Notes under the pieces: model-generated
Told to the model about the DNA's origin: nothing
What the model saw: only the letters and a program-made list of their open reading frames with translations
The model's database searches: none
Shown here: in pieces, positions 1-64,000 of the stretch
Layout of the letters: each line of letters starts with the position of its first letter
Numbering within the stretch: position 1 is the first letter of the stretch
Made by a program: the position numbers and the translations under genes
Assembly (NCBI GenBank): GCA_902805735.1
Contig: CADCTW010000002.1
Span: 1-64,000 of the forward strand
Origin: an uncultured Gemmatimonadota bacterium
GTDB lineage: Bacteria; Gemmatimonadota; Gemmatimonadetes; Longimicrobiales; Longimicrobiaceae
Direction: 5' to 3'
Length of the DNA: 64,000 nt

Positions 1-1
1 T

Positions 2-2185
2 GCGCCTTCCGGAGGCGGCGCCCGGGCGGCCGCGCCCCGGCCCTCCGCCCTGCGCGCCGTGCGCGCCGAGGGCCGCGTGACCGTGGACGGCGTGCTCTCC
101 GAGGCGATGTGGTCGCAGGGGGAGCCCATCGGGATCGGGTACGAGTTCTATCCCGGCGACAACGTGGCGCCGCCGGTGCGCACCGAGTGCCGCGCCAGCT
201 ACGACGACGAGAACCTGTACCTGGGGTGCACGGCCTTCGACCCGGAGCCGGGGCGCATCCGCGCGCACCTGTCGGACCGCGACAAGCCCTTCCGGGACGA
301 CCACCTGATCTTCCTGATCGACCCCTTCAACGACCAGCGCCGGGCGTTCGAGTTCCGGGTGACCGCGCTGGGCGTGCAGATGGACGCCATGTTCATCCCC
401 CAGGAGGGGATCGAGGACTTCAGCTGGGACGCGCTCTGGCGCTCCGCCGGGCGCATCACCGGCGAAGGGTACGTGGTGGAGGTGGCCATCCCCTTCCGGT
501 CGCTGCGCTTTCCGCAGGCGGCGGGGCCGCAGTCGTGGGGGATCATCATGGAGCGCGTGTACCCGCGCAGCGTGCAGCGCCGCATGCGCAGCGCGTACAT
601 CAAGCGCGGCGGCAACTGCCTGCTCTGCGGCGCGGACCGGCTGGAGGGGCTGCAGGGGATCGCCCCCGGGCGCGACCTGGAGATGGCGCCCACCCTGACC
701 GCCCACCGCACCGACGCCCGCGACGCCACGGCCGGCCGGCTGGTGGGCGGCGACGGCAAGACGGACCTGGGCCTCACCGCGCGCTGGGGGATCACCTCCA
801 ACGCCACCCTGGCCGCCACCGTGAACCCGGACTTCTCGCACGTGGAGGCCGACGTCGCGCAGCTGGAGGTGAACGAGCGCTTCGCCCTGTCGTACCCGGA
901 GCGGCGGCCGTTCTTCCTGGAAGGCGCCGACGTGTTCGGCACGCCGCAGCCGGTGGTTTTCACGCGGACGGTGGTGGACCCGGTGGCGGGCGCAAAGCTC
1001 ACCGGCAAGGAGGGGGCAGGCGCATACGGGGTGATGGGGGCGCGCGACCGGGTGAACACGCTCCTCTTTCCCGCCAACCAGGCGTCGCGCAGCGCCCTTC
1101 TGCGGCAGGAGGTCAGCACGGGCGTGGCGCGCTACCGCCGCGACCTGGGAGGCTCGTCCAGCATGGGCGTGCTGCTCACCACCCGCGAGGGCGACGGATA
1201 CCACAACCGCACCGCGGGGCTGGACGGCCTGGTGCGGCTGGGCCGCGGCACGCTGCTGCGCTTTCAGGGCGCGCTCAGCGACACGGACTATCCGGACTCG
1301 CTGGCCACGCGGATGGCGCAGCGGACGGGGGCGTTCGGCGGGGTGAACGCGTACGCGCAGCTCTCGCACTCCCGGCCCACCTGGAACGCGATGGTGGCGG
1401 CGCGGCACGTGGAGCGCGGCTTCCGTGCGGACGCCGGCTTCATCCCCCGCGTGGACGTGAGCGGGGTGAATATGAACGCCACCCGCGTTCGCTGGGGGCG
1501 TCCGGGAGGGTGGTACAACCGCCTCGCCGTGACCACCTCGCTGGAGCGGCTGACGGACCAGGGCGGGGATCTCACGGACCAGGGGGTGGCGCTCTCGGGC
1601 AACTACCAGGGCCCGCGGCAGAGCGTGGTGGACGTGGGCGTGGGGCACTACCGCAGGCTGTACGGCGGGCAGATGTTCGACCTGGTGGACGCGCGCTGGA
1701 ACCTGGAGATGCGCCCCAGCCGCGCCATCGGCTTCCGCATGCCCGGCCGCTACGGCTACGACGTGGACCTGGCCAACAACCGCCGCGCCACCCTGCTGAG
1801 CCTGCAGCCCGCGGTGGACGCGCGGCTGGGGCGGCACCTGAACCTCGCGCTCAGCCACTCGCTGCGCACGCTCAGCACGGGCGGCGAAGAGATCCTGGAG
1901 GCGGGGCTCACGCAGGCGCAGGTGGGCTACCACTTCAGCTCGCGGACGATGGTGCGCGCCATCCTGCAGCACCAGGACATCGACCGGAACCAGGAGCTGC
2001 ACCTGGCGAAGGTCAAGGGCGAGTCGCAGAGCTTCTTTTCGCAGTTCCTGTTCTCGTACCGGGTGAACCCGCAGACGCTGCTGTTCCTGGGCTACAGCGA
2101 CAACCACCTGGGGGAGGACGGGGCGACCCTGGTGCGCACGGGGCGGACGCTGTTCCTCAAGCTGGGCTACGCCTGGCAGCTGTGA
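2..2185 (+). CDS. DUF5916 domain-containing protein (CBM9-like N-terminus plus outer-membrane beta-barrel-like C-terminus), 5' end probably outside the window
   Basis: The frame is open to the window edge upstream of the listed GTG at 59. 'VDGVLSEAMW...LYLGCTAFDP...YPERRPFFLEGADVF' resembles the DUF5916 protein at 32758-35589. Confidence 0.8.
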   Translation, partial: APSGGGARAAAPRPSALRAVRAEGRVTVDGVLSEAMWSQGEPIGIGYEFYPGDNVAPPVRTECRASYDDENLYLGCTAFDPEPGRIRAHLSDRDKPFRDDHLIFLIDPFNDQRRAFEFRVTALGVQMDAMFIPQEGIEDFSWDALWRSAGRITGEGYVVEVAIPFRSLRFPQAAGPQSWGIIMERVYPRSVQRRMRSAYIKRGGNCLLCGADRLEGLQGIAPGRDLEMAPTLTAHRTDARDATAGRLVGGDGKTDLGLTARWGITSNATLAATVNPDFSHVEADVAQLEVNERFALSYPERRPFFLEGADVFGTPQPVVFTRTVVDPVAGAKLTGKEGAGAYGVMGARDRVNTLLFPANQASRSALLRQEVSTGVARYRRDLGGSSSMGVLLTTREGDGYHNRTAGLDGLVRLGRGTLLRFQGALSDTDYPDSLATRMAQRTGAFGGVNAYAQLSHSRPTWNAMVAARHVERGFRADAGFIPRVDVSGVNMNATRVRWGRPGGWYNRLAVTTSLERLTDQGGDLTDQGVALSGNYQGPRQSVVDVGVGHYRRLYGGQMFDLVDARWNLEMRPSRAIGFRMPGRYGYDVDLANNRRATLLSLQPAVDARLGRHLNLALSHSLRTLSTGGEEILEAGLTQAQVGYHFSSRTMVRAILQHQDIDRNQELHLAKVKGESQSFFSQFLFSYRVNPQTLLFLGYSDNHLGEDGATLVRTGRTLFLKLGYAWQL

Positions 2186-2222
2186 TACGAAACCGCAGGC
2201 GGCTTGCACCGGCGCGCCGCAC

Positions 2223-2370
2223 CGCCGGGGGATGAATCGCCGGGGGATGAATCCCCCGGCTGGAGGAACGGGAAGCCCGCTGAAGCGGGCTCCGGCACCT
2301 GACTTATGCGAGCGCGCTTCGGCGTGCCTCCCGTGGTCCCGGCGGGGGGATTCATTCCCTAGGCTGGAAC
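2223..2370. repeat. Intergenic REP-like region: tandem CGCCGGGGGATGAAT x2 plus hairpins
   Basis: CGCCGGGGGATGAAT at 2223-2237 and 2238-2252; hairpin GCCGGGGGA-TGAA-TCCCCCGGC (2239-2260); hairpin AGCCCGCT-GA-AGCGGGCT (2274-2291); a distal GGGGGATTCATTCCC-like arm near 2345. Confidence 0.6.
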
Positions 2371-2400
2371 GCACACCTGATTCAAGAACAAGGACGTGAG

Positions 2401-3942
2401 ATGCGTGTTTTCGTGACGGGCGCCCGCGTGGCGGGCGCCCTGGCCCGGTCGTTCTCCGCCGCGGCGCTGGCGCTGGGGCTGGCCGCGGCGCCGGCCGGCG
2501 CGCAGGAGGCGGACGGGTACTCGATGGCGTCGTACCGCCGCGCGCGGGCGGAGGTGGAGGCGGGGCTTGCCGCCCTAGGCGGCCCCGCCCCGGCCCTCTC
2601 GTTCACGCTGGAGGGGACTCGTGGGCTGCGCGGGCAGAGCGCCGGGCCGGAGTCCGCCGGCGAGCGCACGCCGCACCGCATGCGTGTGATGGTGGAGCCG
2701 GCGCGCGAGCGTGCGCTGGTGGAGATGGAGAGCCACCTCCCCGGCGGCATCCTCTTCGTCCTGCGCCGGGTGGCGCAGGGGCGCTCCGGGTTCCAGATCG
2801 ACGTGCCGCGCACGCGCTTCGGCCCGGCGCTCGTGGAGCTGGCCGCCCCCGCCACCGCGGGGGTGCGCACGCAGGCCACGCGCACGGTGCCGCAGCTGCT
2901 GCTGGCGCAGGCCCTTGCCCGCCCCGCCACGCTGCGCGACCTGGGCACCGTCACGCGCGGCGGCCGCCCGCACCGCGCGGTCGCCTACGCCACCGAAGAG
3001 GGCGCGCAGGTCACGCTCTTCCTGGACTCGGGGACGCGGCTGCTCTCCGGGTACGAGCTGCTGGAAGACAACGCCGGCGTGGGCGACGTGCTGACGGAGG
3101 TCCGGTTCGCGGGCTACGCCGCCGCCGCGGGCGTCCGGCTCCCCACGCGCTACCAGGTGCGGCAGAACGGGGTGATGGACCAGGACCTCCGCTACACCGC
3201 CGTGGCCGCGGGCGCGCTCGCGGACTCGCTCTTCGGGGCGCCGGCCGGGTACACGCCCCCGCCGCCCGCCGCCGCGGCGTCGGTGAAGACGGTGGCGGAC
3301 GGGGTGTACCTGCTGGACCGGGTGGGCGGCCCGTACCGCTCGATGTTCGTGGACATGGGCGACCACGTGCTGGTGGTGGAGGCGCCCGTGAGCTCCGCCG
3401 CGTCGGAGACCGCGCTGGGGCTCATCCGCCAGACGCTGCCCGGCAAGCCCGTGCGCTACCTGGTGGTCACGCACCGCCACAGCGACCACATCGGCGGGGT
3501 GCGGCCGTACGTGGCGGCGGGCGCGGTGCTGGTGGCCCCCGCCGGCGCGGAGCCCGCGCTGCGCCAGATCGCCGCCGTACGCCGCACCCTGGCCTCCGGT
3601 CCGGTGGACCGCGCCCCGGGCGAGCCGCGGGTGGAGGCGGTGGCGGACCGGCGCGTGTTCCAGGGCGCCGGCCGGCGGGTAGAGGTGATCTCCACGGGCG
3701 GCGGGTCGCACGTAGACGCCGAGCTGCTGGTGTACCTGCCCGCGCAGCGGCTGCTGTACCAGGGCGACTTCGTGACCTTTCCCGACTACGGCGGCGACGC
3801 GCCCGACATCCCCGTGACGCGCGAGCTGGCGGCCCTCATCCGCAAGCTGCGGCTGGACGTGGACACCATCGTGGGCACACACGGCCGGCTGGGCACGCTG
3901 GCGGAGCTGAACCGGGCCGTCGGCGCACGCCCGGCGCAGTGA
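2401..3942 (+). CDS. Secreted MBL-fold metallo-hydrolase
   Basis: N-terminal signal-like segment; 'VVTHRHSDHIGGV' metallo-beta-lactamase motif; later 'STGGGSHVDAELLVYLPAQRLLYQGDFV'. Confidence 0.85.
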   Translation: MRVFVTGARVAGALARSFSAAALALGLAAAPAGAQEADGYSMASYRRARAEVEAGLAALGGPAPALSFTLEGTRGLRGQSAGPESAGERTPHRMRVMVEPARERALVEMESHLPGGILFVLRRVAQGRSGFQIDVPRTRFGPALVELAAPATAGVRTQATRTVPQLLLAQALARPATLRDLGTVTRGGRPHRAVAYATEEGAQVTLFLDSGTRLLSGYELLEDNAGVGDVLTEVRFAGYAAAAGVRLPTRYQVRQNGVMDQDLRYTAVAAGALADSLFGAPAGYTPPPPAAAASVKTVADGVYLLDRVGGPYRSMFVDMGDHVLVVEAPVSSAASETALGLIRQTLPGKPVRYLVVTHRHSDHIGGVRPYVAAGAVLVAPAGAEPALRQIAAVRRTLASGPVDRAPGEPRVEAVADRRVFQGAGRRVEVISTGGGSHVDAELLVYLPAQRLLYQGDFVTFPDYGGDAPDIPVTRELAALIRKLRLDVDTIVGTHGRLGTLAELNRAVGARPAQ

Positions 3943-3960
3943 GCTCCTGACGTCCGCGCC

Positions 3961-3990
3961 CTCCGGCCATGCAGCAACGCACGGCCGGAG
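3961..3990 (+). terminator. Hairpin after MBL gene, possible terminator
   Basis: CTCCGGCC (3961-3968) ... GGCCGGAG (3983-3990), 18 nt after the stop; no clear T-tract. Confidence 0.4.
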
Positions 3991-4300
3991 AGCTGGAAGC
4001 CAGGCGGAGAGCCATTCCGCTGCATCCCACCCTGCACGGCCGGAATGACACCGGCGAGAACGGTCGCCCGCCGTCGCCCCGCTGATACGATGCCCGGCGT
4101 CCGCGGCCCCTGGAAACCCGCCCCAGGAGGGCGAGCACCACCAAAGCTACGCCCATCGGTATAGACGGAGCACGCCCTGGAAACCCGCGAAAGCGGGCTC
4201 ACCAGATCAAGACTGTTTTCTGAAGCCACGCTGCCGCGGCACGCGCTGGACTACGTCCCGGCCGAGCTCCAAGGCTTGCCCTAACCCACTGATCGGAACC

Positions 4301-7300
4301 ATGAGCAACAACGTCGAGGCGATCTATCCCCTTTCGCCCATGCAGGAGGGGATGCTGTTCCACACCGCGTACGCGCCGGGAACCGGCATCTACATCAACC
4401 AGGTGGCCTACACCTTCGGCGGGCTGGACGCGGACGCGTTCCGCCGCGCCTGGCAGGCCGCGCTGGACCGGCACGCCGCCCTGCGCAGCGCGTTCCTGTG
4501 GGAGAAGCGCGACCGTCCGCTGCAGGCGGTGCTCCGCGCGGTGGAGCTGCCCTGGGACGAGCGCGACTGGCGCGGCCTCGACGGGCAGGCGCAGCAGGCG
4601 GCGCTGGAGGCGCTGATGCACGAGGACCGCACGCGGGGCTTCGCGCTCAACCGCGCCCCGGCCATGCGGCTCTACGTCCTGCGCACGGGCGACGACGAGC
4701 ACCGGGTGCTGTGGAGCTTCCACCACCTGGTGCTGGACGGGTGGAGCATGTCGCTGCTGCTGGGCGAGGTCTTCCGCCTGTACGACGCCCTGCGCCGGGG
4801 CGAGTCCCCCGCCCTGCCCCGCGCGCCGCAGTACCGGGCGTACATCACCTGGCTGCAGGCCCAGCCCCCGGAGGCCGCCGAGGCGTTCTGGCGCGCCGCG
4901 CTGGACGGCGTGACCGCGCCGACGCCGCTGGGCATCGACCGCGACGGCGAAGCGGTGCCGGCGGACGCGCCCGAGCGCTACGGGCAGCGGATGGAGACCA
5001 TGGACCCGGCGCTGGCGGCGGAGGTGCAGGCCTTTGCCCGTCAGAACCGGGTGACGGCGAGCGCCGTGGCCCAGGGCGCCTGGGCGCTCCTCCTTTCCCG
5101 CTACAGCGGGGAGAGCGACGTCGTCTTCGGCGTCACCGTCAGCGGCCGGCCGCCGGCGGTGCCGGACGCGGAGCAGACGGTGGGGCTGTTCATCAACACC
5201 ATCGCCTGCCGCGTCCCGGTGCGCGACGACCTGCGGGTGGGCGAGTGGCTGCGGGAGATCCAGGCCCGCCACGGCGCCGCCCAGCAGTACGACCACGCGC
5301 CGCTGGTGCAGGTGCAGGGGTGGAGCCAGGTGCCGCGCGACCAGCCGCTCTTCGAGAGCCTGCTGGTGTTCCAGAACTTTCCGACCCAGGGCACCGGGCG
5401 CGAGGGGGGCGGGTTGGAGGTGCGCGAGGTGAAGATCGCCGAGAGCACCAGCGTTCCCCTGTCCGTGGTGGTGGGGATCGGCAAGGCGTCGTTCGTCAAG
5501 CTGATGTGGGACCGCACCCGCATCGGCGACGCGGCGGCGGACCGGCTGCTGCGCCACCTTCCCGCCGTGCTGGCCGCCCTGGTGGCCGGCGCCGGCCGCC
5601 GCCTGGGCGAGCTGCAGGTGCTGGACGCTGAGGACGCGGCGCAGACCGCGGCGTGGAACGCCACCCACCGGGAGTACCCCGGCACGGAGTGCGTCCACGA
5701 GCTCATCGCGCGGCAGGCGGCAGCCACGCCCGACGCGGTGGCGGTGGTGTTCGAGGGCGAGCGCGTGACGTACGCGGAGCTGGACGCCCGCGCCAACCGC
5801 CTGGCCAACCACCTGCGCGGCCTGGGCGTGGGCCCGGAGGTGCGCGTGGGCGTGTGCGCGGAGCGCTCCGTGGACCTCGTCGTCGCGCTGCTGGCCACGC
5901 TCAAGGCCGGCGGCGGCTACGTGCCGCTGGACCCCGGCTACCCGCGCGACCGCCTGGCGTACATGCTGGAGGACTCGCGGGTTTCCGTGCTGCTGGCGCA
6001 GGCGCCCCTGGCGGAGCGCATCCCCCCGCACGGCGCGCGCACGGTGTGGCTGGACCAGGACGCGGCGGCGATCGCGGCGGAGGACGGCACGGCGCCGGCG
6101 ACGGGCGTGGGGCCGGACCACCTGGCGTACGTCATCTACACCTCCGGCAGCACCGGCCGGCCCAAGGGCGCCGAGAACGCGCACCGCGGCATCCGCAACC
6201 GGCTGCTGTGGATGCAGGAGGCGTTCGGGCTGGACGCCAGCGACGCCATCCTCCAGAAGACGCCGTTCTCGTTCGACGTCAGCGTCTGGGAGTTCTTCTG
6301 GCCCCTGATGGTGGGTGCCCGCCTGGTGGTGGCCCGGCCGGACGGCCACCGCGAGCCGGCCTACCTGGCGCGGCTCATCGGCGACGAGGGGGTGACGACG
6401 GTGCACTTCGTCCCCTCCATGCTGCAGGCGTTCCTGGAGGAGCGCGACCTGTCCGCGTGCGCCCCGCTGCGCCGGGTGGTCTGCTCCGGCGAGGCGCTTC
6501 CGGCGGAGCTGCAGACCCGCTTCTTCCAGCGGATCGACGCGGAGCTGCACAACCTCTACGGCCCCACCGAGGCGGCCGTGGACGTGACCTGGTGGCCCTG
6601 CGCGCGCGGCGACGACCGCCGCTCCGTGCCCATCGGCCGCCCCATCGCCAACACGCAGATCCACCTGCTGGACGCGCGGCTCCATCCCGTCCCCGTGGGG
6701 ATCGCGGGGGAGCTGTACATCGCGGGCGTGCAGGTGGGGCGCGGCTACCTGGGGCGGCGCGGATTGACGGCGGAGCGCTTCGTCCCAGACCCGTTCTCCG
6801 CCCTTCCCGGTGCGCGGATGTACCGCACGGGTGATCTGGCCCGCTGGCTGGCCGACGGCAGCGTGGACTACCTGGGCCGCGCCGATCACCAGGTAAAGGT
6901 CCGCGGCTTCCGCATCGAGCTGGGGGAGATCGAGGCCGCCCTGGCCGCGCACCCCGGCGTGCGCGAGGCGGTGGTGGCGGCGCGCACCGACGCGCCCGGC
7001 GGAACGCGGCTGGTGGCGTACGTCACCCCGGCGGAAGGGGCGCCGGACGCGGACGCTCTGCGCGAGCACCTGCGCGCGCAGCTCCCGGAGTACATGGTCC
7101 CCGCCGCTTTCGTGGCGATGGACGCGCTCCCCCTTTCGCCCAACGGCAAGGTGGACCGCAAGGCACTGCCGGAGCCCGGCGCCGCCGCTGCGGCGTCGCG
7201 TGTGGCCCCGCGCAATGCTACGGAAGCCGGCGTCGCCAGGCTGTTCAGCGAGATGCTGTCGGTTCCGGACGTGGGCGCCACGGACTCGTTCTTCGCGCTG

Positions 7301-10300
7301 GGCGGCCACTCGCTCCTGGCCATGCGGCTGGTGTCGCGCGTCCGCGAGCTGTTCAGCGTGGAGCTGCCGCTGCGGGCGGTTTTCGACGGACCCACGGTGG
7401 CGGAGCTGGCGAGGGCGGTGGAGGACGGGCGGCGCGGCGAGCTGCCGGCGCTGCCGCCTGTGGTGCCGGTGGGGCGCACGGGCGCGCTGCCGCTGTCCTT
7501 CGCGCAGGAGCGGCTCTGGCTGGTGGACCAGATGGAGGGGGCGGGCGCGCTCTACAACGTCGCGGTGGCGAGGCGGCTGGCCGGGGCGCTGGAGGTGGAG
7601 GCGCTGCGCGGCGCACTGGCCGAGATCGTCCGGCGCCACGAGGCGCTGCGCACGGTCTTCCGCGAGGTGGAGGGCTCGCTCCGGCAGGTGATCGTCCCGT
7701 TCGCGGGTTTCGAGGTTCCGCTGGAGGACCTCTCCGGGCTGGACGAGCCGGAGGCCGAGGCGGAGCGGCGCGCGGTGCAGGACGCCGCGCTGCCCTTCGA
7801 CCTCGCGGCGGGCCCGCTCGTCCGCGCGAGGCTCCTGCGGCTAGGCGCGGAGGACCACGTGCTCCTGCTCTGCGTGCACCACGTCGCGTGCGACGGGTGG
7901 AGCATGGGCGTGCTCTTCCACGAGCTGAAGGTCCTGTACGGCGCGTTCCGCGAAGAGCGGGAGTCGCCGCTCCCGGAGCTGGCGGTGCAGTACGCGGACT
8001 ACGCCGTGTGGCAGCGCCGGCACCTGGACGGAGACGCGCTGGAGCCGCACCTGGCCTACTGGCGCCAGACGCTCTCCGGCGCCCCCGAGCTGCTGGCGCT
8101 CCCCGCCGACCATCCGCGCCCGGCGGCGCGGACGTACCAGGGCGGACACGAGCGCGTCGAGCTACCCGCCGAGCTGCTGGAGCGGCTGCGCGCGCTGGGT
8201 CAGGGCGAGAGCGCCACGCTGTTCATGGTGCTGCTGGGCGCATTCCAGGCCCTGCTCTCCCGCTACGGCGGCGGCGACGACGTGGTCGTGGGCAGCCCCA
8301 TCGCGGGACGCACGAGCCGCGAGCTGGAAGGGCTGATCGGCTACTTCTCCAACACGCTGGTGCTGCGCACGGACCTGGGCGGCGACCCCGCCTTCCGCGA
8401 CGTGCTGCGGCGGGTCCGCGCGGCGACGCTGGGCGCCTACGAGCACCAGGACGTCCCGTTCGACCGGCTGGTGGCGGAGCTGCGGCCGGAGCGGTCGCTG
8501 AGCCACTCCCCGCTCTTCCAGGTGACGTTCACCCTGCAGGATGGCGACCTCTCCCGGTGGAGCCTGCCGGGCCTGGGGGGCGTGAGTGTGATCCCCACGG
8601 AGCCACAGGCCAAGTTCGACCTCATGCTCACCATGGAGACCACGCGGCACGGCCTGCGCGCGGGGCTCACCTACGCCACCGACCTGTTCGAGCGCGGCAC
8701 CGTCCAGCGCATGCTGGGCCACCTGCAGCGGGTGCTGGAGCAGGTCGCCGGGAGCGCGGACGTACGCCTTTCCGAGCTGAAGCTGGCGGGCGAAGTGGAG
8801 CGGGCGCTGCTGGCGGCGGGGCACGCCACGCGGTCATTCCCCGTGGCGGAGCGGCTCGATCAGCGCTTCGAGCGCCGGGCCATGGAGCGGCCGGATGCTC
8901 CCGCCCTCACCTTCGAGGGGACGACGGCGACGTACGGCGAGGTGAACGATCGCGCCAACCGCCTGGCGCACCGGCTGCGCGCGCTGGGCGTGGGCCCTGA
9001 GGTGCGGGTGGGGATCGCGCTGGAGCGCTCCGCCGAGCTGGTGGTCGCCATCCTGGCGGTGCTCAAGGCGGGCGGAGGATACGTCCCGCTCGACCCCTCC
9101 TACCCGGCGGAGCGCATCGCCTTCGTCCTGGAGGACGCGCAGATCCCGGTGCTGGTGACGGCGAGCCACCTGGTCGCGCAGCTCCCCGCCTTTGCCGGCG
9201 CCACGCTGTGCATCGACACGGACGCGGCGGCCATCGCGGCGGAGAGCGGGGAGAACCCGGCCGTGGAATCGGGGCCGGATTCGCTGGCGTACGTCATCTA
9301 CACGTCGGGCTCCACCGGAAAGCCGAAGGGGGTGCAGGTCACGCACGCCAACGTGGCGCGGCTCTTCGACGCCACCGAGCCCTGGTTCGGCTTCGCCGCG
9401 GACGACGTGTGGACGCTCTTCCACTCGTGCGCGTTCGACTTCTCGGTGTGGGAGATCTGGGGCGCGCTCCTGTACGGCGGCCGGCTGCTCGTCGTCCCCT
9501 TCCTCACCACCCGCTCGCCGGAGGACTTCCACCGGCTGCTGGTGGACGAAGGGGTGACGATGCTGAGCCAGACGCCCAGCGCCTTCAAGCAGCTGGTGCA
9601 GGCGGACCTCGCCTCGGGCGTCGACGCCTCCGCCCTGCGCCTGCGCAGCGTGGTCTTCGGCGGCGAGGCGCTGGACCCGCAGTCGCTGCGGCCGTGGATG
9701 GAGCGGCACGGCGAACAGCCGCGGCTGGTGAACATGTACGGGATCACCGAGACCACCGTGCACGTCACCTACCGGGTGATCACGCGCGCCGACCTGGACC
9801 GCGCCGGGAGCCCGATCGGCGTGCCGATCCCCGACCTCTCGCTGTACGTCCTGGACTCCCGGCTGGAGCCCGTTCCCCCCGGCGTCCCCGGCGAGCTCTT
9901 CGTGGGCGGCGCGGGGGTGGCGCGCGGCTACCTGAACCGGCCGGAGCTCAACGCCGAGCGCTTCATCCAGGACCCCTTCTCGGCGGACCCGGCGGCGCTC
10001 CTCTACCGCTCGGGCGACCTGGCCCGGCGGCGCGCGGACGGCGAGCTGGAGTACATGGGGCGCGCCGACCAGCAGGTGAAGATCCGCGGCTTCCGCATCG
10101 AGACGGGGGAGATCGAGGCCGTGCTCCTCTCGCACCCCGCGCTGGCGGCCTCGGCCGTGATCGCGCGTGAGGACGCCGGGGGCGAGCGGCGGCTGGTGGC
10201 GTACGTCGTCGCCCGCCCCGGCGCGGCCGAGCCCACGGCGGCGGAGCTGCGCGCGCACCTGGCGGCGGCGCTCCCGGACTACATGGTCCCGTCGGCCTTC

Positions 10301-13300
10301 GTCCCGCTGGAAGTCCTCCCGCTCACCGAAAACGGCAAGCTGGACCGCCGCGCCCTTCCCGCGCCCGAAGACGTACGCACCGCCGTCGCCGCGGACGCGT
10401 ACCTCGCCCCCAGCAACGCCGCCGAGCAGGCGCTGGCCGGCGTCTGGGCCGAGGTGCTGGGCGTGGAGCGGGTGGGAATCGACGACAACTACTTCGCCCT
10501 GGGGGGCGACTCCATCCGTGGGGTGCGGCTGGTTGCCGCCGCCCGCCGGCGGGGGCTCACGCTCTCCATCCCCCACATCTACCGCCACCAGACGGTGCGC
10601 GCCCTGGCCGCCGCCGCCGGCCCGGCCGACGAGTCGCCGCACGTAACCGGGCCCGCGGCCGAGCCGTTCGCGCTGATGGATCCGGCGGCGCGGGCCGGAC
10701 TCCCGGAGGACGTGGAGGACGCGTATCCGGTGAGCCGGGTCCAGCTCGGGATGTTCTACCACACCGAGCGCGACTCGGACTCGACCGTCTACCTGAACCT
10801 CACCGGCTACCGCGTCCACTCCGCTTTCGACGAGGCGGCGCTGCGCGAGGCGATCCGCCGCGTGGTCGCGCGCCACCCCGTGCTGCGCACCTCCTTCGAC
10901 CTTGCGGCCACCCCGGAGCCGCTCCAGCGCGTGCACCGCGACGTGGAGGTCCCGCTGGAAGTGGCGGACCTGCGCCACCTGCCGCCCGCCGAGCAGGACG
11001 AGTGGTTCGACCGCGAGCTCGGGCGCGGCTTCGACTGGACGCACGCGCCGCTGGCGCGCTTCCACGCGCACCTCCTCTCCGGCGACACCTTCCGGCTGAT
11101 CCTGGCCGAGCACCACGCCATCCTGGACGGGTGGAGCGTGGCATCGCTGACGACGGAGCTCCTCCGCACCTACGCGGCGCTCCTGGACGGCCGGCCGGAC
11201 CCTGCCGGCGCACCACCGGCCGCGCGCTTCCGCGACTTCGTGGCGCTGGAGCACCAGGCGCTCGCGTCCGAGGAAACGCGCGCCTTCTGGCGGCAGGTGG
11301 TGGACGGCGCCCCCGTGGCCGCCCTCCCGCCGCGGGAACGGGACGAAGCACCGCGCCCCGGCGACACCCAGCACCTGCTGGTGGCGTTCCCGGACGAGCT
11401 CGCGGCGGGGCTGGGGCGGGTGGCGGCGGCGGCCGGGGTGCCGCTGAAGACGGCGCTGCTGGCCGTGCACCTGCGCGTGCTGGCGATGCTCAGCGGGTCC
11501 GACGATGTAGCCACGGGCTACGTGACCAGCGGACGGCCGGAGACGGAAGACGGCGAGCGGGTGCTGGGCCTGTTCCTCAACACCGTGCCGCTGCGGGTGC
11601 AGATGGCGCGGGGGACATGGCTGGACCTGGTGCGGCTCACCTGGTCGGCGGAAGCGGCGCTCCTGCCGCACCGCCGCTTCCCGCTCTCCGAGATCGTGCG
11701 CGAGGCGGGCGGGCGCGCCCCCTTCGAAGTGGGATTCAACTTCGTCCACTTCCACGTCTACGGCGACCTGGCGGGCAGCGGGCTGCGGCTGGAGGGGGAC
11801 CGCTCCTTCCAGAAGAGCGAGGTTCCCCTGTCGGTCAGCTTCTCCATGGGCACCGCCACGGGGGCGGTGCGGCTCCGGCTGGAGCACGACCCGGCCCGGC
11901 TCTCCGCGGCACAGGTGCGCGCGATCGCCGGCTGGTACACCCGCGCCCTCGCCGCCATGGCGGCCGGGCCGGACGAGCGCTGGGACGCCGACGCGCTCCT
12001 GGACCCCGCCGAGGAGGACCGGCTGCGGCTCGCGAGCGCCGGGCCGGTGGTGACGCACCAGGCCCTCGCCGTCCACCGGCTCTTCGAGGCGCAGGCGGCG
12101 CGGACCCCCGGGGCCGTGGCCGTGACGCACGGCGAGGCGTCGCTCACCTACGCCCAGCTGGACGAGCGGGCGAACGGGCTCGCGCACCGCCTGGTGCGGC
12201 TCGGCGCCGGGCCGGAGGCACGGGTGGGCGTGTGCCTGGAGCGCGGCGTGGACCTGGTCGTGTCCCTCCTGGCCGTGCTCAAGGCGGGCGCCGCCTACCT
12301 CCCGCTCGACCCGGAGCATCCGGCCGACCGCGTGGCCTGGATGCTGGAGGACAGCGGCGCCCGCGTGCTGCTGACGCGCGCCGCCCTGGCCGGCCGCGCC
12401 GGCGGGTGGCGGGGCGAGGTGGTGGCCCTGGACGGCGAGGAGGAGCACGCCGCACCCGGCGCGCCGGCGGTGGAGTCCGGCGCCGAGGGGCTGGCGTACG
12501 TGATCTACACCTCCGGCTCCACGGGGCGCCCCAAGGGCGTGGGCGTCCCGCACCGCGCGCTCTCCAACCACATGCAGTGGATGCAGCGCGCCCTTCCCCT
12601 CACCGCCGCCGACAGTGTGCTGCAGAAGACGCCGGTGGGGTTCGACGCCTCGGTGTGGGAGTTCTGGGCGCCCCTGCTGGCCGGCGCCACGCTGGTGATG
12701 GCGCCCGCCGGGGCGCACCGCGACCCCGCCGAGATGCTGGAGGCGGTGCGGCGGGAGCGGATCACGGTGCTGCAGCTGGTCCCGGCGATGCTGCGCGAGG
12801 TGGTGGCGCACCCGGCGCTGCCCCTCTGCGGCACCCTGCGCCGCCTCTGCGCCGGGGGCGAGGCGCTCCCCGCGGAGCTCGCCGCCCGCGCCCGCGCCCT
12901 GACCGGCGCACAGGTGGTGAACCTGTACGGACCCACCGAGGTGTGCATCCAGTCCGTGGTGCACGTGGACGCGGGCGAGCCGGGGGTGACGGTGCCCATC
13001 GGCCGGCCGGTGGACAACGTGCGGGCGCACGTGCTGGACGGGGCGGGCGCCCCGGTGCCGCCGGGGGTTCCCGGCGAGCTGTACCTGGGCGGCGCCCAGC
13101 TGGCGCGCGGCTACCTGGGGCGGCCGGGGCTCACCGCGGATCGCTTCGTCCCGGACCCGTTCGCCGCCGAGCCGGGCGCGCGGCTCTACCGCACGGGCGA
13201 CCGGGCGCGCTTCCTGGCGGACGGCACGCTGGAGTACCTGGGGCGCGTGGACCAGCAGGTGAAGGTGCGCGGCTTCCGCGTGGAGCCGGGCGAGGTGGAG

Positions 13301-14629
13301 GCGGCGCTGGCCTCGCACCCCGGGGTGGCGGCGTGCACGGTCCAGGCGCGGGCGGACGCCGGGGGCGACACGCGGCTGGTGGCCTACCTGGTCCCCGCGC
13401 GCGGCGCCGTGCTCCCGGCGGGCGAGCTGCGCGCGTACCTGCGGGAGCGGCTGCCGGAGGCGATGGTCCCCTCGGCGTTCGTAACGCTGGACGCGTTCCC
13501 GCTCACCCCCAGCGGCAAGGTGGACCTCCGGGCGCTCCCCGCCCCGGAAGGCGTGCGCGCCGAGCGCCCGTACGTGGCCCCGCGCGACGCGCTGGAGCTG
13601 CGGCTGGCCCGGCTCTGGGAAGAGGTGCTGAACGTGGACGCGGTCGGCGTGCGGGACGACTTCTTCGACGTGGGCGGGCACTCGCTGGCTGCGCTCCGCC
13701 TGCTCACGGCGGTGGAGCGGCTCACCGGCGTCCGGCTTCCCATGGCGACGCTGCTCGCCACGCCCACGGTGGAGAACATGGCCCGGACGCTGCGGGCCGG
13801 CGAAGCCCGTCCCGCGTCCGGGCCGCTGGTCCCCATCCAGCCCGCCGGCGACGAGCGGCCGCTCTTCCTGGTGCACGCCGCGGGCGGCAACGTGGCCTCG
13901 TACGCGGCGCTGGCCCGGCACCTGGGGCCCGCGCAGCCCCTCTACGGCCTGCAGTTTCGCGGGATCGAGAGCGACGATCCCTCCCCCGCCGGCATCGAAG
14001 AGATGGCGGCGGACTACCTGGCGCAGCTCCGCGCCGTGCAGGAATCGGGGCCGTACCGCCTGGGCGGATGGTCCATGGGCGGGCTGGTCGCGTTCGAAAT
14101 GGCGCGCATCCTCGCCGCCGCGGCGGAGGAGGTGGAGCTCCTGGTGCTGGTGGACACCCGGGCACCGAGCGACGACGCCCCCGCCGCCGACCCGGACTCC
14201 CCGCGCCTCCTGGCCGGCTTCCTCCTCCACCTCGGTTTCGACCCAGACCGGACCGCCCTCTTCGCCCGCGAAGTCGCGGCGCTCGCCCCCGGCGAGCGGC
14301 TGCGGCGGGCGTGGGAGGCGGCGCGCGCGGACGACGTGGTGCCGGACCTGGGTCTCCCCGGGTTCGAGCGGCTGTGGAACGTGTTCCGCGCGAACGTGGC
14401 CGCGGCATCCGTCTACCGGCCGGGCTCCTCGGCGTGCGACATCCTGCTGGTCTCCGCCGAGGACCGCCCCGCGCTGGCAGCTCCGGAAGTGGAGCGGTGG
14501 CAGGATCTCACCGCGGGCACCGTGCGGGCCGAGACCCTTCCCGGGGACCACTTCGGCCTGGTGCGCGAGCCCTACGTCCGGGCCCTCGCCGACCTGCTGG
14601 CCGACGCCCTGACGTCCGTTCCAGCATGA
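4301..14629 (+). CDS. NRPS1: three-module nonribosomal peptide synthetase with C-terminal thioesterase (C-A-T-C-A-T-C-A-T-TE)
   Basis: Three HHxxxDG-type C motifs ([27 protein letters not shown]); three A domains (YTSGSTG...PKG; NGKxDRxAL); T motifs GGHSL, GGDSI, GGHSL; TE motif GWSMGG. Hand-read A-domain codes: DVWHVSLVDK (Ser-like), DFWSVGMVHK (Thr-like), DAWQCGLIQK (Gln/Glu-like, tentative). Confidence 0.95.
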
Positions 14630-14738
14630 GGATCAGGATGAGCTGCGGGCTGGACATCTGAAGCAACACCGGGCATTGCCCAATCCACGCGCCCCCCTCG
14701 AGAGGGGCGCACCACAAAAGACGACCGGAGAGAAAGAC

Positions 14739-14951
14739 ATGTCCATGGAAGAGCGCGAAGACACCACGACCTACAACGTGGTGATGAACCACGAAGAGCA
14801 GTACTCCATCTGGCCCGCCGACCGCGAGCTGCCCCTGGGCTGGAGCGCGGTGGGCAAGACCGGCCCCAAGGCCGAGTGCCTGGCGCACATCGAGGAGGTG
14901 TGGACCGACATGCGCCCGCGCAGCCTTCGCGAGCGGATGGCCACGGCCTGA
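14739..14951 (+). CDS. MbtH family NRPS chaperone
   Basis: '[52 protein letters not shown]' is the MbtH signature. ATG at 14739 has a GGAG/GAGA RBS-like sequence; the listed ORF start (14676) looks too early. Confidence 0.93.
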
Positions 14952-14980
14952 GCGGACGCCAGAGGCTGCAGACTGGAACG

Positions 14981-15020
14981 AGACGTAGGGCGGCCGATCG
15001 TCGGCCGCCCCACGTCTTTG
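14981..15020 (+). terminator. Rho-independent terminator-like hairpin after mbtH
   Basis: AGACGTaGGGCGGCCGA - TCG - TCGGCCGCCCcACGTCT followed by TTGTCTGT. Confidence 0.75.
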
Positions 15021-15467
15021 TCTGTGACACCGATTCTACAGAACTGCATCCGTTCGTGCGCGCAGCTCATTCCTTGGTCATCCTGAAGGAGCCGCCGCTC
15101 CGTACCCGTCCGTCCGCTCCTGACCGTGGCGGCGATCGAAGGATCTTCTGTCGGCCGGCAAGGGACCCGGCGACGAGCCAGTCTCCAGGGCACCGGCGAT
15201 AGATCCTTCGCTCCGCGCCACAGTGTGGGTGTCCCTGCCGGGGCTCGTCTAGATGACAAATACACGCGTTTCCCCGGAAGGCACTCGCTTTCTGCAAGTG
15301 GCATGACACCCGACGCGCCACGTCGCCAGCTCTCCTCATCACCGAGTGCCGATCTGACCGGTGCGCGCCGGGAGATGACGGTCTGGCCGCCACTTGTTTC
15401 CCGACGTACATCAGTTATCTTTTACGACAGAACATGTCGGTTTGCCCCTCTGACCGTTTCGTGAGTC

Positions 15468-16898
15468 TTGCTTCCCCCAACCGCCGCAGCCGGAATCCCG
15501 CACACCGCCCTCCCCCCTGCGGAGCCAGCGCTTCCCGGCCTCGCCGCGGCGTCACGGGGGGGTTCTCTACGCGCCGAGACACGGGAAGTAGCCGCGCTCG
15601 CCGCACCGATCGTCGCGAGCAACCTGCTCACGTGGGCCTCGGGCTCGGCCAACGTGTACATGCTGTCCCGGCTGGGCGCCGAGACCCTGGCGGGGCTGGG
15701 CATGGCGAACCAGGTCATGATGATCCTGATGACCCTGGTGCTCGGGATCACCACCGGCACCATGGCGCTGGTCTCCCGGGCCCGCGGCGCGTGCGACGCG
15801 GCGGCCGCGTCGCACGTCCTGCGGCAGTCCCTGCTGCTGGCGCTCCTGCTGTCGTCCGTGGTCGGCCTGGCGGGGATCGCGCTGGCGCCCTGGCTGCTGA
15901 GCGCGCTGGGAGCCGAGGGTGCCGCGGCCCAGGCGGGGACGCTGTACCTGCGCATCCTGCTCATCGGCCTGGCGGGCGTCGCCATGGACTTCACCCTGGC
16001 CAACACGCTGCGCGGGGTGGGCGATTCCGTGACGCCACTCCGCACCAACGCCGCCGTCGTGGTCCTGAACATCGGCGGGACCGCGCTGCTCGTCTTCGGC
16101 CCCGGCCCGTTCCCCGCCCTGGGAATCGCGGGGGCCGCGGCTGCCAGCATCGGCGCGCGGGCGGTGGGCGTCGCATGGCTGTGGACGCGGCTGCGGGGAG
16201 GACGAAGCGGGTTCCAGTGGCAGCCGGGCTCCTGGTCACCGGACCGGACGACGATTCGCCGCATCCTGGACATCGGCGTGCCCGGCGCGCTGGAGTCGAT
16301 CGTCCGCACCGGCAGCTCCGTGGCGCTGATGGGGGTGGTCGCGCGCACCGGAGCCGGAACGGCGGCCATCGCGGCGCACACGATCGGCCTGCAGATGGAG
16401 ATGTTCTCGCGTCTGGCCACCATCGGGCTCGGGACCGCCGCGACGTCCCTCGTGGGCCAGCGCGTGGGCGCCGGCGAGCCGCGCGCCGCCGAGCGCATGG
16501 GCTGGCTGGCCTGCGCCATGGGCGTGGCGCTGCTGGGAGGGCTCGGGCTGGTCACGTTCCTGCTCGCCGGGCCCCTGTCAAACATCTTCAGCGACGATCC
16601 GGCGACCGCGCGCCTCACGGCGGACTACCTGCGCACCATCTCGCTGGCGCAGCCGCTGTACGCGATGGGAATGGTGGCCGCCGGCGCGCTGCGGGGTGGT
16701 GGAGATACCCGGTTCCCCATGTGGGCCGCGGCCGTGGGCGGATGGCTGTTCATGGTCCCGGCCGCATGGCTGCTGGGCGTGCACCTGGGGTGGGGGCCGC
16801 GCGCGGTCTGGCTGGTCCAGGCCCTGAACTACGCCGTTTTCGCCGCCCTGCTCACCTGGCGCTTCCGTGCGGGCGGATGGAAGGGCATCCGCCTGTAG
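15468..16898 (+). CDS. MATE family efflux transporter (candidate peptide exporter)
   Basis: 476 aa, ~12 hydrophobic segments; 'EVAALAAPIVASNLLTWASGSANVYMLSRLGAETLAGLGMANQ'. TTG start in the track; the exact start is uncertain. Confidence 0.85.
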   Translation: MLPPTAAAGIPHTALPPAEPALPGLAAASRGGSLRAETREVAALAAPIVASNLLTWASGSANVYMLSRLGAETLAGLGMANQVMMILMTLVLGITTGTMALVSRARGACDAAAASHVLRQSLLLALLLSSVVGLAGIALAPWLLSALGAEGAAAQAGTLYLRILLIGLAGVAMDFTLANTLRGVGDSVTPLRTNAAVVVLNIGGTALLVFGPGPFPALGIAGAAAASIGARAVGVAWLWTRLRGGRSGFQWQPGSWSPDRTTIRRILDIGVPGALESIVRTGSSVALMGVVARTGAGTAAIAAHTIGLQMEMFSRLATIGLGTAATSLVGQRVGAGEPRAAERMGWLACAMGVALLGGLGLVTFLLAGPLSNIFSDDPATARLTADYLRTISLAQPLYAMGMVAAGALRGGGDTRFPMWAAAVGGWLFMVPAAWLLGVHLGWGPRAVWLVQALNYAVFAALLTWRFRAGGWKGIRL

Positions 16899-16984
16899 GG
16901 CAGGTGGCTGGTCAGCGGGTCCCACGGGGGAGCTGGAAGTGGGCCTCCGTCCGGATCTGCTGGCGCGGCCCTGGCAACCCCGCC

Positions 16985-17121
16985 CCAGGAGCGAATGAAT
17001 TCGCCGCTGGGACCGCGCGAAGTGCCCCTGCGGGCACTGTGTCTTACGATGCGGAGCGGCGGCAACCAGTCCGCGGACGCGGACTTCGCGCAGGTCCAGC
17101 GGCGAATGAATTCGCTCCTGG
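16985..17121. mobile_element. MITE-like ~137-bp hairpin element in the NRPS2 leader
   Basis: Left arm CCAGGAGCGAATGAATTCGCCGCTGG (16985-17010) versus right arm CCAGCGGCGAATGAATTCGCTCCTGG (17096-17121), near-perfect inverted repeats. The homologous NRPS1 leader reads CCAGGAG directly into GGCGAGCACCACC without this segment. Confidence 0.6.
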
Positions 17122-17284
17122 AGGGGGCGAGCACCACCGAGTTACGCGGATCCGGTGTAGACGGCGCGCGCCCTGAAGATCGCGGCGGCAGATAATCTAT
17201 TTTACGACGTATTTGCGAAGAGCCCCGGGCGCTGGACGTCATCCTGGCCGGGCTCCATGGCTTGCCCTAACCCATAGCGGAACG

Positions 17285-23650
<6,366 letters not shown>

Positions 23651-23653
23651 GAT

Positions 23654-23672
23654 TCCCCCGGTCTCCGGGGGA
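23654..23672 (+). terminator. Hairpin directly after NRPS2
   Basis: TCCCCCGG-TCT-CCGGGGGA four bases after the stop. Confidence 0.5.
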
Positions 23673-23723
23673 GCCCAAGGATCCTGACACGGCGTCGAGG
23701 GACGGCGCCGACCGAACGAGAAT

Positions 23724-23763
23724 GGGCCGGCTCCGAAGCATGGAGCCGGCCCGTCGTCGTTTT
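23724..23763 (+). terminator. Rho-independent terminator-like hairpin downstream of NRPS2
   Basis: Perfect 11-bp stem GGGCCGGCTCC-gaagcat-GGAGCCGGCCC followed by GTCGTCGTTTT. Confidence 0.8.
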
Positions 23764-23840
23764 GAACCGCGACCCACCACTGCGATGGTCTCCCTGATAC
23801 CGCATCCGGCAACTCAAATCGACGAGGCGGAGCCACTCAC

Positions 23841-23888
23841 CTCACACGGAGGGCGGGATTCTTCATCCCTCCGTGTCCTCCGTGTGAG
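23841..23888. repeat. CACACGGAGG-type inverted repeat, variant of the CACAGAG family
   Basis: CTCACACGGAGG (23841-23852) ... CCTCCGTGTCCTCCGTGTGAG (23868-23888), between convergent NRPS2 and P450. Confidence 0.7.
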
Positions 23889-24168
23889 AACGACTGTTTT
23901 CACGGATTCGGTATGATATCGAATCAGAGAGGAGCGGCGCGGCCGTTCGGCGCTCGCGCGGACCGCTTCGCCGTCCGGTGCCGCGCAAGCACCGCGCAGT
24001 GCCGGTGCGGACGATGAAAGGGGGAAGCGGCCCGTACAGACCGCGTGCCCCGATCTCCATCGAACCCGTGCCCTCAGGCGGCCGTCACACGGGCTGGGCC
24101 GTCCGCAGGCCGAACGCACGGAGTACGTGCGCGGATGACGCGCACGCCGCTGTCACTGAAGGTCTGCG

Positions 24169-25392
24169 TCACGCGCACAGGCAGGGGTACGAGGCGTACC
24201 CGCCCAGGTTCGGGTTCGGCTCCCACGTGGGGGGCGTCGCGGGGTCCGGACGGAGCTCGTGCAGCGTGTCCAGCAGCACCTGCAGCGCCACCTGGATCTC
24301 CATTCGCGCCACCGAAGCCCCTGGGCAGCGGTGCGCCCCGAACCCGAACGCCACGTGGGCGTTGGGCTGCCGGTCGCCCGCCAGGGTGTGCGGATCGGCG
24401 AATGCCTGCGGATCGCGGTTGGCGGCTTCAAGAAAGAGGACCACCTTGTCCCCCCGGCGGATGGTGGCTCCCTGCCCGTCATCGCCCCCGAGCCGCACCT
24501 CGTCCGCCGCGTAGCGCACCAGGTACCGGGTGGGGGTCACCACGCGCAGAAGCTCGTCGGTGAGCCGGCGCACCGCCGAGGGGTTCTCCCGTACCTGCTC
24601 CCTCCAGGCGCCCCACGCGGGCAGGAGGAGGGGAACGCCGCTTCCCAGCAGCTTCTGCGTGGTCACCCGCCCCGCGGCGAACGCCATCATGCACTGGATG
24701 ACGACGTCTTCCTCGCCGTCCAGCCCCCCGTCACGCATGAAAGCGCCGATCAGGTCGTCGGAAGGCGTCCCCCGCCGTTCGGCCACCCGCTCCCGCAGGT
24801 ACTCGCCCAGGCGGGTGATGTCGTCGATCTCCGCCCGCAGGTACCCGCTGGTGAGGTCCGCGAACGTTGAGGACCACCGCTCCAGCCGGTCGCCATCCTC
24901 GCCGCTGGCCAGGGGCAGCCCCAGCACCATCGAGATCGCCTGCATGGAAAACGGGGTGGCAAAGTCACGGATCAGGTCCAGCGCGCCCCGCTCGCGGGCG
25001 CGCTCCGCTAGCGCGAGCGCCGCCGCCCGCAGCGGCGCCGCCAGGCTCTCGGAGCGGCGCGAAAGCTCCACCAGCACCGCCCGCTGCACGCGCGCCTGCC
25101 GGCCGTCGTCCGCGAAGATGACCTGGTTCTGGATGGCTCTCTGGAGGAAAGTTGGGACCGCGCCGCGGCGAAGGTGCGGGGCCGCGAGGGTCGGGTCGGA
25201 CACGAAGCGCTCGTCGCCCAGGATCGAGCGAACCGCGCCATGTCCGCTCACCAGCCAGCAGCGCCCCGCCGGGTCGAAGGTGACCCCGCCGTGCTCCCGC
25301 AGCCCGTCGTACAGGCAGTGCGGGTCCGTGTAGCCCTTGACCAGGGCCTGCAACGTGACCGGGCAGGCCCCCTGCGCCGAATGTACGCTCAT
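24169..25392 (-). CDS. Cytochrome P450
   Basis: Heme-binding loop 'FGFGAHRCPGASVAR'; ExxR-type 'DELLR'; I-helix 'MMAFAAGRVTT'. Downstream of NRPS3 on the same strand with a 100-bp gap. Confidence 0.92.
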   Translation of the reverse strand: MSVHSAQGACPVTLQALVKGYTDPHCLYDGLREHGGVTFDPAGRCWLVSGHGAVRSILGDERFVSDPTLAAPHLRRGAVPTFLQRAIQNQVIFADDGRQARVQRAVLVELSRRSESLAAPLRAAALALAERARERGALDLIRDFATPFSMQAISMVLGLPLASGEDGDRLERWSSTFADLTSGYLRAEIDDITRLGEYLRERVAERRGTPSDDLIGAFMRDGGLDGEEDVVIQCMMAFAAGRVTTQKLLGSGVPLLLPAWGAWREQVRENPSAVRRLTDELLRVVTPTRYLVRYAADEVRLGGDDGQGATIRRGDKVVLFLEAANRDPQAFADPHTLAGDRQPNAHVAFGFGAHRCPGASVARMEIQVALQVLLDTLHELRPDPATPPTWEPNPNLGGYASYPCLCA

Positions 25393-25492
25393 CTCTTGCC
25401 TCGGAGAGTCTCAATGGCCGGCAGCCGCACGCCACCGGGGTGACATCGATGGTGGGTGCCCGCGGCGGCAGGCCGCCGCCGCGAGCCGGTGC

Positions 25493-28400
25493 TTACGCCG
25501 GGACCAGGAAGCCGGCGCGCTCCCGCGCGGAAGCCAGCGCCTCGCGCACCTTCTGCGCGACGACGCGGACGTGCGGCTCGGCGTTCATACTGGTGTGGCT
25601 GCCGGGAACCCGGTGCACCTGCACCGGACCGTCGGTCAGCTGCGACCATCCCAGCGTGCGCTTCTCCTCGTCCGTGGACGCCAGCGCCTCCCACTCGTGC
25701 TCGCTGGGGGCGATGCTGGCCCGGAAAAGCGTGAGCGGACCGGAGAACCGGCCGGGAACGTACCCCTCGAGGCTGCGGAACCGGTCTTTCATCACCCCGG
25801 ACATCTCGCGCAGGTTCTCCTCACCGAATGCCTCGGGGACGGTGCCGTTGGAGCGCAGCGCCTCCACCAGGTACCGGACCTGCTGGTCCGCATCCATCCC
25901 CTCCAGTTCCGCCTTCTTGACCGCGAACGGGCGCCGCATGCGCGCCGCGACGGTGTGGGCCATACTGAGCGGAGAGCCAACGTTCCTGGTTTCCGGCCAC
26001 GCCAGCGTAAGCCCTGCCGTCATGGAGTCCAGCAGCCCCACGAAAACCACCTCCTGGCCCTGCCGCTCCAGCTGCGAAGCCATCTCGAAGACCAGGTACG
26101 CGGCAAACGACCATCCGGCCAGGTAGTACGGCCCCTCCGGCTGCACCTCGCGGACCGCCCGCACGTTGTCCGCGGCGATCTCCGCGAGGGGGCGGCCCAG
26201 GTCGCCGCCCACGTCCTGCACGCCGTAGACGGGCTGCTCCGGACCCAGGTGCCGTACCAGGTTCACGTAGGTCATCACCCCCCGGTCGGCTGCATGGACC
26301 ACGAAGAGCGGGGGGAGTGACCCGCCAGGCTGCAGCGGCACCACCGGCGCGGACGTCTCTGGGTCGGCGCGCTGCTGCTCCCGGATAACCTCCGCCATCT
26401 GCCGCACCGTGGCCCCGGCGAACAGGGTGGAAACGGGAAGGTCGCAGCGCAGAAGGCGGTTGATCTTGGCGAACAGGGGAAGCGCCAGGAGCGAGCTCCC
26501 GCCCAGCTCGAAGAAGTTCTGCGCCGCGCCGATCATCTCCATGCCCAGCACCTCTTCCCACAGCTGGATGAGCTGCACCTCGAGGTAGTCGCGCGGCTCG
26601 TCGGCCTCCAGCCGCGCGCCCCCGTGCACCGGCGCCGGCAGCGCGGCGCGGTCCAGCTTGCCGTTGGGGGTAACGGGAAGGGATTCCAGCTCCACAAAGG
26701 CCGCTGGAACCATGTACTCGGGCACACGCTCGCGCAGGTGCTCGCGCAGGGCGGTCGGGAGCGTGGCCCCCGCGTCGGCGGAAAGCGGGGCCTCGGTGTC
26801 CCCCGGCGCGCGCGCGCCGTACCCGGGCGCCGGGACCACGTACGCGACCAGCCGCCGGTCGCCGCCCACGTCCTCGCGCACCACCACCGCACATTCGCGC
26901 ACGCCCCGATGGCGGCGGAGCGCCGCCTCCACCTCCCCGGGCTCGATGCGGAAGCCGTGCACCTTGACCTGCTGGTCCGCGCGGCCCATGAACTCCAGCG
27001 TCCCGTCCGGCCGCCAGCGCGCGCGGTCGCCGGTGCGGTACAGCCGGGCACCCGGCGCGCCGAAGGGGTCGGGAACGAACCGCTCCGCCGTCAGCGCCGC
27101 CCGGCCCAGGTAACCGCGGGCCACGCCCGCGCCGCCCACGAACAGCTCGCCCGGCACCCCGACCGGCGCCCGGATCCCCCCCGACTCCAGCACGTGGACC
27201 GTCACGTTCGCGAAGGGGCCGCCGATGGACGGAGCGCGCCCGTCCGGCTGGCAGGGGGCAAAGGTGGCGCAGACGGTAACCTCTGTGGGCCCGTACGCGT
27301 TCACCAGCGTGCGCCCGGCGCTCCACCGCTCCACCACGGCCGCGTCCATCGCCTCGCCCGCGCTGACGACGGTCGCGAGGTCCGGCAGCCCCTCGGGCGG
27401 GAGCACCGCGAGCACCGAGGGCGGAAGGGTGACGAGGGACACCCGCTCCCGCCGCAGGGTCTGCACCAGCCCCGGGCCGGGAAGGAGGTCATCGCGCGAG
27501 GCGAGCACCAGCGTGGCGCCGGAGAGAAGGGCCGGGAACACCTCCCATACCGCCGCGTCGAAGGAGAACGAGGCGAACTGCAGCACCCGGCTGCCGGGAC
27601 CCACCCCCAGCCCGCCGGTCACCGCGCGGGCCAGGTTGGGGACGCAGCGGTGCGGCACCACCACGCCCTTGGGCGTGCCGGTGGAGCCGGAGGTGTAGAT
27701 CACGTACGCCGCGCCGTCAGGGTGCGACGCGCGAGCGGGCGCCTCCGCGGGGCACGCGCCGATGGCGCCTGCCTCCGCGGGCACGTCCAGCACGTCCGGC
27801 ACGAGCCCGGCGAGTCCACCGGGAACGCCCGCCGGGGCGACGACGGTCCGCGCGCCGGCGTCCGCCAGCATGTAGCGCAGCCGCTCCGCGGGGTAGGCGG
27901 GGTCCAGCGGCACGTACGCGCCGCCGGCCTTGAGGATGGCCAGGATGGCGACCACCGTCTCCGGGGTGCGCTCCGTGAACACGCCCACGCGCGACTCCGG
28001 TCCCACGCCGCGGGCCGCCAGGTGCTGGGCCAGGCGGCTGCTGTCCTCGTCCAGCGCGCGGTAAGTGACGCTGTGGCCCGCGTATGCGATCGCCTCGGCG
28101 CCGGGCGTCCGGGCGGCCTGCGCCTGGAACAGCAGGTGGATGCACTCTTCGCCGGCGTCCGCCGCGGGTGCCGTCCCGCTCCACTTCGTCATAAGGGCAA
28201 GCTCCTCCTCGTCCAGCAGGTCCAGCTCGGAAAGGCGCCGGTCCGGATTGCTCCCCATGTGGTCCAGCACGCGGTACAGGTGCCGGGTCATCCGCACGAT
28301 GGTGTCGTGCTCGAACAGCTCGCTGCTGTAGGTCAGGCTGCCGACCAGCCGGTCGGGGTACATTAGGAATCCCAGGGCGAGGTCCACCTTGGTCTCCGCC

Positions 28401-29653
28401 CAGGGCGTGCCGAACTCCTTCACCTGCACGCCCGTGTCCGTGTCGGTGCCCGTGGCCTGTGTTTGCGCGTGGTCGATGAGCTGGAACGCGACCTGGAAGA
28501 GGGTCGCATGGCTCAGGCTGCGCTCCGGACGCACCTCCGCTACGATGCGGTCCAGCGGCGTGTCCTGGTGCTCGTAGGCGCCCAGCACCGTCTCGCGCAC
28601 CCGCCCCACCAGCTCGCGCAGGGTGGGGTCGCCGGACAGGTCGGTGCGCAGTACCAGGGTGTTGACGAACATCCCGATTACGCCCTGCAGCTCCTGGTAC
28701 CGCCGCCCCGCGATCGGGCTTCCGGCGATCACGTCGTCGCTTCCACTGTACCGGGCAAGGACCACGTTGAACGCCGCCAGCATCAGCATGTACAGCGTGG
28801 CGTTATCGGCATGCCCCAGCTCCCGCAGCCGCTCCATGCGCTCCCGCGAAACTTCCACCCGCACAGAGCTCCCCCGGTTCGAGGGCACCGCGGGCCGCGG
28901 GTAATCGGTCGCCAGGCTCAGCACCGCGGGGGCGCCGCCCAGCTTGGCCTTCCAGTACGCCATGTTCCGCGCGTCGGCCTGGGTCGTGGACTGCTCGCGC
29001 TGCCACACCGCAAAGTCCAGGAACTGTACCGGCACCTCCGGCAGCGGCGACTCGCGGCCATCGCGGAACGCCACGTACAGTTTCCACAGCTCGCGGTGCA
29101 GCACGCCCAGGCTCCAGCCGTCGGTGATGATGTGGTGCAAGCACATGAGCAGCGCGTGCTCGCCGCCACCCAGCCGCAGCAGCCGCGCGCGAAACAGGGG
29201 CTCCGTGGTCATGTCGAACGGGTACGCGGCCTCGCCGCTGGCCGTGCGCCTCACCTCGGCCTCGCGCTCGTCTTCGTCGAGATCAGTCAGGTCGTCCATC
29301 GGCAGCGTATAGCCCCCAAAGGGGAGCACGACCTGCAGGGGCACGCCGTCGACCTCGCGAAAGGTGGTGCGGAGCGCGTGGTGCCGGCGGATGAGCTCGC
29401 CCAGCGCGCGCTCCAGCGCAGGCTCGTCAACGTCGCCGCTCAATCGCAGGCCGGTGAAGACATTGTACGCCGTGCTCCCCTGCCCCAACCGGTCGATGAA
29501 CCAGAACCGCTCCTGCGCGAACGAGGCGGGGCCCTCCGTCCGATGAGTGGGGCGGACGGTCGCTTCCTGACGGATCATGCCCTTGAGGCGGCCGTCCAGG
29601 AGCGCGCGCTTGGCGGCGGAGAGCCCTTGAGGTGGTGTGACGTGATTGGACAT
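25493..29653 (-). CDS. NRPS3: single-module NRPS with thioesterase (C-A-T-TE)
   Basis: C motif [10 protein letters not shown] domain code DAWTVAAVCK (Phe-like); T motif [12 protein letters not shown] motif [17 protein letters not shown] at 29653 ([10 protein letters not shown]) or five codons upstream. Confidence 0.95.
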
Positions 29654-30179
29654 TCGTGTACCTGACATGGATGAGTTCGGCGCTGCCCGCCGTGAGCCCG
29701 TATTCACCAGGATGGACAAAGGATCTACGGCCGCTGGGGCCGCCGCGCCCGGAGAGCACCAACGCCAAGCGCAGGCGGCTCGATCCAGAGCACATTCTGG
29801 CGGGCTTGGTAATGGATAGGAGAAACGGCCCACCGCCGCTTTCCACGGCAGGCGCTCGCTCCAGAAGCGGAGCGTGCGTCACTGATCCGCCATCCCGTTC
29901 ACATGTTATATGTAGGGGGGCGACGACCATTGAGGCGCACTTGCGCCGGACCCGGAACGCTCCGCCGCTAACCACCGCGTAAGACGGAGGGATTCTGGTT
30001 CCGGTCTGGCGAGCCTGCCGATCGCGCGTGGCGCTACCATGGGTCGTCAGCCGGCGAGCCCCCGCGCAATCCGACCTCTCAAGAGCGTATCCTATCATTA
30101 TACGCTTTTATATCAGTCGCGCAAGTGATCGCCGCCGATGGAGACGTGGCCCTGTTTGCCACGCAGCCAAGCCTCCTAG

Positions 30180-30370
30180 CCGTGCCGTCAAAACGACGGA
30201 ATCCGACGGTAAAGGACGCAACGCGGCGACTGCGGCCTTGTCCTGCGTCGTCCCCGTCCACTCGATCAGCGAAGGGCCGTCCAACCCCTTCGCGGGCCAC
30301 GAAGGCGGAGTCGGAGGCGGGTTCGGCGAAGCTGTTCCAGGGGTAGACTCCTGGGACGATTGCCAGTTCC
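30180..30370 (-). pseudogene. queG remnant (fragment of epoxyqueuosine reductase with internal frameshift)
   Basis: 'VYPWNSFAEPASDSAFVAREG' in one frame, then 'GLDGPSLIEWTGTTQD' in another. Parallels 'VCPWNSFAEPASDPAFIPRDGMEGPELIEWMGMTQEE' of the intact queG. DNA alignment with ~35880-35990 is visible by eye. Confidence 0.85.
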
Positions 30371-30739
30371 GCGTTCGTCATCCCGCTCCTGACCGGGCGT
30401 AGAACCCGCGGAAGTGCTCCGGCTTGTGCGGAATCCTTGTGCGGAACCCTTCGAACGCACCGCATTCCCTTGCAGTGGATGACACTTGCCGGCGGAGTAC
30501 GCGGCGGTGAGACCGGCTTCCGATGGGATCACCTCGCCCTGCTCCCGTAAGGGGGAGGTGGACACAACGCGACGCGCAATCGGCGTGATCGTCGGAATCT
30601 GGCTCGCCCGCTGGCTGCTGCGGTGGCAGCGGGCCGGGCTCCGGCGGCCGATGTAGCGCGGGCTCGACGCCGTCCGTAGCTTCTCGAGCTCCGAAGTGCG
30701 CGCGAGCCGGCATCCTCCTCGTGAGAAGGATCTTGCGAC

Positions 30740-31855
30740 ATGGCTGAAGAGCAACGGAACCGCGGGTTCTGGCTGGAGACCGCGCTCATCTTCGCCGCAT
30801 GGTCGGTCTTTGGACTGATCTCGTCCAACCAGTACTACACGCAGGCTGAGCTCCTCGGCCGTCCGGAGTCCTGGGCGAAAGTCCTGCCAAGCGCCCTGTT
30901 CGAGATGTTTCTCTGGGCGCTCGCCACCGTCGCCATCTTTTCACTGGCCCGGCGCTTCCCGCTCGAGCGCGGGCGCATGCTCCAGAGCGTCGCGGTTCAT
31001 CTCGCCGGCGCCAGCGTCCTCTCGCTGGCGCGAATCGTCGTCATCGTCGAGGTGAGCCGCCGGGTGGAATGGCTCGACCATCACCCCTTCGAAATCCAGT
31101 TCTTGCGAGCGTTCCACCAGCACGTCCTGAACTGTTTGCTACTGCTCGGCCTCGCGCACGCGGTGATCTACTACAGGCGCTATCGCGAGCGCGAGCGGGC
31201 GGCGGAGCGGCTGGCGGCCAGCCTCACCGAGGCGCGGCTGCAGGCGCTCAAGATGCAGCTGCAGCCGCACTTCCTCTTCAACACCCTGAACGCGATCTCG
31301 GCCCTCATCCCCGCCGAGGCGAAGCCCGCCCGGCGAATGGTCGCGCGCCTCGGCGACCTGCTGCGCATCACCCTGGAGCACGAAGAGACGCAGGAGGTCA
31401 CGCTGCGCGAGGAGCTCGCGTTTCTCCAGCCCTACCTGGAGATCGAGCAGGCCAGGCTGGAAGACCGCCTCACGGTGGTGATGGAGATCGCGCCCGAGAC
31501 GATGGAGGCGCGCGTCCCCCACCTGATCCTGCAGCCGCTGGTGGAGAACGCCATCCGCCATGGCATCGCGCCGCGCATCCGGCCGGGGAGGGTGGAGATC
31601 TCCGCGACCGGGGACGACCGCTTCCTGCACCTGGAAGTGCGGGACGATGGGCCCGGACTGCACGGGCACGAGCAGGGCCGGGCCCGCAAGGGCGTGGGGC
31701 TGGCCAACATCAGGTCCCGGCTGGAACATCTCTACGACGGCGAGCACCGCTTCGAGCTCGCGAACCGCCCCGACGGCGGGGTGGTCGTGAGCATCGCTCT
31801 TCCCTTTCGGCGGGCCCATCACGGGCCGGCGACGGAGGAGAGGTCCGCCCGATGA
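30740..31855 (+). CDS. LytS-type sensor histidine kinase
   Basis: N-terminal membrane helices; 'LKMQLQPHFLFNTLNAISALI' His_kinase motif; HATPase 'VENAIRHGIAPRI...GVGLANIRSRLEHLYG'-like. Confidence 0.92.
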   Translation: MAEEQRNRGFWLETALIFAAWSVFGLISSNQYYTQAELLGRPESWAKVLPSALFEMFLWALATVAIFSLARRFPLERGRMLQSVAVHLAGASVLSLARIVVIVEVSRRVEWLDHHPFEIQFLRAFHQHVLNCLLLLGLAHAVIYYRRYRERERAAERLAASLTEARLQALKMQLQPHFLFNTLNAISALIPAEAKPARRMVARLGDLLRITLEHEETQEVTLREELAFLQPYLEIEQARLEDRLTVVMEIAPETMEARVPHLILQPLVENAIRHGIAPRIRPGRVEISATGDDRFLHLEVRDDGPGLHGHEQGRARKGVGLANIRSRLEHLYDGEHRFELANRPDGGVVVSIALPFRRAHHGPATEERSAR

Positions 31856-32619
31856 CGATCCGCGCCGTGATCGTGGACGACGAGCCGCTGGCGCGCCGGC
31901 GCATACGCGGCCTGCTCGTCGAGGCGGGGGATGTCGAGATCGTCGCTGAGTGCGCCAACGGCAGGGAAGCGATCCGGGCGATCGAGGAGTCGCCGCCGGA
32001 GCTGCTCTTCCTGGACATCCAGATGCCCGAGATCGACGGCTTCGACGTGCTGCGGGCGATCGGCCCCGGCCGTGTGCCCGTGGTGATCTTCGTCACGGCG
32101 TACGACCAGTTCGCCCTGCGCGCCTTCGAGGCGCACGCGCTGGACTACCTGCTGAAGCCCTTCGACGACGAGCGCTTCGAGGCGGCGCTGCGGCGCGCGC
32201 GCGAGCGGATCCGCCAGCAGGCGGGAGGCGATCTGGACCGCCGGCTGCGGGCGCTGCTGGAGGAGGTGCGCGGGGGGCGCGGCTACCTGCAGCGGCTGGT
32301 GGTGCCCACGGGCAACCGCAGCGTCTTCGTACGAACGGAGGAGATCGACTGGATCGAGGCGGAGCGCAACTACATACGCCTGCACGCGGCGGGGCGGGCC
32401 TACCTGCTGCGCGAGAACCTGGGCCACGTCGAGTCCGCGCTGGACCCGGCGAGGTTCTGCCGGATCCACCGCTCCACCATCGTCAACGTCGACCGCATCC
32501 AGGCCGTCGAATCGCTCCTCGGTGGCGAGTACCTGGTGGTGCTGCACGATGGGACGAAGCTGACCTCGGGGCGCAGCTACCGCCGCAACCTGCACGCCCT
32601 GCTGGGGAAGGAGAGCTGA
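31852..32619 (+). CDS. LytTR-family response regulator
   Basis: 'MTIRAVIVDDEPLARRRIRGLL...LFLDIQMPEIDGFDVL...DYLLKPFDDERF' receiver plus LytTR C-terminus 'IDWIEAERNYIRLHAAGRAYLLRENL'. ATGA overlap with the kinase; the track ORF is extended upstream. Confidence 0.95.
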   Translation: MTIRAVIVDDEPLARRRIRGLLVEAGDVEIVAECANGREAIRAIEESPPELLFLDIQMPEIDGFDVLRAIGPGRVPVVIFVTAYDQFALRAFEAHALDYLLKPFDDERFEAALRRARERIRQQAGGDLDRRLRALLEEVRGGRGYLQRLVVPTGNRSVFVRTEEIDWIEAERNYIRLHAAGRAYLLRENLGHVESALDPARFCRIHRSTIVNVDRIQAVESLLGGEYLVVLHDGTKLTSGRSYRRNLHALLGKES

Positions 32620-32757
32620 GCCGGGACGTTCGTACCCCTCCCGGCGTCGTTCGTACCCGTGGATCCGTGATCGGGGACAAGCTCGTTGTACGGGGCGGAC
32701 GCCGGCCGATATTTCGGCCCGGCGCTCTTTTTTTCCCCGGCGAGCAAGGAGCTTCGC

Positions 32758-35589
32758 ATGCGGATCGGCAGCGGATTCGGACGCGCATTCCTGGGAGTCG
32801 CGGCTCTCGTACTGGTCCACGCGTTTCCGCGCGTGGAGGTGGCAGCGGGCCAGGCGAGCGCCACGCCCCCCGCCGGCCCGCCCGTCACCCGCGCCTCCCC
32901 GGCCGTGGCCGGCCCCGCCCCGGCGGCCGCACGAGACGGTGGGCCCACGGCGCAGGACACCTCCGGCACGCGCGCCGCAGTCGCCGCCAAACGCGCCTCT
33001 GCCATCCGCATCGACGGGAGGCTGGACGATGCGGCCTGGCAAGGCGCGACGCCCGTCGGCGGCTTCGTCCAGGCGGAGCCCGTCGAGGGCGCACCGGTGG
33101 ATCAGCCGACGGAGGTCCGGGTCCTCTTCGACGAAGAAGCCATGTACGTGGGGGCGCGGATGCACGACGCCTCGCCCGGCACCATCGCCCGGCAGCTGGT
33201 GCGGCGCGACGAGGCGGGACAGTACGATTACTTCGAGGTGTCTCTCGATCCCGAGCTCGACCGGCGCACAGGACACCGCTTCCGGGTCACGGCGGCGGGG
33301 GTGCAGATCGACGACTACCTCTTCGACGACGTGAAGGAGGACCGCTCCTGGGACGCCGTCTGGGAATCGGGTGTACAGCACGACGGCCAGGGGTGGACCG
33401 CGGAGATGCGGATTCCCCTTTCCCAGATCCGCTTCCAGCCCTCGGCGAGCCCGCAGGAGTGGGGGGTCAACTTCGGGCGCCGCCGCCTCGCCAGCAACGA
33501 ACTGAGCTTCTTCGCGATGGAGTCGCGCCGCAAGCATGGCCGCGTGAGCGTCTTCCGGATGCTGTCCGGCCTGGTTCTGCCGCGCGGCGTGCGGCGGCTC
33601 GAGGCCCGCCCCTACACGCTCGCGCGCAGCCAGACGGGGCCGACGGAGCCCGGGAATCCGTTCTTCGATGGTCGCGAGGAGAGCGCGGGCGCCGGGCTCG
33701 ACCTCCGCTACGGGATCGGCTCCACCTTCACCCTGGACGCCACCTTCAACCCCGACTTCGGCCAGGTGGAGGTGGACCCAGCGGTGATCAACCTCTCCGC
33801 CTTCGAGACGATTTACCCGGAGCGGCGCCCGTTCTTCGTGGAGGACGCCCGCATCTTCGACTTCAAGAATATCTCCGGAAACAATCTCTTCTACAGCCGG
33901 CGGATCGGGGGCCAGCCGCACCGCTCGAACGTCTCGGGAGCTACCTTCGTGAACGCCGCCGACGAGACCTCCATCCTGGGGGCGGCCAAGCTGACGGGGC
34001 GCACCAACCGCGGGCTCTCGCTGGGGGTGCTCGCGGCGGTGACCGGACGGGAGGAGGCCGAGGCATACTTCGCGGAGGGCGACAGCATGTCGACGTTTCT
34101 GGCCGAGCCGCGCTCCGGGTACGGGGTCGTCCGGGCCCTGCAGGAGCTGCGGGGCGGACAGACCGTTTTGGGCGGAGTCGCCACGCTGATGCACCGGAAC
34201 CTCCCCGACGACGGCTCCTTCGACTTCCTCCCCTCGGCCGCGATGAGCGCGGGGGTGAACTTCGAGCATGCCTGGAGCAACCGGGCCTGGGCGCTGTCGG
34301 GGCTGCTGGCCGCTAGCCACGTGCTTGGCTCGGAGAAGGCGCTGATCCGCCTGCAGCAATCCCCCAACCATTACTTCCAGCGGCCGGACGCGTATCGGCT
34401 GGGGGTAGACTCCGCCGCGACTTCCATGATCGGTGCCGAGTGGGGCCTGCGGCTCGACCGCCGCAGTGGCCGTTGGACGGGGGGGCTCTGGGCTGCGCAG
34501 CGCAGCCCGGGGTTCGAGATCAACGACCTGGGAGAGGTCAACGAAGGGGAGCGCCTGGACGGCGGAGCGCAGCTCACCTTGCGCGAGATCACCCCGGGCG
34601 TGCTCCTGCGGGACTATAGCATGAGCGTCACCACCGTCCACAACTTCCGGCAGGAGGTCCTACGCGACCCGTTCTCATGGAACGAATGGGGGCGCGCCCA
34701 CTCGAAGGGGTTCGTCGGTCTCAACGGGAGCGCCACCTTCCGCAACTACTGGGGCGTCAGCGCCGGCTTTGCGTACGATCCGGAGAACTTCGACAGCGAG
34801 GTCACCCGCGGCGGTCCCCTGATGCTCGATCCGGCCGCCTGGAGCTTCCTCCTCCGCGGGAACACCGACCGGCGCAAGAAATTCAGCTTCGAGCCGTCGT
34901 TCAGCATGAACAACGGCGCAGCGATGGGCTGGGCGTGGCGGGGCGGAACCAGGGTCTCGTACCGTCCGTCGTCGCGGGTACAGATCGAAGCCGAGCCGAG
35001 CTACTCGAGCCAGCCGGACGCCGCGCAGTACGTGGCCACCACGGGCCACGTGGGGTACGCCCCCACCTACGGACGGCGCTACCTCTTCGCCGAGCTGGAC
35101 CGCCGCACCTTCTCCCTCCCTACCCGCCTCAACCTCACCTTTTCCCGGAGCCTGACGCTCCAGCTCTTCGCGCAGCCCCTCCTCTCGGTGGGCGACTTCA
35201 CCGCGTACAAGCAGCTCGCCCGCGCGGAGAGCTTCGACTTCGACCGCTTCGAAGAGGGCGTCGCGGCCCCCGAGCCCGGCGCGGCCTCCTGCGTCGGCGG
35301 GCGCACCTGCCGGAGCGGGGACCGGCGCCTGGTGGACTTCGACGGCGACGGCGAGACGGACTTCTCCTTCCGCGAGAGGGACTTCCGTATCCGCTCGCTG
35401 CGCGGCAACGCGGTGGCGCGCTGGGAGTACCGCCCCGGCTCCACCCTCTTCTTCGTGTGGCAGCAGCGCCGCTCGTACCAGGACCTGGAGGCGAACACCT
35501 TCCGCCTGGGCGGCGAAGCGCTCGACCTGCTCACCGACCGGCCGACCAACGTGTTCATCATCAAGGCGAACTACTGGTTGTCGCTCTGA
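32758..35589 (+). CDS. DUF5916 domain-containing protein (CBM9-like plus outer-membrane beta-barrel-like)
   Basis: Signal-like N-terminus MRIGSGFGRAFLGVAALVLVHAFPRVEVAAGQ; 'IDGRLDDAAWQGATPVGGFVQAEP'; 'IYPERRPFFVEDARIFDF'. Confidence 0.85.
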   Translation: MRIGSGFGRAFLGVAALVLVHAFPRVEVAAGQASATPPAGPPVTRASPAVAGPAPAAARDGGPTAQDTSGTRAAVAAKRASAIRIDGRLDDAAWQGATPVGGFVQAEPVEGAPVDQPTEVRVLFDEEAMYVGARMHDASPGTIARQLVRRDEAGQYDYFEVSLDPELDRRTGHRFRVTAAGVQIDDYLFDDVKEDRSWDAVWESGVQHDGQGWTAEMRIPLSQIRFQPSASPQEWGVNFGRRRLASNELSFFAMESRRKHGRVSVFRMLSGLVLPRGVRRLEARPYTLARSQTGPTEPGNPFFDGREESAGAGLDLRYGIGSTFTLDATFNPDFGQVEVDPAVINLSAFETIYPERRPFFVEDARIFDFKNISGNNLFYSRRIGGQPHRSNVSGATFVNAADETSILGAAKLTGRTNRGLSLGVLAAVTGREEAEAYFAEGDSMSTFLAEPRSGYGVVRALQELRGGQTVLGGVATLMHRNLPDDGSFDFLPSAAMSAGVNFEHAWSNRAWALSGLLAASHVLGSEKALIRLQQSPNHYFQRPDAYRLGVDSAATSMIGAEWGLRLDRRSGRWTGGLWAAQRSPGFEINDLGEVNEGERLDGGAQLTLREITPGVLLRDYSMSVTTVHNFRQEVLRDPFSWNEWGRAHSKGFVGLNGSATFRNYWGVSAGFAYDPENFDSEVTRGGPLMLDPAAWSFLLRGNTDRRKKFSFEPSFSMNNGAAMGWAWRGGTRVSYRPSSRVQIEAEPSYSSQPDAAQYVATTGHVGYAPTYGRRYLFAELDRRTFSLPTRLNLTFSRSLTLQLFAQPLLSVGDFTAYKQLARAESFDFDRFEEGVAAPEPGAASCVGGRTCRSGDRRLVDFDGDGETDFSFRERDFRIRSLRGNAVARWEYRPGSTLFFVWQQRRSYQDLEANTFRLGGEALDLLTDRPTNVFIIKANYWLSL

Positions 35590-36749
35590 CGGCGATCGTC
35601 AGTCCCGAGTGCGAGCGCGATCTCCTCGCGCACCCAGGCGTCCGCCTCCACCTCCGCGCGTCCGGACAGCGCCTGGCGCGCCGCCTCCGTGCCGATGCGC
35701 CCCAGCGCCCACGCCGCGTGCCCGCGCACCAGCGCCTCCTCGTCGTTCAGCGCGGCGGCGAGCGCGGGCACGGCCTCGGGCGCGCCCCAATTGCCCAGCG
35801 CCACGGCTACGTTGCGCAGCAGCCCGCGCCGCTTGGTCCGCTTCACGGCGGAGCCCTTGAAGCGGCGCGAGAACTCCTCCTGCGTCATCCCCATCCACTC
35901 GATCAGCTCCGGCCCCTCCATCCCGTCGCGGGGGATGAAAGCGGGGTCGGAGGCGGGCTCGGCGAACGAGTTCCAGGGGCAGACTTCCTGGCAGATGTCG
36001 CAGCCGTAGACGCGGTTGCCGATGAGGGGGCGCAGCTCGCGGGGGATGGGGCCGCGCAGCTCGATGGTGAGGTACGAGATGCAGCGCCGCGCGTCCATGC
36101 GGGGGGCACCGGCCTCGTCGCGCCCCAGCAGGGCGCCGGTGGGGCACGCGGAAAGGCAGCGCGAGCACGAGCCGCAGTGGTCGCGGGTGAAGGGCGCGTC
36201 GTACTCCAGCTCCACGTCCAGCAGCAGCACGCCGAGGAAGTAGTACGACCCGCGCCGCGGCTGGATGAGCATGGTGTTGCGGCCGAACCATCCCAGCCCC
36301 GCGCGCGACGCCAGCTCGCGCTCCAGCACGGGCCCGGCGTCCACGTACGCGCGCCCGCCGAGCGGCGTAAGCTCCGCGTTCGCCCACTCCTGCAGCGCGA
36401 TCAGGCGGTCCTTGAGCAGGTCGTGGTAGTCGTCGTTGCGCGCGTAGCGGGCGACCACGCCGCGTGAAGGATCCGCCTCCTCCGCGTCGCCGCTGTAGTA
36501 GCCGATGGCGACCACCACGGCCGAGCGCGCGTCCGGCACGAGCACGCCCGGGTCGGCGCGCTTGGCGACGGCGTCCTCGCGCGCCAGGTACGCCATCTCC
36601 CCGTGCATTCCCTCGCCGATCCACGCGCCGTAGCGCTCCGCGTGCTCCGACGGGCGCACGGGCGCGATCCCCACGGCCTCGAAGCCCAGCTCCAGGGCAC
36701 GGGCGCGGATGCGGTCGGTGAGCTCGGCTCGGGTGAGATTCGGGTGCAT
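35571..36749 (-). CDS. queG: tRNA epoxyqueuosine(34) reductase
   Basis: Two 4Fe-4S motifs 'CGSCSRCLSACPTGALL' and 'CDICQEVCPWN'; C-terminal HEAT-like repeats. Confidence 0.95.
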   Translation of the reverse strand: MHPNLTRAELTDRIRARALELGFEAVGIAPVRPSEHAERYGAWIGEGMHGEMAYLAREDAVAKRADPGVLVPDARSAVVVAIGYYSGDAEEADPSRGVVARYARNDDYHDLLKDRLIALQEWANAELTPLGGRAYVDAGPVLERELASRAGLGWFGRNTMLIQPRRGSYYFLGVLLLDVELEYDAPFTRDHCGSCSRCLSACPTGALLGRDEAGAPRMDARRCISYLTIELRGPIPRELRPLIGNRVYGCDICQEVCPWNSFAEPASDPAFIPRDGMEGPELIEWMGMTQEEFSRRFKGSAVKRTKRRGLLRNVAVALGNWGAPEAVPALAAALNDEEALVRGHAAWALGRIGTEAARQALSGRAEVEADAWVREEIALALGTDDRRQSDNQ

Positions 36750-36805
36750 GCGCCTGCTACACCCATCCCTGGAGGGCGATCCGGGGTATCTATACAGAGG
36801 GGGGG

Positions 36806-36824
36806 CTCACACAGAGACACAGAG
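36806..36824 (+). repeat. CACAGAG-family arm immediately upstream of the GxxExxY gene
   Basis: CTCACACAGAGACACAGAG ends 5 bp before the start codon at 36830. Confidence 0.9.
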
Positions 36825-36829
36825 AAAAG

Positions 36830-37231
36830 ATGAGGGAGATCAACGAGGTCACGCGGGAGGTCGTGGATGCGGCGTATGGGATCCACAAGCGGCTGGGGCC
36901 GGGGCTGCTGGAGAGTGTGTACGAGGCGGTACTCGCGCAGGTCCTGGCGCAGCGCGGGTTTGCCGTCCAGCCCCAGGCGAAGATCTCATTCGGGTACGAG
37001 GGGATCAGGATCGAAGAAGGGTTCAGGATCGAGCTGCTGGTCGAGAAACTCGTCGTCGTGGAGTTGAAGTCCGTCGAGACCCTCGCCCCCGTGCATGCGA
37101 AGCAGGTCCTCACCTATCTTCGCGTACTCGACCTGCCGGTCGGCCTCCTCATCAACTTCGGCGCGCCCACGCTCAAGGCCGGCATCCGCCGCATCGCCAA
37201 CACGCACTCCGCGACCCTCCCTCGCCGTTAA
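36830..37231 (+). CDS. GxxExxY family protein (PD-(D/E)XK nuclease-like)
   Basis: 'INEVTREVVDAAYGIHKRLGPGLLESVYEAVLAQVL...VELKSVETLAPVHAKQVLTYLRVLDLPVGLLINFGAPTLKAGIRRI' matches the family signature. Confidence 0.93.
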   Translation: MREINEVTREVVDAAYGIHKRLGPGLLESVYEAVLAQVLAQRGFAVQPQAKISFGYEGIRIEEGFRIELLVEKLVVVELKSVETLAPVHAKQVLTYLRVLDLPVGLLINFGAPTLKAGIRRIANTHSATLPRR

Positions 37232-37266
37232 CTCTGTTTCTCTGTGTCTCTGTGGCTCTGTGTGAG
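37232..37266 (+). repeat. CTCTGTG-family arm immediately downstream of the GxxExxY stop codon
   Basis: CTCTGTTTCTCTGTGTCTCTGTGGCTCTGTGTGAG begins at the base after TAA (37229-37231). Confidence 0.9.
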
Positions 37267-37312
37267 GCCTTCTGTTAGTTTGCCCGCTCCCAGAAACCCG
37301 GAGCCACGCACG

Positions 37313-38440
37313 ATGCCACAAAGCAGCGACCTCCCCACCCGCTGGCGGAGCGAGTTCCCGATCCTGCAGACCCACACCTACCTGAACTCGTGCTCCCTGG
37401 GCGCGCTGTCGCGGCGCTCCATGGGGTACCTGGGCGAGTACCAGGCGCTCTGGAACAGCATGGGGGCCTCCGCGTGGTACGAGCTCTGGCTGGGGCGCAT
37501 CGCCGAGCTGCGGGGGCACGTGGCGCGCATGTGGAACGCGCGGGAAAACGAGATCGCCCTCACCCCCAGCGTCTCCGCGGCCCTCTCCTCCGTTGCGTCC
37601 ACTATCGATTATACGAAGCGCAACCGCGTGGTGGTGTCGGACCTGGACTTCCCCACCCTGGTGTACCAGTGGCTCGCGCGGCCGGAGGTGGAAGTGGTGC
37701 GCGTGCCCAGCGACGACGGCATTGGCGTGCCGCCCGAGCGCTGGGCGGAGTACATCGACGAGCGCACGGCCATCGTGGCCACCAGCCACGTCTTCTACGG
37801 CACGGGCTACGTGCAGGAGCTGGAGCCGATCGCGCGGGCCGCGCACGCCGCCGGCGCCCTCTTCCTGGTGGACGGCTACCAGGCCGTGGGCCAGATCGCC
37901 GTGGACCCGCGCGCCAGCGGGGCGGACGTGTACGTGGCCGGCCCCCTCAAGTGGCTGCTGGGCGGCCCCGGCCTCGCCTACCTGTGGGTGCGCGAAGAGC
38001 GCATCGCGGAGATGCGCCCCACCGTGACCTCCTGGTTCGGCGCGCGCGACCAGTTCTCCTTCCGCGTGGACGAGTACGAGCCGCGCGAAGACGCCGGCCG
38101 CTTCTCCCTGGGCACCCCCGCCGTCCCCACCGTGTACACGGCGCTGGGCGGGATGGAGATCTTCGCCGAGGCGGGGGAGCGCGCCGTCTACGAGCGCATC
38201 GCCGGCCTCACCGCGGACCTGGTGGCCCGCCTGGAGGAAGCGAAGTTCGAGCTCAAGATCGCCGACGAGGCCCACCGCTCCGGAATCGTCATGGTGCGCC
38301 ACCCGGAAGCCGCCGCCGCCGTCGCGCGCCTCGCTCAGCGCGGCATCGTGGTGGACCACCGCGCCGGCTACGTCCGCCTCTCCCCCCACTTCTACAACAC
38401 GGAAGCCGAGAACGAGCTCGCCGTCGCCGCGCTGCGCTGA
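37313..38440 (+). CDS. Class V aminotransferase-like PLP enzyme
   Basis: 'TYLNSCSLGALSRRSM', 'VVVSDLDFPTLVYQWLAR', 'GALFLVDGYQAVGQIAVD', 'GPLKWLLGGPGLAYLWV'. ATG at 37313. Confidence 0.88.
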   Translation: MPQSSDLPTRWRSEFPILQTHTYLNSCSLGALSRRSMGYLGEYQALWNSMGASAWYELWLGRIAELRGHVARMWNARENEIALTPSVSAALSSVASTIDYTKRNRVVVSDLDFPTLVYQWLARPEVEVVRVPSDDGIGVPPERWAEYIDERTAIVATSHVFYGTGYVQELEPIARAAHAAGALFLVDGYQAVGQIAVDPRASGADVYVAGPLKWLLGGPGLAYLWVREERIAEMRPTVTSWFGARDQFSFRVDEYEPREDAGRFSLGTPAVPTVYTALGGMEIFAEAGERAVYERIAGLTADLVARLEEAKFELKIADEAHRSGIVMVRHPEAAAAVARLAQRGIVVDHRAGYVRLSPHFYNTEAENELAVAALR

Positions 38441-38448
38441 AATCCCCC

Positions 38449-38475
38449 CTCTGTGTCTCTGTGCCTCTGTGTGAG
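38449..38475 (+). repeat. CTCTGTG-family single arm
   Basis: CTCTGTGTCTCTGTGCCTCTGTGTGAG, 8 bp after the aminotransferase stop. Confidence 0.9.
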
Positions 38476-38486
38476 ACCTCTGTTGG

Positions 38487-38518
38487 CGCGGCTGGTTCCC
38501 GAACGGGAACCAGCCGCG
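38487..38518 (+). terminator. Strong hairpin, terminator-like, after the aminotransferase gene
   Basis: CGCGGCTGGTTCCCG-AA-CGGGAACCAGCCGCG, perfect 15-bp inverted repeat followed by TTCCTAAAACGG. Confidence 0.6.
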
Positions 38519-38553
38519 TTCCTAAAACGGAACAGGGAACACGCCGCGGGGGA

Positions 38554-38581
38554 TGGACAAACGCGCTAAGTACTATATAAT
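38554..38581 (+). promoter_or_regulatory. Near-consensus sigma70 promoter upstream of the chaperone-usher-like operon
   Basis: TGGACA (38554-38559), 16-bp spacer, TATAAT (38576-38581) in an AT-rich patch; ~134-nt leader to the ATG at 38722. Confidence 0.65.
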
Positions 38582-38721
38582 TCAAGCACTAACGCCACAC
38601 GCCCACCCGGGCATACCCATTGCCCTTCTCGTGGCCCGAACCCGTACACTACATCGGGTCGCCGGGCGATCCGGTTCAAGCAGCCCAAAGCAGCACCCAC
38701 CCCCACTCCTCTGGAGACGCC

Positions 38722-39261
38722 ATGAAGAAGCTCGCCATCGCCGCCGCCGCCGTCGCCGCCCTCGCGCTTCCGTCGCTCGCCTCGGCGCAGTCGGGCCAGG
38801 TCACCGCGTCGGCGACCATCTCCACGATCCTCGACTTCGGCACCCCGTCGGACATGGCGTTCGGCAACATCCTGCCCGGCTCGGCCGGTCCGATCCGCGC
38901 GCAGGGCAGCATCCCGCTGGTCCGCAACGTGGGCGTGAAGCTGTTCCTGCCGGACGGGGCGTCCACGGGCGTGCTGACGGGCCCCGCGGGCTCCACCGCC
39001 ATCACCCCGGCGCTTTCCTGCGGCGTGAACAGCACCGCGGTCGCCGGCGGCACCGCCGCTGCGCCGACGTACGACGTGTTCACCATCACCTCGTGCCGTC
39101 CGGGCACCCCGGCCACCGAAGTCGCCACCCTGGCCGCGCCGACCACGGCCGCGGAGCAGACCTCGCACGTCATCTTCAACGGCACCATCACCAGCGTGCC
39201 GCAGACGCAGGTGCCCGGCTACTACTCGGGCGTCATCAAGGTCCAGGCTGTCGCCAACTAA
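38722..39261 (+). CDS. Small secreted protein, DUF4402/spore-coat-U-like pilin subunit candidate
   Basis: Signal peptide MKKLAIAAAAVAALALPSLASAQ; C-terminal 'VPGYYSGVIKVQAVAN', similar to the DUF4402-type 'PAGxYxGxIxVxV' ending. First gene of the operon. Confidence 0.65.
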   Translation: MKKLAIAAAAVAALALPSLASAQSGQVTASATISTILDFGTPSDMAFGNILPGSAGPIRAQGSIPLVRNVGVKLFLPDGASTGVLTGPAGSTAITPALSCGVNSTAVAGGTAAAPTYDVFTITSCRPGTPATEVATLAAPTTAAEQTSHVIFNGTITSVPQTQVPGYYSGVIKVQAVAN

Positions 39262-39271
39262 GCCGGAACGG

Positions 39272-39766
39272 ATGAAAGCACCGGCGCGGCGCAGGGCGCG
39301 GACCCGCGGGCTGGGGATCGTCCTTGCGCTCGCCGGTGCGCTGGCGGGAGGGAGTGCCGCCGCCCAGCCCGGCGGGGTGGCGGCGGTGCCGGTGCAGGGG
39401 CTTTCCTTCGGCTCCCTGATCCCCGGCGTGCCGGAGGTGGTGTCGGTGGACGACGCCGCGCGCCGCGCCGAAGTGGTGCTGGAGGGGAAAGGCTCGGTGG
39501 ACGTGCTGCTGGTGCTCCCGCGCGCGATGGTGTCGCGCACGGGCGGGTCCATCCCGCTGCACTTCGGGACCAGCGACGCGGCGCTCACCACCGCGACGGA
39601 CCGGATTTCGCCCATGGACCCGCTGCGCTCCATGCGGCTGAACCTGGCGGGCGGCTCCGCTCCACCGCGCCTGCTGCTGGGCGGCACCGCCACCGCCGGG
39701 CGCGCGCAGCCCGCCGGGGAGTACAGCACCACCATCGTGGTGATCATCTCCAGGGCGGGCACCTGA
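39272..39766 (+). CDS. Secreted DUF4402-like subunit candidate
   Basis: Signal-like N-terminus; 'VQGLSFGSLIPGVPEVVSV' and C-terminal 'AQPAGEYSTTIVVIISRAGT'; 10 bp after the preceding gene. Confidence 0.65.
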   Translation: MKAPARRRARTRGLGIVLALAGALAGGSAAAQPGGVAAVPVQGLSFGSLIPGVPEVVSVDDAARRAEVVLEGKGSVDVLLVLPRAMVSRTGGSIPLHFGTSDAALTTATDRISPMDPLRSMRLNLAGGSAPPRLLLGGTATAGRAQPAGEYSTTIVVIISRAGT

Positions 39767-39791
39767 CCGGGCACAACGGAAGTGAGGTTCG

Positions 39792-40640
39792 ATGAAGGCT
39801 TTGCGCTCCCTCTGGTCGTCACTCGGCACCGCGGTGCTCCCGGCGCTCGCCCTTGCCCTCGGCCTGGCCGAGCCGGCCGGCGCGGTCACGGTGAGCCCCA
39901 CCGCGCTCTTCATAGACGCGCGCTCCCCCTCCGCCACCCTCACGCTGTACAACGGCGGCACCATCGCCGAGGAGCTGGAGGTGTCGTTCGCGTTCGGGTA
40001 CCCGGTGACCGACTCGGCGGGGCGCGTGATGGTGGAGCTGCGTGACACGGCGGCGGCGGGAGAGCCGTCGCTGCTGCCGTACCTGCGCGCGTTCCCGCGG
40101 CGCCTGACCCTGCAGCCGGGGCAGCGCCAGACGGTGCGCGTGATGGTGCAGCCGCCGGCCTCGCTGGCGCCCGGGGAGTACTGGGGGCGCGTGATGGTGC
40201 GGGCCCGCGGCGGCCAGCCGCCCATCGAGCAGACGCAGGGCAACGTACGCATGCAGCTCTCGGTGGAGACGGTGGTCGCCACGGCGGTGCTCTTCCGCAA
40301 GGGCGCGGTGGACACCGGCGTCCGCCTGGCCGGCGCCACCGCCGAGCGCGTGGCGGACGGGGTGCAGATGACCTTCGACGTGGAGCGCACCGGGGGCGCC
40401 GTGTGGCTGGGCCGCATCGCCGCGCAGCTCGTGGGTCCCGACGGCCGGGTGGTGGGCGAGACGGGCGACCAGGTGGCGCTCTACCGCTCCATGCGGCTGC
40501 GCTTCACGGTGGCGCTCCCCCCCGGCGCCCCCCGCACCGGCTACACGGTGCGCTACACGCTGGACAACGAACGGCCCGACCTGCCCACTCCGGGGCAGCT
40601 CACCGCCCCCCCGGTCACCGGCACCCTGGCGATCCGCTAA
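39792..40640 (+). CDS. PapD-like periplasmic pilus-assembly chaperone
   Basis: Signal peptide; 'VTVSPTALFIDARSPSATLTLYNGGTIAEELEVSF', 'RRLTLQPGQRQTVRVMVQPPASLAPGEYWGRVMV'; Ig-like chaperone pattern. Confidence 0.75.
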   Translation: MKALRSLWSSLGTAVLPALALALGLAEPAGAVTVSPTALFIDARSPSATLTLYNGGTIAEELEVSFAFGYPVTDSAGRVMVELRDTAAAGEPSLLPYLRAFPRRLTLQPGQRQTVRVMVQPPASLAPGEYWGRVMVRARGGQPPIEQTQGNVRMQLSVETVVATAVLFRKGAVDTGVRLAGATAERVADGVQMTFDVERTGGAVWLGRIAAQLVGPDGRVVGETGDQVALYRSMRLRFTVALPPGAPRTGYTVRYTLDNERPDLPTPGQLTAPPVTGTLAIR

Positions 40641-40643
40641 CCG

Positions 40644-41207
40644 ATGACGCGACGCCTCCTCCTCGCCTGCGCCCTGATCGGCGCCGCGCTCTGCGCGGCG
40701 CCGCCGGCGCACGCGCAGTCGGGGGCGGTCGGCGCGTCGGCGGTGGTGGTGTTCCCGCCGCTCACGGGCACGGGGGTGCGCGGCCTGCAGTTCGGCAGGG
40801 TGATCCCGAGCGCGGGCTCCGTCACGGTGCGCCCCAGCTCGGCGCTCGCCGGGGAGTGGCGGCTCACGTCGATGCGCGGCCGCAAGTGGGTGGATATCAC
40901 CTTCATCCTCCCCGCTGCCCTGCAGGGTCCTGGCGGCGCCACGCTGCCCCTGTCGTTCAACGGCAACTTCGCGGCGCTCTGCGAGATCGACGACGCGACC
41001 CAGATCTGCCAGACTGCCTCGTACTTCGAGTGGAACCCGGTCACGACCCCCACGTACCGGGATACCCCGGAGCGCTACAAGCCCGGCCGCCCGCGGTACA
41101 GCGACGACTCGTACTCCATCTACATCGGGGGCATCGCCACGCCCGCGCCCGCCCAGCCGGCGGGCCAATACACCGGGGCGGTGGGAATCACGATCGTCAC
41201 CAACTGA
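40644..41207 (+). CDS. Secreted DUF4402-like subunit candidate
   Basis: Signal peptide; 'VRGLQFGRVIPSAGSVTVRPSSALAGEWRL'; C-terminal 'PAQPAGQYTGAVGITIVTN'. Confidence 0.65.
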   Translation: MTRRLLLACALIGAALCAAPPAHAQSGAVGASAVVVFPPLTGTGVRGLQFGRVIPSAGSVTVRPSSALAGEWRLTSMRGRKWVDITFILPAALQGPGGATLPLSFNGNFAALCEIDDATQICQTASYFEWNPVTTPTYRDTPERYKPGRPRYSDDSYSIYIGGIATPAPAQPAGQYTGAVGITIVTN

Positions 41208-41208
41208 C

Positions 41209-43800
41209 GTGTCCCCCGGCCTTCGTGCCGGAGCCCGCTGGGCGCTCCGCGTAAGCTTCTTCCTGCTCTCCCTTCTCTTCGCCCCGGGCGCCGTCCGCGC
41301 CGGGGCGGCTCAGCTTCCCGCCGGCATGGAGGAAGGGATCTACCAGCTCCGTGTGGGCGACCTTGCCCCGCTGGACCTGCCCGTGCTGGTGCGGGGGGAC
41401 GGCGGGGTCTTCGTGCCCCTCCGCCCCGTGCTGGAGCTGGCGGGTGCCCCCTTCCGCCTGCTCCCGGACAGCGGCGTGGCCACCGTGGCGCGCCCCCGCG
41501 GCGAGGGCGAGTCGCGCCTGGACGTGGCCGCGCGCACCATCGGCCCGCGCCGCCTGCCGCTGGGCGAGGGGGAGGCGTTCACGGCGGGGGGCGAGCTGTA
41601 CCTGTCCGCGCCGCGGCTGGGCGACCTGCTGGAAGCGGGGGTGGAGGTGGATGCGTCGGCGCTCACCATCGCCGTCACCCGCGAGCTCCCCTTCCCCGCG
41701 CAGGAGCGTGCGGCCAACCGGGCACGGCGGGCCGGCGCCCTGGGCCGCGCCGCGCCCGGAGACTTCGCGGGGAGCGTTCCCTTCCACCCCCGCAGCGGCG
41801 GGGGGGTGGTGGAGTGGGGGGTCACTTCGTCGCTCCCCGAGCCGTGGACGCCCTCGGCGGTGGACGCGCGGCTGGGGGTGGGCTTCCTGGGCGGGCTGGT
41901 GCGCGCGGGCACCAGCGTGCAGAGGGCGGACGGGGGCGTGTCGGTGGCGGAGCTGAACGCCAGCTTCCAGCGCGTCTTCCCCACCGGGAGGTGGGTGCGG
42001 CAGCTCCAGGTCGGCGACATCGCCACCGGGGGGCCGCGCCCGCGCTCGGTGCGCGGGTTCAGCGTGGGGAACGCCCCCTTCACGCGCGAGGCCGTGTACA
42101 GCGAGGTGCGCTACGCCCCCCGGCTCCCCAGCGGGTGGGAGTACGAGGTGTACCAGAACGGGCGGCTGCTGGGCTTCTCGGGCGAGGCGGGGGGCGGCGG
42201 GGTGGACATCCCGCTGACGTACGGCAGCACGCCGGTGGAGGTGAGGATGTACGGCCCGGCCGGCGAGCGGGTGCGGTCGGAGATCTCGTACCTGGTGCCG
42301 GCCCTGCAGCTTCCCCCGGGACGCACGGAGTACTCGCTGGGCGGCGGCCTGTGCGCCGACGAGCGCGAGTGCCGCCTCTTCTCGTACCTGGACCTGCGCC
42401 GGGGGCTGGTGCGCGGGGTGACGCTGTTCGGCGGGGCCGAGGCGCCGGTGGACTCGGCCGGCGTCGCGCCGCGCCCGTACGGCGGGGCCAGCATCCTCCC
42501 CGCGCGGGACTGGGCGCTGGAGGTGCAGGGGATGTACGGCTCGTACCTGTACGGAACGGTGGAGAAGCTGGGGACGGGCCGCCTCTCCGGCGTGGCGAGC
42601 GCCGGCGTCACCTACCCGGAGCGCCGCGCGGCCTCCATCGTGGTGCCCGGCGGCGCGGCGGGGGTGCCGGTGCAGGGAGCGGCGTGGCACGTGGATGCCG
42701 CGGTCGGGGTGCGCACGGGCGGGCTGGAGAACCTGGTCCGCAACTTCTCGCTCGCCGCCCGCGCCAACGGCGCGCTGGAGTCGGGCGAGCTCTTCGCGCA
42801 CCTTTCCGCGGCGGCGGCGCTGCGCCGGGTGCTGCTGGAGGCGGGGTACGAGACCACCCCGTCGGAGCCCGGGGTCGTCCTGCTGCGGGCGGGGCTCCCC
42901 GTGATGGGCGTGTTCCCCCGCTGGCTGCAGGCGCCCTCGCTCTACGCCGGGGTGGGTCTGGCCGGCGGAGCTCCCAGCCGCTGGGACCTCACCGTCACCG
43001 CGCAGCCGTTCCACACCCAGCTCACCCTCAACGCGCGGTGGCTCGCGGGCGGCGCGGGGCCCTCCGTTTCGCTGGGCGCGGGGGTCCCGCTCCGCTTCGG
43101 GCGCGCGCATACGCACGTCGGCGTACGCGGGAGGGAGGCGGTCGGCTCGCTCTCGGTGACGGGGGCGGCCGCCTTTGGCAGCGGCGCGGGGGTCCGCCCG
43201 CTGCGCTACGGGGGGCTGGGGCTGAGCGGCATCACCGGGGTGGTGTTCATGGACGCCAACGGCAACGGCCGCCGCGACCCGGGGGAGCAGACCGCCGCGG
43301 ACGCCGCCGTGGAGGTGGGGTCCACCCGCGTCCGCACGGACGCGTCGGGTAGGTATTCCACCTGGTCCGTGATCCCGTACGACGTGGCTCGGGTGCGGCT
43401 GGACACGGCGACGCTGGCCGACCCGGCCTGGGTGCCCGCCAGCGCCGAGCGGCTCCTGCGCCCGTCTCCCCACATGTACATGGACGCGGACTTCCCCCTG
43501 GTGCAGACGCGCGAGCTTTCCGGCACCCTGGTGGCGGCTCGCGACGTGCGCAGCGTGGGCGGCGTCACGGTGGAGATCACCGCTCCCGGCGGCGAGGTGA
43601 TCCGCACCCTCACCTTCAGCGACGGCGCGTTCTACCTGGGCCGGGTGAGTCCCGGCGAGTACCAGGTTCGCGTCTCCGAGTCCTCTCTGCGCGCGCTCGG
43701 CGCCCGCTCCGACCCGGCCTCCGTCCGCGTGGTCGTGCCCGCGGGTGGCGACCAGCCGCTGGTGGAAGTCCCTCCCATCCAGGTCCGGCGCGCCCGGTAG
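41209..43800 (+). CDS. Usher-like outer-membrane protein with C-terminal SdrD/CnaB-like B repeats
   Basis: 'LPSGWEYEVYQNGRLLGFSGEAGGGGVDIPLTYGSTPVEVRMYGPAGERV' usher-like segment; C-terminal 'ITGVVFMDANGNGRRDPGEQTAADAAVEVGSTRVRTDASGRYS' B-repeat. GTG start right after the preceding stop. Confidence 0.7.
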   Translation: MSPGLRAGARWALRVSFFLLSLLFAPGAVRAGAAQLPAGMEEGIYQLRVGDLAPLDLPVLVRGDGGVFVPLRPVLELAGAPFRLLPDSGVATVARPRGEGESRLDVAARTIGPRRLPLGEGEAFTAGGELYLSAPRLGDLLEAGVEVDASALTIAVTRELPFPAQERAANRARRAGALGRAAPGDFAGSVPFHPRSGGGVVEWGVTSSLPEPWTPSAVDARLGVGFLGGLVRAGTSVQRADGGVSVAELNASFQRVFPTGRWVRQLQVGDIATGGPRPRSVRGFSVGNAPFTREAVYSEVRYAPRLPSGWEYEVYQNGRLLGFSGEAGGGGVDIPLTYGSTPVEVRMYGPAGERVRSEISYLVPALQLPPGRTEYSLGGGLCADERECRLFSYLDLRRGLVRGVTLFGGAEAPVDSAGVAPRPYGGASILPARDWALEVQGMYGSYLYGTVEKLGTGRLSGVASAGVTYPERRAASIVVPGGAAGVPVQGAAWHVDAAVGVRTGGLENLVRNFSLAARANGALESGELFAHLSAAAALRRVLLEAGYETTPSEPGVVLLRAGLPVMGVFPRWLQAPSLYAGVGLAGGAPSRWDLTVTAQPFHTQLTLNARWLAGGAGPSVSLGAGVPLRFGRAHTHVGVRGREAVGSLSVTGAAAFGSGAGVRPLRYGGLGLSGITGVVFMDANGNGRRDPGEQTAADAAVEVGSTRVRTDASGRYSTWSVIPYDVARVRLDTATLADPAWVPASAERLLRPSPHMYMDADFPLVQTRELSGTLVAARDVRSVGGVTVEITAPGGEVIRTLTFSDGAFYLGRVSPGEYQVRVSESSLRALGARSDPASVRVVVPAGGDQPLVEVPPIQVRRAR

Positions 43801-43808
43801 GGAGAAGC

Positions 43809-44037
43809 GGCCCTCACCCGGCAGCTTACAGCTGCCACCCTCTCCCAGTAACTGCCCTGGGAGAGGGGACCACGTCGTGCGCGCCGAGCGGCGACCCAGC
43901 GCGCCGGAATGACGGGGTCACGCCCCTGCCACGTGCGTCGCGGCGATCAGGCCCCTGCGGAACCCCACGCGAAGTAGTCCCCTCTCCCATGGTGTTCATG
44001 GGAGAGGGTGGCAGCTGTAAGCTGCCGGGTGAGGGCC
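43809..44037. mobile_element. 229-bp MITE-like element with perfect 39-bp terminal inverted repeats
   Basis: GGCCCTCACCCGGCAGCTTACAGCTGCCACCCTCTCCCA (43809-43847) is the exact reverse complement of 43999-44037; internal nested inverted pair TGGGAGAGGGGAC (43858-43870)/GTCCCCTCTCCCA (43977-43989). Confidence 0.8.
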
Positions 44038-44044
44038 ACGATCC

Positions 44045-44485
44045 TCAGCCCACCGGGTCGCCCACGCGGATCTCGCCGCCCTCCAGGATCTCGGCGCGCA
44101 GGCCGCCGCGCTCGGCCAGGTCGCGCATGACGCCGCGGTAGGTGAAGCGCTGCAGGCGCGAGCAGGGGTCACAGCGCTCCACCCCGCGCACGAGCACGTT
44201 CCCGATCCGGAACACGCGCCCCACCAGGTCGTTCAGGGCCACCCCGCGCGTGACCACGTTGCGCCGCGTGTCGGCGGGGGAGAAGTCGCGGCCGGTGGCG
44301 CGGACGCGCTCCACGGCCTCGGCTTCCACCAGCGTGAGCTGGCAGGTAGCGGCGTAGCGGGTGGGCGGCACCCCCAGGTAGCGGTCGCCCAGCAATCCCT
44401 CTCCGGCCACCGCGGTGGCGGTCTCCACCGGCGTGCGCGGCTCTCCGCGCTCCCGGGCCACGTAGATCGCCTCCACCGTCCCCAT
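44045..44485 (-). CDS. MOSC domain-containing protein
   Basis: 'GEGLLGDRYLG...QLTLVEAEAVERV...TRRNVVTRGVALNDLVGRVFRIGNVLVRGVERCDPC'. Confidence 0.9.
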   Translation of the reverse strand: MGTVEAIYVARERGEPRTPVETATAVAGEGLLGDRYLGVPPTRYAATCQLTLVEAEAVERVRATGRDFSPADTRRNVVTRGVALNDLVGRVFRIGNVLVRGVERCDPCSRLQRFTYRGVMRDLAERGGLRAEILEGGEIRVGDPVG

Positions 44486-44487
44486 CG

Positions 44488-45057
44488 CTACTCGCTCCCC
44501 GCCAGCCCCAGCTCCGGGGCGATGCCGCGCATGGCTTCGATCACGAACGCCACGTGCTCGGCCAGCTCCACGCCCAGCATCTCGGTGGCGCGGCGCACGT
44601 CCTCGCGGTCCACGCCGGCGGCGAAGCCCTTGTCCTTCATCTTCTTGAGCACCGACTTGGCCTCCAGGTCCATCACGGACTTGGAGGGGCGCACCAGGGC
44701 GGCGGCGGTCACCAGGCCGGTGATCTCGTCGCAGGCGTAGAGGGTGCGGTCCAGGAGGGACTCGGGGTGCACGCCGGTGCGCGGGGCGTAGTGCGCCAGG
44801 ATCGCGTGCACCATCTCGTCCGGGTAGCCGCGCTCGCGCAGCAGCTCGGTGCCGGGGACGGGGTGCTCGTCCGGGTAGCGCTCGTAGTCGAAGTCGTGGA
44901 GGAGGCCGGTGAGGCCGAAGAGCTCCTCGTCCTCGCCGAAGCGGCGGGCGTAGGCGCGGCAGGCGGCCTCCACCGAGTACATGTGGCGGCGGAGGCTTTC
45001 GCTCTGCACGTACTCGTGCATCAGCGTGAGGGCTTCTTCGCGGGACGGGAGTGGCAT
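44488..45057 (-). CDS. HD domain-containing protein
   Basis: 'GLLHDFDYERYPDEHPVPGTELLRERGYPDEMVHAILAHY' HD signature. Confidence 0.88.
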   Translation of the reverse strand: MPLPSREEALTLMHEYVQSESLRRHMYSVEAACRAYARRFGEDEELFGLTGLLHDFDYERYPDEHPVPGTELLRERGYPDEMVHAILAHYAPRTGVHPESLLDRTLYACDEITGLVTAAALVRPSKSVMDLEAKSVLKKMKDKGFAAGVDREDVRRATEMLGVELAEHVAFVIEAMRGIAPELGLAGSE

Positions 45058-45114
45058 CGGTGCAGGGGCCGGGGTGAACGGATTGGGCTCACAGGAGACG
45101 GAGAGGAGGTCATC

Positions 45115-47055
45115 TCAGCGCTTTGCGAGCTGGAAGGTGACGTCCATGGTGGCGCCGCCACCGAGGGCGATCCAGCGCGTCTGCAGGCCGTACTCGGGGT
45201 GCTCGATCTGCACGCGGTAGGTGCCGTGCGGCAGGCGGCGCAGGGAGAACGCGCCGAGCCGGTCGGTGGTGCGCGTTTCTTCGCCCTCTCCCAGCCGCAC
45301 GCGCGCGCCGGAGATGGGGTCGCCGCTCTCCGCGTCCACTACGCGCCCCTCCAGCGACATGGTGGCGGCGCCGGTGGCCTGGTTGTACTCGCCGCGCGCG
45401 CTGGCGGAGGCGGACACCACGAAGGTGCTCAGGTCGCGGAGCACGGGCTCGGCACCGGGGAGGGTGACGGTGATGGTCTCGCCGCTGCGGCCCAGGAAGG
45501 AGGCCCGCGCGGCGAGCCTCACCCCCGGCGGGGCCCCGCAGAAGCGGTAGTGCCCCTCCGAGTCGGCCTCCACCTCGCCGCGCACCGTGCCGGCGGGGCC
45601 GCTCCACCAGATCGCCACGCGGGCACCCGCCAGCGCGGCGCCATTGGCACGGTTGCGCACCGTTCCGGCCAGCACGCCGGTGCCCGCGCGCAGCGAATCG
45701 CCCGCGCACCCCGCGGCGATCGCCGTGGCCAGCGAGGGCGAGACGAGGCGCACCGTGGCGGCCTCCCCCAGCCGCACGGCGACGTCGGTGGCCGGGGCGC
45801 GGTAGCGGAGCGAGTCGGTGCGGGGGTGGGTGAAGGTCACGGAATAGCGCCCCTCGTCCAGCTCCGGCACGCGGAAGCGGCCCTCCGCGTCGGTGACGGC
45901 ACCGCGGTCGGTGCCCACCAGGGTGACGCGGGCGCCCGCCAGCGGGGCCTCGGTGACGGCATCCACCACCGTCCCCTCCAGCGCCCCCGTCTGCGCCGCG
46001 AACACCCGCTCGCCCGCGGAGGTCGTCACCTCGCGCACGTAGCCGCCCGTCTCGTGCAGCGCGTCCAGCACCACGCTGGTGCCGCTGCCGCCGGTGGGCA
46101 GCCGCCACTGCTTGCCGACCAGCACGGGCATGCGCAGCCGCCAGCGCCGCACGATCCACGCGCCGCCGGCCAGCCGCACGAACTCCACCCTCCCGCCCAC
46201 GCCCTCCTGGTCCTCGTTCTGGGAGAGGCCGGTGTAGCGGAAGTCCAGGTGGCGCAGCTCGGCCGTGGCGGGGTCCAGCCAGAGCACCCCGCGCACGTCC
46301 ACGCCCGGCCCGCGCCGGCGCACCGGCTGGAAGGTGAGGCCGATCAGCCCTTGGGTGGCCCCTTCGCCGGCCGCGACCCCGAAGCAGTGGCTGTCCTGGA
46401 ACGCGTCCGAGAGGAGGAGCTGCGCGTCGGGCGCGAAGAAGTAGATGCCGTCGCGGCGCTCTTCGCGGTAGCCGGTGCGGGCCAGGTCGGCCGCGTTCCG
46501 GCTCACCCACACGCCGCGCCCCACCGCCGTGCGCCGCTGCGCCGTCTCGCCGCGCACGCGCTCGCTGGCGGGGTCGATGTCGCGCTCGTAGTCGGTGAAG
46601 CCGAAGCGGAGCGCCCCCGCCGTCCAGGTGGTGGCCTCCAGCGCCTTGCGCGCCTCCTCCCACACCCGCGCGGCCGCGCCCCCCTCCGCCGGCCGCACGT
46701 CGCAGCGCGAGCGCCCCCGCGCCACCAGCCCCTCCAGCGCCACCCCCGCGGAGGCGGCCACCAGGCGGAGCTGGTGCGTGTCGCCGGCCGCCAGCGTCAG
46801 CGGAGCCGAGCTGGTGCTGGCGTAGCCGATGCGCTCCGCGCGCACCCGGTACGTCCCCGCGCCGGAGCCCTGCAGGCTGAAGCGCCCCTCCGCCCCCGTG
46901 AGCGCCCGCGCCACCACCGCTCCACCCGCGCCGCGCAGGCTCACGAACGCCCCCGCCACGGGCCGCCCGGCGGGGTCCACCAGCACCCCCTGCACGCGTT
47001 GCGCGGCCGCCGGCGCGGCGAAGAGGATCAGAGCGACAAGTACGATCGATCGCAT
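45115..47055 (-). CDS. Carboxypeptidase-regulatory-like domain protein (repeated CarboxypepD_reg-like beta-sandwich domains)
   Basis: Repeated 'G.V.DA.T..PLAGARVTL.GT..GA.TDAEGRFRVPEL' units and a signal peptide. Confidence 0.82.
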   Translation of the reverse strand: MRSIVLVALILFAAPAAAQRVQGVLVDPAGRPVAGAFVSLRGAGGAVVARALTGAEGRFSLQGSGAGTYRVRAERIGYASTSSAPLTLAAGDTHQLRLVAASAGVALEGLVARGRSRCDVRPAEGGAAARVWEEARKALEATTWTAGALRFGFTDYERDIDPASERVRGETAQRRTAVGRGVWVSRNAADLARTGYREERRDGIYFFAPDAQLLLSDAFQDSHCFGVAAGEGATQGLIGLTFQPVRRRGPGVDVRGVLWLDPATAELRHLDFRYTGLSQNEDQEGVGGRVEFVRLAGGAWIVRRWRLRMPVLVGKQWRLPTGGSGTSVVLDALHETGGYVREVTTSAGERVFAAQTGALEGTVVDAVTEAPLAGARVTLVGTDRGAVTDAEGRFRVPELDEGRYSVTFTHPRTDSLRYRAPATDVAVRLGEAATVRLVSPSLATAIAAGCAGDSLRAGTGVLAGTVRNRANGAALAGARVAIWWSGPAGTVRGEVEADSEGHYRFCGAPPGVRLAARASFLGRSGETITVTLPGAEPVLRDLSTFVVSASASARGEYNQATGAATMSLEGRVVDAESGDPISGARVRLGEGEETRTTDRLGAFSLRRLPHGTYRVQIEHPEYGLQTRWIALGGGATMDVTFQLAKR

Positions 47056-47134
47056 CGCGGGACTCCTGGTGGACGGGGCGGAACTCGGGTATAGAGACGA
47101 ACGCCCGGCGCGGCCGGAATCTGACCTCCCCCTC

Positions 47135-47161
47135 CTCTGTGTCTCTGTGTCTCTGTGTGAG
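47135..47161 (+). repeat. CTCTGTG-family single arm
   Basis: CTCTGTGTCTCTGTGTCTCTGTGTGAG between the divergent/tandem minus-strand genes. Confidence 0.9.
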
Positions 47162-47170
47162 CCCGTCCGT

Positions 47171-48571
<1,401 letters not shown>

Positions 48572-48695
48572 CGGTCTCAGAGTCTGGTCGTACAGAGGAT
48601 GGTCAGGGTGCCGCTGGCAACTTACTCGCTCCGGCGCAATCTTGCACGCGACGATCCGCGGAACGCCCCGCGGTGTACCCGCAGCCCACGGCCGG

Positions 48696-49307
48696 ATGAC
48701 CGATAGCGAACTTGCACGCGCGCTCGCGCAGGCGTGGCGCTCCGAGCGCGAGCACGTGGAGCGCGTCGTGCTCGCCGCCGCCGTGATCACGACGGCCCTC
48801 GACCGTGCGGGCATGCGCGCCACGCTGGTGGGCGGAGCGGCCATCGAGTTTTACGCGCCGGACGCGTACACCACCGCGGATCTCGACTTCGTGGTGGAGG
48901 GCCGCACGCGTGAGGCCATCGACGAGACCCTCACGTCGCTCCGGATGCAGCGGCAGGGGCGCCACTGGGTACTGGACGACCTGTTCGTGGAGGTCCCTGG
49001 CAGCTACCAAAGTGAGCCGGCGGAATCCTTTGAAATCGGGCCGTTCACCCTGCGTGTGGTCAGGAAGGAGTACGTGCTGGGGGACCGGATCATCGGCTAC
49101 CGCTGGTGGAAGTACGCGGGCTACGGCCTCCAGGCAGTCGATATGATCGATGCGTTCGCGGGTGAGTTGGACGACGCGGCTCTGCGGGCCTATCTCCGCC
49201 GGGAAGGAGCAGAGGACACGTACGATCTGCTGCTGAAGTTGTCTGCGTCCGGATCACCTCCGACCGCTAAGGAGCTTGATGCGCTCTGGCACCTCCACTA
49301 CAGTTGA
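48696..49307 (+). CDS. Nucleotidyltransferase-fold protein (DUF6036/AbiEii-like)
   Basis: '[28 protein letters not shown]' NTase-like GG...DxD pattern. ATG at 48696. Confidence 0.65.
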
Positions 49308-49311
49308 TTGC

Positions 49312-49539
49312 ATGAATATCGACGACATCGACCTCTCCGAATTCCGGGCCATGTGGGCACGCCGGCGCCAGGCAGCGGCGGCGATCCGCGCCCGCTCGGA
49401 CCCCACGGGCATGACCCGCCCGCCCCGCGACCCGGACGAGCGCGCGTTTCTCGCCGAGCGCGGCCTGCTGGGCCCGTTCATCGAAGAGGACCGGCCCGGC
49501 TGGCGCGAGTACGTCGAGCGGAGGTACAGGCCGAAGTGA
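49312..49539 (+). CDS. Small basic hypothetical protein, likely co-transcribed with the nucleotidyltransferase
   Basis: 'MNIDDIDLSEFRAMWARRRQAAAAIRARSDPTGMTRPPRDPDERAFLAERGLLGPFIEEDRPGWREYVERRYRPK'; starts 4 bp after the preceding stop. Confidence 0.55.
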   Translation: MNIDDIDLSEFRAMWARRRQAAAAIRARSDPTGMTRPPRDPDERAFLAERGLLGPFIEEDRPGWREYVERRYRPK

Positions 49540-49544
49540 CGGGG

Positions 49545-49608
49545 CTCACACAGAGACACAGAGGCACAGAGATCAGTTCTTCTCTGTGCCTCTGTGTCTC
49601 TGTGTGAG
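49545..49608. repeat. CACAGAG-family complete palindromic copy
   Basis: CTCACACAGAGACACAGAGGCACAGAG (49545-49571) and its exact reverse complement (49582-49608), 10-nt loop. Confidence 0.95.
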
Positions 49609-49610
49609 AT

Positions 49611-50273
49611 TCAAGCTCTGTAAGCGGCGGGCGCCGTGGGGCACAGCTCGGCCAGGGCGCAGCGCTCGCAATAGGGGCGGCGCGCGGTGCAGATGGCGCG
49701 GCCGTGGTCGATGGTGCGATGGGTGAAGTGCACGCGCTCCTCGGGAGGGACCAGGGGGATCAGGTCGCGCTCGATCTTCTCGGGGTCCTGCTCGCGGGTG
49801 AGGCCCCAGCGCTGGGCGATGCGGCGCACGTGCGTGTCCACGACGACGCCTTCCGCCATCCCGAAGGCCACGCCCAGTACCACGTTGGCCGTCTTGCGCC
49901 CGACGCCGGGGAGCTGCGTCAGCGCTTCCATGTCCGCGGGCACCTCGCCGCCGAAGCGCTCCGCCAGCACCCGCCCCAGGCCGATCACCGCCTTGGCCTT
50001 CTGGCGGAAGAAGCCGAGCGACCCCAGCAGGCGCTCCATCTCCTCCTGCGATGCGCCCGCGAAGTCCTCCGCGGTGCGGAAGCGGGCGAAGAGGGCCGGG
50101 GTGGCACGGTTGACCGCCGCGTCCGTGGTCTGCGCCGAGAGCACGGTGGCGACGACGAGCTGCAGCGGGTTTTCGTGCACGAGCGAGCACTCGCTGTCGG
50201 GGTACATTCCCTTCAGCCGCTCGATGATGGCGAGGGTGCGCTCACGGCGTGCGCGCTTGCTTTCTCTGGGCAA
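49611..50273 (-). CDS. nth: Endonuclease III
   Basis: 'VATVLSAQTTDAAVNRATPALFARF', HhH 'LPGVGRKTANVVLGVAFG', 'VVDTHVRRIAQRWGL', 4Fe-4S 'CTARRPYCERCALAELC'. Confidence 0.96.
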   Translation of the reverse strand: MPRESKRARRERTLAIIERLKGMYPDSECSLVHENPLQLVVATVLSAQTTDAAVNRATPALFARFRTAEDFAGASQEEMERLLGSLGFFRQKAKAVIGLGRVLAERFGGEVPADMEALTQLPGVGRKTANVVLGVAFGMAEGVVVDTHVRRIAQRWGLTREQDPEKIERDLIPLVPPEERVHFTHRTIDHGRAICTARRPYCERCALAELCPTAPAAYRA

Positions 50274-51969
50274 AATGTTCTTCCACCTCTTCGAGTTGCC
50301 ACGTGTTCAGGACGCCGCGCGCGCCCAGCCACGCCTTGCGCGCCACGTTCACCCCCCACCCCACGTTGTCCAGCCCGCCCACCGAGTGCGCGTCCGGGTT
50401 GATGGGGACGAGGACGCCGCGCTCGGCCGCGTAGCGCGCGTGCCGCCAGTCCAGCTCCAGCCGGGCCGGGTCCGCGTTGATCTCCACCGCCACCCCGTGC
50501 TCGGCCGCCGCGTCGATCACCGCGCGCACGTCCACCGGATACCCGCTGCGCCCCAGGAGGAGCCGCCCCGTCGCGTGCCCCAGGATGGTGAGGCGCGGGT
50601 TCTGGACGGCGCGGATCAGCCGGTCCGTCTGCTCGCGCTCGCTGCGCTGGAACGCGGAGTGGATGGAGCCGACCACGTAGTCGAAGCTCGCCAGCGTGGC
50701 GTCCGGGAAGTCCAGCGCGCCATCCGCCAGGATGTCGGCCTCGGTGCCCTTGAAGACGCGGAAGCGGCCCTTCCCCGCCCCGCCGTGGGCGCGGTTCCAC
50801 GCGTCGATCTCGCGCTGCTGCTTCGCGACCGCTTGCGGGGTGAGGCCGCCCGCGTAGGAGGCGGCCTGGCTGTGGTCCGCGATCCCCAGGTAGCGCCAGC
50901 CGCGGGCCCGCGCACCCTCCGCCATCTCCGCGACCGTCGCCTTGCCGTCCGAGTAGGTGGTGTGGCAGTGGAAGGTGCCGCGCAGGTCGCCCGGCTCCAC
51001 CAGCCGGGGCAGCGTCCCCGCCGCCGCGGCCTCCACCTCGCCCCACCCCTCGCGCAGCTCCGGCGGCACCCAGGCCAGGCCCAGCGCCGCGTAGAGCGCT
51101 TCCTCCGTGGGCGTCGCGACCGTTCCCAGCCCGTCCGCGCCCAGCGCCAGCCCCCGCTCGGCCGCGCGCGCGGCGAGAGCCTGCACGTGCGCCGCGCTCC
51201 CCGTCCACACGGCGAGCGCGGCGCCGAAACGCTCCGGGGCCACGCAGGCGAACCGGGCCGCGAAGCCGTCGCTGAAGCGCACCTCGACGCGCCCTTCCCG
51301 ATCCCCCGCGCCCGCCGTGTGCTCGCCCAGCGTGCGGAACGCGGCGAGCACCTCGTCCGGGCGGTCCGTGGCGGCGACGAGGTCGATGGAGGCGACGATC
51401 TCCATCCGCCGCCGCAGCTCGCCCGCGAGCTCCGCGGACGAGACCCCCGGGAGGGTGCGGACGTGCTCCACCAGCCGCTCGGCCACCTCCAGCGCGCGGT
51501 CGATGCGCCGCTTCCCCCGCGTCTCGCGCACGTAGGCGGCGCCCTCCAGGATCTTCGCCTCCGTCTTCGCGCCGAAGCCGGCGAGCCCGGCGATGCGGCC
51601 GGCGGCTTCCTCCAGCGCGTCCAGCGAGTCGATCCCCAGCTCGGCGTACAGGGCGCGCAGCCGCTTGGTGCCCAGGCCCTTGATGCGCATCAGGTCGTAC
51701 AGCCCCACGGGCGTCTCCGCCATCAGGCGCTGGTGGAGGCCCGAGCGCCCGGTGCGCACCATCTCGTCGATGATCCCCGCGATCCCCTCGCCGATGCCGG
51801 GGATGGAGGTGAGGGCGCCGGCGCGCGCCAGCCCCTCCACATCGGCGCCGGAGCCCTCCAGCCGCCGCGCCGCGCTGGCGTAGGCGCGCGCGCGGAAGGG
51901 ATCGCCGCCCACGACCTCCAGCAGCATGGCGATCTCGGCCAGGACGGCGGCGGCCTCGGCGGCGGTCAT
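50242..51969 (-). CDS. polX: DNA polymerase X family protein with PHP domain
   Basis: 'LTSIPGIGEGIAGIIDEMVRTG' HhH, 'IKGLGTKRLRALYAELGI', C-terminal PHP 'GTFHCHTTYSDGKATVAEMAEGARARGWRYLGIADHS'. ATG at 51969; overlaps nth by ~30 bp. Confidence 0.93.
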   Translation of the reverse strand: MTAAEAAAVLAEIAMLLEVVGGDPFRARAYASAARRLEGSGADVEGLARAGALTSIPGIGEGIAGIIDEMVRTGRSGLHQRLMAETPVGLYDLMRIKGLGTKRLRALYAELGIDSLDALEEAAGRIAGLAGFGAKTEAKILEGAAYVRETRGKRRIDRALEVAERLVEHVRTLPGVSSAELAGELRRRMEIVASIDLVAATDRPDEVLAAFRTLGEHTAGAGDREGRVEVRFSDGFAARFACVAPERFGAALAVWTGSAAHVQALAARAAERGLALGADGLGTVATPTEEALYAALGLAWVPPELREGWGEVEAAAAGTLPRLVEPGDLRGTFHCHTTYSDGKATVAEMAEGARARGWRYLGIADHSQAASYAGGLTPQAVAKQQREIDAWNRAHGGAGKGRFRVFKGTEADILADGALDFPDATLASFDYVVGSIHSAFQRSEREQTDRLIRAVQNPRLTILGHATGRLLLGRSGYPVDVRAVIDAAAEHGVAVEINADPARLELDWRHARYAAERGVLVPINPDAHSVGGLDNVGWGVNVARKAWLGARGVLNTWQLEEVEEHFAQRKQARTP

Positions 51970-52805
51970 CCCGCGCCGGCCAGCCGCACGCGCTGGAAGG
52001 GCAGCCGCGACAGCGGGATGCTCCCCTGGCGGTCTTCCGTGCGCCGCTCGGGCGCCGTCTCGGTGGGGACCTCGCCCGTCTGCGTGTCGATGTACCACAG
52101 GGCGCGCGCCAGCAGCTTGAGCGCCTCGGTGTTTGTCAGGATCGAGTAGAGCCCCGCCATCTCGCCGCCGGGGAGGATGTTCTCGAAATCCCGCCCGCCC
52201 TCGCGCCCCGGCGCCTCCGCCCAGTCCGCCGGGATGCCGGGGCCGACCTCCGTGTCGAACGGGATCACGCTGAACCCCGCGCGATCGCGCCGCACGCCCA
52301 GCACCATCAGCACCTGCAGGTCGCTGAACCCGGGGCCCAGCGGATCGATCCCGGCCGACTGCACGGCGAAGAAGCCGTCCACGGGCTCCGGCGGCGCATC
52401 CACGGCGATGGTGGCCCAGAAGAGGCGCGGGGGAAGCTGCACGTACACGCACGGATAGGGAAGACGCAGCTCCCATCCCGCCAGCCTGGGCGCAGCTTCC
52501 ACCAGGTAGCGCGCGGTGGCCGGCTCCAGCGAGTAGAGCCGCCGGCCGAAGCGCCAGAAGTTGAAGCCGTGGTAGAGGAGGAGGCGGTACTCCTCCAGCT
52601 GCTCGGCCGTGGCGTCGGCGGGCACCACCTGGCGGAGCGCCTCGGCGGCCACGGTGATGAAGCCGAAGCGGTCGAGCCGCGCCGGGTCTTCCGACTGCGC
52701 CTCGGCCTCGGCCTGGATGTCCGGGAACACGCGCTCCTCGAAGCCCGCCTCGCCGAACACCAGCTCGTACGGCGTCACCAGCGGGCCCTTGTCGATCTCG
52801 TTCAT
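51966..52805 (-). CDS. Conserved hypothetical protein
   Basis: 279 aa from ATG at 52805, 4-bp overlap with polX; no recognised motif. Confidence 0.7.
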   Translation of the reverse strand: MNEIDKGPLVTPYELVFGEAGFEERVFPDIQAEAEAQSEDPARLDRFGFITVAAEALRQVVPADATAEQLEEYRLLLYHGFNFWRFGRRLYSLEPATARYLVEAAPRLAGWELRLPYPCVYVQLPPRLFWATIAVDAPPEPVDGFFAVQSAGIDPLGPGFSDLQVLMVLGVRRDRAGFSVIPFDTEVGPGIPADWAEAPGREGGRDFENILPGGEMAGLYSILTNTEALKLLARALWYIDTQTGEVPTETAPERRTEDRQGSIPLSRLPFQRVRLAGAG

Positions 52806-52838
52806 ACGGCGATCCCGCGGAAGCCCGTCACGTTCTTC

Positions 52839-52865
52839 CTCCGTGTCTCTGTGTCTCTGTGTGAG
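52839..52865 (+). repeat. CTCTGTG-family single arm
   Basis: CTCCGTGTCTCTGTGTCTCTGTGTGAG. Confidence 0.88.
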
Positions 52866-52962
52866 GCCCGTTGTTGAAGGAGCACCGCCGCCTGCAAGCC
52901 CGGTTCCGCGCCTCGCGGAATGGAGCTTGCCCCGTCCACCACAGACCCTTTCCACCGAGCCG

Positions 52963-54144
52963 ATGACCGTATCGCGGAAGTGCCCCCTCGCCGTCACCCT
53001 CGCGCACCGCATGCGCGAGGGGCGCGAGCAGCTGGTGGAGCGCTGGCTCGGCCGGATCGCGCAGCGCGTGGCGCTCTCGCCCAACGAGATCTTCCCCACC
53101 GACGAGCTGCTGGACCACGTGCCGCTCCTCATCGACGGCATCGCGCGCTACCTGGAGGACCCCGCGGACGAGATCACGGCCGACACGCCCGTGGTGGGGA
53201 AGGCGGTGGAGCTGGGCGAGCTGCGCCACGCGCAGGGCTTCGACGCGCACCAGATCCTGCGCGAGTACGAGATCCTTGGGGGCGTGCTCTTCGACTTCCT
53301 GGTCAACATCGCGGACGAGCTGGACGAGCCGTGCACCCGCGGCGAGCTGCTGGTGTGCGGGCACCGCGTCTTCCGCTCCATCGCCGTGATCCAGCAGTAC
53401 ACCACCGCCCACTTCCTGCGCCTGGCGGACGAGCGCACCCGCGAGCGCGAGGACCGGCTGCGCGGCTTCAACCGCGCCGTCACGCACGAGCTCAAGAACC
53501 GCATCGGCGCGGCTGGGGGCGCGCTGGACATGCTGGCCGAGGACTGGGTGGGCGAGAACCCCGCGCAGCGCGCCAAGTTCGTGGGGATCGCCTCGCGCAA
53601 CGTGGCCGCCATGAGGGACACCCTCCAGACCCTCCTGGAGCTCTCCCGCATCGACGACGACGGCGGCCACACGCGCAACGTCCTCCTCCCCGACGTGGCG
53701 GGGGAGGTGCGCCGCCAGCTGCGCGAGTTCGCCGAGGCGCGCGGCGTGGAGGTGGAGGTGGCCGAGGACCTCCCTTCGGCGGAGGTGGGCGCCGCGGCCA
53801 TGGAGCTGGCGCTCTCCAACTACGTGTCCAACGCCGTCAAGTACCGCGACCCCGCCCAGCCGCGCCGCTGGGTGCGCATCGAGGGCGAGCTGCGCAACAC
53901 GGGGGGCGCGTGCGAGATCGTGGTCCGCGTGCGCGACAACGGCCTCGGCGTCCCCGAAGACGGGCGCGACAACCTCTTCCAGCGCTTCTTCCGCGCCCAC
54001 GAGACCGTCACCGGCGAAGAGGGCACGGGCCTGGGCCTCTCTCTGGTCCGCGAGGCCATCGAGGCCTCCGGCGGCCGCGTCTGGGCCGAGTTCCCCGAGC
54101 GCGGCTCCATCTTCGCCCTCAGCGTCCCCTGCACCAGCGGGTAG
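52963..54144 (+). CDS. Sensor histidine kinase (RsbRD-like N-terminus, HisKA-like plus HATPase_c)
   Basis: 'GFNRAVTHELKNRIGAAGGALDML', 'YVSNAVKYRDP', 'VRVRDNGLGVPEDGRDNLFQRFFRAHETVTGEEGTGLGLSLVREAIEASGG'. ATG at 52963. Confidence 0.9.
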   Translation: MTVSRKCPLAVTLAHRMREGREQLVERWLGRIAQRVALSPNEIFPTDELLDHVPLLIDGIARYLEDPADEITADTPVVGKAVELGELRHAQGFDAHQILREYEILGGVLFDFLVNIADELDEPCTRGELLVCGHRVFRSIAVIQQYTTAHFLRLADERTREREDRLRGFNRAVTHELKNRIGAAGGALDMLAEDWVGENPAQRAKFVGIASRNVAAMRDTLQTLLELSRIDDDGGHTRNVLLPDVAGEVRRQLREFAEARGVEVEVAEDLPSAEVGAAAMELALSNYVSNAVKYRDPAQPRRWVRIEGELRNTGGACEIVVRVRDNGLGVPEDGRDNLFQRFFRAHETVTGEEGTGLGLSLVREAIEASGGRVWAEFPERGSIFALSVPCTSG

Positions 54145-54402
54145 CGGCGCCGCACGACGTCGAAGGTTCGTCTGCGGGCGCCGGCTGAGCCGGAGAGGCA
54201 CGCTGGGATGAAATTGATCTCAGGGTGCCTCTTTCTGTCGCAGCCGACTGCTGGTTTGCACCGCGTGTTTCAGTTTCGCCCCGTTTGAGGCCAAACAGGG
54301 CGACACAGGGGGTTGTTGGGCAGACAAGAAGCTGTTAATGATCTTTAACCGCCATTTTAATCGTACGCGATCGCCTTCTCACTCGATCAGGGGAGCGCGG
54401 GT

Positions 54403-55203
54403 ATGCCGGCCCAGAACGCCATGAGCGAGGAACTCCCCGTCTATGTCCTCGCGCCGCCGTACCGGTGCCTGGAGCCAGCGGGAGTTTCGGCGAGCCTCCG
54501 CGCGGCCGCTCCGGCCGAGGGCGCGGTGATGGCCGTGCACATCGCCGATCCCGAGCGCGAGGGCGTTCTGGCCGCCACGGCGGTGAAGGCCCTGCGCCGC
54601 GCCCGTCCAGCGCACGCGGTGGCGCTGTGGAGCTCCGCGCCGTCGGCGGACGTCCTGGCGGTTGCCCACCTTGCCATGGAGCTGGGCGTGCGCGCGGTGC
54701 TGGCGGGCTCGACGCCGGACCCCGCCTCCATTCGCCGCCAGCTCACGGATCCCATCGGGGTGGCCTCGCACGTGGTGCGCTGGGCCGTGGACTCCGGGCG
54801 GGTGCGTGGTGCCCACGCCGAGGCGGAGCTGCGGGTGATCCTGGAGGCCGCGCCCTTTTGCCGCACGCTCGGCGGGCTGGCGGTGGAGGCAGAGGTCGTG
54901 GAGCGCACCCGCCGCAGCCGCCTGCAGCAGCTCGGGCTTCCGTCGCCGCGCGCCTGGCTGAACCTGGGGCATGAGCTGCAGACGGTGCTGTTCCTCCAAC
55001 GCCACCCGGAGTTGCCGCTCCACCGCGCCGCCGACACACTGGGGTTTGCCGAGCCCACGCCGCTGGTGCACCGCATCCGCCGCGCATTCGGGTGCCGCCC
55101 CAGCCAGGTGCGCTCCATGCTCGGGTGCGAGCCCCTCCTCTCCCTCTGGTTCGGCCGCGCGACTCGAAACGCCAACCTGCGGCGGACCAACGCCCCACCC
55201 TGA
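54403..55203 (+). CDS. AraC-like helix-turn-helix protein with divergent N-terminal domain
   Basis: 'LPLHRAADTLGFAEPTPLVHRIRRAFGCRPSQVRSMLG' AraC-type HTH at the C-terminus. Confidence 0.7.
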   Translation: MPAQNAMSEELPVYVLAPPYRCLEPAGVSASLRAAAPAEGAVMAVHIADPEREGVLAATAVKALRRARPAHAVALWSSAPSADVLAVAHLAMELGVRAVLAGSTPDPASIRRQLTDPIGVASHVVRWAVDSGRVRGAHAEAELRVILEAAPFCRTLGGLAVEAEVVERTRRSRLQQLGLPSPRAWLNLGHELQTVLFLQRHPELPLHRAADTLGFAEPTPLVHRIRRAFGCRPSQVRSMLGCEPLLSLWFGRATRNANLRRTNAPP

Positions 55204-55211
55204 CGCGCGGC

Positions 55212-55238
55212 GCCCCCTCTCGCCGTGCGAGAGGGGGC
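55212..55238 (+). terminator. Terminator-like hairpin
   Basis: GCCCCCTCTCG-ccgtg-CGAGAGGGGGC followed by ATCCTCTTTCCT, 9 bp after the AraC-like gene stop. Confidence 0.75.
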
Positions 55239-55481
55239 ATCCTCTTTCCTAGCGCGCCGCTATCCGGCCGAACGCCAAGACTTCTCAGGCGCGAAGATAT
55301 GGTGCGGGGGCGCGGGTCGTCCCGCCCGCTCCCTCGCGCGGCTTGCCCGCGTCCGCCGCGTCTCCGTAGGGGCGAGTCAGGCCTCGCACGCTGCCTCCCC
55401 ACAACTCCACCCGCACCTCGGAAGACGCCCGCGCGGCTGCCCGTGCCCGGCATGCCGCGCGGGCGGCCCTGGCCGCTTCAG

Positions 55482-57911
55482 TCAACCGTCGCGCAGCGCG
55501 ACCATCGGGTCAATCGCCGCGGCGCGGCGCGCGGGCAGCCACCCCGCCGCGAAGCTCGCGGCGAGGAGGACCAGCGGGACCGCCGCGAAGATCAGCAGGT
55601 CGTTCGCCTCGACACCCAGGAGGAGCCGCGAGACGAGCCGCCCCGCCGCCGCCGCGCCCACGAGCCCCATCACCAGGCCCGCAACGACGGGCGGAAGCCC
55701 CTGCAGGACGACCAGCCGGCGCACGTCGCGGGGGTGCGCGCCCAGGGCCATGCGCACGCCCATCTCGCGCGTGCGCTGGGCCACGCCGTAGGCGATCACG
55801 CCGTACACGCCGACCACGGCCAGGAGGAACGCGACCGTGCCGAAGGCGACCAGGAGCAGGGTGCGGAAGCGCGGCTGCGCCAGGGTCACGGCAATCACGG
55901 CGTCCATGGTCCGCACCTGGCCCACCGGCACCCGGCCGTCCACGCTCCACACGGCGCGGCGCACGTCGGGCGTCAGCGACGCGGCGTCGGCGGGGCCCCG
56001 CACCACGACGGACGAGAAGCGGGTGAGCCAGGAGGGCGCCTGCGCGTGGGGGAAGTAAAGGGCCGGCTCGGGCGGTGCGTCCGGGCGCTCGCGCACGTCA
56101 CCCACCACCCCCACCACCTCGCGGGCTTTCCCGCTCACCACGATCCGTGCTCCCACGGGATCGCCTGCCGGCCAGTACCGCTGGGCGGCGGCGCGGTTGA
56201 CCACCGCCACCGGCAGGGCGCCGGGCGCGTCGGAGGGCGCCAGGCCGCGGCCGCGCAGCACGGGGATGCGCAGTGCGTGGAAGAACCCGGGCGAGGCGGC
56301 GCGCAGCGCGGCGGTGGGGCCCTCCTGGGGAGCGGCGGGGCGGCCCTCGATCTCGAATCCCGTCTGCCAGAACCCCCCCCCCATCGGCAGCACGTTCACG
56401 GCGCCCGCGGACTCCACCCGCGGGAGCGCGTCGAGGGCGCCCAGCACCTCCGTGTAGAAGCCCGCCATCCGCTCGTCCGTCTCGTAGCCCTTCACGGGCG
56501 GGAAGAGCGAGAGCGTGAGCACGCCGGCCGGGGCGATCCCCGTCTCCACCTGCTGCAGGCGCCAGAGGCCGCGCAGCAGGAGCCCCGCCTGGGAGAGCAG
56601 CACGACCGTGAGCGCCACCTCGGCGGCCACCAGAACCTGGCGAAGGCGGCGCTGCCCGCGGCCGCCCGTGGGCGCGCCGGCCTCCCGCAGGTCCGAGTGC
56701 AGGTCGCCGCGGGCCGCGTGCAGCGCCGGGCCCGCGCCGAACAGCAGGCCGGTGGCGAGCGACAGCAGGAGCGCGAACCCCAGCACCCGAGGGTCCAGCT
56801 CAGCCGCCTGCAGGCGGGGCAGCTCCCCCGCGGCGAGCCTCACCAGCGCGCCGGCGGCCGCCCACGCCAGCGCGACCCCCGCGGCTCCCCCCAGCACGGC
56901 CAGCAGCAGGCTCTCCACGACGAGCTGCCGCACCAGCCGGGCGCGCGAAGCCCCCATCGCCGCGCGCACCACCAGCTCGCGGCGGCGCCCGGTGTAGCGG
57001 GCCAGGAGGAGGTTGGCCACGTTCACGCATGCCACCAGCAGCACCCCGCCCACCGCCGCCAGCAGCACCAGGAGCATTGGGCGCACGGGGGCGACCATCT
57101 CCTCCTTCAGCGAGACCACCCGCGCGGCACGGTCGCGGTTGGCGGCGGGATCGAGCGCCTCCAGGCGGCGCATCACACCCGCCATCTCCGCCTGCGCGCG
57201 CGCCAGCGGCACCCCCTCGCCCAGCCGGCCCACCACGGCCAGGAAGCGCGTTCCCCGCCCGCGCCCCTCCTCGGTCCAGGAAGCGGGAGGCGAGCGCCAG
57301 AGGCGCGGCTCGCCGGCCGCGCCAACGCCCAGGCGCGGGTCTTCGAAGCTGGCGGGGGCCACCCCCACCACAGTGTATCCCGTGCCGTTCAGCCGCAGCT
57401 CGCGGCCCAGCACCGCCGGGTCCGCGCCGAACCGCTCGCGCCAGAGGCCGTGGCTCAGCACGACGGAGCGGACGGCCCCCGGCGCGTCCTCCTCGTCCAC
57501 CAGGAAGCGCCCCAGCGCCGGCCGCACCCCCAGCACGCGAAAGAAGGAGGCGCTCACCGAAGCCGCGTCCAGCCGCTCGGGGTCGCCCGCGCCCTCCAGC
57601 GTGGCGCTCCACCCGTCGTACGCCGCGATCGCCTGGAACGAGCGGGCCTGCGCGCGCCAATCCGCGAAGTTCGGATACGAGGTGCGCGTCTCGGTCTCCA
57701 CCGCGGCTTCGCGAGGCACGTCGTCCAGCCGCACCACCCGCTCGGCATCCTCGTACGGGAGCGGACGCACCAGCACGGCGTGCACCACACTGAACAGTGC
57801 GGTGTTGGCCCCGATCCCGACGGCCAGCGTCAGCACGGCGATCGTCGTGAAGCCCGGCGAGCGCCGCAGGGTGCGCAGGGCGTAGCGGAGGTCCGCAAGC
57901 AGCGTTTCCAT
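55482..57911 (-). CDS. ABC transporter permease (ADOP/MacB-FtsX-like)
   Basis: 'LRYALRTLRRSPGFTTIAVLTLAVGIGANTALFSVVHAVLVRPLPYEDAERVV' and duplicated FtsX-like permease domains. Confidence 0.93.
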   Translation of the reverse strand: METLLADLRYALRTLRRSPGFTTIAVLTLAVGIGANTALFSVVHAVLVRPLPYEDAERVVRLDDVPREAAVETETRTSYPNFADWRAQARSFQAIAAYDGWSATLEGAGDPERLDAASVSASFFRVLGVRPALGRFLVDEEDAPGAVRSVVLSHGLWRERFGADPAVLGRELRLNGTGYTVVGVAPASFEDPRLGVGAAGEPRLWRSPPASWTEEGRGRGTRFLAVVGRLGEGVPLARAQAEMAGVMRRLEALDPAANRDRAARVVSLKEEMVAPVRPMLLVLLAAVGGVLLVACVNVANLLLARYTGRRRELVVRAAMGASRARLVRQLVVESLLLAVLGGAAGVALAWAAAGALVRLAAGELPRLQAAELDPRVLGFALLLSLATGLLFGAGPALHAARGDLHSDLREAGAPTGGRGQRRLRQVLVAAEVALTVVLLSQAGLLLRGLWRLQQVETGIAPAGVLTLSLFPPVKGYETDERMAGFYTEVLGALDALPRVESAGAVNVLPMGGGFWQTGFEIEGRPAAPQEGPTAALRAASPGFFHALRIPVLRGRGLAPSDAPGALPVAVVNRAAAQRYWPAGDPVGARIVVSGKAREVVGVVGDVRERPDAPPEPALYFPHAQAPSWLTRFSSVVVRGPADAASLTPDVRRAVWSVDGRVPVGQVRTMDAVIAVTLAQPRFRTLLLVAFGTVAFLLAVVGVYGVIAYGVAQRTREMGVRMALGAHPRDVRRLVVLQGLPPVVAGLVMGLVGAAAAGRLVSRLLLGVEANDLLIFAAVPLVLLAASFAAGWLPARRAAAIDPMVALRDG

Positions 57912-58166
57912 TTCGGCCGGCCCCGGGCGGGGCGTTGAAGGATTTAGTCCGATGACGGGAACCCCGGCTACATCCTGGCGGACGTGCCGAGTGCGGCTTC
58001 GTGACCGCGAAGCGCAAACACCAGGTGCTGAACCGCGATTGCCAGGCGCCAGGGACTAGGCACCCAGGAGTCCGCGCTTCGCACTGCCGCCCTCGACCAA
58101 TGGCATCATACACACGATAGACCGCGTGTGCACTCTCGCACGAAACGCGGTCCCGCACAAGTCCGA

Positions 58167-60035
58167 TCACGCGATCAGCGCAGCCGGGGGCGCCTGCGCG
58201 TCCACGTCGCGGAACTGGTGCGCGGCCAGGGCGCGGTAGCTGCCGCGCCGGGCCAGCAGCTCGTGGTGAGTCCCCTCCTCCACGATCCTTCCGTCCTCCA
58301 CCACCAGGATGCGGTCGGCGTCGCGCACCGTCGCCAGGCGGTGGGCGACGACGAAGGTGGTGCGGTCCCGTTTCAGGGCGTCCACCGCCTGCTGGATCAG
58401 CGCCTCGGAGGTGGAATCGACCGACGAGGTCGCCTCATCCAGCAGCAGGATGCGCGCGTCCTTGAGGAAGGCCCGGGCGATGGAGATCCTCTGCCGTTGT
58501 CCGCCGGAGAGCTTCACCCCGCGCTCCCCCACCTCCGTGTCGTAGCCCAGAGGGAGGGCGTCGATGAACTCGTGCGCGTTGGCGGCCCGGGCGGCCCCCT
58601 CGACATCCGCGTCGCTGGCGCCGAGCCGGCCGTAGCGGATGTTCTCGCGCACCGAGCCGGCGAAAAGGTGCACCTCCTGCGCGACGACGGCAACCTGTGC
58701 GCGCAGCGACTCCAGCGTGAGCCCGCGAACGTCGTGCCCGTCCACCCGCACGCACCCCGAGGTGACGTCGCTGAAGCGGGGGATCAGGTTCAGCAGCGTG
58801 GTCTTGCCCGCGCCGCTGGGCCCCACCAGCGCCACCGTCTCCCCCGGGTTCGCTCGGAACGAGACGCCGTGCACCACCGGCCGCCCATCGTAGCCGAACC
58901 GCACATCGTCGAAGCGCACCTCGCCTCGCGCGGCGAACAAGGGCACGGCGCCGGGAGCGTCGGCCACGTCGGGCGGGGTGTCCAGGAGCTCGAAGAGCCG
59001 CTCAGAGGCGCCCGCGGCGGAGTTGAAGATGGAGTACACCGTGGCCATCTCACCCACGCTGCCGGAGATCTGCTGTGAGAGGAAGAGGAAGGCCACCAGG
59101 TCGCCCACCGTGAGCCGCCCGGCCAGCACCTCGCGCCCGCCGTACCAGAAAATGGCCACGGTGGATGCGTAGAAGAGCATCTCCACCACGGAGGTGAGGA
59201 GCACCGACACCCGCGCCGAGTTCCGCGCGGCGCCGACGAGCGCTTCCACCGCGCCTCGATAACGCCCCACCTCGTGCGCCTCGCGCCCGAAGGCCTTCAC
59301 CACCCGCACTGCGGAAAGCGCCTCCTCCGCCACTGCAGTGGTCTCGGCCAGCCGGTCCTGCACGCGGCGCGAGTGCTCGCGCGCGACCCGGCCAAAGGTG
59401 CGCGAGACCACCGAGGCGACGGGAAGCACCAGCACCACCCACACCGCCAGCCGCCAGTTCAGCGTGAGCATCAGGGCCAGGGCTCCCCCGAAGCGCGCGA
59501 GCTGGTAGATCACCGCCACCGACGCGTCCGTCACCGCGATGCGCACCGACCCCACGTCGCTGGTGAGGCGGGAGATGATCTCGCCGGTGCGCTGGTTGGC
59601 GAAGTAGCCCACGCTCAGCGTGTGCAGGTGCGCATACACCCGGGTGCGCAGGTCCGCGGTGATGCGGTCGCCGGTCACGCGCAGCAGGTACTGAAAGGCG
59701 AAGGTGATCCCCGCCCGCGCCACGAACAGGGCCAGGAGCAGCAGCGCGATCCGGTCCACCATGCCCCGGCTCCCCCCGCGCACCACCGAGTCCAGCAGGG
59801 CGCGCAGCCCCATGGGCATGGCGAGCGAGGCGGCCACGGCGAAGAGCGAGAGGAAGATCACCACCCCCAGCCGCGTCCGGTACGGACGCGCCAGCGCCAG
59901 GATGCGGCCCATCTGCCGCGCCAGGCGGACCCTGGAGCGGGCGGGCGTGGGAGCCGGGGGGATCACCGCCGCCTCACGCGAGCACCAGGGCGGGCGCGAC
60001 CACCGCTTCCGCACCGCCCGCCGCGGGGGCCGCAT
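58167..60035 (-). CDS. ABC transporter, fused membrane and ATP-binding domains; candidate lanthipeptide exporter
   Basis: Walker A 'VGPSGAGKTTLLNLI', signature 'LSGGQRQRISIARAFLKDARILLLDEATSSVDS'. Overlaps the LanKC-like gene end; no C39 peptidase domain seen. Start codon uncertain. Confidence 0.92.
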   Translation of the reverse strand: MRPPRRAVRKRWSRPPWCSREAAVIPPAPTPARSRVRLARQMGRILALARPYRTRLGVVIFLSLFAVAASLAMPMGLRALLDSVVRGGSRGMVDRIALLLLALFVARAGITFAFQYLLRVTGDRITADLRTRVYAHLHTLSVGYFANQRTGEIISRLTSDVGSVRIAVTDASVAVIYQLARFGGALALMLTLNWRLAVWVVLVLPVASVVSRTFGRVAREHSRRVQDRLAETTAVAEEALSAVRVVKAFGREAHEVGRYRGAVEALVGAARNSARVSVLLTSVVEMLFYASTVAIFWYGGREVLAGRLTVGDLVAFLFLSQQISGSVGEMATVYSIFNSAAGASERLFELLDTPPDVADAPGAVPLFAARGEVRFDDVRFGYDGRPVVHGVSFRANPGETVALVGPSGAGKTTLLNLIPRFSDVTSGCVRVDGHDVRGLTLESLRAQVAVVAQEVHLFAGSVRENIRYGRLGASDADVEGAARAANAHEFIDALPLGYDTEVGERGVKLSGGQRQRISIARAFLKDARILLLDEATSSVDSTSEALIQQAVDALKRDRTTFVVAHRLATVRDADRILVVEDGRIVEEGTHHELLARRGSYRALAAHQFRDVDAQAPPAALIA

Positions 60036-62694
60036 TACGCAGCAGGATCTCGTCCGGGAAGAAGAGGTGGGGAGCCCGCGGATTCAGCAGGCGCAGGAGG
60101 AACTCGCCGATCCCCGCCGATCCCATCCCGTAGTCGCAGGAGATGCGGATCAGCTCGGCCCCCGGAAAGGCGATCCCGCCCTCCCTCCGCATCCGGTGCG
60201 GCAGCAGCGCCGTGGACACGTGGAAGGCGTCGTTCAGGTACCGCTCGTCGCCCAGGAAGCGGTGCATGTCCAGCAGGAAGTGCCCGTACCCGCTCATCCC
60301 GTAGTCGTACCACAGCTTGTTGGAGGTGCGCTGCGTGCAGGTCGCGGCGCAGCGCTCCGCCCATCCTCGGTAGCGCTCCTCGCCGGTCAGCGCGTAGAAG
60401 CGCAGGAGCGCGCTCCCTACGCCGGCCGATCCGTGACGGATGTGGGGCGACTTGGGAGCGTCCAGCTTGGCGCCCACGCGCGGGTACCAGAGCACGCGCG
60501 TGTTGAGCGCCTGCGCCTGCGCCAGCTCGAACTCCAGCGCCTTCTCGGCCGCTTCCACGAAGGGCGCGTGCGGCGAAGCGGCGTACAGGTAGGTGAGGAA
60601 AGCGGCCACACCGCTGGCGCCGAAGCCCAGCCCCACCGGGGTTTCCTCCGGCGTGGGCCAGCAGAGGCCTTCCGGCTCCTCGCGCGCGTCCTCGAGCAGT
60701 CGCTCACCCACCTCCAGCGCGCGGTCCAGCCAGCGGCGTTCGCCGGTGCGCCGCCAGAAGGTGAGCGCCGCCAGCCCCCACCCCGCCGCTCCCCAGTGCA
60801 GCCCCGCCACCTCGTGGATCTCGTCCGGCCGGTCGGAGAGCGTCATGATCTCCGCGGCCTCCTCGGAACGGCCGGCCTCCAGGAGGAAGAGCGCCACCCC
60901 GGAAAGCCCCGTGTAGAGCGCCGGCGGGCAGGCGATCCGCCGCGCGCGCTCCGCCACCCAGTCGGCCACTCCGTCTGGAAGGCCCCCGCCGGCGCGCAAC
61001 AGGAAGAGCCCCGTTCCCGCCGCGCCGAACTGCAGGCTGATGGGGTTGGTCAGGAACAGCTCGCCCGAGGCCGGCCAGAGCCGGTCCCCACGCCCCAGGT
61101 CCAGGTGAGAGCGGATGTACGCGCCCGTCCCGTCCAGGGTCGCGGCCAGCTCGGCTCGCAACGCGGCGTCCGGCTCGCGCGGCACGGCCCCGGTGTGGCC
61201 GGGGGGCGGCGGAGCGATCTCGTCGAGCGCCGCCAGCACCTGGTGCGGGCGCCACCGGGTTTCCGGCTCGGGCTCCAGCAGCCCCGCCACCACCGTGCGC
61301 AGTTCGGCGGGGAGCCCCTGGTCGTCCAGCACCAGCGAGAGTCCGTCCAGGATCCCCTCGCGATGGAGCGGGAGCCCGGACGCGGTGAACGACAGGCTGT
61401 CCAGGATCAATGCGCCGAGGGCGTAGTGGTCTTCCTGGGGGGTGGGACGCTGGTTGCGCAGCTGATCGGGCGAGGCGTACCCGGGCGTCCAACCGGCCAC
61501 CGAGGGGTCGTCGCGGTCCAGCTCGAAGGCGAACTCGAAGTCGATGAACTTCACGCGCCCGTCCGGGGTGAACATCACGTTCGTCTTGGTCATGTCGCGC
61601 AGCACTACGCCGTGCGCGTGGATCGTCTCCAGCCCGCGGATCAACTCGCGGATGGTCGCGCGGATCACCTCGAACGCCTCCGCAGGCGTGCGCTCGCGCT
61701 CCATAGTTTGGGTGAAGCCGATCGCGTATCCCCAAAGCGACTCAACGTCCTGCAGCTTCTCCTGCACCAGGAAGGTGTGCTCCCACTCCTGGAACAGGTC
61801 CACGAATCGGGGGGCCAATCCCGTCCCCTGCAGCCGCGAGAGGATGCGGCCCTCCTTCTCCAGCAGCCGCACGGCGTCGGTCGCCTCGTCACGCTCGCTC
61901 AGCATAGGGCGCGCCTCGCGGATCACGACGGTCTCCCCGGTCCGCGTGTCGTCGGCCTCGTAGATCCCCCCCACGCTGGAGTACTTGAGGGCGCGAGTCA
62001 CCCGGTACCGGCCGTCTTTGAGCCACACCTCGCCGCCGTTGTCCGAGGGGAGCGGCTCGCTGGCGAAGGGGTCCTGCACCCACGGGGGGAGCGTGTAGTG
62101 AGCCTTGCGCTCGTCGGAGTAGCGAGTCCCGTCGGGGCTCAGGATGGCGCGCTGCATCTGCCCGGACGGCTGCATGCGCGGCGCGCCCACGTGCTCTCCG
62201 TAGCGGTAAAACACCACCCCGCTCTCGCGGAACGGGCAGTCGGAGAGGATATACGGGCCGTACAGCCCCGCGGTGGCTTCGTGAAGCCGCTCCAGCAGGA
62301 TCAGGAAGTGCTCGTCGTTCTTGGGGTAGACGGTGATGAACTTTCCCGCCCCCGCACGCGGCCAGTTCTTTCCCGTGGAGAGCGCCACCATCCGGGTGTC
62401 GGAGCAGAACTTGAAGGGGGTCTCCTCCTCCACCAGTACGGGCACCACGCGCCGCAGCGTCTCCCCGGCGTTCCCTCGCGTGGACGAGACGTGGATCTTC
62501 CACCCCTGCACACGGTGCCGATACCCGCGCGGCGTGGAGTACGACCAGAACCCGCCGGGGGTGAGCACCCATCCGTCTCCTACCTGCCCGCGCACCACCG
62601 CCATCAGCTCGTCTCCGGGCTGGTAGCGGTCGAGGCTCTCAAAGAACTCGCGGTCCAGGAGCGTGAAATGGAATCGCGGCTGATCGCTTCTCAT
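59974..62694 (-). CDS. Class III-type lanthionine synthetase (LanKC-like: lyase - Ser/Thr kinase-like - cyclase-like)
   Basis: N-terminal 'GWKIHVSSTRGNAGETLRRVVPVLVEEETPFKFCSDTRMVALSTGKNWPRAGAGKFITVYP'; kinase 'IHAHGVVLRDMTKTNVMFTPDGRVKFIDFEFAFE'; C-terminal LanC-like repeats without the CHG zinc-ligand motif. Confidence 0.93.
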   Translation of the reverse strand: MRSDQPRFHFTLLDREFFESLDRYQPGDELMAVVRGQVGDGWVLTPGGFWSYSTPRGYRHRVQGWKIHVSSTRGNAGETLRRVVPVLVEEETPFKFCSDTRMVALSTGKNWPRAGAGKFITVYPKNDEHFLILLERLHEATAGLYGPYILSDCPFRESGVVFYRYGEHVGAPRMQPSGQMQRAILSPDGTRYSDERKAHYTLPPWVQDPFASEPLPSDNGGEVWLKDGRYRVTRALKYSSVGGIYEADDTRTGETVVIREARPMLSERDEATDAVRLLEKEGRILSRLQGTGLAPRFVDLFQEWEHTFLVQEKLQDVESLWGYAIGFTQTMERERTPAEAFEVIRATIRELIRGLETIHAHGVVLRDMTKTNVMFTPDGRVKFIDFEFAFELDRDDPSVAGWTPGYASPDQLRNQRPTPQEDHYALGALILDSLSFTASGLPLHREGILDGLSLVLDDQGLPAELRTVVAGLLEPEPETRWRPHQVLAALDEIAPPPPGHTGAVPREPDAALRAELAATLDGTGAYIRSHLDLGRGDRLWPASGELFLTNPISLQFGAAGTGLFLLRAGGGLPDGVADWVAERARRIACPPALYTGLSGVALFLLEAGRSEEAAEIMTLSDRPDEIHEVAGLHWGAAGWGLAALTFWRRTGERRWLDRALEVGERLLEDAREEPEGLCWPTPEETPVGLGFGASGVAAFLTYLYAASPHAPFVEAAEKALEFELAQAQALNTRVLWYPRVGAKLDAPKSPHIRHGSAGVGSALLRFYALTGEERYRGWAERCAATCTQRTSNKLWYDYGMSGYGHFLLDMHRFLGDERYLNDAFHVSTALLPHRMRREGGIAFPGAELIRISCDYGMGSAGIGEFLLRLLNPRAPHLFFPDEILLRNAAPAAGGAEAVVAPALVLA

Positions 62695-62738
62695 TGCTTT
62701 GGGTCCCGGGAACCAGGTTGGGGTGGCCGAGGAGGGTG

Positions 62739-62765
62739 CCCCGCGCCGGGCGTGCCGGCGCGGGG
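62739..62765 (-). promoter_or_regulatory. Stable hairpin between precursor and synthetase genes
   Basis: Perfect 11-bp stem CCCCGCGCCGG-gcgtg-CCGGCGCGGGG between 62776 (precursor stop) and 62694 (synthetase start). Confidence 0.6.
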
Positions 62766-62775
62766 CGGAACCACT

Positions 62776-62910
62776 TCAGAAGTACGCTTCCTCGCCGGCG
62801 CTGCTCTTGTTGGACTCGCAGCTCACCACCGACGGGCAGCTGACGTCCGAGTTGGTGCAGGACGGGTTGTTGCTGTCGGGGAACATCTGAAGCTTGAGCA
62901 CGTTCTGCAT
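62776..62910 (-). CDS. Lanthipeptide precursor peptide (44 aa)
   Basis: Translated by hand: MQNVLKLQMFPDSNNPSCTNSDVSCPSVVSCESNKSSAGEEAYF. Leader motif VLKLQ; Ser/Cys-rich core with three Cys; GGGAGG RBS-like sequence upstream of ATG (62910); directly upstream of the LanKC-like gene. Too short for the supplied ORF track. Confidence 0.85.
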   Translation of the reverse strand: MQNVLKLQMFPDSNNPSCTNSDVSCPSVVSCESNKSSAGEEAYF

Positions 62911-62969
62911 GACGACCTCCCAGAGGAGAGTAAATGGTGGCACCTGGCTAGTGCCGCCGCTCTAAATAT

Positions 62970-62988
62970 CCCGCGAAATATTTTCGGG
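62970..62988. promoter_or_regulatory. AT-core palindrome in the precursor promoter region
   Basis: CCCGCGAAATATTTTCGGG, near-palindromic, in an AT-rich patch between the zincin-like gene and the precursor. Confidence 0.4.
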
Positions 62989-63036
62989 TAAAGAGCTGAT
63001 TTCGGCACGTCGCTGCCGATAACGACAATCAGGTGT

Positions 63037-63729
63037 TTACGACCCGATTTCCGTCTCCAGCACCTCCGGCGCCGCGCCGGAAAAGAATCCCCTCAGCGAC
63101 TCCCACGCGCCGCGGCGGCGCACCAGCACCAGCGCCACGTCGTGCTCCTCGCCGCAGAGGTCGAGGGGGTAGATGAAGTGCACGTCACCCAGGTCGTCCG
63201 GGCGGGGGATGGTGTGCTCCACCCCGTCCAGCTCCACGCGCAGCTGGGTGAGCGACGCGAACTCGCGCGCGTCCATCTCGCGCTCCACGAACAGGTCGCC
63301 GTCCACCTGCCAGCGGCCGGGCCCGGCGGGCTCCCCGGCGCGAAAGAAGAGGGGATCGAAGGGCTCGCCCTCGCGCCGCTTGAAGTTCTCGTCCTCCGCG
63401 TAGTCCATCTCCTCCAGGTCGTCCTCCCCCGCGGCGGACTCGCGGTGGTGGCGCACCTCGTGGGTCACCGTCTCCCACAGCTCTCCCTCCCAATCGAACT
63501 CCTCGTACAACCTGGAAAGCTCGAGGAAAGACCCATAGTACAGGTGCACCCCCGAGCGCTCCGCGTCGATCTCCCCGGTCGCGCACTCGCCCAGCGTGAA
63601 CACGTCCGGCAGCGTGGGATGCGCCACCGTCTCGCGCGACACCTGCAGGTACGCCACGCCCTCGCGAAGCTCCGGAGGGATCCCCTCGTAGATCTCCCGC
63701 GCCCGCCGCTCGAACTCGTCGAAAGTCAT
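63037..63729 (-). CDS. Putative zincin-like metallopeptidase family protein
   Basis: 'LWETVTHEVRHHRES' HExxH motif in a ~230-aa acidic protein. ATG at 63729. Confidence 0.65.
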   Translation of the reverse strand: MTFDEFERRAREIYEGIPPELREGVAYLQVSRETVAHPTLPDVFTLGECATGEIDAERSGVHLYYGSFLELSRLYEEFDWEGELWETVTHEVRHHRESAAGEDDLEEMDYAEDENFKRREGEPFDPLFFRAGEPAGPGRWQVDGDLFVEREMDAREFASLTQLRVELDGVEHTIPRPDDLGDVHFIYPLDLCGEEHDVALVLVRRRGAWESLRGFFSGAAPEVLETEIGS

Positions 63730-63738
63730 TTCTTCGAT

Positions 63739-63801
63739 CTCACACAGAGACACAGAGGCACAGAGAAAAGCTTATCTCTGTGCCTCCGTGCCTCTGTGTG
63801 A
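63739..63801. repeat. CACAGAG-family palindromic copy
   Basis: CTCACACAGAGACACAGAGGCACAGAG (63739-63765) and CTCTGTGCCTCCGTGCCTCTGTGTGA (63776-63801). Confidence 0.93.
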
Positions 63802-63812
63802 CCCCCATCTGT

Positions 63813-64000
63813 TTATTTGACTTCGTCCATGCTCCGCACGATGTGCTTCACGAGCCCGTACTCCCGCGCCGCCTCCACGTTGAGCCAGAAGTTGCGCCGC
63901 GTGTCGTTCTCGATCCGCTCGATGGACTGCCCGGTCTGCTCGGAGAAGATCCGGTTGATCCGCTCGCGCATGCGCACGATCTCCTGCGCCTCGATGGCGA
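63813..64000 (-). CDS. clpP: ATP-dependent Clp protease proteolytic subunit, C-terminal part (runs off the window)
   Basis: Hand translation '...IEAQEIVRMRERINRIFSEQTGQSIERIENDTRRNFWLNVEAAREYGLVKHIVRSMDEVK*'; ClpP C-terminus pattern. Confidence 0.85.
   Translation of the reverse strand, partial: AIEAQEIVRMRERINRIFSEQTGQSIERIENDTRRNFWLNVEAAREYGLVKHIVRSMDEVK

Follow-up and report, generated by a model that had tools for sequence, protein, structure and literature searches.

Among described systems, the REP/REPIN elements and their RAYT enzymes (TnpA-REP, Y1/HUH class) come closest to the locus analysed here. Both consist of short, mostly intergenic palindromes in hundreds of copies, with a single-copy resident gene between inverted copies, gene-less derivatives and species-specific sequence classes. 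REP sequences carry GTAG and CGTC tags, and CGTC-tagged palindromic repeats with no assigned transposase occur in several phyla (PMC3733652). The repeats examined here are likewise palindromic, intergenic and spread over several phyla, but they have no CGTC tag and an enzyme gene lies between their arms. That enzyme is a PD-(D/E)XK protein (TIGR04256/PF13366) rather than an HUH/Y1 enzyme, and the arms are rows of lineage-specific 7-base units ending in CTCAC/GTGAG or ACCAC/GTGGT, with no GTAG tag. Having neither an HUH/Y1 enzyme nor the tag, the system lies outside the REP/RAYT family as that family is defined, and should the nuclease be found to move the repeats, it may constitute a kind of its own.

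Two other comparisons were made. As in MITE/IS pairs, the gene-less copies have the ends of the gene-bearing copy; unlike them, the gene copy appears to stay in place within the family, there is no DDE transposase, and the arms nearly abut the ORF. Nucleases of the Cas4, RecB-type and lambda-exonuclease group (SSO0001, 4ic1) provide the nearest solved fold and belong to a superfamily with D...E-x-K active sites. Cas4 differs in length (about 200 residues against 133), the profile similarity is weak, and no adjacent cas genes were seen in the window.

To our knowledge, GxxExxY proteins form a widespread family with no assigned function. Arrays such as CGCAAAGACGCAAAG and CACAGAGACACAGAG are dispersed in genomes of many phyla. 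The search covered the open-licence literature and found there neither an explanation of these arrays nor an account of the pairing of the repeat with GxxExxY.

The locus and its predicted nuclease

The window is the whole stretch of 64,000 nucleotides that was analysed. Its genome is designated G000 and the comparison genomes carry other G-numbers; L-numbers denote the loci compared. The features of the window were as follows.

23869..23888, plus strand: CTCCGTGTCCTCCGTGTGAG, a related single arm with spacing 2, assigned with less confidence
36806..36824, minus strand: left arm CTCACACAGAGACACAGAG, 5 bp upstream of the ATG
36830..37231, plus strand: GxxExxY / PDDEXK_3 gene, 133 aa, predicted PD-(D/E)XK fold, TAA at 37229-37231
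37232..37266, plus strand: right arm CTCTGTTTCTCTGTGTCTCTGTGGCTCTGTGTGAG, beginning directly after the stop codon and ending GTGAG
38449..38475, plus strand: unpaired single arm 3' of the aminotransferase gene
47135..47161, plus strand: single (unpaired) arm, 15-mer match
49545..49608, no strand assigned: gene-less hairpin of 64 bp, perfect 28-bp stem, folding z -11.3
52839..52865, plus strand: single (unpaired) arm, 15-mer match
63739..63801, no strand assigned: gene-less hairpin of 63 bp, near-perfect stem, folding z -8.4

The preliminary description had the left arm end 5 bp before the ATG and the right arm start immediately past the stop; both coordinates are exact, and the spacer before the ATG at 36830 reads AAAAG. 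The two gene-less palindromes it listed are real and fold as long stems, but its list missed the single arms at 38449, 47135 and 52839 and the copies in the rest of the genome. The core 15-mer CTCTGTGTCTCTGTG has 18 window matches at no more than 2 mismatches (0.11 expected) and 1,245 exact copies (618+627) in the 5.8-Mb genome, which holds one GxxExxY gene. The gene-less hairpin derivatives that the description suggested number in the hundreds. An Rfam 15 search of the window gave 0 matches to known structured RNAs above the gathering score.

The protein matched the profiles TIGR04256 GxxExxY (131.2 bits, cut-off 35) and PF13366 PDDEXK_3 (131.3 bits, cut-off 22) and no others, and the gene encodes no Y1/HUH transposase. 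An AF2 model (pLDDT 92.8) had Cas4 SSO0001 as its closest PDB fold, followed by MGME1, lambda exonuclease and the AdnAB nuclease, with high probability and E-values of only about 2e-3 and worse; tRNA splicing endonucleases were also returned. No solved homologue was detected by sequence search. In an alignment of 66 proteins E28, E78 and K80 were invariant and D68 was present in 65. By its fold neighbours and its D...E-x-K site the protein is a predicted nuclease of the PD-(D/E)XK superfamily, in agreement with the identity first proposed. The window protein is the sole member of the alignment with E in place of the metal-binding D68, so its activity may be reduced; judged from this residue, the most repeat-rich genome may have an enzyme of lowered activity.

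The defence-system search yielded weak Cas4 profile matches alone (E 0.03-0.05), and assignment as a defence-system protein was rejected on that ground. A link of GxxExxY to reverse transcriptases or CRISPR was also set aside, the instance in PMC8934634 being an isolated annotation beside a CRISPR RT.

Two further observations were made in the window. Conserved palindromes, GTTCCCGnnCGGGAAC, lie at ~38490-38545, 3' of the aminotransferase gene, and recur at orthologous places in G001, G004-G006, G014 and G018; they are likely operators of the next operon. Comparison of window positions ~4000-30000 with G008:C108:36000-59000 gave many overlapping 65-72% matches among repeated blocks, which suggests large modular (megasynthase-like) genes.

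Arms at GxxExxY genes and repeat load of genomes

Taken by itself, the bracket in the window genome carries little weight, because about 35% of the genes there have an arm downstream. Over 390 kb, arms were found 3' of ~35% and 5' of 10-22% of genes, and a left arm upstream together with a right arm downstream, within 60 bp, at 1.2%. A claim of significance from this genome alone was rejected as weak, and it is the comparison across species that makes the significance of the bracket decisive. The loci examined were 30 from the window's order, 80 named loci from many phyla, chosen by protein similarity with repeats playing no part in the selection, and a set from Cyanobacteria.

Upstream and downstream flanks matched each other in inverted orientation (score of at least 12) at 57% of 107 GxxExxY genes, compared with 1.3% of 240 control ORFs from the same loci and 0.2% of shuffles. 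The proportion with arms within 150 bp was 68% for genes of the order, 91% for the named loci (79-80) and 19/19 for cyanobacterial genes, against 1.4-2.1% of random windows from the same loci. On the upstream side most arms were left arms, and on the downstream side most were right arms; the full oriented bracket, left arm upstream and right arm downstream, occurred at 45% of GxxExxY loci and 0.6% of control ORFs (p=4e-19). GxxExxY genes are associated with hairpin arms, and the association, first noted at a single locus, holds across phyla. Annotated, non-metagenome examples include Bacteroides finegoldii NZ_OY725952.1, in which the gene lies between radA and a FAD protein with arms CACCACAGAGGACGCAGAGGACACGGAGGAG / CTCTGTGACCTCTGTGTCCTCTGTGGTG, Bernardetia, and Sphingomonas parapaucimobilis, in which it lies between fabD and fabG with the left array only.

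The generic pattern CRCNRAGNCRCNRAG was counted in each genome, with its reversed form as control. An excess of repeats was found in 18/24 gene-positive and 1/93 gene-negative genomes of the window's order (p=4e-15), and in 51/91 gene-positive and 17/105 gene-negative genomes of a cyanobacterial order (p=6e-9); because the genomes within each set are related to each other, the p-values assume more independence than exists. Among 48 named carriers from many phyla, most were enriched relative to the reversed pattern, and some carriers had few repeats. Independence of the repeats from the gene, which would have told against the pairing first proposed, is thus not the general picture, but it does describe the 17 repeat-rich, gene-negative cyanobacteria, in which neither TIGR04256 nor PF13366 had a match. 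Either a substitute enzyme or a gene lost in the past would account for these genomes. Cyanobacteria rich in CGCAAAG-type repeats with no TIGR04256 or PF13366 gene include G297, G305, G313, G355 and G358.

Design and turnover of the elements

The arms are built of 7-base units, CRCNRAG (CTYNGYG in the right arm), separated by 1-3 bases, with outward termini CTCAC/GTGAG or ACCAC/GTGGT. Unit sequence is lineage-specific, and the hairpin design and the termini are kept, which provides a natural case of fast-changing repeat sequence with a stable design. At the gene itself the units are CACAGAG in the window, CGAAG/CAAAG in G004-G006, CGCGGAG in G002 and G014, CGCAGAG and AGCAGAGG in G008 and G018, and CGCAAAG in Cyanobacteria, further examples being CACCAAG and CGCCAAG. 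At one orthologous place, between fabD and fabG, Sphingomonas species have arrays of CGCGAAG, CGCGGAG, CGCAGAG or CGCGGCG depending on the species, and the units within one array have mostly been switched together. Several subfamilies also exist side by side within single genomes; in G005 and G006 the type found at the gene (CTTCGCG/CTTTGCG) is a minority beside CTCTGTG and CTCCGCG.

Elements of the window genome are 64-bp hairpins with loops of about 10 nt, in which the mirror order was identical in 51/51 pairs, accompanied by many half-elements. Among 154 arms the outer consensus was TGAG, and no REP-type GTAG or CGTC tag stood beside the palindrome. The elements lie directly 3' of stop codons, at a median distance of 9 bp and within 20 bp in 78/108 cases (rough gene calls). 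In G008 both arms of a hairpin had the same units in 19/22 cases (4.3 expected by shuffling, shuffle maximum 10) and stem identity was 0.90, compared with 0.63 for shuffled partners, which indicates that pairing is maintained although the sequence changes. A fixed 26-nt comparison of arms in G005 and G006 gave nothing beyond shuffling, probably owing to the many hairpins there with differently spaced arms, and covariation of the stem is therefore claimed from G008 only.

Individual elements come and go between related, congeneric species, and the empty sites that a mobile repeat should leave were found. The site of the window half-element at 38449..38475 is empty in G004, G005, G006 and G018; in G002 the corresponding place after the aminotransferase gene is taken by an element built of different units. 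Between G005 and G006, whose flanks are ~92% identical, ~18 real G005 elements could be mapped by their flanks and were classified by eye: 6 were missing from G006, and at most of the remaining sites the two species had elements that differed in unit type or in nesting. At one such site GATAGGAACGGCTGGC is succeeded by CTCACGCGGAGGCGCGGAG in one of the two species and by CTCACACAGAGACACAGAG in its relative. In several composite elements the loop of a CGCGGAG hairpin itself contains a CACAGAG hairpin. Inspection by eye of the few pairs of empty and occupied sites revealed no target-site duplication.

In 11 genomes of the family the gene occupies a single orthologous locus, between a QueG-like gene and an aminotransferase gene, and the arms around it differ from species to species. 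A second GxxExxY locus is intact in G008 (L056, G008:C57) and present as two fragments in G003 (L054, G003:C39), and some other genomes have several copies. Fixed at one locus in 11 genomes, the gene behaves like a resident RAYT and not like a hopping unit. The idea that gene and repeats move together as a self-hopping unit is accordingly not supported, and the loose analogy to REP/RAYT fits better than first stated, one resident gene being accompanied by many gene-less copies. Carriage as phage or plasmid cargo was likewise rejected: GxxExxY was present in 0/50,697 phage and 4/72,556 plasmid records, and 2 relatives were found in IMG/VR.

Proposed mechanism and its competitors

We assign a probability of about 0.5 to the main reading, namely that GxxExxY and the CRCNRAG/CTYNGYG hairpins together make up a previously undescribed enzyme-repeat system found across phyla. 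This would be the PD-(D/E)XK equivalent of REP/RAYT, its nuclease recognising hairpin shape and both copying and converting the hairpins by way of host repair. The explanation in which the window locus represents the resident, gene-bearing copy of such a hairpin family is given even odds. That GxxExxY acts on the repeat is judged somewhat more likely than not. Recognition, of an extruded cruciform or of the single-stranded form, would depend on the hairpin's shape and CTCAC/GTGAG termini, and the protein would then cut the hairpin or process its ends; repair off another copy would then leave elements copied or converted. We know of no strand-joining chemistry by a PD-(D/E)XK nuclease alone, and host repair must therefore be assumed. 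Cutting followed by repair from another copy would explain the replacement of unit types at the same site, which is the trace expected from conversion, as well as the jointly changing arms around an immobile gene and the co-existing subfamilies. A resident nuclease with hairpins spreading or converting in this way is the best supported mechanism and is put forward tentatively, at even odds at best. Counting against it are the 17 repeat-rich cyanobacteria that lack the gene, the carriers poor in repeats, the minority position of the gene's own arm type in G005 and G006, the E at residue 68 of the window protein and the failure to recognise any target-site duplication. By analogy, it would work like REP/RAYT with an unrelated class of enzyme. 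If true, it would give the widespread GxxExxY family a role and a testable function, name a source for a class of intergenic repeats that is very common in bacteria, and add a second enzyme class that sustains REP-like repeats.

The hairpins might instead be ordinary REP/BIME-like elements spread by another enzyme (a RAYT/Y1 transposase or an IS), GxxExxY being a passenger retained between two copies. Repeat-rich Cyanobacteria without GxxExxY agree with this, and Y1_Tnp (PF01797) is present in 9/14 repeat-rich relatives, the window genome included. It is missing, however, from the repeat-rich G004, G017, G031, G033 and G043 and present in the repeat-free G013 and G015, whereas GxxExxY is present in 14/14 repeat-rich genomes of the same set. 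RAYTs in these genomes are genes separate from GxxExxY. The one whose locus was read (L272, G005:C7, 3414-3752, minus strand) is bracketed by REPs of its own, GACCGCT..AGCGGTC, CGGGGG..CCCCCG, CGGGGGCT..AGCCCCCG and GTTCCAGCCG, with no CTC..GTG arms, so at least one related genome, in the same genus, has two parallel enzyme-repeat pairs. A RAYT as mover of the CTC..GTG hairpins was rejected on this locus and on the poorer presence/absence correlation. Chance passengers, moreover, would not yield one bracket across many phyla, and we consider the passenger explanation unlikely.

Two further explanations are judged quite improbable. The position of window-genome elements just past stop codons, the ability of the arms to pair across the whole transcript, and the tRNA splicing endonucleases among the fold matches would all suit arms that are regulatory or mRNA-end structures (a terminator, 3' stabiliser or RBS-masking stem), with GxxExxY regulating itself or processing RNA hairpins and recombination, not GxxExxY, responsible for the spread. 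Half-elements, however, cannot form a stem, wholesale change of units at one site between sister species is unlike conserved regulatory sites, and hundreds of gene-less copies require a copying process. GxxExxY might also be a hairpin-clearing or defence nuclease, either SbcCD-like housekeeping or a solo Cas4-like enzyme, selected in palindrome-rich genomes, the bracket being a protected or regulated copy. The resemblance of its fold to those of Cas4, MGME1 and lambda exonuclease, the weak Cas4 profile matches (E 0.03-0.05) and the strong co-occurrence of the gene with repeat load are compatible with such a role, but it leaves unexplained the tight arms around this very gene in most genomes and predicts fewer hairpins where the gene is present, the opposite of what was observed.

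An array of a different type, built of GGGAGAT/GGGAATA units, was seen at the site after the aminotransferase gene in G009 (L183-L185) and at the flanks of L044 in G029, where inverted copies of it stand on either side of a divergent GxxExxY gene.
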